The notes below the pieces were generated by a model that had not been told where the DNA came from, ran no database searches, and saw nothing but the letters and a program-made list of their open reading frames with translations. Source: Acidobacteriota bacterium (GTDB lineage: Bacteria; Acidobacteriota; Aminicenantia; Aminicenantales; Aminicenantaceae). Taken from it: 37,301 bases of DNA. Made by a program: the position numbers and the translations under genes. Shown here piece by piece: positions 1 to 37,301 of this stretch. Numbering within the stretch: the stretch's first letter is position 1; each line of letters opens with the position of its first letter. The stretch is from contig DAOVDI010000013.1 in assembly GCA_030669585.1 (NCBI GenBank), forward strand, positions 1-37,301, given 5' to 3'.

Positions 1-350
1 TGTGTCCTGTTATGGATGCCAAAAAGGGCGAGGTCTATGCTGCATTATTTGAGTCCAGAGGAAGTCAAATAGCAGAGATAGTCACTCAGGGAGCCTATAA
101 ACCTGACCAATTCTTTTCCCTCCTGCCGGCACGCAGAGTAATCTCTTTTATAGGAACCGGAACAGATATTTACAGGGAAAAGATCCAAAAGTATTTCGGC
201 GACAAGTCGCGATTTCCTCGCCGGTCTCTTTTTATTGCCCATGAAGTGGGGATATTGGGCTATAAACTTCTGAAACAGGGACGTGGAAAAAATTTTCTGG
301 ATGTAGAACCTATCTACCTGCGTAGATCCCAGGCGCAAGACAACCTCTGA
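1..350 (+). CDS. tsaB: TsaB, tRNA t6A37 threonylcarbamoyl transferase complex subunit, 3' part
   Basis: This is the C-terminal ~115 residues of an ORF that enters from the left edge; whole codons begin at base 3. The start of the visible part (PVMDAKKGEVYAALF) matches the conserved DARKGEVY-type segment of TsaB, and the end (VEPIYLRRSQA) is the usual TsaB tail. TsaB is a catalytically inactive ASKHA-fold paralogue of TsaD and is its essential partner in making N6-threonylcarbamoyladenosine on tRNAs reading ANN codons. A rimI homologue, its common operon neighbour, lies about 2.2 kb downstream behind two cytochrome c genes. The identification rests on motif recall; the ATP-site half of the protein is outside the window. 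Confidence 0.85.
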   Translation, partial: CPVMDAKKGEVYAALFESRGSQIAEIVTQGAYKPDQFFSLLPARRVISFIGTGTDIYREKIQKYFGDKSRFPRRSLFIAHEVGILGYKLLKQGRGKNFLDVEPIYLRRSQAQDNL

Positions 351-374
351 TCATTATAAATTGAGCGGTATATT

Positions 375-1721
375 ATGAAATCCCTGATTAAATTTTTTTC
401 TTCAGTAAAACTGGCCATTGTCCTTCTGATCATCATTACTTCAGCCTCCATCCTGGGTACACTTGTTCCACAGGGAAGAAGCGCGGCTGAATATGCCGCA
501 CGATACGGCCAGATGTCTGATCTGATGATCCGGATTGAAGTCACCCGTCTCTATCAATCTTGGTGGTATATAGGGCTGCTTTTGATGTTCTCGATGAATA
601 CAATTGTGTGTACTTTGATGCGTCTGCCCCCTAAGCTGAAGAAGGCTTTTCAGCCCGTCCTTGAATTTGAGCAGAAAAAACTGAGGTCACTAAAGATTAA
701 AGACCAATTGGAAACGAATGAAACGGTAGAACATACCAAAGAGAGAGTAAAAACCGCTTTGTTCTCAAGACGGTATCGCATTAAGGAGAGTACAAAAAAG
801 AGTTATTTCTTTATTTTTGCGCAGAAAAAACGTCTGGGAATATTTGGCTCTGATGTTGTCCATCTCGGCCTGCTGATTATATTGGCTGGCGGGATCATAA
901 GTGGAATGGCGGGATTCAGGACAACTCTATCAATTAAGGAGGGACAGACTCTTCCGGTCCCCAATGAGGATTTTTCACTCAGACTTGACAAATTTGAAAC
1001 GGAATATTATGCCAACGGCAGTGTCAAAGATTGGAAAAGCACTCTTACTGTTATCGATAATGATAAAGAGGCCTTGTCTAAAGTTGTTGAAGTCAATCAC
1101 CCTCTGACATATAAAGGCGTTGTTTTTTACCAGAGCAGTTATGGATTGCATTGGGATAATCCTTTAGTAGAGATCCATGTGACCGATAAAAATGATGCCT
1201 CGATATCCGAATATATCACGCTGAAAATCGGTGACACGGCTGTGTTCAGCAACCAGAGATTGGAACTTCATGCCATGAGTTTTATTCCTGATTTTGTTTT
1301 AAATGAAAGGAATGAAGTTGTAACCAGGTCACTCGAGCCAAACAATCCTGCTGTTTTCATCAAGGTAGTAAAGGAGAGGAAAGAGATATTTTCCGGATGG
1401 CTTTTTGCTAAATATCCGGATTTTGCGCGGATGCATTCACAGAAAGAAACCGGGCTGTCTTTCAATTTAGCAAACTTCAAAGCAGGGCAGTATTCCGGAA
1501 TCCAAATTGCCAGAGACCCGGGTGTGTCCCTTATTTGGGCTGGATGCATCTTCCTCATGCTGGGTTTTTTTATTGCTTTCTATTGGATACCTTCTGAAAT
1601 CAGAGTCATTATAGAAGAACAAAAAGGGAGGACCCGGATCATTCTGGGAGGATCAGCCTCAAAAAAGACTGAATCTTTCAAACAGGAATTCGAAAAAATC
1701 ATTGAATTTATCAGGAAGTAA
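375..1721 (+). CDS. resB: ResB/Ccs1 cytochrome c biogenesis protein
   Basis: A 448-residue protein of ResB/Ccs1 type, half of the system II cytochrome c synthetase that moves heme across the membrane and attaches it to CXXCH apocytochromes. Four hydrophobic segments fit the family: residues ~10-30 (VKLAIVLLIIITSASILGT), ~65-80 (WWYIGLLLMFSMNTIVCT), ~160-180 (VVHLGLLIILAGGIISG) and ~375-395 (LIWAGCIFLMLGFFIAFYW). A large extracytoplasmic domain lies between the last two. The segment LVPQG after the first helix is typical. It starts 24 bp after tsaB and is followed after 3 bp by ccsA, so the pair is co-transcribed. The length is normal for the family. Confidence 0.92.
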   Translation: MKSLIKFFSSVKLAIVLLIIITSASILGTLVPQGRSAAEYAARYGQMSDLMIRIEVTRLYQSWWYIGLLLMFSMNTIVCTLMRLPPKLKKAFQPVLEFEQKKLRSLKIKDQLETNETVEHTKERVKTALFSRRYRIKESTKKSYFFIFAQKKRLGIFGSDVVHLGLLIILAGGIISGMAGFRTTLSIKEGQTLPVPNEDFSLRLDKFETEYYANGSVKDWKSTLTVIDNDKEALSKVVEVNHPLTYKGVVFYQSSYGLHWDNPLVEIHVTDKNDASISEYITLKIGDTAVFSNQRLELHAMSFIPDFVLNERNEVVTRSLEPNNPAVFIKVVKERKEIFSGWLFAKYPDFARMHSQKETGLSFNLANFKAGQYSGIQIARDPGVSLIWAGCIFLMLGFFIAFYWIPSEIRVIIEEQKGRTRIILGGSASKKTESFKQEFEKIIEFIRK

Positions 1722-1724
1722 AAA

Positions 1725-2543
1725 ATGAATGAAAGTATGCTTTTTTTAATTGCATTTATTTTGTATATCTTATCCGCTTTTTTCTATTTTATTTTTCTTT
1801 TTTCCAAAAAAGGGAGCTTTGCCAAAAAGGGCTACTGGACTATTATTATAGCTCTAATCTCTCACACAGTTGCCATGGTATTAAGAATATTCGAAAGCGG
1901 GCATGCGCCCTTTACAAATATGTATGAGTCTCTTTCCTTCCTGTCTTGGTCCGCTGCATTTGCCTATCTGTTCATTGAACGGAAATTCAAGATCCGGAAA
2001 GCGGGGCCTTATTTTATGGTAATCGTGATCGGGCTTATGGCTCTGGCCTCATCGCCTCTTATGCCTAAAGAAGCAACTCCTCTTGTTCCGGCCCTTCAGA
2101 GCTATTGGCTTTGGCTTCATGTTTCAGTCACACTATTTGGAGAGGCCTTTTTTGCCATTGCTTTTGTCACAAGCATCATGTATCTGGCAGAAAAATATAA
2201 AGAAAAAAAGGGGAAAATATCACCATCAGGATTAACAGCAGAGAAGCTGGATTCCATTTCATACAGGAGCGTTGGCATTGGCCTTCCTATTTTTACGCTT
2301 GGCGGCCTGGTCTTTGGAATGGTCTGGGCTTACAAGGCGTGGGGGAGTTACTGGAGTTGGGACCCCAAGGAGGTTTGGAGCCTGATCACCTGGTTTGTTT
2401 TTGCCATTTATCTGCATACGCGGCTGGTGATGGGATGGAGGGGAAAAAAATCTGCCATCATCGCCATCATTGGCTTTCTTGCAGCCCTTTTTACATATTT
2501 TGGCGTCAATTACTTGCTGTCAGGACTGCACAGCTACACATAG
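1725..2543 (+). CDS. ccsA: CcsA/ResC-type cytochrome c biogenesis protein (heme handling)
   Basis: A 272-residue polytopic membrane protein with the WWD-type heme-handling motif (WGSYWSWDPKEVWSLITW, residues ~205-222) that defines the CcsA/CcmC/CcmF superfamily. Histidines that could act as heme ligands lie in flanking helices (for example the HAPFTNMYES region near residue 65 and the C-terminal LHSYT). It pairs with the ResB protein encoded 3 bp upstream to form the system II cytochrome c synthetase. About eight hydrophobic segments are visible. The ATG at 1725 follows the resB stop directly, consistent with translational coupling. The length matches the family (about 260-320 residues). Confidence 0.92.
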   Translation: MNESMLFLIAFILYILSAFFYFIFLFSKKGSFAKKGYWTIIIALISHTVAMVLRIFESGHAPFTNMYESLSFLSWSAAFAYLFIERKFKIRKAGPYFMVIVIGLMALASSPLMPKEATPLVPALQSYWLWLHVSVTLFGEAFFAIAFVTSIMYLAEKYKEKKGKISPSGLTAEKLDSISYRSVGIGLPIFTLGGLVFGMVWAYKAWGSYWSWDPKEVWSLITWFVFAIYLHTRLVMGWRGKKSAIIAIIGFLAALFTYFGVNYLLSGLHSYT

Positions 2544-2574
2544 CTTCTATCATTTTATTTATCCGGAGGTTCCC

Positions 2575-3048
2575 ATTCCTGAATCATGTCTTCCGCGGGA
2601 CTCATTTTTTTTAAGACGGATGACCCATGAGGATCTGTCCATCGTTTTAGAGATAGAACGCATCTCCTTTCTCAATCCCTGGATGCCGTCCACTTTTGAG
2701 GGGGAGATCGACAATGCTCCGATTTCCAACCCCTATGTTATTGTCTATAAGCCTGTTAATCGAATCATAGGTTATGTGATCTACTGGTTTTTAAATAAGA
2801 ACGTGCAAATCAGCAATATATCCATCCATCCTGATTTCAGAAGATTGGGAGTGGGAGAAGAAGTGATGTACCGGATACGGAGACAGATTAAAAAGGAAGG
2901 GGCGAAACATGTCCTCCTCGAGGTCAGGCCGTCCAATACTGCTGCCTGGGCTCTTTATAACAAACTGGGGTTTCAGATACTTGGAATTCGCCAAGGGTAC
3001 TATTCCAATCCTACAGAGGATGCGCTTGTTATGGGAAAGAATCTATAG
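2575..3048 (+). CDS. rimI: RimI-like GNAT N-acetyltransferase (5' end ambiguous)
   Basis: A GNAT acetyltransferase resembling RimI, which N-terminally acetylates ribosomal protein S18. Seen: RRMTHEDLSIVLEIERISF, the motif A region SIHPDFRRLGVGEEVMYRIR (acetyl-CoA loop R/Q-x-x-G-x-G/A), and the RimI-typical VRPSNTAAWALYNKLGF followed by YYSNPTEDALVM. The start is unclear. GGAGG at 2565-2569 sits 5 nt before an in-frame ATT (2575), a rare start codon. The first in-frame ATG (2620) would remove the first beta strand. An out-of-frame ATG at 2586 would give a good RimI N-terminus (MSSAGLIFLRRM) if the run of eight T at 2605-2612 were seven. A sequence error, slippage or a true ATT start are all possible. 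The identity is firm and the start is not. Confidence 0.8.
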   Translation: MPESCLPRDSFFLRRMTHEDLSIVLEIERISFLNPWMPSTFEGEIDNAPISNPYVIVYKPVNRIIGYVIYWFLNKNVQISNISIHPDFRRLGVGEEVMYRIRRQIKKEGAKHVLLEVRPSNTAAWALYNKLGFQILGIRQGYYSNPTEDALVMGKNL

Positions 3049-3432
3049 CCTGGAATAATCCAGCCTGCTTTATTTATAAAATTTGTCGACACTATTAACG
3101 ATTTTCAATGACTTAAGCATTGTATATTATTAATATTGTATGCACCAAATTCAATGCTTACTTTATTGACTTTTTTCTAAATTAAGTCGACATCTTTTAC
3201 CCTACGGGCGAGCCGATATCACCGCAGTGGCTTCGTCGTGTTCCGTTCGCAGTATATAAATACAGCCTCACGAACCACTCCTCGCAGCTACGGCAATCTC
3301 GACCCGTGAATAAAGCAGTCTCTGAATTATTCCTAAAAACTGCCGATATGTTGAAAAAAAGGGTTCGATGATTCAAGGGAAAGAAGAAGAGCCCAATGCT
3401 AAAAGCAGCTTCTCCCAAAGTTATTTAATTTA

Positions 3433-3505
3433 CGTCATTCCCGTGTAAACGGGAATCTAGGCTAGCTTTTTTTTATACTGGATTCCCGCTTTCGCGAGAA
3501 TGACG
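3433..3505. repeat. REP-like double palindrome
   Basis: Outer arms CGTCATTC and GAATGACG enclose two internal hairpins, ATTCCCGTGTAAACGGGAAT and GATTCCCGCTTTCGCGAGAA, separated by a T-rich spacer. The same half-hairpin (GTCATTCCCGTGTAAACGGGAATCCAG) occurs once at about 4668-4694. The sequence is of the widespread CGTCATTCCCG...CGGGAATCC REP/BIME type, which can act as a transcription terminator, an mRNA stabiliser or a target for REP-associated transposases. Its placement after the truA stop on the minus strand and downstream of rimI on the plus strand would allow a two-sided terminator role. Confidence 0.7.
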
Positions 3506-3585
3506 AGAGTATGAGATAACGAGACAAACGAGACGAACCAGTTCAAAGAACCCAATAAACTCAACAAACTCTTCTTGAATTCAAC

Positions 3586-3629
3586 GACTTCAATAGACTC
3601 CTATGGACCTCTATGGAATTCTATAGACT
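3586..3629. repeat. Degenerate 10-bp tandem array, copy A
   Basis: Four units of exactly 10 bp (gacttcaata, gactcctatg, gacctctatg, gaattctata) followed by GACTG. Units diverge in sequence but keep their length, and the flanking CTGTTTTTT-CTTGGCCTCTC-TCGAC tail is shared with the copy at 4775-4817. The reverse complement of the unit (tatagaagtc) makes up the array at 37193-37241. Confidence 0.75.
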
Positions 3630-3674
3630 GTTTTTTCTTGGCCTCTCTTCGACTTGTAAATAATTCAGGCTAGT

Positions 3675-4406
3675 TCAATAGATGACTTTGATGAGGCACA
3701 ATCCCTTAGCCGGAGCCGTAGGAGCTAGGCGTGTCCGCTTTCCTTTTTCAAAAATGGTTTCAATATCTGCATGGGATAGATGCCCTCTTCCTACTTCAAG
3801 GATTGTTCCCACAATGGTCCTGACCATGTAACGAAGAAATCCGCTGGCTTCGATAGTAAAGATAATTTCGTTTCCTTCCTTCCTGATCTCGGAGTGTGTG
3901 ACCCGGCGTACCGGATGGAGAAGCCGATTGGATGAGAATGGGTTATAATCAGCTTCCCTGACGAACAATACGGCTGCTTCTTTCATATCTTTAATGTTCA
4001 GTGGACCGAACCAGTGGTGAACATAACGGATCACAAAAGGGCTGATATGGGCAGAATTGAAGATGCGGTATTGGTAGATTTTTGACTTAGCTGAACGGCG
4101 GGCATGAAATTCCGGGCTTGTTTTTTCAAGGAATATGATCCGGATGTCAGGGGGAAGTAAAGAGTTGAGGGCATGGGAGAGCTCGTTCTCATTAAGATCA
4201 ATGGGTATGCTGAAATGAGCGCACTGTCCCAGGGCATGAACTCCGGCATCTGTTCTACCCGACCCGATTACCAGGATGTTTTTTTTTGAGATTTTCAGCA
4301 GGGCTTTTTCAAGAAAACCTTGAATAGTTTTTTCCCCAGGCTGTTTCTGCCAGCCGTGAAAGTCTGTCCCATCATAGCTGATGATTGCTTTATATCTTTG
4401 TTCCAT
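3675..4406 (-). CDS. truA: TruA, tRNA pseudouridine(38-40) synthase
   Basis: A 243-residue TruA homologue that isomerises U38, U39 and U40 in the tRNA anticodon arm. Visible motifs are YDGTDFHGWQKQPG near the N-terminus, the catalytic-aspartate motif GSGRTDAGVHALGQ (residues ~47-60, Asp in RTDAG), KSKIYQYRIF, and the C-terminal FLRYMVRTIVGTILEVGRG. The length is normal. The ATG is preceded by AGGATAA, a modest ribosome-binding site. The gene is isolated: mosaic repeat copies lie directly on both sides in the same orientation, and the neighbouring plus-strand rimI operon converges on it. No unusual residues are seen. Confidence 0.95.
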   Translation of the reverse strand: MEQRYKAIISYDGTDFHGWQKQPGEKTIQGFLEKALLKISKKNILVIGSGRTDAGVHALGQCAHFSIPIDLNENELSHALNSLLPPDIRIIFLEKTSPEFHARRSAKSKIYQYRIFNSAHISPFVIRYVHHWFGPLNIKDMKEAAVLFVREADYNPFSSNRLLHPVRRVTHSEIRKEGNEIIFTIEASGFLRYMVRTIVGTILEVGRGHLSHADIETIFEKGKRTRLAPTAPAKGLCLIKVIY

Positions 4407-4630
4407 TTATCCTGCTTTATTTATAAAAATTGTCGATACATTAAAAAACGGGTTCAAGGAATCAAGGGGTCAAGGATTCAAGTGCTTTGAACTAAACTCT
4501 TATCTTTTTTCTTTTCACTCGAACCCTAGAATCCTCGAATCCTATTTTTATTATTTCAACTTTTTACCCTACGGGCAAGCCGATCTCTTCGCAGTGGCTT
4601 CGTCGTGTTCCGTTCGCAGTAGGAAAAAAT

Positions 4631-4666
4631 CGTTCATCTCGTTCATCTCGTTCATCTCGTTTATCT
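4631..4666. repeat. 9-bp tandem repeat (CGTTCATCT x 4)
   Basis: Three perfect copies of CGTTCATCT and a fourth with one substitution (CGTTTATCT), running directly into the REP half-hairpin. A diverged inverted version lies at 3511-3537 in copy A. There are no spacers, so it is not a CRISPR array. Confidence 0.85.
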
Positions 4667-4774
4667 CGTCATTCCCGTGTAAACGGGAATCCAGTTCTTT
4701 GAGCTCTTTGAGTTTGTTGAGTTAATTCTATTAAAATAACCCAACGAACCCAAAAAACCCAATAAACTCTTATC

Positions 4775-4817
4775 GACTTCTATGGACTCCAATAGACCTC
4801 TAAGGATTTCTATAGAC
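4775..4817. repeat. Degenerate 10-bp tandem array, copy B
   Basis: Four 10-bp units (gacttctatg, gactccaata, gacctctaag, gatttctata) then GACTG. It aligns unit by unit with 3586-3629 with scattered substitutions and no indels inside the array, so period is conserved while sequence drifts. Confidence 0.75.
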
Positions 4818-4888
4818 TGTTTTTCTTTGGCCTCTCCTCGACCCGTGAATAAAGCAATCTCTGAATTATTCATAAATATTTTTAAAAT

Positions 4889-5341
4889 TTACTTTAGCGC
4901 AAGATCAACCGCTTCCTCAGCAGAATCGGCTCTGATGACGCCCTTAATATCCCATGTCCCAATGCCGATGATTCTTTTCCCCTGGACACATCCATAAGCA
5001 ATCTCACTCAGTGTTCCGTACTGGCCGTCAATGGCGATAAGAACATCTGAATTCATGACAACAAGGGCGTTACGTGTGTACCCCATACCTGTTGCGATAG
5101 GGATATCGATATATGGATTTGCATCCTCCCGGGTATTCCCAGGAAGGATCCCTATGGTTAGGCCACCTTCCTTTTTCGCCCCTCTGGAGGCCGAATTCAT
5201 TACCCCGCTCAAGCCTCCGCAAACCAGAACAGCATTATTCTTGGCGATCAACTCTCCTACGAGGAAAGCGGTTTCCAAACACTCTGCATTTGCGCTGGCC
5301 CCGCCGATAACTCCGATCCTGATTCTTTTTCTATAGTTCAT
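4889..5341 (-). CDS. TIGR00725/SLOG-family nucleotide-binding protein
   Basis: A 150-residue Rossmann-like protein of the SLOG (LOG/DprA/Moco carrier) superfamily. It opens with IRIGVIGGASANAECLETAF, has the glycine-rich VCGGLSGVMNSASRGAKKEGG segment and IGILPGNTREDANPYID, and carries DGQYGTLSEIAYG where LOG-type cytokinin phosphoribohydrolases have PGGxGTxxE. This pattern is that of TIGR00725 proteins annotated as putative lysine decarboxylase-like or molybdenum cofactor carrier-like. The Glu of GTLSE is retained, so nucleotide binding or phosphoribohydrolase activity is conceivable, but the true substrate is unknown. It is monocistronic, with an extended -10 promoter upstream. Confidence 0.8.
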   Translation of the reverse strand: MNYRKRIRIGVIGGASANAECLETAFLVGELIAKNNAVLVCGGLSGVMNSASRGAKKEGGLTIGILPGNTREDANPYIDIPIATGMGYTRNALVVMNSDVLIAIDGQYGTLSEIAYGCVQGKRIIGIGTWDIKGVIRADSAEEAVDLALK

Positions 5342-5372
5342 TTACTTGCACCATCCATACTAACAGACCAAG

Positions 5373-5381
5373 ATTATATCA
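5373..5381 (-). promoter_or_regulatory. Extended -10 promoter candidate for the SLOG gene
   Basis: Read on the minus strand the sequence is TTGATATAATCTTGG, which contains TGATATAAT, a perfect extended -10 (TGnTATAAT). It lies about 32 bp before the ATG at 5341. No good -35 is visible 17 bp upstream, as expected for an extended -10 promoter. Confidence 0.5.
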
Positions 5382-5477
5382 AAATCGTCTCATTTTTATA
5401 TGACTTTTTCTTATACCCCTTTTTTTTGTATTTTAAATAGATTAAAATTTGAGTCGTTGAGAATAAGGAGAAGAAGA

Positions 5478-5684
5478 ATGGATTCTTTTTTAGATATTAA
5501 GAGCATGAATGCTGAAGAGCAAAAGAAGATAGCGCAGGAGATAAAAAGAAGAATAGAGAAAAAAAAGAAAAGTGGTATCTTGACCGAGAAGGAAGTCCGG
5601 GAGATTGAGGAAATGAAGCTTCGCCCTCTACCCGACATTCTGGATGTTCAGGGCGTTTATGAAAGTATAAATTTTGATGAATAA
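5478..5684 (+). CDS. Small charged hypothetical protein at head of glycan operon
   Basis: A 68-residue, highly charged protein (MDSFLDIKSMNAEEQKKIAQ at the start) with a predicted helical Lys/Glu-rich middle (EIKRRIEKKKKSGILTEKEV) and the tail LPDILDVQGVYESINFDE. The ATG at 5478 is chosen because AAGGAG lies 7 nt upstream (5465-5470); the longer open frame from 5400 lacks such a site. It is followed after 42 bp by the coiled-coil gene and then four glycosyltransferases on the same strand. I do not recognise a family. A role in glycan assembly is suggested only by position. Confidence 0.65.
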   Translation: MDSFLDIKSMNAEEQKKIAQEIKRRIEKKKKSGILTEKEVREIEEMKLRPLPDILDVQGVYESINFDE

Positions 5685-5726
5685 CAGCAGCTTTGATCAT
5701 CCATATCAAATGAGGAGGATTGGCTG

Positions 5727-6374
5727 ATGCCAAAAAAACAGGAAATCGATGCAAAGGATAATGTGTCTGAAAAGATTAAGATCGATTATGATAATATCGA
5801 TGTAAAAGATATCATGGCTCAGATAAAAAAAAGAATCTCCCTGGCCCCGGAACCTCCCTCTGAACAGGAAGATGATCAAACGGAAGCGAGCGGCGATGTT
5901 CCTTATTATACACCTGAACCTATAGATGAGGGCAGGAAAGCGAGACTGAAAAAAATCCTTTTCAAGATGATGAAGCCCTTTTCTCCGATCATTAAGCTTC
6001 TGGTTTATCCTATTCATAAGGAACTGAGAGACACGATCCTGAAACTGGACGAAACGAACCGGCGTTTGGATTTCTTGTATGAAAAGCAAAGCCAGCAGTT
6101 TCAGGAGATTAAAAGAGCCATTGATGTTGTTGATGGCAAAGTTAACAATTTCAACATAAACACCAATAAACGGATCGATGCGGCATTTAAAGATATCCAT
6201 AAGATCAAAGAGTATACCAGGCTTCTTCATGCTCTTTCGCACAACATGGTTGTTGAAATGACCAAATTGAAGATCGAAGAAGAAAATATCAAGTTGAAAG
6301 CAAGGATCATGGAAAAAGACTTTGAATTTTTAGGCAGGAAGGAACAGGCCCTGGAGAAAGAAATATACAAATGA
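5727..6374 (+). CDS. Coiled-coil protein of a glycan cluster
   Basis: A 215-residue protein with a good site (TGAGGAGG) upstream of ATG 5727. Residues ~25-40 (NIDVKDIMAQIKKRI) resemble the short ID-x-x-x-IM-x-x-I-x-x-R-I helix at the N-terminus of many methyltransferase and glycosyltransferase fusion proteins in O-antigen and capsule loci. An acidic, proline-rich linker follows (~45-70), then a semi-hydrophobic basic helix (ILFKMMKPFSPIIKLLVYPI), and then a long heptad-like helical tail (~105-215). There is no catalytic domain. Its stop overlaps the next glycosyltransferase start as ATGA. A scaffold or adaptor role for the glycosyltransferases is inference from architecture and coupling. Confidence 0.7.
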   Translation: MPKKQEIDAKDNVSEKIKIDYDNIDVKDIMAQIKKRISLAPEPPSEQEDDQTEASGDVPYYTPEPIDEGRKARLKKILFKMMKPFSPIIKLLVYPIHKELRDTILKLDETNRRLDFLYEKQSQQFQEIKRAIDVVDGKVNNFNINTNKRIDAAFKDIHKIKEYTRLLHALSHNMVVEMTKLKIEEENIKLKARIMEKDFEFLGRKEQALEKEIYK

Positions 6375-7546
6375 AGATTGCTTTTGTCATCCAGAGATAT
6401 GGGCTTGAGATCAGCGGAGGAGCAGAGCTCCACTGCCGATGGGTTGTGGAGCATATGAAAAAATACTGGGACGTGGAAGTCCTGACAACACGCTCCTTTG
6501 ATTATATCACTTGGAAAAACTTCTACCCGAAAGGAACAGAGGTCATCAATGATGTGCCGGTCAGACGCTTTTCCGTCGTCCGGCCGCGAAATCCAGAAAG
6601 ATTCGGACGTCTTCAGAATGATCTTTTGATCAATGAGCACCGGCTTGAGGATGAGCTGAAATGGCTGGATGAGGAGGGACCTCTCTCGCCATCCCTTATC
6701 GAGTTCATCAAAAAACACAAGGACGATTACGATTATTTTATTTTTTTCAGCTACCGCTATTATCATTCCTACTGGGGGATCAAATCCATTCCTGAAAAAA
6801 GCATTCTGGTGCCTACAGCAGAGAAGGATGCGATCACTATCTTTACTATATTTAAAGATCTTTTCCGCCAACCCCTGGCATTTGTCTATAATTCGCATGA
6901 AGAAAAAGACATGATCAACCGCCTCTCCGGGAATGAATATATTCCGGGCGACATCGTGGGTGTCGGGACCGAGGTGCCGGATACATTTTCCACCCGGGAA
7001 TTTCTAGATAAGTATGAGATAAAGGATGATTATGTCATCTATATCGGCCGGATTGACGAGAACAAGGGATGTGGAGAGCTTTTTGATTTTTTTATTCGCT
7101 ATAAAAAGGAGAAAAACTCGCCGGTCAAGCTCATCCTTGTCGGCAGTACCCAGTTAAAAATTCCCTCCCATCCTGATATAAAATATCTTGGTTTTATTCC
7201 GGAAGAGGACAAATTTGCTGCCCTGAACGGGGCTCACATCCTGATGATGCCTTCTTTTTATGAGAGCCTTTCCATGGTGACTCTTGAAGCCTGGGCCATG
7301 CAAAAGCCGGTGCTGGCCAATGCTCGATGCGATGTATTAAAAGGCCAGTGTCTTCGGAGCAACGCCGGGTTTTTTTATGAGAATTATGCAGAATTCAGAG
7401 AGGGAATGAGCCTTCTTATGGACGATCCGGAGTTAAGAGAAGCCATGGGCAAAAACGGGGTAGCTTATTATTCGGAAAACTATACATGGGATGTTATTGA
7501 AAAGAAATACCTGGGTATAATAGAAAAGATCACCAAGGAGAAATAG
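6371..7546 (+). CDS. GT-B glycosyltransferase, family 4-like (type A)
   Basis: A 391-residue two-domain GT-B enzyme. The N-terminal acceptor domain begins MKIAFVIQRYGLEISGGAEL, with the GGAE loop of GT4 enzymes. The C-terminal domain has YIGRIDENKGCGELFDFF, then LILVGSTQL, YLGFIPEEDKFAAL and the nucleotide-sugar E-x7-E motif ESLSMVTLE with Glu298 and Glu306. It should transfer a sugar from an NDP-sugar donor with retention of configuration at the cytoplasmic face. Sugar and acceptor are unknown. It is clearly paralogous to the gene at 9674-10858 (both share IQRYG/VQRYG, GG-ELHCR and DYI-WKN-YP). Its start overlaps the previous stop (ATGA) and its stop overlaps the next start by 1 nt. Confidence 0.88.
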   Translation: MKIAFVIQRYGLEISGGAELHCRWVVEHMKKYWDVEVLTTRSFDYITWKNFYPKGTEVINDVPVRRFSVVRPRNPERFGRLQNDLLINEHRLEDELKWLDEEGPLSPSLIEFIKKHKDDYDYFIFFSYRYYHSYWGIKSIPEKSILVPTAEKDAITIFTIFKDLFRQPLAFVYNSHEEKDMINRLSGNEYIPGDIVGVGTEVPDTFSTREFLDKYEIKDDYVIYIGRIDENKGCGELFDFFIRYKKEKNSPVKLILVGSTQLKIPSHPDIKYLGFIPEEDKFAALNGAHILMMPSFYESLSMVTLEAWAMQKPVLANARCDVLKGQCLRSNAGFFYENYAEFREGMSLLMDDPELREAMGKNGVAYYSENYTWDVIEKKYLGIIEKITKEK

Positions 7547-8613
7547 TGGAGATCCATCAATTTGCCACTTCATTGAGTTATGGAGATGCTATCTCTGATG
7601 AGATGCTGGAGATCCGGAAAGCTCTGCGCAGCCAGGGATACAGATCCGAGATCTTTATCCGGTTTTATGAGCCTCGTATGGCCAGGTTCATCAGGGACTT
7701 CAGGGAATATAAAAACTTCAGTTCTCCTGACAATGTGGTTATTTTTCATTTCTCGATCGGCTCTCCTGTCTCCAAGATGTTTTTCCGTATTCCAGACCAC
7801 CGGATCATGATCTATCACAACATCACGCCCTATGAATATTTTCTGGATTATCACAGAATACTCACTAGGGAATGCTATAAAGGCCGATTGGAGATCAAGC
7901 TTTTCAAGGATAAAGTCGCCCTTGCTCTGGGCGATTCCGAATTCAACCGGAAGGAACTTGAGGCGGTTGGATATCCCTCGACGGGAATTCTGCCTCTTCT
8001 GCTGGATTTCTCCAAATTTGACAATGCCGGGGATCCTGCTGTTGACCGCATATATGACAGCGATAAATTCACTCTGCTTTTTGTAGGAAGGGTTATTCCC
8101 AATAAGAAGTTCGAAGATGTCATTAAAACATTCTATTTCTACAAAAAGTTTTTTAATTCTGACTCCCAACTCATCCTTGCGGGTGATTACAGAGGGATGG
8201 AAAGATATCTGGCTTCTCTTCTGGAACTGGTCGACAGATTGGAATTGTCCGATGTCCATTTCACGGGCCATGTTGAATTTGCTGAATTGTGTTCTTTTTT
8301 CAGGATGTCCGATGTTTATTTAAGCATGAGTGAGCATGAGGGATTCGGGGTCCCGCTCCTGGAATCGTTTTATATGGGAAAACCGGTCATTGCGTTTGCA
8401 GCCGGAGCTGTCGAGGAGACAATGAACAGCGGTGGTATTTTGCTCCGCTGGAAAAATTATTTCGGAACAGCTGCTCTACTGGACCGGCTCAAAAAGAATG
8501 AATCTTTCCGAAATAAGGTAATTTCATCACAGAAAAAAGCTCTGGAAAAATACAGGAGCGGTAGTGTCAGCAAGATACTTATGGATCATATTAAAAAGGT
8601 TGTCAGGCAATGA
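7546..8613 (+). CDS. GT-B glycosyltransferase, family 4-like (type B)
   Basis: A 355-residue GT-B enzyme starting at GTG 7546, which shares its G with the preceding TAG stop. The N-terminus (HQFATSLSYGDAISDEM) has a GDAI loop in place of GGAE, followed by YHNITPYEYF and the segment ALGDSEFNRKEL. The C-terminal domain shows LLFVGRVIPNKKFEDVIKTF, LILAGDY, FTGHVEFAEL and the E-x7-E motif EGFGVPLLE (Glu265, Glu273). It is paralogous to the next gene (shared GDAI, YHNITP, ADSEFN-type, VGR-VPNKK and FTGH motifs). Retaining sugar transfer in a surface glycan pathway is inferred from family and operon; the donor sugar cannot be told. Confidence 0.86.
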   Translation: MEIHQFATSLSYGDAISDEMLEIRKALRSQGYRSEIFIRFYEPRMARFIRDFREYKNFSSPDNVVIFHFSIGSPVSKMFFRIPDHRIMIYHNITPYEYFLDYHRILTRECYKGRLEIKLFKDKVALALGDSEFNRKELEAVGYPSTGILPLLLDFSKFDNAGDPAVDRIYDSDKFTLLFVGRVIPNKKFEDVIKTFYFYKKFFNSDSQLILAGDYRGMERYLASLLELVDRLELSDVHFTGHVEFAELCSFFRMSDVYLSMSEHEGFGVPLLESFYMGKPVIAFAAGAVEETMNSGGILLRWKNYFGTAALLDRLKKNESFRNKVISSQKKALEKYRSGSVSKILMDHIKKVVRQ

Positions 8614-9677
8614 GGGTTGACCAGTTGATTCCTGCATTTCACATGGGTGACGCCATTGGTGATACCGCTTTTCACATGCGCAACTTTCTCCGATCCAAGG
8701 GGTTAGATTCTGAAATATATTGTCTGGAACGGGACAAAGGGCTTGAGGAGGAATCCATTCTTTTTGACCGTTTTTCAGAACCGTCCCCTGATGATGTGAC
8801 CATTCTTCATTTCGCCCTTGTTTCACCTTTGACCAGGAGATTTGCAGAGTTGCCCAGCCGGAAGACCCTTATATATCATAATATCACACCATCTGATTTT
8901 TTTGAGGACTTCTCCGGGGAGATGTCCCGGATCACGCGATTGAGCCGGGAGGAACTCAAATCCCTGGCACAGGATGTTGAACTGGCTCTGGCTGATTCTG
9001 AATTCAACTGCCGGGAATTGAGGGATCTTGGGTATAAAAAAACGGAAGTGTTTCCTCTGTTTATCGATTTCGAAAAATACAAGAAACCGGAAAGCCGTTT
9101 TATTTATAACCTTTTTAACGATGACCGGACTAATATTCTTTTTGTGGGCCGCATAGTGCCCAATAAAAAAATTGATGAGTTGATCAAAGTGGTTTTTTAT
9201 TATAAAAAATATATATCGCCCCTTGTCCGGCTCATCATTGTAGGGAAGACGAATTCTCTCCCTAAATATTACAAGAGCCTTATCCAGATGGCTGATGAAT
9301 TTTATCTTAAACCTGAGGAAATTTCTTTCACAGGCCATATCACGGACGAAGAGATGTATGCTCTGTACAAAGCATCCCATGTTTTTTTATCATTGAGTGA
9401 GCATGAAGGTTTTGGGCTGCCCTTCATCGAAAGCATGGTGTTCGATCTTCCGATCATAGCGTATGATTGTACGGCTGTGCCATTTACATTGGGAAATGCC
9501 GGGGTTTTGATAAAAAACAAAAATGTTGATATTGTAGCTGAGTTGGTGGATATAATTGTTCGAAACCAGGCATTCAGGAACAGGATCATTCAGAGCCAGC
9601 GCACAAGGCTGGATGAATATAAAAATTACGACCTGGAAAGCTCTTTGTTAAAGGGCCTGAATTCTATAATAAAATGA
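8610..9677 (+). CDS. GT-B glycosyltransferase, family 4-like (type B')
   Basis: A 355-residue GT-B enzyme, the same length as its upstream paralogue. It begins [20 protein letters not shown], carries [73 protein letters not shown] and the E-x7-E motif EGFGLPFIE (Glu266, Glu274). It is translationally coupled on both sides: its ATG lies in an ATGA overlap with the upstream stop, and its stop overlaps the next ATG in the same way. The paralogous pair probably arose by tandem duplication and now adds related sugars in series. Substrates are unknown. Confidence 0.86.
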
Positions 9678-10858
9678 AAGCCGGGAAAATAGCATTTATT
9701 GTTCAACGCTATGGAAAAGAAGTAATGGGAGGATCTGAACTCCACTGCCGGCAGGTCGCAGAGAGGCTTGTGGAAAAGGGATATGACAGCACGGTGTATA
9801 CAAGTGCGGCCAAGGATTATATCTCATGGAAGAATGAGTATCCTTCGGGGGAATCCATCCTGAACGGTGTGGTGATCAAGCGTTTTCCTGTGGAAAAAGA
9901 AAGAGAGATTGAAGAGTTTAATTCCTTTTCCGACTGGATCTTTTCCAACAATCACACAGAGGAAAATGAATTATCATGGATGGAACAACAGGGGCCATAT
10001 TCTCCTGGATTGATCAATGCTATTGAGCAGGAGGCCGGAGACTTTGATGTGCTGATATTTTTTACCTATTTGTATTATAATACTTATTGGGGTCTTAAAA
10101 AAACAAAAGGCAGAAAGGCCCTTGTTCCCACTGCCCATGATGAGCCGGCTCTTTATCTGGATATGATGAGAGAGGTCTTTGCCGAACCAGAAGCCTTTAT
10201 TTTTAATACGCGATCAGAGATGGAAATGCTGAGCAAGAACTTTTCATTTGAAGGTAAGTATAAGGATATAGTCGGAGTCGGTGTGGATATCCTGGATGAA
10301 AGAGTGGATAGGAGCATCCCTTTCAGATATGGCCTTTTCTCGCCCTATATTCTCTATGCAGGGCGTATTGAACCAGGGAAAGGCTGTCAGGAACTCCTCG
10401 CTCATTTTAAGAAATATGTCCGGAAACATCCGGATATGACCCTGGCTCTGATCGGAAAAAAGTTGATGGACTTGCCCGACCATCCGAATATCCGGTATTT
10501 GGGCTTTGTTTCACCTGAGGACAAGAACGCGTTGATGGTATCAGCTCTTGTGACCGTGCATCCCTCTCCATATGAAAGTCTGTGCATGGCGGCTCTGGAA
10601 TCTATGGCTGTATGTACCCCCATCCTTGTCCGGGAAGAAACAGACCCTCTGAAACAGCATGCCGTGACCGGGCAAGGAGGGCTTTATTATTCAGGTTATG
10701 CCGAGTTTGAAGGGGCGCTATCTCTTTTTCGATCAGATGAGATAATGAGGGAATCCATGGGACAAAACGGCCGCCAATATGTCCTGAACAATTATGCGTG
10801 GTCTGTGGTCATGGAGAAATATGACAAATTCATCAATTATTTAACACAAGATAAATAA
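9674..10858 (+). CDS. GT-B glycosyltransferase, family 4-like (type A')
   Basis: A 394-residue GT-B enzyme and paralogue of the gene at 6371-7546. The N-terminus is [20 protein letters not shown]; later come [73 protein letters not shown] and the E-x7-E motif ESLCMAALE (Glu301, Glu309). It closes the A-B-B'-A' set, and its stop is 10 bp from the MglA-like GTPase gene. The HDEP segment (residues ~155-158) corresponds to AEKD in the A copy, a candidate acceptor-site difference. Retaining transfer from an NDP-sugar is expected; specificity is unknown. Confidence 0.86.
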
Positions 10859-10868
10859 TGCAGATAAA

Positions 10869-11657
10869 ATGCCTAATATTAATTATGTAACTAAAAACCT
10901 GGCCATCAAGATCATTTATTACGGCCCGGGCCTCAGCGGAAAAACCACCAATTTGAGATTTATATACAGTCATCTCAATAAGGATTCCAGAGGAGAGTTT
11001 CTATGTCTTGAAACCCCCTCGGAAAGAACCCTGTTTTTTGATCTGCTTCCGGTCAAGGCGGGTATGATCCGGGAGTTCGAGACCCACTTTCATCTTATGA
11101 CGGTTCCCGGACAGGTCTTCTTAGAGGCCTCGAGGAAAAGTGTCTTGAAAGGAGCTGACGGGATCGTGTTTGTTGCAGATTCCCAGGTGCCCTTGCTTGA
11201 TGCCAATCTGGAAAATTTTAATGGATTAAAGAAAAACCTCCTGCAGAACAATATAGACATCAATTTGATGCCCCTGGTCTTTCAGTATAACAAGCGTGAT
11301 CTGGAGAACCTGATTCCTGTGAATGCATTCAATAGATTATTTAATTCCATGAATGCTCCCTTTGTGGAATCCAGCGCCCTTAATGGGAAGGGGGTTTTTG
11401 AGACCTTGAGTGAAATAGCGAAACAGGTCGTGCCACGTGTCAAAGAAAAGATATTTTGGGAAAAGATCAAGACCGATGTTAATGATGTGATGAAAAGAAA
11501 ATTTGCTGTTACTAGGGAGCAGATAATCATTAAGCGGGAAAAAACAGTGACATTGGAACAGGGTGAAGACCAGCTTCAAATGAAAAAAATAAAGTTTAAG
11601 TCACAAAAGGATGTGGATATAGAGATCGAAAAGCTGCAAAAGGATTTTTTAGACTGA
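10869..11657 (+). CDS. MglA-like small GTPase with C-terminal extension
   Basis: A 262-residue protein of the bacterial MglA/Ras-like GTPase family. Seen: P-loop GPGLSGKTT (residues 19-27), the switch I region with ETPSERTLFFDLLP (the arginine there corresponds to the MglA arginine finger), switch II TVPGQVFLEASRKSVLKG, and the G4 motif NKRD. The family includes MglA of Myxococcus, which sets cell polarity and motility, and relatives that place polar machinery. After the ~195-residue GTPase domain there is a basic, probably helical tail (~200-262) that classic MglA (195 residues) lacks. No MglB/Roadblock partner gene is adjacent. The 10-bp gap to the upstream glycosyltransferase gene suggests the same transcript. 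Confidence 0.88.
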   Translation: MPNINYVTKNLAIKIIYYGPGLSGKTTNLRFIYSHLNKDSRGEFLCLETPSERTLFFDLLPVKAGMIREFETHFHLMTVPGQVFLEASRKSVLKGADGIVFVADSQVPLLDANLENFNGLKKNLLQNNIDINLMPLVFQYNKRDLENLIPVNAFNRLFNSMNAPFVESSALNGKGVFETLSEIAKQVVPRVKEKIFWEKIKTDVNDVMKRKFAVTREQIIIKREKTVTLEQGEDQLQMKKIKFKSQKDVDIEIEKLQKDFLD

Positions 11658-11731
11658 CCTAACCCATATTCTATGAATTATTCATAAAAATGAAATAAAT
11701 ATGTATTGTGGAGCGTCTTTATTTCTTAAAA

Positions 11732-13255
11732 ATGCTTTACAGGATCACGAGTGCGTCGTTAATCGGGATAAATGCGCAGACCGTTGATATCGAGATCGAT
11801 GTTTCCTTAGGGTTGCCCGGTTTTATTATTGTTGGTCTTCCGGATGCTTCGGTACGGGAAAGCAAGGACCGTGTCAGGGCGGCTCTGAAAAATTGTGGCT
11901 ACAAATTACCATCTGTCAAGATCGTTGTTAATCTTGCTCCTGGTGACAGAAAAAAGGAGGGATCGGCTTTTGATCTACCCATTGCAGTTGGACTTTTAGC
12001 CTATATGGGGGTAGTACAAAAAGAGCGGCTAAATGACTATCTTTTTATGGGGGAAGTGGCTCTTGATGGCAGGTTAAGGTCTGTGAGAGGTGTTCTTGCC
12101 TCGGCGGTCCTGGCCGAACGTCTTGAATTCAATGGGATTGTTCTCCCGGCGGAGAACGTAAAAGAAGCCTGCCTTGTCCGGAAATTGTATATTTTTGGAT
12201 TGGAGAATATTGTGCAGGTTGTTCAATTACTAAATGAGCCGGAATCAATAAAGCCAAGAAAATATTCTCTCAAAGATCTTCTTGTGCAGAATGTGCTTTG
12301 TGGAGATTTTAATGAGATCAAAGGCCAGCAACATGTTAAACGTGCGCTGGAGGTAGCGGCAGCAGGGGGTCACAATATAATGTTGATCGGGCCGCCCGGA
12401 GCAGGTAAGACAATGCTGGCTCGAAGGCTTCCTTCCATTTTACCTCCACTTCGATTTGAAGAGATCATTCAGGTGACTCAGATCTACAGCGCAGCAGGAT
12501 TGTTGGTGAATGGGGAGGTGATCAGAGGCCGTCCGTTCAGGTCTCCTCATCATACGATCACGGATGTCGGTTTGATCGGAGGGGGAGTTATCCCAAAACC
12601 AGGAGAAGTAACGCTGGCTCATAGTGGCGTGCTGTTCCTGGATGAAATTTCCGAATTTCAGAGAAAGGTACTTGAAGACCTGAGACAACCTATTGAGGAT
12701 GGTAGTGTTACGGTATCCAGAGCCTCCATGTCTGCAACGTTTCCTTCTTCTTTTATGCTGGTGGCGGCAATGAATCCCTATGAAGATGTAGTCCTTGGGA
12801 AGAGATCCTCATCCTCTGACTATTCCGAGTCACAAAAGTTGAAATACTATTCAAAAATATCCAGTCCCCTGCTTGATAGAATAGATATTCAGGTAGAAGT
12901 GCCTAAAGTGGAATACAGAGATATTATTTCGGAATTTACAGGAGAAAGTTCCCGGGATATCAAAAAGCGGGTGATCGCAGCTAGAAAGCGGCAGGTTCAG
13001 AGATACAGAGGATCAGCCAAAATCTGCAATGATCAGATGGGAACCGAGGAAATGAAAAGGTTTTGTTTTGTGGATAAGGAAGGGAAGGAACTTCTTGAAA
13101 TGGCAGTAGATCGTCTTGGGTTCAGTGCCCGCGGATATTCGCGTGTTTTAAAGGTCGCAAGGACGATCGCGGATTTAGAAGGGGTGGAGCATATCTCTTC
13201 CATACACATTTCAGAGGCTGTTCAGTATCGGATGCTGGATCAATATTTTCGATAG
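11732..13255 (+). CDS. comM: YifB/ComM-family AAA+ Mg-chelatase-like protein
   Basis: A 507-residue ComM/YifB homologue. ComM is a hexameric helicase that promotes branch migration during natural transformation. Visible in order: the N-terminal ChlI-like Lon-fold domain (ASLIGINAQTVDIEIDVSLG, VVNLAPGDRKKEGSAFDLPI), Walker A IGPPGAGKTMLARRLPSILP, the RPFRSPHHTITDVGLIGGG loop, Walker B VLFLDEISEF, RQPIEDGSVTVSR, and the C-terminal domain (SARGYSRVLKVARTIADLEG). Start ATG 11732 is chosen because MLYRITSASL matches family N-termini; an in-frame GTG at 11708 would add eight residues. The insert GKRSSSSDYSESQ (~355) sits where many homologues have a cysteine cluster (CPCG), and no cysteines are found there. 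Confidence 0.92.
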   Translation: MLYRITSASLIGINAQTVDIEIDVSLGLPGFIIVGLPDASVRESKDRVRAALKNCGYKLPSVKIVVNLAPGDRKKEGSAFDLPIAVGLLAYMGVVQKERLNDYLFMGEVALDGRLRSVRGVLASAVLAERLEFNGIVLPAENVKEACLVRKLYIFGLENIVQVVQLLNEPESIKPRKYSLKDLLVQNVLCGDFNEIKGQQHVKRALEVAAAGGHNIMLIGPPGAGKTMLARRLPSILPPLRFEEIIQVTQIYSAAGLLVNGEVIRGRPFRSPHHTITDVGLIGGGVIPKPGEVTLAHSGVLFLDEISEFQRKVLEDLRQPIEDGSVTVSRASMSATFPSSFMLVAAMNPYEDVVLGKRSSSSDYSESQKLKYYSKISSPLLDRIDIQVEVPKVEYRDIISEFTGESSRDIKKRVIAARKRQVQRYRGSAKICNDQMGTEEMKRFCFVDKEGKELLEMAVDRLGFSARGYSRVLKVARTIADLEGVEHISSIHISEAVQYRMLDQYFR

Positions 13256-13456
13256 TATACAATTCTCAATAACATTATCACGGATATGCCCCCCATTTTT
13301 CCTACCACTTTGAGGACTATTTTTCGCTAGCATCACAGTAGAATAATCAACCCTTTTTTAATTTAGAATATACACCATAAGCAATAGCAAGGAAAGTTAA
13401 GCTTCTCCTTCTACAAGATATATAGCGCATAAATAATTAATTTAACGCCATTTTGT
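13256..13456. other. Non-coding stretch, nothing recognised
   Basis: AT-rich sequence between comM and the TPR stub. I see no credible ORF, tRNA, hairpin terminator or shared repeat block. Together with the stub it forms a 326-bp gap between intact genes. Confidence 0.6.
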
Positions 13457-13573
13457 TCAATGGACCTTCAATCCCGCCAGCCTCTTTCTTGTATCAATAA
13501 CTTCAGGGAGGCCGGGATCGGCGTTCTTCCAGAGGTCAAGGAATTTTTCGTAGTGTTCGATGGCTTTGGCTTC
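13457..13573 (-). pseudogene. C-terminal stub of a TPR-type protein
   Basis: Read on the minus strand, 38 codons then TGA give [20 protein letters not shown] followed by [17 protein letters not shown]. This is a clear last TPR helix pair of the kind ([14 protein letters not shown]-x-PEV-x-D-x-RKRLAGL) that ends many TPR, protein kinase and transcriptional regulator proteins in Acidobacteriota and Aminicenantes. Immediately upstream in frame (about 13574) there is a TAG and homology stops, 9 bp from the stop codon of the FG-GAP gene. The rest of the gene is absent, so it was probably cut by the rearrangement that brought the FG-GAP gene and IS element. The function of the original gene is unknown. 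Confidence 0.6.
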
Positions 13574-13581
13574 CTACATTC

Positions 13582-15882
13582 TTACTCATTGCCTTCAATG
13601 ATCACATGACGCCTATTGACTTCTAGCCCATTGACTTTCTGGAGCTTGTTTCCAATCCAACGCACTTTGACATCTACTGTACCAGTGTAGTCGCCAAGGC
13701 CGATATGGACAACCTGATCGTCACAAGATGAGTATCCACGCATGCCGGCGACTTCGCGAACGTAGGATCTTTCATTCGCCGTCACGGTGACGCGTGCACC
13801 GTAAGCCATGCTATTGATGTGCTTGCCGCCATGGAGCTTCAGCTCAATCCAATTCGCACTCGCCGGGATTTTTCCCCTGTCAATCAGTTTGTTCTCATAG
13901 AGAAGCAGCCCTTTGTTTCCGTCAAACACAAACCAGTCCAGGTCGCCGTCATTGTCGAAATCCGCTGCGGCTTGACCGCAGGCGTTGGCGGCGAACGCGC
14001 CAGTCCGGAAGGTCACTTCCCGAAAAGACCCGTCGCCAACTCCCTCATAGAGCTGGTTCACGTAGACTCGATAGCAGTTCATGATTGACAAATCGAGATG
14101 GCCGTCATTGTTGAAATCGGCCAGCAACGGATCGGTATTGGTTTCACGAAACACAAGGCCGGAATCGAGCGAGTTATCCTGAAAGCCATGACCTGTGTTC
14201 AGGTACACGCGCGAGAGGTCCATGATGAACGGCGGGTCATTAGATAGCATATATCTAGGATGGGAAAGGTTTGCACAGACGAGATCCAAAGTACCGTTTC
14301 CATCGATGTCTCCCCAGGCGGCTCCGGAGGTATGTCCCCAAAAAGTTGTTCCTCTATATACAATTCGCCATCCCTCAACGCCCCGATCCGATCCCTCGGG
14401 AATCTCTGGCTGCTTGTCAGCTCCGAACAAGGGCGCGGCCGCGCATTGGACAAAGGCTATTTTCCCGCCTCCCGAGACATTCCGCCACAGTGTATTACGG
14501 TTGTTCGGGTAGGTATAGTTGGCCACGAAGATGTCTGTGCGGCCGTCGTTATCGTAGTCCCCAGGGCTAACGCCCTCTCCGGGAGGCATAACATCGTCGC
14601 CTGAAAATCCCCAGGCATTTGCGACTTCCTCAAAAGTCCCGTCCCCTTTGTTACGGAGCACCACAGTTCTTGTATCTCCGTGTTTATCTTGGCTTGCCAG
14701 GTAAACATCGATAAGAGCATCACTATCTCCATCAATGAGGCCGATCGCTCTGGGAGACTCTGCTACTCTGTTTGCCGGATGAATCACGGGTCTGAAAATT
14801 CGCCCTTTGGTCTGTAACGAGACGCCAAACTTGTCTTTACCTACGATGATGACGTCAACCAGGCCATCGTTGTTAACGTCGGCAAAAGCTCCGCACATAC
14901 CCTTGATGTCGAGACCCAGCTCTTTATCAACACGTTTGAATGTGCCGCCTCCCCCTAGATTGCGCCACAAACCGTGATCTGGAACCAGCACATCCGTGTA
15001 GCCGTCGCTGTCGTAGTCCCCAAGAGCCATTCGATTGTAGTCATCATCCGCTCTCCGTAACTCGCAATCCTTAAGACCCGTACGTCTGACCAACTCGAAG
15101 CGGATAGTCGTGTCGGGCTGATCCTTGAGAAATGGATTCGCTGCGGTGTCCAGCGCAAGTCCGCTTTCAACAAGGCTATAGGCGAACAGAGATTCATGCA
15201 TTATGAGGCGCCTGATCTGCGCTTGGACTATCGGATTGGCCAGTCGGATGCTTTTCACATCCTCTTTTAGCGAGTCCATATAATAACGATGGTGCTTCTT
15301 CGCAAGTTCCGCGCCTTGTCGTCTATCTTCCGGGTTCTTGGATGAGACAAATCCGATAGTGAAATATCTGGCGCTATTTAATGCAGATGAACGGAGCGCC
15401 CGCTCCTCTCCTGGAAGCTTGAGAGCGTAGTTCAAAAAGGACTCGGGAGACTCCAATATCGTATAGATCGGCTTTTCGGACTTCTGCCATAGGCTGAGGG
15501 CTTTCTTCCGTTGGCCGGTTTCCATCAGCCCCCAGAAGTAGGCCGCGCGAATCGGATGCTCCCTCCAAGTACCGTTCTGCATGCCTTCCAGAGGTCCGTA
15601 CAGTTGGACGAGCTCATTGCCCGTGATCGTTTCCCAGTTATACGCAAGGTTGACTTTCTCCATAACAAGGTCAGCGGATTCCTCAATCGGGAGCGTTTTG
15701 GGGTCAACGCCGAGTTTCACCAGCTTGTCCAGGAGTCGTGCTGTTTCGAGTCGGTTCGATTCATTGATGGCAGTGTTCAAAATGGACCTTAGCAGTTCAA
15801 CATCCTCCTTGTTCCGACATGTCGGCGAGAAAAGGAAACTCATGGAAAAAACAAGTAGAGTTGACACAATTTTAATCTTCAT
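13582..15882 (-). CDS. Secreted FG-GAP/VCBS beta-propeller protein with ASPIC/UnbV C-terminus
   Basis: A 766-residue exported protein. ATG 15882 is chosen because GGGAGG lies just upstream. Residues 1-20 form a signal peptide (KIVSTLLVFSMSFLFSPTC); the cysteine could be lipidated, although SPTC is not a strict lipobox. An alpha-helical region without recognised domains runs to about 260. Then come about seven FG-GAP/VCBS calcium loops (DYDSDGYTD, DVNNDGLVD, DGDSDALID, DYDNDGRTD, DIDGNGTLD, DFNNDGHLD, DFDNDGDLD) spread over ~285-645. The end (QVVHIGLGDYTGTVDVKVRW, then a conserved I-I-E) is an ASPIC/UnbV domain. Such proteins are surface or periplasmic binding propellers. Base composition looks richer in G+C than the neighbours, and an IS3 element abuts it, suggesting transfer. 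The ligand is unknown. Confidence 0.85.
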   Translation of the reverse strand: MKIKIVSTLLVFSMSFLFSPTCRNKEDVELLRSILNTAINESNRLETARLLDKLVKLGVDPKTLPIEESADLVMEKVNLAYNWETITGNELVQLYGPLEGMQNGTWREHPIRAAYFWGLMETGQRKKALSLWQKSEKPIYTILESPESFLNYALKLPGEERALRSSALNSARYFTIGFVSSKNPEDRRQGAELAKKHHRYYMDSLKEDVKSIRLANPIVQAQIRRLIMHESLFAYSLVESGLALDTAANPFLKDQPDTTIRFELVRRTGLKDCELRRADDDYNRMALGDYDSDGYTDVLVPDHGLWRNLGGGGTFKRVDKELGLDIKGMCGAFADVNNDGLVDVIIVGKDKFGVSLQTKGRIFRPVIHPANRVAESPRAIGLIDGDSDALIDVYLASQDKHGDTRTVVLRNKGDGTFEEVANAWGFSGDDVMPPGEGVSPGDYDNDGRTDIFVANYTYPNNRNTLWRNVSGGGKIAFVQCAAAPLFGADKQPEIPEGSDRGVEGWRIVYRGTTFWGHTSGAAWGDIDGNGTLDLVCANLSHPRYMLSNDPPFIMDLSRVYLNTGHGFQDNSLDSGLVFRETNTDPLLADFNNDGHLDLSIMNCYRVYVNQLYEGVGDGSFREVTFRTGAFAANACGQAAADFDNDGDLDWFVFDGNKGLLLYENKLIDRGKIPASANWIELKLHGGKHINSMAYGARVTVTANERSYVREVAGMRGYSSCDDQVVHIGLGDYTGTVDVKVRWIGNKLQKVNGLEVNRRHVIIEGNE

Positions 15883-15929
15883 GTTTCCTCCCATTAAAGA
15901 TCCCTAAGTACTAGGGGACAACGGCAATC

Positions 15930-16868
15930 TTATCTTAAAGTACGATTTAAGGCAATTGAACATAACCTAAGGGACACTCCACATTTCCAACAGAATATAA
16001 AGGTATCAGGATTTCTTTTAGAGGGGAGTGTAAATTCAAAATACCTAACACGTACTTTGATAACTTCTTCCAAGGCTTCAAAATCATCTTGCTCCCAGAA
16101 CAGTAAACGATTCTCTGATTTGAACCTCCCTATAAAGGATTCTGAGTAGACATTGCCCTTGGCTCCATCCTCAGAGTAGGAGATACGAACTTTATCTTTC
16201 ACAGCCACCTGGTACAACCACCGATGCCCAATATACACACCATCCTGATCATGATGAATGATGATGCCTTCAACTTTTTGGCCGAACCTTCTCAGCATGA
16301 ACTTCGCTTTTCCCCAGGCCTCAAGTGCCAAATCTGTATTTGCGCTCTCACCAAGTGCATGGCCTACAATGACTTTGCTGCAGTGATCAATAATCGGCAT
16401 CCAATGAGCCTTAGTCTTGCCCTTTTGGTAGCGGATCTCAGTAAAATCAGTATAGAGAACTTCAAAATCAGCAATTCTCTCAAGCGATTGTACAAGGTTA
16501 ATATTTGATCCAGCGTCTCGCAAAAGAACTCGTAGAGGATTCTTCTTGGGGTGCTTTATGCTCTTAAGGACGGAGAGATCCCAATATGAATGCAATCTCT
16601 CTATAACCTTATGATTTACATAAATTCCCCTGGTTCTCAGCTCTGCGGTTGTCCTACGGTATCCATACTCAGGATGGACTCTGGCTATATCAAATAACGG
16701 TTTCCTTAAAAAATGATATTTGTCTTTGTATTCGCGTCTTTTTTGAGCGTAGTACCAGGTATCCTTGGATAACCTCAATACCTTTAAGACTCTATTAAGA
16801 CCATATTGGTCTTTGAACTTCTTTACAAGTTCGACTTTCTCTTCTCGGGTGAACTCCCGGCTATAAAA
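15930..16868 (-). CDS. IS3-family transposase OrfB (DDE domain), -1 frame
   Basis: The rve-type integrase core of an IS3 transposase. The frame is open from the slippery site (first codon at 16868) without a stop; a TTG at 16778 is the only internal start in the early part. After an N-terminal segment (TREEKVELVKKFKDQYGLNR) come HPEYGYRRTTAELRTRGI, first acidic residue in YTDFTEIRYQKGK, second in IIHHDQDGVYIG, and the glutamate in SEDGAKGNVYSESFIGRFKS, so the DDE triad is present. The last ~35 residues (RYFEFTLPSKRNPDTFIF onward) do not look like the usual YYN-x-x-R-x-HSSLGY-x-x-P end. Another frame there reads SPLKEILIPLY, suggesting a 3' frameshift and a possibly damaged enzyme. Confidence 0.8.
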   Translation of the reverse strand, partial: FYSREFTREEKVELVKKFKDQYGLNRVLKVLRLSKDTWYYAQKRREYKDKYHFLRKPLFDIARVHPEYGYRRTTAELRTRGIYVNHKVIERLHSYWDLSVLKSIKHPKKNPLRVLLRDAGSNINLVQSLERIADFEVLYTDFTEIRYQKGKTKAHWMPIIDHCSKVIVGHALGESANTDLALEAWGKAKFMLRRFGQKVEGIIIHHDQDGVYIGHRWLYQVAVKDKVRISYSEDGAKGNVYSESFIGRFKSENRLLFWEQDDFEALEEVIKVRVRYFEFTLPSKRNPDTFIFCWKCGVSLRLCSIALNRTLR

Positions 16869-17137
16869 TTTTTTAGCAAAGCAATCTCCACCTCCTTATG
16901 ACCTATCAGTCGCTCAAGTTCTTGAATCTTCCTCTCATACTCATGGATCGTTGTCTTCTGACTAAAAAGTTCAGGACCTTTCTCCATAAACTCCTTTTTC
17001 CAGTGAGAGATGGTAATTGGATGAACACCATAAGCGCGAGCTATTTGTCCAATGGTTTTTGAACCTTTCAGAAATTCCAGGATCACTTGAAATTTGAACT
17101 TTGCTGTGTACCGCCTGCCGTGTTTAGACATCATCAT
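16823..17137 (-). CDS. IS3-family transposase OrfA (HTH protein)
   Basis: A 104-residue OrfA with a helix-turn-helix (FKFQVILEFLKGSKTIGQIA then YGVHPITISHWKKEFMEKG) and a leucine-zipper-like tail (ELERLIGHKEVEIALLKNFI). It binds the IS ends and, through -1 frameshifting, forms the N-terminus of the OrfAB transposase. AAGGAGG sits 3 nt before the first of three consecutive in-frame codons (ATG ATG ATG), so translation probably begins at the second or third. Its 3' end overlaps the orfB frame by about 45 nt. Confidence 0.85.
   Translation of the reverse strand: MMMSKHGRRYTAKFKFQVILEFLKGSKTIGQIARAYGVHPITISHWKKEFMEKGPELFSQKTTIHEYERKIQELERLIGHKEVEIALLKNFIAGSSPEKRKSNL
16868..16874 (-). promoter_or_regulatory. 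Programmed -1 frameshift slippery heptamer of the IS3 element
   Basis: On the minus strand the orfA codons CTA AAA AAT TTT contain A AAA AAT, a canonical X XXY YYZ heptamer. Sliding back one base joins orfA (EIALLK) exactly to the open orfB frame (KFYSREFTREEK). A6-type slippery sites are known to drive OrfAB synthesis in this family. I did not confirm a downstream stimulatory structure. Confidence 0.7.
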
Positions 17138-17235
17138 AAACCTCCTTACGAAGGGCTCTTATCCTCGCTGATGATGCCTATTATGTCACGAAAATCTTAG
17201 TACTATGGGTGGTCTTAATTTGGGGGGGCAGCTGC

Positions 17236-18522
17236 TCACTGGTTAAAATCTAATGCCGGCTGCCTGTCCCGTATAACGATCTGACCATTCTTTATGACAT
17301 GTTTGACAGGGTTAATCCCTAGGTGGTAAACCAGGTAAAGATAATTAGGTGAATCACACAGGATCAGATCCATCTTTTTCCCTATTTCCAGGGATCCGAC
17401 TTCTTTATCTATTCCCGCGGCATAAGCGGCATTGGCTGTAGCTGCGTTTATACTTTCCTCTATCCCCATCCCGAGAGTGTAGACAGCTAATTGCATGATA
17501 AAGTGCATGGATTCTGTCATGGAACTGCCAGGATTGAAATCTGTTGCCAATGCAACTATGGCTCCTTTGTTTATTAACGCACGGGCAGGAGCTTTTTTCT
17601 CCTGCATTAGGAAAAAGGGGACAGCAGGGAGGAACGTTGCAGCTGTATTGCTCTGTGAAAGCGCCTGAATGCCTTCTTCTGAAAGAGCCATCAGGTGATC
17701 CGCAGAAATTGCCCCTTCTTCTGCTGCCATCTGGGCACCGCCCAGAGCAGAGAACTCATCGGCATGGATCTTGATCTGAAATCCAAGGTCTTTAGCTGCC
17801 CTGACCATGCGCCTTGTTTCCGGGACGGAATAGACTCCCTCCTCGCAAAAAACATCAAAAAAAACAGCCAGCTTTTTGTTTCTTACTTCAGGGAGGATAG
17901 AGTCGATCAAAAGGTCGATGTAGGCGTCCTTATTCGATCGATATTCCGGAGGCACCTCATGAGCGCCCATAAATGTAGGAATAATATCGATCGGATGTTG
18001 GATATTGGCTTCCCGGATTGCCTCGAGCTGTTTTATTTCGTCCTTGCGGTTCAGGCCGTAGCCGCTTTTAGCCTCGACCGTGGTTGTGCCATGAAGTAAC
18101 ATGGAGTCAAGCCGTGACAAACAAAGGAATACAAGTTCTTCCCGGCTGGCACGCCGGGTTGCTTTGACTGAAGTTTGGATCCCCATACCTTTTTCGGCAA
18201 GCTGCTGATAAGAATATCCCTGGAGGCGGAGGGAAAATTCCTCTTCGCGCCCGCCGGCAAAGGGCAGATGGGTATGGGGATCCACGAAACCTGGGAGGAC
18301 AGTCAGGCCTTTTGCATCTATAATCTCTCCTTCATTTGTAAGGGAAAATTCCTTTTGAAAATTTTTATAATGCCCGATAAAGACAATAGCGCCTTTTAAA
18401 GAAGCGATACATCCATTTTTAATGATCCCAACGTCCTTCAGAGCTTTACTCCTTTTGGGGATTGTCCCCTGACAGGTTAGGAGCTGGTTGCAGTTCAGGA
18501 CAACCAGGTCAGCGTACTTCAT
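17236..18522 (-). CDS. hutI: Imidazolonepropionase HutI
   Basis: A 428-residue amidohydrolase, the third enzyme of histidine degradation: 4-imidazolone-5-propionate + water to N-formimino-L-glutamate. Seen: [20 protein letters not shown] (metal-binding HTH plus the HutI-specific GGREEEF-x-x-R), the [16 protein letters not shown] segment, the second metal site in [29 protein letters not shown], and [11 protein letters not shown] with the catalytic aspartate. The length is standard. The ATG lies 14 bp inside the end of ftsZ, with AGGA about 9 nt upstream, so it is translated from the cell-division transcript. No other hut gene is in the window. A related cyclic amidohydrolase substrate cannot be excluded, but the motifs fit HutI well. 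Confidence 0.9.
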
Positions 18523-19756
18523 TAGGTGTTTTCCTGTAGGCGTTGTTTTTGTTTCTCAAAAAAGAGGGGGCATCATAAGGCTCCCATCGTTTTTCCCATT
18601 CTGGTTTAGCCATCATAACACCTTCTTGTCTTTTTGTGCCTTTTGATTCAAAAAGATAGGGGGGAGTGGGTTCTTTGGGCTGTGGTTGGGGAGCCATTGC
18701 ATGGGGAATACGCGGATCATGGATATCTTTAGCGGAAATGACAGCTTTCCCGGAAGAATCGTCAAATCCCGTGGCGATGACCGTGACTTTAACCATTTCT
18801 TTAATGCTTTCATCCAAAACGATTCCAAATATGATATTGGCTTCAGCGTGAGCAAGACTGTGCATAAGTTTTGATGCTTTGGAGACCTCGTGCATGGTGA
18901 TGTCTTTTCCGCCTGTTATGTTGATGAGCATACCTCGTGCGCCTTCGATCGTAGTGTCGATGAGCAGAGGACTGGAAATAGCTTTATGCGCTGCTTCAAC
19001 CGCTCTGTTTTCTCCGGATGCCATGCCGGTTCCCATGAATGCGTTTCCGGAACCTTTCATCATGCAGGTGACATCTTTCATGATGGATTTGACATCGGCG
19101 AAATCAAGATTGATAAAGCCTGCCTTGAGAATGAGGTCTGAGATGCCCTGAACAGCCTGACGGAGGACATCGTCAGCCATTTTGAAGGCTTCATGGATGG
19201 ATGTTTCCATGCTGATCGTTTCTAGTAGTCTTTCATTGGGAATGGCGATGACGGTATCTGCTGCTGCAATGATCTCTTCCAGGCCTGTCATGGCCTGGTT
19301 CATGCGGATTTTTCCTTCAAAATCAAAGGGCAGTGTGATAATAGCAATGGTCAGAATATTCTTTTCTGCTGCCAGGTTGGCTATGATGGGAGCAGCTCCG
19401 GTTCCGGTTCCGCCACCCAAGCCGGCAGTGAGAAAAAGCATATCTGTGTCTTCCAGTATTTCCAGCAGTTTTTCCGTATCTTCCATAGCGGCTTCTTTGC
19501 CGATATCCGGCTTGCCGCCAGAGCCCAGTCCTTTGGTCAAATTGTTGCCGATCTGGACCTTCCGGACGGCCCGGTTGGAATTGAGGGCCTGCAGATCGGT
19601 GTTCAGTGCGATAAACTCAACGCCTTCGATCCTTGCCTCGATCATTCGGTTGACAGCATTCCCGCCTCCGCCGCCGATACCGATAACCTTGATCTGGGCG
19701 CCTGAGTGTTCCTCCACAAGATGAAACTTTAAATTGTTTCTCATGACATTGGTCAT
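18509..19756 (-). CDS. ftsZ: FtsZ, tubulin-like division GTPase
   Basis: A 415-residue FtsZ that polymerises into the Z-ring. Motifs: [17 protein letters not shown] (nucleotide-binding loop 1), [14 protein letters not shown], tubulin signature [16 protein letters not shown], the T7 synergy loop region ([11 protein letters not shown]), and [15 protein letters not shown] in the C-terminal domain. The linker (~330-390) is proline-rich. The C-terminal conserved peptide for FtsA and membrane partners is YDAPSFLRN, and unusually about 15 more residues ([13 protein letters not shown]) follow it. GGAGG precedes ATG 19756. Its 3' end overlaps hutI by 14 nt. Confidence 0.97.
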
Positions 19757-19765
19757 TTTGTCCTC

Positions 19766-20989
19766 CTATGCCTCTTTTATCCAATTTTTGAATTTATTCC
19801 AAAAACCTTCCCTGTATTTTGGGGGACCACCTTTTTCTTTCCAGTGCTCATGCCCGTAATGGATAAGACCGACGGTGGTTGCAAAGTCGGGGGTACTGAC
19901 CCTGTCGGACAGGCCTCCGACGCCACCGGGATCTCCCCGTCTGACAGGAAGATCAAAGATTTCTTCTGCCACTCCTTCCAGCCCGTCGAGCATGGCTGTG
20001 CCTCCGGTCAGTACGATGCCGGAATTGAGGGATTTTTCATATCCCATTCTATGGATGTCGTTATCAACAAGCTGAAAGATCTCTTCTGCTCGCGGGTGGA
20101 TGATATCTGCCAGCAAATGCCTGTTCAGGATGCGTGCTTTTTTCCCTCCACCCACGGATGGAACCTCGATGGTTTCCTGTTCATCCGTCATGGAGCCTGT
20201 GGCGCATCCGTATTTTTTTTTGATTTTTTCTGCATCAGGAATGGGGGTTCGCAGTCCGACAGCAATATCATTGGTGAAGTTGTCTCCACCAAGCGGGATA
20301 ATCGATGTGTACCAGAGGCTCGTGCGCTCAAATATGGCGACCTCGGTTGTTCCTCCACCGATATCGATCAACCCAACTCCTAGCTCCATTTCATCCGGTG
20401 TAAGAGTCGCCATGCTTGTGGCCCTCTGGTTGAGAATGATCTGCTCTATCTCTATACCTGCCCTGGTGATGCATGTCCTAAGGTTCTGGACCGAACAGAT
20501 GGCCCCTGTCACAATGTGCACATTAACCTCCAGTTTGATCCCGTTCATTCCCAGGGGATCTTCGATGCCGTCCTGGTCATCTACGATAAATTCCTGGGGG
20601 ATGATGTGGATTATCTCGCGGTCGGGAGGAATGGAAACTGCCTTAGACTGCTCGATAACACGACGTATGTCTTCACGGCTGACCTTCCTGTTTTTTCCGG
20701 AAACTGCGATGACACCCCGGCTGTTAAAACTCTTGATATGGGCGCCTGAGATGCCGACAAAGGCGGAATCGATCTCGACTCCTGCCATAAGCTCTGCTTC
20801 TTCCTGGGCCTTCTTTACAGCATCAACTGTTGCCTCAAGGTTGACGACCACGCCCTTCCTTAGTCCACGTGAAACCGAAGTCCCGATACCGATGATCTCG
20901 ATCTTATTATCTTCCGTGACTTCGCCTATTACTGCAGCCACTTTTTTTGATCCGATATCGAGCCCTACTATATATCCGTTTTTGGGCAT
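19766..20989 (-). CDS. ftsA: FtsA, actin-like division protein
   Basis: A 407-residue actin-fold ATPase that tethers FtsZ filaments to the membrane. The phosphate-1 loop is IVGLDIGSKKVAAVIGEV (residues ~7-24), the 1C (SHS2) subdomain runs about 85-165, and the second ATP motif is VGLIDIGGGTTEVAIF; GIVLTGGTAMLDGLEGV lies near the adenosine site. The C-terminal FWNKFKNWIKEA is an amphipathic membrane-targeting helix. The ATG shares one base with the ftsQ stop (TAATG), showing coupling. The length is as expected. Confidence 0.96.
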   Translation of the reverse strand: MPKNGYIVGLDIGSKKVAAVIGEVTEDNKIEIIGIGTSVSRGLRKGVVVNLEATVDAVKKAQEEAELMAGVEIDSAFVGISGAHIKSFNSRGVIAVSGKNRKVSREDIRRVIEQSKAVSIPPDREIIHIIPQEFIVDDQDGIEDPLGMNGIKLEVNVHIVTGAICSVQNLRTCITRAGIEIEQIILNQRATSMATLTPDEMELGVGLIDIGGGTTEVAIFERTSLWYTSIIPLGGDNFTNDIAVGLRTPIPDAEKIKKKYGCATGSMTDEQETIEVPSVGGGKKARILNRHLLADIIHPRAEEIFQLVDNDIHRMGYEKSLNSGIVLTGGTAMLDGLEGVAEEIFDLPVRRGDPGGVGGLSDRVSTPDFATTVGLIHYGHEHWKEKGGPPKYREGFWNKFKNWIKEA

Positions 20990-21867
20990 TATTCTACCCC
21001 TTTCAAGGATTTGGGAAGAGTGTTTCCACTTGTCCCGGATTGAGTTTTTAGATAGATCCTGTCCTGAAATCGAAGATCGACATATTCGATTGGGCCGTAT
21101 TGTAACAACCCGGCCTTGATATCCTTGAAGTAAAGCATTTTGTCTGTAAAATGCTTGTGATCAAGAAAATATTTTGTCATGGAATCTTTCAATTGAACGA
21201 TAATTTTATCTTCCCGGCTGAGATCAAGCACAGAAATTTGTTTTTTGAGTTTTTCTGTAATACCATCCATGCACGCCCATGCGGTTTTTAATTTTTCATC
21301 GTAATCATGATGGAAGAGGTCAGCATCAATTAAAAGAGGAAGGGTTCTGTTTTTATTTAAGGCAGCCTGCCTGATTCGGATTCCTTTTCTGTCGATCAGG
21401 TAGATCTTTTCCATTTGAATATAGGCTACAGGCGTCCTTTCCATGATTTCCACAAGAAGTGTTGCCGGGAATGATTTACGGATACGGGCATCATCGATAA
21501 AAGGTTGTTCTTTAAGTATTTTCTGAAGTTCTTTGACGTTCAGCAGAAAGAAATTGCCAAGGTTTGTCCGATTGAGTAATTGAAAAACTTTTTCCCGGAC
21601 CATGGTTTCACTGCACTCGACCCGTATTGTATGTATAGTCAGGCCATCCCAGGTAATAAGAAAAATGTATGTTTGTTGAACGATGAAAAATAGGACCCCT
21701 ATAAGAATGAACATGAACAGAATGTGTCCTGCCTTGATCTTCCGTTTCCGTTGCAGTTTTTTTGTCTTCATTTTGCTTTTTTTGCGCCTGTAACGCATCG
21801 TTTCAGCAGGAAATCCAGCTTTAGTAAAGTGGACAGCCGAATTCATATTGACAGCCATAGGGCTCAA
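20989..21867 (-). CDS. ftsQ: FtsQ/DivIB division protein
   Basis: A 292-residue bitopic protein linking the FtsL/FtsB complex to the septal synthase. A basic N-terminal cytoplasmic tail (KTKKLQRKRKIKAG) precedes one membrane segment (HILFMFILIGVLFFIVQQ, ~48-70). It is followed by a FtsQ-type POTRA domain (LTIHTIRVECSETMVREKVF; PFIDDARIRKSFPATLLVEI) and a FtsQ beta domain. TTG 21867 overlaps the murC stop as TTGA with GGAGG 3 nt upstream; an in-frame ATG at 21858 is an alternative with 12-nt spacing. It directly follows murC, with no murB or ddl between. Confidence 0.93.
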   Translation of the reverse strand: MSPMAVNMNSAVHFTKAGFPAETMRYRRKKSKMKTKKLQRKRKIKAGHILFMFILIGVLFFIVQQTYIFLITWDGLTIHTIRVECSETMVREKVFQLLNRTNLGNFFLLNVKELQKILKEQPFIDDARIRKSFPATLLVEIMERTPVAYIQMEKIYLIDRKGIRIRQAALNKNRTLPLLIDADLFHHDYDEKLKTAWACMDGITEKLKKQISVLDLSREDKIIVQLKDSMTKYFLDHKHFTDKMLYFKDIKAGLLQYGPIEYVDLRFQDRIYLKTQSGTSGNTLPKSLKGVE

Positions 21868-23249
21868 TTTCCTCCCAATTTTTGAATGATCTCAGGAATG
21901 ACTTTGCTGATATTCCCCGCTCCGAGAACTAAAATAATATCTTCAGGCAGGGATATATCAACTACACGGTCTGCTATTTTGTCCAAGTCTGGTTCATAGA
22001 TGACATTCTTATGACCGTACTGTCTGATCTCATTGCATAGCGCTTCTCCACTTACTCCCGGCCTGGGTTTTTCGCCTGCCGGATAAACTTCGCTTACAAT
22101 TAAAACATTGGCTTGATTGAATGCCGTTCCGAATTCTGTCATCAGCAGGGATAGACGTGAGTAACGGTGGGGCTGAAAAACAACCAGAGTTCTCCTCGAC
22201 CACCCCCGTTTTGCCGCATCCAGTGTGGTCCTGATCTCAGTCGGATGATGCGCATAATCCTCAATGATCATGATGTCATTTATTATCTTCTTTAGCTCGA
22301 ACCGTCGTCCGATGCCATCGTAAACTTCAAGAGCTTTTAAAATAACAGATGCTGGAATGTCCAGGTCCATGCCGACTGCGATCGCAGCCATGGCATTCTG
22401 AATGCTGTGAAGCCCGGGAACATTGAGATTCAGTTTTCCCAGCTTTTTTCCTTTCCAAAAGATGGTTGAAGTGCTGGAAAATTCATTGAATTCTGGATTA
22501 AGGGAATGTAGGTCGGCCTGGGTAGAAAATCCGTAAGTGATGATCCGGCGGTCGAGTTGGGGAATCATACTCTGGAGATTTGAGTCATCCAGGCAAAGCA
22601 CGACAGGGCAGAAAAAGGGGACTTTATTGGCAAAATTTACAAAAGTCTTTTTGATCTCATCAACCGTTTTATACTGGTCAAGATGTTCCTCATCGAGATT
22701 GGTCAGTACTGCTATAAAGGGCGAGAGATAAAGAAAGGAACGGTCGCTTTCATCGGCCTCTGCCACAATATAATCTCCTTTACCCAATTTTCCATGGGCG
22801 CCGATAGTATTCAGCCGCCCGCCCAGAATAATGGTCGGGTCAAATCCTGCTGTTTCGAGGACAGATGCGATCATGGATGTTGTGGAAGTTTTTCCGTGAG
22901 AACCTGCTACAGCAATACCGTATTTCATGCGCATCAGCTCGGCAAGCATTTCAGCTCTGGGAATAATAGGAATCTTTTTTCGCCTTGCTTCCATCACTTC
23001 TACATTGTCGTTTCCAACAGCAGAGGAGGTGACAACCACATCCGCTTCCTCTACATTATCTCTCCTGTGGCCGATGGATATCTGCGCTCCCAGGGCGGCG
23101 AGCCGTTTTGTGGCCTGATTAGCGCTGATATCCGATCCGGAAACTCGATACCCAAGGTTCACCAAAACTTCGGCGATCCCGTTCATTCCGGTTCCGCCGA
23201 TTCCGACCATGTGAATGTGTTTTAATCTTTTATTGACTCGTTTGACCAC
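21864..23249 (-). CDS. murC: MurC, UDP-N-acetylmuramate-L-alanine ligase
   Basis: Adds the first residue (L-Ala) to UDP-MurNAc in the cytoplasm. About 461 residues. Motifs: HMVGIGGTGMNGIAEVLVNL (UDP binding), P-loop VAGSHGKTSTTSMIASVLE, VAEADESDRSFLYLSP, VLTNLDEEHLDQYKT, IIEDYAHHPTEIRTTLDAAK and VVFQPHRYSR. GTG 23249 is preferred because GGAG is 8 nt upstream and it removes a 12-residue N-terminal extension. An in-frame ATG at 23285 would overlap murG by 56 nt. The C-terminus meets ftsQ in a TTGA overlap. Confidence 0.95.
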   Translation of the reverse strand: MVKRVNKRLKHIHMVGIGGTGMNGIAEVLVNLGYRVSGSDISANQATKRLAALGAQISIGHRRDNVEEADVVVTSSAVGNDNVEVMEARRKKIPIIPRAEMLAELMRMKYGIAVAGSHGKTSTTSMIASVLETAGFDPTIILGGRLNTIGAHGKLGKGDYIVAEADESDRSFLYLSPFIAVLTNLDEEHLDQYKTVDEIKKTFVNFANKVPFFCPVVLCLDDSNLQSMIPQLDRRIITYGFSTQADLHSLNPEFNEFSSTSTIFWKGKKLGKLNLNVPGLHSIQNAMAAIAVGMDLDIPASVILKALEVYDGIGRRFELKKIINDIMIIEDYAHHPTEIRTTLDAAKRGWSRRTLVVFQPHRYSRLSLLMTEFGTAFNQANVLIVSEVYPAGEKPRPGVSGEALCNEIRQYGHKNVIYEPDLDKIADRVVDISLPEDIILVLGAGNISKVIPEIIQKLGGN

Positions 23250-24357
23250 GTCGATCACTCCATGTTTTTTTTTGCATGAGCTCAAAGCAGAGGTCGGATA
23301 TTTTTTCTGCTGCTCCTGTTTTTCTCAGAATATTTAAATTCTTTTCCATTTGGTTGAGCCTTGTCTTGTTTTCCATAAAGTGGATGATCTTACCTGAAAA
23401 CAGTTCAGGTGTGAACTCCTGTTCTGTAATGATCTCCGCCCCTTGGATATTTTCCAGTTCTTTGGCGTTGTGCAGCTGATGGTTATCAGCAGCGCCTGAA
23501 AATGGTATAAGCAGTGAAGCCTTACGGCTTGCAATCAGTTCAGCAACAGTTGTGGCTCCTGCTCTGCTGATGACAAGATCAGCCTTTTGAAAATAGTCGG
23601 CCATATTAAAAAAGAAAGCTTTGACCATAACATTCCGGATTCCCTGCTTTATGTAAGCCTGTTTCACCCGCTCAAAGTCATATTCGCCGGTCTGGTGGTA
23701 AATGTTGAGGTTTTCGGATATTTGTTTCAGTGTAGGTAATGAATTAATGATCCCGTCATTCAAGAAACGGGATCCTTGGCTTCCGCCGAAAATCAGAAGA
23801 GTCAGCCGATTTGTCCTTTGTTTGGAGGAAAGAGAATAAAATTCGTCCTTGACGGGATTGCCGATGTAAATTCCCTTTTTCCGGAAATAAGGCAGTGAGC
23901 TTTCGAATGAGACCACGGCCTTCTTGACCCAGGGAATGAGCATGCGGTTGGTGAATCCGGGAATACTGTTTTGCTCAAGGATCAGAGTTGGGATACCCAT
24001 CCATGCTGAAATGATGAGGATCGGTCCGGAACTGTAGCCTCCTACACCGATGGACAGGGAGGGTTTTAACTTCAAAAGGATGGACATGGATTTCAGAAAA
24101 GCCGGAGGGAGGATAAACAGGGATTTGGCGATCTTGATTCCTTTTCCCTTCAGACCCTCGATATTCAGAGGGATAAAGTCAGCATGATAATGGTTCATGA
24201 TGGATTTTTCCAGTTTGCGGGTGCTCCCTACAAAAGTAATTTGAATGTCACTGTTTTTTTCCTTCAATTTTCTGCCTACTGCCAGAGCTGGGTGGATATG
24301 ACCGGCTGTGCCGCCTCCGCTGATAATAACTCTCTGTTTGCTCAAGGTTTTTCCCAC
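23230..24357 (-). CDS. murG: MurG, lipid II-forming GlcNAc transferase
   Basis: A 375-residue GT28 enzyme that adds GlcNAc to lipid I on the inner membrane face. Motifs: VIISGGGTAGHIHPALAVGR (G loop 1), IGVGGYSSGPILIISAWMGI, LILEQNSIPGFTNRML, second-domain LLIFGGSQGSRFLNDGI, ISRAGATTVAELIASRKASL and FSGAADNHQLHNAKELE. Its start overlaps the ftsW 3' end by 16 nt and its end overlaps murC. The length is standard. Confidence 0.96.
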   Translation of the reverse strand: MGKTLSKQRVIISGGGTAGHIHPALAVGRKLKEKNSDIQITFVGSTRKLEKSIMNHYHADFIPLNIEGLKGKGIKIAKSLFILPPAFLKSMSILLKLKPSLSIGVGGYSSGPILIISAWMGIPTLILEQNSIPGFTNRMLIPWVKKAVVSFESSLPYFRKKGIYIGNPVKDEFYSLSSKQRTNRLTLLIFGGSQGSRFLNDGIINSLPTLKQISENLNIYHQTGEYDFERVKQAYIKQGIRNVMVKAFFFNMADYFQKADLVISRAGATTVAELIASRKASLLIPFSGAADNHQLHNAKELENIQGAEIITEQEFTPELFSGKIIHFMENKTRLNQMEKNLNILRKTGAAEKISDLCFELMQKKTWSDRRGQTSQ

Positions 24358-25466
24358 CTGTTTATTCTTCTCTGTGAAATATGCAGCAAAAGTCCGAGAC
24401 TGAACAGAGTTACTATCAGAGAAGATCGTCCATAACTAATCATCGGAAGGGTTAGTCCTGTTGGAGGAACCAGTCCGAGGACTACACTGATATTCAAAAG
24501 AGCCTGGAAAAAAATTGCCATGGTTATGCCTGCTGCGGCCAACTGGCTGAAGGGGGTCGGAGCCTTTTTAGCGATCAGAAGACCCCTCCAAAACAACAAT
24601 GTGAACAGGATAAGAACTGCCATGGTTCCTACAAATCCCAGTTCCTCACCGATAATGGCGTAAATGTAATCCGTATAGGCAGAAGGGAGGAAAAAAAGCT
24701 TCTGGATGCTTTCTCCGATTCCCAGGTTCAGGATACCGCCTGATCCCACGGCTAACTTAGATTGGATGACCTGGAATCCCAGGCCTAAAGGGTCTTTTTC
24801 CGGAGAGAGGATGGCAATGATCCTGTTCCATCGGTAGGGGGCCTTTAGCAAGTAAAAAGCAAAAAGTCCTATGGCAGACAGTCCCGGGAAAAAGAAATAT
24901 TTAATTTTCACACCTCCCAGATACAGCATTGTGGCGCTGATAATACCGATTACTATGGCTGTGCTGTAGTCTGGTTCCATCAAAACCAGAAAGATGATCA
25001 GAAATATAACGGAAAACGGGATAATAAGGTTGACCGGATGATTCATCTTTTCTTTTTTCCGTTCGAGGAAAAAGGCTAAAAACAGGATCAGGCTGATTTT
25101 TGCCAGTTCCGAAGGTTGAATTTGGAAATTGAGTATATGTATCCAGCGGTCGGTCGCTCCGGTGGAGGGCAGAACAAGACAAAGAACCAGAAGTCCAAGG
25201 GTCAGGAAGAGAAGACCAAAAACAAAAAATCGGGTCTGGTAAAAAGGAATATTGATCTGCATCAAGATAAGAATGAGGGATAGCCCCAGACCTGCTCCCA
25301 TAAGCTGATTAAGTAAATAATGGAATGGGTGGCCGAATTTTTCGCTCGAAATTATTCCGGATGAGCTGAAGACCATAATGATTCCGATGGATACGAGGAT
25401 GAGCGTTATGAAAAATGTCGCCCTGTCAAAACCAAATGGTTTGAAGAATTCGGTGTCTCTATACAT
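24342..25466 (-). CDS. ftsW: FtsW, septal peptidoglycan glycosyltransferase (SEDS)
   Basis: A 374-residue SEDS-family membrane protein with about ten hydrophobic segments that polymerises lipid II with its partner FtsI. Typical motifs: FQIQPSELAKISLILFLAFF, LMEPDYSTAIVIGIISATM (holding the conserved catalytic aspartate region), GIGESIQKLFFLPSAYTDYI, IIGEELGFVGTMAVL and PPTGLTLPMISYG. The last motif continues as RSSL, where most FtsW and RodA proteins have GSSL; this single change is notable. It overlaps murD (8 nt) upstream and murG downstream. Position between murD and murG supports FtsW over RodA. Confidence 0.95.
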   Translation of the reverse strand: MYRDTEFFKPFGFDRATFFITLILVSIGIIMVFSSSGIISSEKFGHPFHYLLNQLMGAGLGLSLILILMQINIPFYQTRFFVFGLLFLTLGLLVLCLVLPSTGATDRWIHILNFQIQPSELAKISLILFLAFFLERKKEKMNHPVNLIIPFSVIFLIIFLVLMEPDYSTAIVIGIISATMLYLGGVKIKYFFFPGLSAIGLFAFYLLKAPYRWNRIIAILSPEKDPLGLGFQVIQSKLAVGSGGILNLGIGESIQKLFFLPSAYTDYIYAIIGEELGFVGTMAVLILFTLLFWRGLLIAKKAPTPFSQLAAAGITMAIFFQALLNISVVLGLVPPTGLTLPMISYGRSSLIVTLFSLGLLLHISQRRINRWEKP

Positions 25467-26826
25467 GCTTTGCCTTATTCTTCTTTTGAAGAGCTAAAGT
25501 GCAAACTTTAAAATCCTTCCCCCGTTGTTCAAAATTGTCATACATATCCCAGCTTGTACATGCCGGGGCGAGGAGTATGATTTCTCCCTTTTCCGCCAAG
25601 GAAAACGCCAGATCGACTGCTTCGGCCATGGATGCCGCTTCTGTCATCGGGACGGTTCCATTTAAGGCCTTCCGGATCTTGTCCTTGGCTTCACCAAGGA
25701 GAACAATGGATTTTACCCGTTTCTGAATAGACTCCTTGAGTTTAGTAAAATTTCCTTCCTTGTCTTTTCCGCCAAGGATCAAGACAATTTTATTATTAAA
25801 ACTTTGTATCGCGTTCAGTGAAGCATCAACATTGGTTGCCTTGGAGTCATTATAAAATTCAATCCCATTCAAAGATAATACCCGCTCTAAACGGTGTTCC
25901 AGGCCCTGGAAAGAGAGGATGGATTCTTTGACCTGAGAGAGGGGAAGTCCAAGAAGAGAGCCGACCAGAGCCGAAGCCAAAATATTGTCTGTATTATGTT
26001 CTCCCAAGAGCGGAATTTCAGATGGTCTCATCAGATGTTCTTCCCCTCCATTCGATAAGGTAATCCATCCGTCTTTTAGGTATATTCCGGGAAAGACTTC
26101 CTGTTTTCTGCTGAAAGCGTAAACGGTAGCTTTTGTTTCCTTGCCGGAGGCCCAGACATATGGATCATCCCGGTTCAGGATGGCCAGATCGCTTTCCTTC
26201 TGATTAGAAATGAGATTTTTTTTAGCATTGTAGTAATTTTTAAAATTGATATGCCAATCAATATGGTCCGGTGTCATATTGAGAAAAACAGAAATAAACG
26301 CCTGGAAATACTGTATGTTATCGAGTTGAAAGCTGGAAAGCTCGGTCACATAGATGTCTTTGTCCTGGCTGTCTGCGACAAATTGGATCAAAGGGGTTCC
26401 AATGTTTCCTGCAAGATGAGCCTGGAGTCCACCTTCTTTCAGGATTTTGTGGATCAGACTGGTTGTGGTGGATTTTCCGTTCGAACCTGTAATTCCAATG
26501 ATCTTCCCCTTGAGAAACCGGAAGGCCAGTTCGATCTCGGACATAACCGGTATCCCGTGTTTCCGGGCGGTTTGAAATAAGGATAAAGGCGGGATTCCAG
26601 GACTGCTGATAATGAGGTCGGGTTGGAGGAAGAAGCCCTCTGTATGTCCTCCTGTTTCCAGGTGATCCACTTTTTTATTCCATTTCTCAAAAACCGGGCT
26701 CAATTCTTCAATCCCTCTTTTTTCTGAGATCATGAGGGATGCACCGGCGTCAAGCAGGAAATCACAGACTGCTTCTCCTGTTTTTCCCAGTCCGACGACG
26801 AGCGCTTTTTTCCCTTTGAGTTTCAT
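25459..26826 (-). CDS. murD: MurD, UDP-MurNAc-L-Ala-D-glutamate ligase
   Basis: A 455-residue Mur ligase adding D-Glu. Motifs: MKLKGKKALVVGLGKTGEAV (N-terminal UDP domain), ISSPGIPP, P-loop IIGITGSNGKSTTTSLIHKI, AGNIGTPLIQFV, ELSSFQLD, FLNMTPDHIDWH, EFYNDSKATNVDASLNAIQ and LILGGKDKEGNF. The end carries the usual ILLAPACTSWDMYDNFEQRG. It starts 2 bp after the mraY stop, and its 3' end overlaps ftsW. Confidence 0.96.
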   Translation of the reverse strand: MKLKGKKALVVGLGKTGEAVCDFLLDAGASLMISEKRGIEELSPVFEKWNKKVDHLETGGHTEGFFLQPDLIISSPGIPPLSLFQTARKHGIPVMSEIELAFRFLKGKIIGITGSNGKSTTTSLIHKILKEGGLQAHLAGNIGTPLIQFVADSQDKDIYVTELSSFQLDNIQYFQAFISVFLNMTPDHIDWHINFKNYYNAKKNLISNQKESDLAILNRDDPYVWASGKETKATVYAFSRKQEVFPGIYLKDGWITLSNGGEEHLMRPSEIPLLGEHNTDNILASALVGSLLGLPLSQVKESILSFQGLEHRLERVLSLNGIEFYNDSKATNVDASLNAIQSFNNKIVLILGGKDKEGNFTKLKESIQKRVKSIVLLGEAKDKIRKALNGTVPMTEAASMAEAVDLAFSLAEKGEIILLAPACTSWDMYDNFEQRGKDFKVCTLALQKKNKAKHV

Positions 26827-26827
26827 A

Positions 26828-27916
26828 TTACCTCAGTTTCAGAGTTGTTAAACTGAACAGGGCGAAAATTATGCCTGCTATCCAGAAACGCACCACTATT
26901 TTTTCCTCAGGCCAACCCATAAGTTCAAAGTGGTGGTGCAGAGGGGCCATTCTAAATATCCTTTTTCCTCTTGTTATCTTGAAATATCCGACTTGGATCA
27001 TGACTGAAAGGGCTTCGATCACAAAAACGCCTGATACCATGAACAGGAGAAATTCCATTTTTATAAGCAAGGCGATCACACCTATGGTTCCGCCAAGCGA
27101 AAGCGCTCCTACATCTCCCATGAAAATCTGGGCAGGGTGGCTGTTATACCAGAGAAAGCCGAGACAGGCTCCGGCCATAGCTCCGGCAAATACAGTAAGT
27201 TCCGCGGCCTGAGGGACCCTGGCGATATTCAGATAATCTGACCACAGTGCGTGGCCTGCTATGTAGGTGAGAGCTGTGAAGGCCGTGATGCTGATCAAGG
27301 TCAGGCCGGTGGCAAGACCGTCAAGCCCATCTGCCAGATTGACAGCGTTGGATGAGCCGACCAGAATTAATATGACCCATGGAAGATAGATCCATCCCAT
27401 ATAGGGGGCCCATTTCTTGAAAAAGGGCATAATGAGATGGAGATTAAATTCTCCGTGTGTTCCCAGCCAGATAAAAAATAATCCGATGATGGCGGAGAGA
27501 ACTATCTGGTAGAAGAATTTACGAAATACAGGGAGGCCTGAACGTTTTTTCTTGATGATCTTCAGATAATCATCCAGAAAACCGATAAGCCCGAAAGACA
27601 CCATTGCAAACATAACTGTGCGGACATAGGAGTTGCTAAGATCAGCCCATAGAAGTGCAGGGATCAGAATTGATATAATGATGAGGATCCCTCCCATGGA
27701 GGGGGTCCCTTTTTTATTAAAGTGCGACTTTGGTCCTTCAGCACGGATCTCTTCACCGATCTGTTTCTTTTTCAGAAGTTTGATCAGAACAGGGCCCAGA
27801 AAGAGACAGATGATGAGGGCTGTAATACCGGAAAGGGCAGTGCGGACTGTGATATACCGGAATACATTGAAAAAGATCCAGTGCTCTTTCAGAGGAACAA
27901 GAAGATAATATAACAC
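26828..27916 (-). CDS. mraY: MraY, phospho-MurNAc-pentapeptide translocase
   Basis: A 362-residue polytopic enzyme that couples UDP-MurNAc-pentapeptide to undecaprenyl phosphate, giving lipid I. Motifs: SHFNKKGTPSMGGILIIISI, the DDYLKIIKKKRSGLP loop with the catalytic DD, SSNAVNLADGLDGLATGLT, FMGDVGALSLGGTIGVIALL and the histidine-rich RMAPLHHHFELMGWPEEKIV. Translation begins at GTG 27916, directly after the murF stop. About ten hydrophobic helices are visible. Confidence 0.96.
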   Translation of the reverse strand: MLYYLLVPLKEHWIFFNVFRYITVRTALSGITALIICLFLGPVLIKLLKKKQIGEEIRAEGPKSHFNKKGTPSMGGILIIISILIPALLWADLSNSYVRTVMFAMVSFGLIGFLDDYLKIIKKKRSGLPVFRKFFYQIVLSAIIGLFFIWLGTHGEFNLHLIMPFFKKWAPYMGWIYLPWVILILVGSSNAVNLADGLDGLATGLTLISITAFTALTYIAGHALWSDYLNIARVPQAAELTVFAGAMAGACLGFLWYNSHPAQIFMGDVGALSLGGTIGVIALLIKMEFLLFMVSGVFVIEALSVMIQVGYFKITRGKRIFRMAPLHHHFELMGWPEEKIVVRFWIAGIIFALFSLTTLKLR

Positions 27917-27917
27917 C

Positions 27918-29300
27918 TTAAAACCCGTCCTTTTTTATGAATTTGACAATTTTTTCAGTCCGGATACCGCGAGACCCTTTAACCAGCACCAGGTCCCCCT
28001 TTCTGAGGATATCTCTGATATGAGCAGCGGCTTCATCCGATGTCTTGAAAAAGAAAATCTGCCCCTTTCCCATCCCGGACTTCATGGCGCCGTCTTTTAT
28101 GTGTTGACTGAGGGGACCCACTGTTACCAGGACGTCCCATCCCGTCTCCTGGACCTGAGTGCCGGCCGCAAAATGAAAATCCTTCTCATCCGGGCCAAGC
28201 TCCAGCATATCTCCGAGAATGGCGACCTTTCGGGCTTTATTCTGCATGGAAAGAGACTTCAGTGCTGATTCCAGCGCAGCAGGGCTTGAGTTGTAGCTGT
28301 CATCGATCAATCTGATGCCGTTTTTCAGATGGAAAAGATGCCCGCGGTCGGGAAGAGGCTCTAAAAATTTGGCGGCCTCAACGATATCTTCGAGCCGGAT
28401 ATCAAGAGAAAAAGCCACAGCAGCCGCAGCAAGGAAATTATAAAGATAGCTGTCATAAACAAAGGGCAAGAGGATGTCTTTATTCTTATCCAGATATCGG
28501 AGACGACATCTTATGCCGGACAGGCTGTCTTTTTTTATGTTTTCAGCAGAAATATCGCAGTCTGTGGATAGGCCAAAGCGGATGCTTTGTCCCTTCCAAT
28601 CCTGAGAGATCCTCTGAATGAGGGGGTCGTCGGCGTTCAGAACAGCCGTTCCTCCAGGATCCATTGTGTCCAGGATCTCCTTTTTTGCAAGGGCTATATC
28701 GTCAATGCTGTTAAAGAATTCAAGATGGACCGGATGAATGTTGGTGATGACAGCAATATCCGGGTCTGCGACCAGAGTCAAATCCGCGATCTCACCCTGG
28801 GCGCTCATGGCCATTTCCAGCAGAGCTATATCATGTTCCGGGGACAAACGGAGCAGTGTCAGAGGGAGGCCCAGGTGGTTGTTGAAATTGCCTTCTGACT
28901 GCAGGACCGAATACCTGTGAGAAAGCAGTCGTGCAGTAAAGTATTTGGTCGTTGTTTTCCCAATGCTCCCTGTGATACAGGCAACCTTGCCCTTGAATCG
29001 GGTTCTGATTTTGTGTGCCAGATCCTGGAGAGCCGTGACCGTATCTTTCACTCGGATAATGGCAAAATCCTTCCGTGGAGGGGTGATGTTTCTTGAAACA
29101 ACTGCTCCCCGGGCTCCGTTCTTTGCCGCATCAGGTATGAATTTATGGCCGTCTCGGTCTGCAATAACCGCAAAAAAGAGATCCCCGGAACTGATTAAGC
29201 GTGAATCCATCTGATAGCCTGTAAAAATGCTGGAGGGCTGTCCATTGATGATACGGCCGTTCATCATCTCTGCAGCCTTTTGAAGGGAAAAATCTGTCAT
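27918..29300 (-). CDS. murF: MurF, UDP-MurNAc-tripeptide-D-Ala-D-Ala ligase
   Basis: A 460-residue ligase that adds D-alanyl-D-alanine to complete the pentapeptide. Seen: DSRLISSGDLFFAV (N-terminal domain), P-loop CITGSIGKTTTKYFTARLLS, EGNFNNHLGLPLTLL, LEMAMSAQGEIADLT, ITNIHPVHLEFF, LIDDSYNSSPAALESALKSL and ILGDMLELGPDEKDFH. The C-terminus is VLVKGSRGIRTEKIV. The P-loop has GSIGKTT where many MurF proteins have GS-x-GKTT, which is normal. It starts 2 bp after murE. Confidence 0.95.
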   Translation of the reverse strand: MTDFSLQKAAEMMNGRIINGQPSSIFTGYQMDSRLISSGDLFFAVIADRDGHKFIPDAAKNGARGAVVSRNITPPRKDFAIIRVKDTVTALQDLAHKIRTRFKGKVACITGSIGKTTTKYFTARLLSHRYSVLQSEGNFNNHLGLPLTLLRLSPEHDIALLEMAMSAQGEIADLTLVADPDIAVITNIHPVHLEFFNSIDDIALAKKEILDTMDPGGTAVLNADDPLIQRISQDWKGQSIRFGLSTDCDISAENIKKDSLSGIRCRLRYLDKNKDILLPFVYDSYLYNFLAAAAVAFSLDIRLEDIVEAAKFLEPLPDRGHLFHLKNGIRLIDDSYNSSPAALESALKSLSMQNKARKVAILGDMLELGPDEKDFHFAAGTQVQETGWDVLVTVGPLSQHIKDGAMKSGMGKGQIFFFKTSDEAAAHIRDILRKGDLVLVKGSRGIRTEKIVKFIKKDGF

Positions 29301-29302
29301 CT

Positions 29303-30769
29303 TCAGATACTCCTCTCGCCGGCAAGAAGTTCTCTTATGACTTCAGCATCGTCGAAATGAAACATCTTTCCTTTGATGATCTGATAATCCTCATGTCCTT
29401 TCCCGGCTATAAGCACGTAATCGCCAGCGTTTGCTGTCCTGAGGGCTTTGGCAATAGCCTTCCTTCTGTCGGGAATGATCTCATATTTCTTCAGGCCGGT
29501 TGTTTTTATGCCTGCTTCAATGTCATTGATAATGGCTTGAGGGTCCTCGCTCCGGGGATTGTCCGAAGTGATGATGGTCCAGTCGGCAAGCCGGCCCGCG
29601 GCTTTACCCATCCTTGCCCTTTTGGATTTATCTCTGTCTCCTCCGGCCCCAAAAACAACAATGGTTTTGTTTGAATTGAGTTCATTCGCTGTTTCCAGCA
29701 GATTTTTCAATGCATCATCGCTGTGGGCATAATCCACAAAAATTTTAATGTCTCTATCGTTCTGGATATTCTGAAATCTTCCACGAACGCCTTTTAAGGA
29801 TCTGATACCCTCCTTGATTTTGGGGATGGGGATGTTCAGGGATAGTGCCGAGGCCACTGCGGCCAGAATATTGTAGACATTGGGTTTTCCCAGCAGGGAG
29901 GAGAAGACGGACATGCGTCCTGCCGGGAATTTGATCTGAATATCGAGCCCATCCTCCCTGAGTGTAGATTTTTGGGCATGAACAGTGGCAGGTTCCTTGA
30001 GTCCAAATGAGATAATCCCACCGGAGATCTGCGATTTCAACTTTTCACCCCATGGGTCATCTGTATTGATGACTGCCGTCCGGTTCTTCGGGCCGATCAA
30101 AAAGAGTTTTTTCTTGGCATGAAAATAGTTGTCCATGGATTTGTGATAATCCAGGTGTTCTCCGCTGAGATTGGTGAAAATTGCTAAGTCAAATCCGATC
30201 CCGGTAACGCGTTTGAGTTCCAGAGAATGGGAGGAAACTTCGATCAAACAGTGTGTTCCCCCGTTGTCCAGAATTTCACGCATCATCCTCTGAAGGTCAG
30301 GGGATTCAGGGGTTGTGCGTTTGGCAACCCTGTCGAATCCTGGTCCCCGGTAAGAGATTGTTCCGATAACACCGGGTTTGAAACCTGCTTGAATTAAAAT
30401 AGATTCCAGGATGTAGGTTACAGTAGTCTTTCCTTTTGTTCCTGTGATTCCTATAACTTTGAGTTCTTGTGAGGGATGTCCATATAAATTTGCCGCTGTC
30501 AGGGCCATGGTTTCCCGAGCATCTCCAACCTGAATCCAGGTTTTGGCAAATCCGGGCGGGGGATCTCTTTCTGAGAGGACAGCCGAGGCCCCTCGTGTAA
30601 GAGCTTCATTAATATAGTCGAATCCGTCCGCTTTCTCTCCTTTAAGAGCTGCAAAAAGAAAATTATTTTGTACTTCTTTGGAGGAATATGTTATGCCTGC
30701 GATATCAATATCCAGGGAACCAAAAAAGCAAATTCCAGGAGTATCGGCCAGCAGGTGTTTCAGTTTCAT
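29303..30769 (-). CDS. murE: MurE, UDP-MurNAc-dipeptide meso-diaminopimelate ligase
   Basis: A 488-residue ligase adding the third residue of the stem peptide. Seen: ITYSSKEVQNNFLFAAL, P-loop VIGITGTKGKTTVTYILESI, TTPESPDLQRMM, EVSSHSLELKRVTGI, FTNLSGEHLDYHKSMDNY, VDYAHSDDALKNLL, and TSDNPRSEDPQAII near the C-terminus. The DNPR motif is the recognised meso-diaminopimelate specificity signature (lysine enzymes differ), so the cell wall is of A1gamma type. GKGHEDYQII follows. The start overlaps the ftsI stop as ATGA. Confidence 0.96.
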   Translation of the reverse strand: MKLKHLLADTPGICFFGSLDIDIAGITYSSKEVQNNFLFAALKGEKADGFDYINEALTRGASAVLSERDPPPGFAKTWIQVGDARETMALTAANLYGHPSQELKVIGITGTKGKTTVTYILESILIQAGFKPGVIGTISYRGPGFDRVAKRTTPESPDLQRMMREILDNGGTHCLIEVSSHSLELKRVTGIGFDLAIFTNLSGEHLDYHKSMDNYFHAKKKLFLIGPKNRTAVINTDDPWGEKLKSQISGGIISFGLKEPATVHAQKSTLREDGLDIQIKFPAGRMSVFSSLLGKPNVYNILAAVASALSLNIPIPKIKEGIRSLKGVRGRFQNIQNDRDIKIFVDYAHSDDALKNLLETANELNSNKTIVVFGAGGDRDKSKRARMGKAAGRLADWTIITSDNPRSEDPQAIINDIEAGIKTTGLKKYEIIPDRRKAIAKALRTANAGDYVLIAGKGHEDYQIIKGKMFHFDDAEVIRELLAGERSI

Positions 30770-32517
30770 TCTGCGGCTCCTTGCGAATGTTGGGCCACGA
30801 TAAGTTGTTTTTCGGGTTGTATCTCTCTGGGAATACCGTAGTAGCGTAATATTTTGGAGGCGATGGCTCTGAACACAGGTGTAGCGACCTGTGATCCGTA
30901 ATATTGTCCTTTTGGGTCATCGATGACAATGATTATCGAAAAAAGCGGGCGGTTGTTGGAAACATATCCCACAAATGAAGCTATATGGGCAGTAGACATG
31001 TATCTCTTGGTCACTGGGTCTCTCTTCTGTGCGGTTCCAGTCTTCCCGGTGATGGTGTATCCATTGATACGGGCGGATGTCCCTGTCCCGAACCGCACCA
31101 CATCCTGGAGAATAGCCTCGATATCGCTTGCCGTCTGTTCGGAAATAACCCTGATTGGCTTTTCCTTAGCGGTAGGTCTTTTATTGGAAGAGATCATGAT
31201 ATTTTTAACAATTTTTGGAGGGATATACATACCCTGATTGGCGATCGTGTTTAAGGTCATCAACATCTGGATCGGAGTGACGGAAATCTCGTACCCGATG
31301 GACAGAGACGCGAGGGATCTTTTGGACCAACGATCAGTCGGCCATAAAAGGCCGGGTTCTTCCATGGGAAGGTCTATTCCTGTCCTTTGCCCGAACCGGA
31401 ATTTTTTGATCATGTCATAAAGATGCTTTTCCCCGATACGCTGGCCGACCTGGATCGTTCCTACATTGGAGGAGTGAATTATTACTTCGGGGAAAGTCAA
31501 GACATCGTAATGGGAATGATCCTTAAAATTTTTTCCAGCAATATTGATGGAACCTGCGCTGCAGTCAAATGTGTCATTTTGATCGACTTCATGGAATTCC
31601 AGTGCAGCCGATGCAGTGACGATCTTGAACGTCGAACCGGGATCATAAATATAGTGAATAGAATTAATTCTGTCTGTCATATCAAAGTCGGACGAAGGAA
31701 GATTCGGGTCAAATGTCGGATAATTGGCCATTGCGAGGATATCCCCGGTCTGAGGCTGAGAAATGATAACCGTTCCTCTTTCAGCGTGTCTTTCTTTCAT
31801 TGCATTTGAAAGTTCTTTTTCAGCGATGAACTGGATCGTTTCATCGATGGTCAGCATTATGTCGTGGCCGTCCACGGGTTCCTTTGTGATCTCAAATCGG
31901 TATTTCCTTCTTTTGGCATCAAAAAAATTGATCTGTTTTCCTGCTTCTCCGGCCAGGATGGATTGGAAATAAAGTTCGAGCCCGGTCTGTCCTGCATCAT
32001 CGCGACTGACCCGTCCGAGGAGGTGGGCTGCCAGCTTCCCCTGTGGATAGAACCGTTTCTTCTCCTCCTGCATATGGACTCCGGCTATATCCAATTCCTT
32101 AATTTTTTCAGCCGGTCCATCCTCGATCTTTCTCATGATCCAGATGAAATTATCATTCTTCTGAATCCGGTTTTTTATTAGTTGAATGTCTTTGTCGGAG
32201 AGTTCTATGATGTTTTTGAGCCGGTTTATCTTGTTGATCTGTTGGCTGACGGAATCGTTTTCGAAGGGGTGGTAAAATACGGACTTTCGTGGAATGCTCC
32301 GGGCAAGAATGTTTCCTTTCCGGCCGTAGATCGTTCCCCTATTGGGTCGGATATCGATAATTTGCTGGTTTTGAGCCAGGATTTTTTTCTGGGCGTCGGT
32401 TCTTTGTATGATCTGCATCTGTACCAGACGAAATGTGAGGCCTCCGAGCCAGAGAAAAAGAAATAAACTCAACAGAATTGTTCTTCTTTGTATTTTCTTC
32501 TGGTATGGCTTAGTCAT
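30766..32517 (-). CDS. ftsI: FtsI/PBP3, septal transpeptidase
   Basis: A 583-residue class B penicillin-binding protein with an N-terminal membrane anchor (ILLSLFLFLWLGGLTFRLVQ), a pedestal domain (IRPNRGTIYGRKGNILARSI) and a transpeptidase domain. The active-site serine lies in GSTFKIVTASAALEF (SxxK), the second motif is SSNVGT, and the third is ITGKTGTAQK. No PASTA domains follow, unlike many Gram-positive homologues. It cross-links new septal strands with FtsW. Its start and stop overlap ftsL and murE by ATGA, indicating tight coupling. Confidence 0.96.
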   Translation of the reverse strand: MTKPYQKKIQRRTILLSLFLFLWLGGLTFRLVQMQIIQRTDAQKKILAQNQQIIDIRPNRGTIYGRKGNILARSIPRKSVFYHPFENDSVSQQINKINRLKNIIELSDKDIQLIKNRIQKNDNFIWIMRKIEDGPAEKIKELDIAGVHMQEEKKRFYPQGKLAAHLLGRVSRDDAGQTGLELYFQSILAGEAGKQINFFDAKRRKYRFEITKEPVDGHDIMLTIDETIQFIAEKELSNAMKERHAERGTVIISQPQTGDILAMANYPTFDPNLPSSDFDMTDRINSIHYIYDPGSTFKIVTASAALEFHEVDQNDTFDCSAGSINIAGKNFKDHSHYDVLTFPEVIIHSSNVGTIQVGQRIGEKHLYDMIKKFRFGQRTGIDLPMEEPGLLWPTDRWSKRSLASLSIGYEISVTPIQMLMTLNTIANQGMYIPPKIVKNIMISSNKRPTAKEKPIRVISEQTASDIEAILQDVVRFGTGTSARINGYTITGKTGTAQKRDPVTKRYMSTAHIASFVGYVSNNRPLFSIIIVIDDPKGQYYGSQVATPVFRAIASKILRYYGIPREIQPEKQLIVAQHSQGAAE

Positions 32518-32828
32518 GGCATCTTTTTCCGGGGAGGAGTTTGCAGATCGTCATAGATTATCTGATCCTTTCGGGGAGGGGAAAGCTTCAATTGTTCCTT
32601 TGCGATCTTTTCCACTTTTTCAAGAGCCAGGTAGCTGGCTTTGATGGTTTCCAGTTTGTTGATATCTTTTTGCAGGATGTGGATCTGGTGTTCCAATTCC
32701 CGCACTTCATAACCGAGCCGTATGGATTCGGTCTGATGCCATATGTAAAATGAAAGAGAAAATATAACAATGGCTGCCGCGGAAATGCCCAGTGTAATCT
32801 GTTTTTTGCTGAACTTTTTCTGAATCAA
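32514..32828 (-). CDS. ftsL: FtsL-like division protein
   Basis: A small bitopic protein (about 104 residues): a basic N-terminus (QKKFSKKQ), one membrane helix (ITLGISAAAIVIFSLSFYIW) and a leucine-zipper-like coiled coil (EVRELEHQIHILQKDINKLE) ending with EKVEKIAKEQLKLSPPRKDQ, as in FtsL proteins. The likely start is TTG 32828, overlapping the rsmH stop as TTGA, with AGAGGT 8 nt upstream. The open frame extends to an ATG at 32933 but that would overlap rsmH by over 100 bp. Position between rsmH and ftsI is the standard ftsL place. Confidence 0.85.
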   Translation of the reverse strand: MIQKKFSKKQITLGISAAAIVIFSLSFYIWHQTESIRLGYEVRELEHQIHILQKDINKLETIKASYLALEKVEKIAKEQLKLSPPRKDQIIYDDLQTPPRKKMP

Positions 32829-33724
32829 CGCACGACCTCTGCTGCCCTTAGTTTTGCCGACCTTGCTCTGAAATTCGAAATGACCTCTTCCCTGGATGCA
32901 ACAACTGGTTTTTTTGTTAGAACCTTTAAACATGGCGGACAGTTCTCTGAGGATGCCATTCGGACAAATGCCTTCTTGATAATCCTATCCTCCAGGGAAT
33001 GAAAGGAGATGACCACGATCCTCGATCCTTCCCGAAGTTTGTGAAGGATCTTTTCCAGAAAGTTATCCAGGCCCTTGAGTTCCTGATTGACTTCGATGCG
33101 CAGCGCAAGAAAGAGTTTGGCTGCAGGATGGATCTTCCCTTTTTGGGGCCTCCACCGGCAGACTTCTTCAATGATCCTCCTGAGCTGGGTTGTTGTCTCG
33201 ATCTTATTGATCTTCCTTCTTGAGGCTATTTCCCGGGCCAGTTTTCTGGCCTGTCTGATTTCCCCGTATTCAAAGAAGATCTTATTGAGCTGATTTTCTG
33301 AGCTTTTATTGATGATTTTAAAGGCTGAATATTTATTCCTGAGGTCCATTCGCATATCAAGAGGGCCGTCCTGATTGTAACTGAATCCTCTTTCCGGGGA
33401 ATCAAGCTGAAAGGAGGAGATGCCTAGGTCTATCAGGACGCCGCGGATCTTCTGGAAATCCAGGTTAAGGTCAGGGAGATAACGGAAATCGGAATGATAA
33501 AGTGTGACTCTTTCCCTGAACGGATCCAGGTTTTCTCTGGCTTTCATCAGTGAGATTTCGTCTATATCCAGTCCGATCAGGGATGATTTTGGATGTTTTA
33601 TTAAAATTTCTTTTGCATGTCCTCCTAATCCCAGCGTGCAATCAACAAAGACTCCTTCACCGTCACCATCGAGGTAGTCCAGAACCTCGTTGAGGAGCAC
33701 CGGGATATGACATTTTCCTTCCAT
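32825..33724 (-). CDS. rsmH: RsmH (MraW), 16S rRNA m4C1402 methyltransferase
   Basis: A 299-residue SAM-dependent enzyme that methylates N4 of C1402 in 16S rRNA. It begins CHIPVLLNEVLDYL, has the SAM motif FVDCTLGLGGHAKEIL, GLDIDEISLMKARENL, VLIDLGISSFQLDSPERGFS, the DGPLDMRMD segment, and the C-terminal LVVISFHSLEDRI-type motif (here RIVVISFHSLEDRIIKKAF). The length is normal. It starts 3 bp after mraZ. Confidence 0.97.
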   Translation of the reverse strand: MEGKCHIPVLLNEVLDYLDGDGEGVFVDCTLGLGGHAKEILIKHPKSSLIGLDIDEISLMKARENLDPFRERVTLYHSDFRYLPDLNLDFQKIRGVLIDLGISSFQLDSPERGFSYNQDGPLDMRMDLRNKYSAFKIINKSSENQLNKIFFEYGEIRQARKLAREIASRRKINKIETTTQLRRIIEEVCRWRPQKGKIHPAAKLFLALRIEVNQELKGLDNFLEKILHKLREGSRIVVISFHSLEDRIIKKAFVRMASSENCPPCLKVLTKKPVVASREEVISNFRARSAKLRAAEVVR

Positions 33725-33727
33725 TCA

Positions 33728-34177
33728 TTATTCCTTGGGGGTGAGTTCGGATAGGCGTTCAAAATCATTGTCTGACAGGGGATTGTCCTCTAACATCTGG
33801 TCGAGAAGTTCTTTATTCCAAATCTCGATATGATCATGCAGGCCGACAAGCTCCACCTCTCCATCCAGCCTGGCTATATCTCTCAGCTCTTGATTAATAA
33901 GAATCCTTCCTTTAGAATCTATTTCCTGATGATTTCCTTTTCGATTGACATGAATTTTAAATCTTCTCAGTTCCGGTTTAAGCTGCAAAAGTCCTTGAGT
34001 AGCAAAACCGGTCAATTGTTCCCAAACGGGCCAGGGATAGATCTGGATGGATTCGTTTGTCAGAGAAGTGATAAAGACCTCTTTGCCGTAACAATCTTCA
34101 ATCACAGAGCGGTATTTTTCCGGAATTTTAAGTCTTCCGCTGCTGTCAAATCGTGCTTTGTGGCTTCCTGATAACAT
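33728..34177 (-). CDS. mraZ: MraZ, transcriptional regulator of the dcw operon
   Basis: A 149-residue protein with two SpoVT/AbrB-type repeats, each with the DxxxR signature: DSSGRLKIPEKYR near the N-terminus and DSKGRILINQELR in the middle. ATG 34177 is chosen because MLSGSHKARFD matches family starts; the open frame continues 25 codons upstream, but that part contains the promoter. MraZ forms a ring-shaped oligomer that binds TGGGN direct repeats and represses its own operon in E. coli. Three such boxes lie just upstream of this start. It is the first gene of the dcw operon. Confidence 0.95.
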   Translation of the reverse strand: MLSGSHKARFDSSGRLKIPEKYRSVIEDCYGKEVFITSLTNESIQIYPWPVWEQLTGFATQGLLQLKPELRRFKIHVNRKGNHQEIDSKGRILINQELRDIARLDGEVELVGLHDHIEIWNKELLDQMLEDNPLSDNDFERLSELTPKE

Positions 34178-34181
34178 TTTA

Positions 34182-34206
34182 TCCCAAATAGTCCCAATTC
34201 TTCCCG
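34182..34206 (-). promoter_or_regulatory. MraZ operator: three TGGGN-type boxes with 5-nt spacers
   Basis: On the minus strand CGGGA (34202-34206), TGGGA (34192-34196) and TGGGA (34182-34186) are each separated by exactly 5 nt. This is the arrangement reported for MraZ binding upstream of mraZ in E. coli and mycoplasmas. The boxes lie between the -10 element and the mraZ ATG, so bound MraZ would block early transcription. One box has C in place of T at its first base. Confidence 0.85.
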
Positions 34207-34211
34207 TTTTC

Positions 34212-34240
34212 AATATATATACATAAAAATCGCTTGTCAA
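34212..34240 (-). promoter_or_regulatory. Sigma70-type promoter of the dcw operon
   Basis: Minus strand: perfect -35 TTGACA (34235-34240), 17-bp spacer, -10 TATATT (34212-34217). The predicted start of transcription is near 34205, giving a leader of about 28 nt that carries the MraZ boxes. It is the only obvious strong promoter seen ahead of the 15-gene minus-strand run. Confidence 0.85.
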
Positions 34241-34292
34241 GAAAAATCCCATTTATTTTTTTTGTTTTCTAGGGTTTTGGAAAGATTGTATA

Positions 34293-34322
34293 TTGACATT
34301 TTGTGAGTGGAATCATTACAAT
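34293..34322 (+). promoter_or_regulatory. Sigma70-type promoter of the Nudix-DUF2007 pair
   Basis: Plus strand: -35 TTGACA (34293-34298), 18-bp spacer, -10 TACAAT (34317-34322), with predicted transcription start near 34329. It is divergent from the mraZ promoter, with 52 bp between the two -35 elements. It shows that the open frame beginning at 34293 starts inside the promoter, so the coding start must be the downstream ATG at 34356. Confidence 0.75.
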
Positions 34323-34355
34323 CTGAGCATTCCAAATACTTATAAGTTGAAAAGA

Positions 34356-34790
34356 ATGTCAAAATACAGAAACCCTTTTCCCACTGCAGACATCATCATC
34401 GAAGTAAAACGTGATAATGGACAGGATGGCATCATTCTTATCCAACGAAAAAATCCTCCCTACGGATGGGCTATACCAGGCGGTTTTGTGGATTATGGCG
34501 AGTCCCTGGAAGATGCAGCCATCCGGGAAGCCAAAGAAGAGACAGATCTGGATATAACATTGAAATATCAGCTTCATACCTATTCAGATCCAAGCCGGGA
34601 TCCCCGGAACCACACCATCACTACAGTCTATGTGGCTTCGGCCAAAGGGCAGCCAAAAGCCCTGGATGATGCCAGAGATATCGGTATCTTTACCGAGGAT
34701 GAGATCAATTTTCCACTGGCATTTGATCATGCCCAGATCCTGTTCGATTATTTCAGCCGGAAGAAACACGGAGAAACACGCCATGAGTGA
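34356..34790 (+). CDS. Nudix hydrolase (ADP-ribose pyrophosphatase-like)
   Basis: A 144-residue Nudix protein. The full Nudix box [20 protein letters not shown] followed by ET fits G-x5-E-x7-REUxEExGU, with catalytic glutamates in the REAKEE segment. It hydrolyses a nucleoside diphosphate linked to another moiety. The [20 protein letters not shown] tail resembles ADP-ribose or NADH pyrophosphatase-type sanitising enzymes, but substrate cannot be fixed. ATG 34356 lies just past the predicted transcription start. The stop overlaps the next gene (ATGAGTGA), so the two are coupled. Confidence 0.88.
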
Positions 34791-35034
34791 AAGCAAGAAC
34801 AGCAAGAATCATTACAATGAGGATATGGACCTGAAAGAAGTTTTAAAAACACAGGGTTCTGTTGAAGCAGAGGTCGTAAAAAGTTATCTGGAGAGCAACG
34901 GAATATCTGTTCTTTTAAGAGGGCTGGTTGTTCAATCCGTCCATGCTTTTACTGCAGACGGTTTGGGGAGGATCAAGGTTTTTGTCCCGGCAAAGGATTT
35001 CGAGACCGCAAAAAAACTTTTAGAAAAGCGTTGA
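34783..35034 (+). CDS. DUF2007-family small protein
   Basis: An 83-residue protein: after a charged N-terminus ([20 protein letters not shown]) the segment [20 protein letters not shown], the middle [20 protein letters not shown] and the end [19 protein letters not shown] match the DUF2007 (putative signal-transducing, PII-like ferredoxin fold) family. Its ATG at 34783 overlaps the Nudix stop by 8 bp. Function is unknown; such proteins often accompany metabolic or stress genes. The open frame runs further upstream inside the Nudix gene, but that start is not credible. Confidence 0.75.
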
Positions 35035-35126
35035 ACCGAGCTCTCTGGATAACAGGAAAAAGAGACACTTGCCCCATAAAGATGACAATATATCAATTCC
35101 AGGCTTTATTTTTTCCCTGAGACCTG

Positions 35127-35155
35127 TTGGCATAAAGATTGCATCTGAGTATAAT
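35127..35155 (+). promoter_or_regulatory. Sigma70-type promoter of the lipoprotein gene
   Basis: -35 TTGGCA (35127-35132), 17-bp spacer, perfect -10 TATAAT (35150-35155). The start of transcription would be near 35162, 19 nt before the ATG at 35181, with GAGGAG-type ribosome-binding sequence at about 35168-35174. Confidence 0.8.
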
Positions 35156-35180
35156 AGAAAAAAGAATGAGGAGTAGAACA

Positions 35181-35771
35181 ATGAAAAAAGCAGGATGGAT
35201 ATTGATTCTTTGTTTAATATTCTTTGCAACAAGCTGTATGACCATCGATCCTCAGCTCACAGAAAAGAGGGTCAAGATCCGTCATTCCAGAGACTATGAT
35301 AGGGCGGATTATGGTTATTATGACGATTACTCTTATTCATCGATGTATTACAATCCCTACTACAGTTATTATCCGTCATACTGGATGGGAATGAGTTGGT
35401 GGTGGAATCCGTTATATTATTATGGCCTTTATGATTATATGTACTGGTATTATCCCAGGTCCTACTGGGGATGGGGATATGGATCCTATTACAGTCCGCG
35501 CTACGGTCGATCCGTTGTGACCAAAAAAGCCCTGCAGCAGCCGAGGACCCGGAGAATTCCCACTGGTATTACAAAGAGGAGAACCACCCGTTCAAGCTCT
35601 TCCGGCAGTTCCCGAGGAACGGTTTCCGGAAGATCCGGGACATCGCGGTCGAGAGGTACCGTCTCCCGGGGCGGATCTTCCCGCTCGGGTTCTTCCGGTA
35701 GGTCCAGTTCCGGCAGGTCCAGTTCCGGATCCCGATCCAGTTCAGGCTCTAGTTCCCGAAAAAAGAAATAA
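35181..35771 (+). CDS. Tyrosine-rich lipoprotein with Ser/Arg/Gly low-complexity tail
   Basis: A 196-residue predicted lipoprotein. ATG 35181 follows a GAGGAG site. The signal peptide KKAGWILILCLIFFATSC ends at a lipobox-like cysteine (Cys19). Residues ~35-110 are extraordinarily rich in Tyr, with Trp, Ser, Pro and Gly (for example SSMYYNPYYSYYPSYWMGMS and YYYGLYDYMYWYYPRSYWGW). A basic segment follows (~115-135), then a tail of ~60 residues of Ser, Arg and Gly in short SSSGRSS-like repeats, ending RKKK. I know no family for it. Aromatic-rich secreted proteins of this sort can be surface adhesive or structural. It is monocistronic and convergent with the M23 gene, 9 bp away. Confidence 0.8.
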   Translation: MKKAGWILILCLIFFATSCMTIDPQLTEKRVKIRHSRDYDRADYGYYDDYSYSSMYYNPYYSYYPSYWMGMSWWWNPLYYYGLYDYMYWYYPRSYWGWGYGSYYSPRYGRSVVTKKALQQPRTRRIPTGITKRRTTRSSSSGSSRGTVSGRSGTSRSRGTVSRGGSSRSGSSGRSSSGRSSSGSRSSSGSSSRKKK

Positions 35772-35780
35772 TAAATCCTG

Positions 35781-37109
35781 TTAGTCGCTGCCGGCAAGGA
35801 CAGATTCCTCGCTTCTGGATCCCAGTGATGTATGATAGAAAAAACTTCTTGCCAGGATCAGCGGTCCATCAAAACACAACCTGAAATATTCTGCTTTGTT
35901 CTGAAAGTCGGCAATAAGTTTCTTGTTTAAAGGTTGGACCGGTTTAAATCTGTAAGAGAGAGGGTTGATGAACCTGCCGTTCTTTTTTATTCGATAATCC
36001 AGATGCGGGCCTGTGGATTCGCCGGAATTTCCCACATATCCGATAACCTGTCCCTGTCTGACCTTTTCGTTTGTTTTGACAGCATACTGGCTGAGATGGA
36101 GATACATGGATTCATAGCGGTTTTTGTGCCGGATCTTAATCATGCGGCCTGCAGCGCCGTTCCTGCCTGTAAAAATCACGGTTCCGTCGGCTGTGGTCTG
36201 GACAGGTGTTCCCACCCGTGCCGCATAATCCACGCCCATGTGAGGGCGGAAGACTTTGCGGATAGGATGGTACCGGCTGTAGCTGAATCGTGATGTGATC
36301 CGCGCAAAACTGATAGGCGATTTTAAAAACTCCCGTTTGAGAGAAGCTCCATCGAATCGAAAATAATCCCATTTTTGTGTGCCCGGATAAGTATAGCGGA
36401 AGGCCTGAAACAGTTTTCCCTGGTTCATGAATTCCGCAGCAAGGATGTGGCCGTAGCCCTTGAATTCCTGATCAAGAAATTTTTTTTCAAACAGGATCTT
36501 AAAAGTGTCCCCTTTCCTAAGGTCAGTGTGAAAGTCGATATCCCATGCAAAGATCTCGGAAAGTTTTATGGCCAGCAGCTGTTTTTCGCCGGTTTTCTGT
36601 ACAGCGTTGATGGGATTGTCTTCGATGATCCCCCAGATGAGTCCTGTTCTGAGTTCAACGGCTAATTTGATGATTTCTGCTACATAGAGACCGTCTTTCC
36701 TTTCAATACGCACAAAACTTTCCACATCGATGTCATATTCCAGACGTATAACCCGGCCATCCGCTGCAGTGTACACTCTGAATTCATGCCCAGCCTTGAT
36801 CCTGGCCAAGTCATAGACCGGCTTGACGTCCTGGCGGAGTTTGTAGATCTCAGCAGGCGAGAAATCAAAGGGGGAGAGAAGATCTGTGAGAGTGGTTCCT
36901 CTTTCAATATGAAGGATGTATTTCTGGTACTCAGGTTCTACCGGAATAACCGGTTTGTCAGAGACAAATTGTTCAGAAACGGAATCACTACGATCCTTGG
37001 GGAGAAAACTCAGGATGAAAAATATGATCAGCATTGCGGCAATCAAAATGGTTATAAAAAGCAGGCCGGATGGGTCTTTTTTGTCCCTGATTTTGATGTA
37101 AACCTTCAT
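35781..37109 (-). CDS. M23-family peptidoglycan endopeptidase
   Basis: A 442-residue membrane-anchored LytM/M23 protein. A single N-terminal helix (LLFITILIAAMLIIFFILSF) is followed by an OapA/LysM-like N-terminal domain (ILHIERGTTLTDLLSPFDFS; FRVYTAADGRVIRLEYDI), an M23 N-terminal domain, and the catalytic domain with FRPHMGVDYAARVGTPV (HxxxD metal ligands, around residue 290), MYLHLSQ and STGPHLDYRIKKNGRFINPL. In most M23 enzymes that last motif is HLH; here the second His is Asp, so the zinc site would be His-Asp-Asp. Such proteins act at the wall as D,D-endopeptidases or as amidase activators. It has its own promoter and follows no operon partner. Confidence 0.88.
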   Translation of the reverse strand: MKVYIKIRDKKDPSGLLFITILIAAMLIIFFILSFLPKDRSDSVSEQFVSDKPVIPVEPEYQKYILHIERGTTLTDLLSPFDFSPAEIYKLRQDVKPVYDLARIKAGHEFRVYTAADGRVIRLEYDIDVESFVRIERKDGLYVAEIIKLAVELRTGLIWGIIEDNPINAVQKTGEKQLLAIKLSEIFAWDIDFHTDLRKGDTFKILFEKKFLDQEFKGYGHILAAEFMNQGKLFQAFRYTYPGTQKWDYFRFDGASLKREFLKSPISFARITSRFSYSRYHPIRKVFRPHMGVDYAARVGTPVQTTADGTVIFTGRNGAAGRMIKIRHKNRYESMYLHLSQYAVKTNEKVRQGQVIGYVGNSGESTGPHLDYRIKKNGRFINPLSYRFKPVQPLNKKLIADFQNKAEYFRLCFDGPLILARSFFYHTSLGSRSEESVLAGSD

Positions 37110-37135
37110 ATTTGATGTTCTGTCTTGAAAATACG

Positions 37136-37164
37136 AAGATAAACGATATTGCCCATTTAGTCAA
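37136..37164 (-). promoter_or_regulatory. Sigma70-type promoter of the M23 gene
   Basis: Minus strand: -35 TTGACT (37159-37164), 17-bp spacer, -10 TATCTT (37136-37141), ending 27 bp from the ATG at 37109. It lies at the edge of the mosaic repeat copy. Confidence 0.65.
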
Positions 37165-37301
37165 TGTCCTGGATTATTCATAAAAAATGGCCGATAGAAG
37201 TCCTTGGAGGTCTATTGAAGTCTATAGAAGTCATTGAAGTCGAAGAAAGGCCAAAGGCCAATGCAAAAGAGGCTCAAAGTAGCTTAGCCCAAAGTCATTT
37301 A
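37165..37301. repeat. Mosaic intergenic repeat region, copy C (runs off the window)
   Basis: Starts near the recurring GGATTATTCATAAAAA motif (37171-37186), then a 10-bp array (37193-37241; units gatagaagtc, cttggaggtc, tattgaagtc, tatagaagtc, then attgaagtc), and then a block at 37242-37301 that aligns in the same orientation with 3377-3426 of copy A (CAATGC-AAAAG ... CCCAAAGT-ATTTA). The 10-bp array is reverse-complemented relative to copies A and B. A REP-like hairpin would be expected just past the window end if copy A order holds. Confidence 0.65.

Follow-up and report, generated by a model that had tools for sequence, protein, structure and literature searches.

The lipoprotein gene described here is predicted to be transcribed under the control of sigma-54, a conclusion that is well supported by the conservation of its upstream region among relatives. 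We consider that its product, a lipoprotein of outer-membrane type, serves as one structural part of an envelope or matrix layer whose components are switched on together in Aminicenantes, a reading to which we assign a probability of about one half. The gene lies in a window (the whole stretch of DNA that was analyzed) of 37,301 nucleotides, and the features discussed below are listed in Table 1. Aminicenantes are known mainly from metagenomes of sediment and subsurface, and to our knowledge little has been learned about their cell surface.

Table 1. Features of the lipoprotein locus, with positions in the window.
Feature	Positions	Strand	Basis or remarks
Probable enhancer-binding-protein site TGCCCCATAAAGATGACA	35070..35087	+	8/10 to TGTCC-N8-GGACA; starts 57 bp upstream of the sigma-54 element
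Sigma-54 promoter element TTGGCATAAAGATTGCA	35127..35143	+	12/14 to YTGGCACGRNNNTTGCW
Lipoprotein CDS, 196 aa, aromatic core and Ser-Arg tail	35181..35771	+	TAA stop at 35769-35771; coding to 35768
Signal peptide, aa 1-18, and lipobox Cys19	35181..35237	+	Cys invariant in alignments; AF2 helix 2-19
Aromatic core, aa 36-105, predicted disordered	35286..35495	+	Composition, AlphaFold
Hinge motif RSVVTKKAL, aa 110-118	35508..35534	+	Similar motif in the corresponding position of FecR/DUF6600 proteins behind the same box
Ser/Arg/Gly tail, aa 119-196, charge +20, end SSSRKKK	35535..35768	+	Composition, codon test
M23 endopeptidase with Csd3_N2 domain, convergent neighbor	35784..37109	-	Genomic context

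Anatomy and conservation of the lipoprotein

The list of open reading frames offers an upstream start, TTG 35139, which falls within the -12 promoter element; ATG 35181 is therefore the likely start codon. Lipidation, predicted in an earlier note on this DNA, is supported by a lipobox whose Cys19 is invariant among the aligned homologues, and the residues directly after it are Met-Thr, not Asp. The same note had described a Tyr/Trp-dense domain between residues ~35 and ~110 followed by SR/GS repeats and a final RKKK, and both descriptions hold: 25 Tyr and 7 Trp bring the aromatic share of residues 36-105 to 46%, and Lys and Glu do not occur there, while 90% of the 78-aa tail is S/R/K/G/T, with no D/E. 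AlphaFold predicted disorder and no fold for the lipoprotein (mean pLDDT 49.7, pTM 0.18). A Pfam scan of the protein gave no family at E<=1, hence no match to DUF6600 (PF20245), and an NCBIfam scan found no family.

The idea that the lipoprotein is an orphan fails, as homologues are carried by 25 of the 38 genomes of the family. Copies were detected in 25 of the 99 relatives searched, the own genome counted, and 24 of them belong to the same GTDB family. A profile made from 17 copies found the lipoprotein in 24-25 of the 38 family genomes (Candidatus Aminicenantes) and gave one clear copy outside, in a genome of another family (G065). The remaining 13 family genomes have no detectable copy, so the lipoprotein is not essential to the regulon described below. 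When genome contigs were searched with the lipoprotein as a single-protein query, no match was obtained; a six-sequence alignment retrieved 11 named loci, all of them in Candidatus Aminicenantes MAGs. One genome harbors a second, diverged copy (G026:C144:7784-8296).

Lipobox Cys, aromatic core, hinge (RSVVTKKQL) and SR tail are retained by all complete copies. An ID..YTG..V motif is also kept by the homologues, and their cores are 32-46% aromatic. Tail length in complete copies ranges from about 45 to 141 aa, with a basic end such as VKKKK. In close pairs, codon changes in the tail were distributed 75/49/140 over positions 1/2/3 (598 codon pairs), and the core showed the same pattern (116/91/325). 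The third-position excess indicates that the tail is translated and constrained. The earlier note would have regarded its interpretation as refuted by a lack of homologues in close relatives or by a variable frame in the tail; homologues are present in close relatives, however, and the tail is in frame with constraint at the codon level.

A predicted sigma-54 promoter with a phased palindrome

The upstream region can be read as a sigma-70-like promoter, TTGGCA-17-TATAAT, that overlaps the -24/-12 element TTGGCATAAAGATTGCA. In relatives, TATAAT lies 10, 12, 17 or 18 nt from TTGGCA, and it is absent in six copies. The sigma-70 reading was rejected because the spacing of TATAAT varies or the hexamer is missing, while the -24/-12 element is conserved instead. 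An element resembling YTGGYAYR-N4-TTGCW precedes all 24 same-family copies, with scores of 12-14 out of 14 positions, and the GC of its GG-N10-GC signature is located 27-42 nt ahead of the ATG. The out-of-family copy (L024) lacks a sigma-54 element. In place of the 'strong private promoter' proposed for the gene we favor a sigma-54 promoter: the TTGGCA-17-TATAAT arrangement does exist, but the conserved part is the sigma-54 element and the box is shared with other genes. The own genome encodes RpoN and seven typical enhancer-binding proteins, which combine an AAA+ domain with a Fis-type HTH, and it contains 17 matches to the sigma-54 pattern, compared with 1 in the reversed control. A literature search returned no paper pairing Aminicenantes with sigma-54.

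Further upstream, an 18-bp palindrome, TGTCC-N8-GGACA, is found in 24/24 same-family copies, matching at 7-10 of its 10 positions. It starts 56-58 bp upstream of the sigma-54 element in 22 copies and 67 bp upstream in the other 2, and several copies have a second palindrome 20 bp further upstream. The weakest palindromes (7/10) do not rise above shuffles when taken singly; the evidence lies in their constant position. Elsewhere, be it ahead of different genes or in a second family of the order, the distance from the start of the palindrome to the element is 46-49, 56-59 or 66 bp. Spacing in steps of one helical turn (10 bp) is as expected if an activator must occupy one face of the DNA, and the palindrome is probably the site of a single enhancer-binding protein.

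The predicted regulon and the shared C-terminal architecture

We searched the family genomes with a composite box, GACA-N(28-50)-TGGYAY-N5-TTGCW, using the reversed pattern as control. The box occurs in 38/38 genomes, with 271 matches as against 6 in the control. Sixty box loci were sampled, and the first gene behind the box was read for 55. Recurrent first genes encode FecR-domain proteins, most of them with a DUF6600 domain. A FecR fold is supported in one such co-regulated protein by its match to solved FecR-type anti-sigma factors, and the AlphaFold model of a co-regulated protein gave a fold for the FecR domain only. Other genes behind the box encode FadL/OmpX-like beta-barrels, TPR lipoproteins and VWA proteins. 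A literature search for DUF6600 found nothing.

The co-regulated FecR proteins carry long Ser/Arg tails that close with KVKKK, KRVKKK, KVRKR and similar ends. Under one fixed definition, 10 of the 55 first genes that were read encode the tail, compared with 0/201 other ORFs (Fisher 1e-7, a value that overstates independence since related proteins were counted separately); the 201 are what remains of 210 other ORFs once 9 tail-bearers are set aside, all of them lipoprotein copies or the box-associated DUF6600 protein of the own genome. A search for Ser/Arg tails in the own genome is no census: it returned one already known tail protein and a weak chance match, and missed the lipoprotein itself.

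A PSSM trained on lipoprotein homologues only was used to scan 13 FecR proteins (445-724 aa) for the hinge. The best site coincided with the end of the aromatic domain (SRALTVIHKNQLKAR and variants) in 12 of them, with p values of 0 to 0.059 each upon whole-sequence shuffling and with the proteins forming perhaps three independent groups. Among the 12 are L129, in which assignment of the aromatic region to DUF6600 is not obvious, as well as L135 and L175, which belong to another FecR type. HMM A3 matched FecR/DUF6600 tail proteins in other genomes, but when the lipoprotein and the FecR proteins were compared over the whole profile, most scores did not exceed those of local-composition shuffles. 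FecR/DUF6600 proteins with the hinge also stand behind the same box in a different family of the order, and complete FecR/DUF6600 proteins from two further families (L234, L237, L238) have Ser-rich tails with a basic end; in the DUF6600 proteins sampled outside the class, hinge and tail are mostly absent. Judging from these comparisons, the lipoprotein and the FecR proteins appear to share architecture and hinge, and we make no claim of common descent for core or tail. The FecR/DUF6600 secreted proteins of Aminicenantia are thus like the lipoprotein in box, aromatic region, hinge and basic-ended Ser/Arg tail; however, the lipoprotein has a lipobox, no FecR domain and no DUF6600 match.

Several additional loci were detected in the course of the survey. 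MacB/FtsX-like permeases are also matched by the box pattern, yet their upstream regions look different and they may belong to another activator. At six of these loci (L124, L127, L134, L157, L163, L164) the sigma-54 elements share a different upstream stretch (GACATAT...), which suggests a second activator with its own regulon. Small TPR lipoproteins lie behind the same box as the lipoprotein at L097, L099, L110, L111 and L154; the PEP-CTERM system likewise includes a TPR lipoprotein, PrsT. The own genome (G000) encodes four VWA-like proteins, each behind a sigma-54 element (L036, L045, L049, L050), and the only one of the four compared with TIGR03436 (L045/L081) scored below its cut-off. The region upstream of one VWA-type protein (G000:C158:11520-11572; L050, L083) is almost identical to that of the lipoprotein: the near-identity covers the sigma-54 element, the 36 bases that lead up to it and the greater part of the leader, and the contig ends inside it. 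Either a copied promoter or an assembly repeat would explain this observation. A lipoprotein with a charged terminus, VRKKIDKN or VRKKTDGN, follows the same box in another family of the order (L244, L245) and is perhaps the counterpart of our lipoprotein there.

A proposed jointly switched envelope layer and its alternatives

Under the reading that we prefer, a structural component of a jointly switched layer, transcription of the lipoprotein gene would require sigma-54 and one activator bound at TGTCC-N8-GGACA, about 75 bp ahead of the start and always on the same side of the helix. Such dependence implies that the lipoprotein is made only on a signal. The same box would drive the secreted FecR/DUF6600 proteins with a similar hinge and basic-ended Ser/Arg tail. 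Lipidation and the lack of Asp at +2 would send the lipoprotein to the outer membrane if the enterobacterial Lol rule applies. There, contacts between aromatic residues might let the disordered Tyr/Trp/Gly core self-associate, and the +20 tail and the comparable tails of the partner proteins might dock to an anionic polymer and tie the layer to the cell; LPS, exopolysaccharide, nucleic acid and wall are candidate polymers. A role in a surface layer, glue or matrix, as the earlier note had speculated, would fit the anatomy, the predicted disorder and the regulatory context, and it is from these that we infer glue or docking. Tyr/Gly-rich adhesive proteins and Arg/Tyr condensate-forming proteins also combine sticker-like aromatics with an Arg/Ser/Gly-rich disordered segment. 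The likeness is one of composition only, as aromatics and Arg stand in separate blocks in the lipoprotein, and a literature search for Tyr/Arg-rich lipoproteins found nothing.

Among systems known to function, PEP-CTERM offers the closest parallel, although the lipoprotein, judged by its sequence, is not a member of it. In that system a sigma-54 site and a predicted regulator, PrsR, go with exported proteins (Haft 2006, PMC1569441), and an RpoN-dependent PEP-CTERM protein (pepA) keeps polymer bound to cells in flocs (PMC9850573). The resemblance to PEP-CTERM/PrsK-PrsR lies in diverse exported proteins with a common C-terminal element, a sigma-54 promoter and an upstream activator motif. However, the tail of the lipoprotein has neither PEP motif nor transmembrane helix; it is long, basic and devoid of a compact motif, so that only the basic end matches. 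The activator motifs differ as well: that of PEP-CTERM genes has 17 nt, ends in TTTACA and is separated by a spacer of 62.8 ± 10.6, in contrast with the fixed, helically phased spacing of TGTCC-N8-GGACA. Identity of the own enhancer-binding proteins with PrsR was rejected, their best score being 423 bits against a PEP_resp_reg cut-off of 502.6. More broadly, the bacterial exterior has been viewed as being under sigma-54 control (Francke 2011, PMC3162934). The predicted regulation of envelope and surface proteins agrees with this theme, to which the present case adds an example at the level of a new lineage, with an activator site of its own and a protein family that lacks a database model.

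The PEP-CTERM parallel also underlies another explanation, in which the basic-ended Ser/Arg tail is a sorting or assembly tag for a putative export or attachment machinery, as in PEP-CTERM/exosortase, and the core is the cargo. That differing N-terminal parts (the lipoprotein and two FecR types) share hinge and tail under one regulon speaks for such a tag, as do the tail's absence from all 201 other ORFs and the combination of a sigma-54 site with a separate activator motif in PEP-CTERM genes (PMC1569441). We regard it as unlikely, given that the tail lacks a hydrophobic segment and a short invariant motif and is very variable in length. A regulon that answers envelope stress, with the lipoprotein acting as a passive barrier or bridging LPS rather than as matrix glue, would account for the FadL/OmpX-like barrels, TPR lipoproteins and VWA proteins behind the box and for its FecR-fold proteins; as no known stress activator (e.g. 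of PspF type) exceeded its curated cut-off among the own enhancer-binding proteins, this seems distinctly improbable.

We give little credence, too, to a wall-binding cationic lipoprotein that cooperates with, or acts upon, the neighboring M23 endopeptidase and the division and cell-wall cluster. The M23 wall hydrolase pointed out in the earlier note is indeed the neighbor, the tail is polycationic, and the order mraZ - nudix/DUF2007 - lipoprotein - M23 is retained in several genera (L004/L070, L014/L071, L020, L062), a conserved block that supports orthology of the copies. But the M23 gene is convergent, and the examined flanks of several homologues lack it, for instance on both sides in g5 (L065, L067) and also in g14 (L009, L010); the rest of the block is likewise missing from the examined flanks of other homologues, L065 and L067 among them. 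A partnership of the lipoprotein with the wall hydrolase is therefore a weak alternative. As for the possibility that the ORF is a functionless stretch of low complexity or an expansion of non-coding DNA, low complexity and the lack of a Pfam or NCBIfam family are what such an ORF would display, but conservation of lipobox, hinge and basic C-terminus, the third-position excess in the tail and the phased promoter refute this explanation and leave it next to no chance.

Altogether, the findings point to a tail that is common to proteins with differing N-terminal parts. A tentative extension, with the odds somewhat against it, is that the hinge and Ser/Arg-basic tail might together form a C-terminal module for docking that is new and that marks the members of an envelope-matrix system dedicated to this purpose in Aminicenantia. 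A single sigma-54 activator would switch the system as a whole, which would make it an independent equivalent of PEP-CTERM, without transmembrane anchor or sortase. With its promoter, activator site and protein parts, the predicted regulon offers a concrete target for searches in any metagenome and for tests by expression in a laboratory host.
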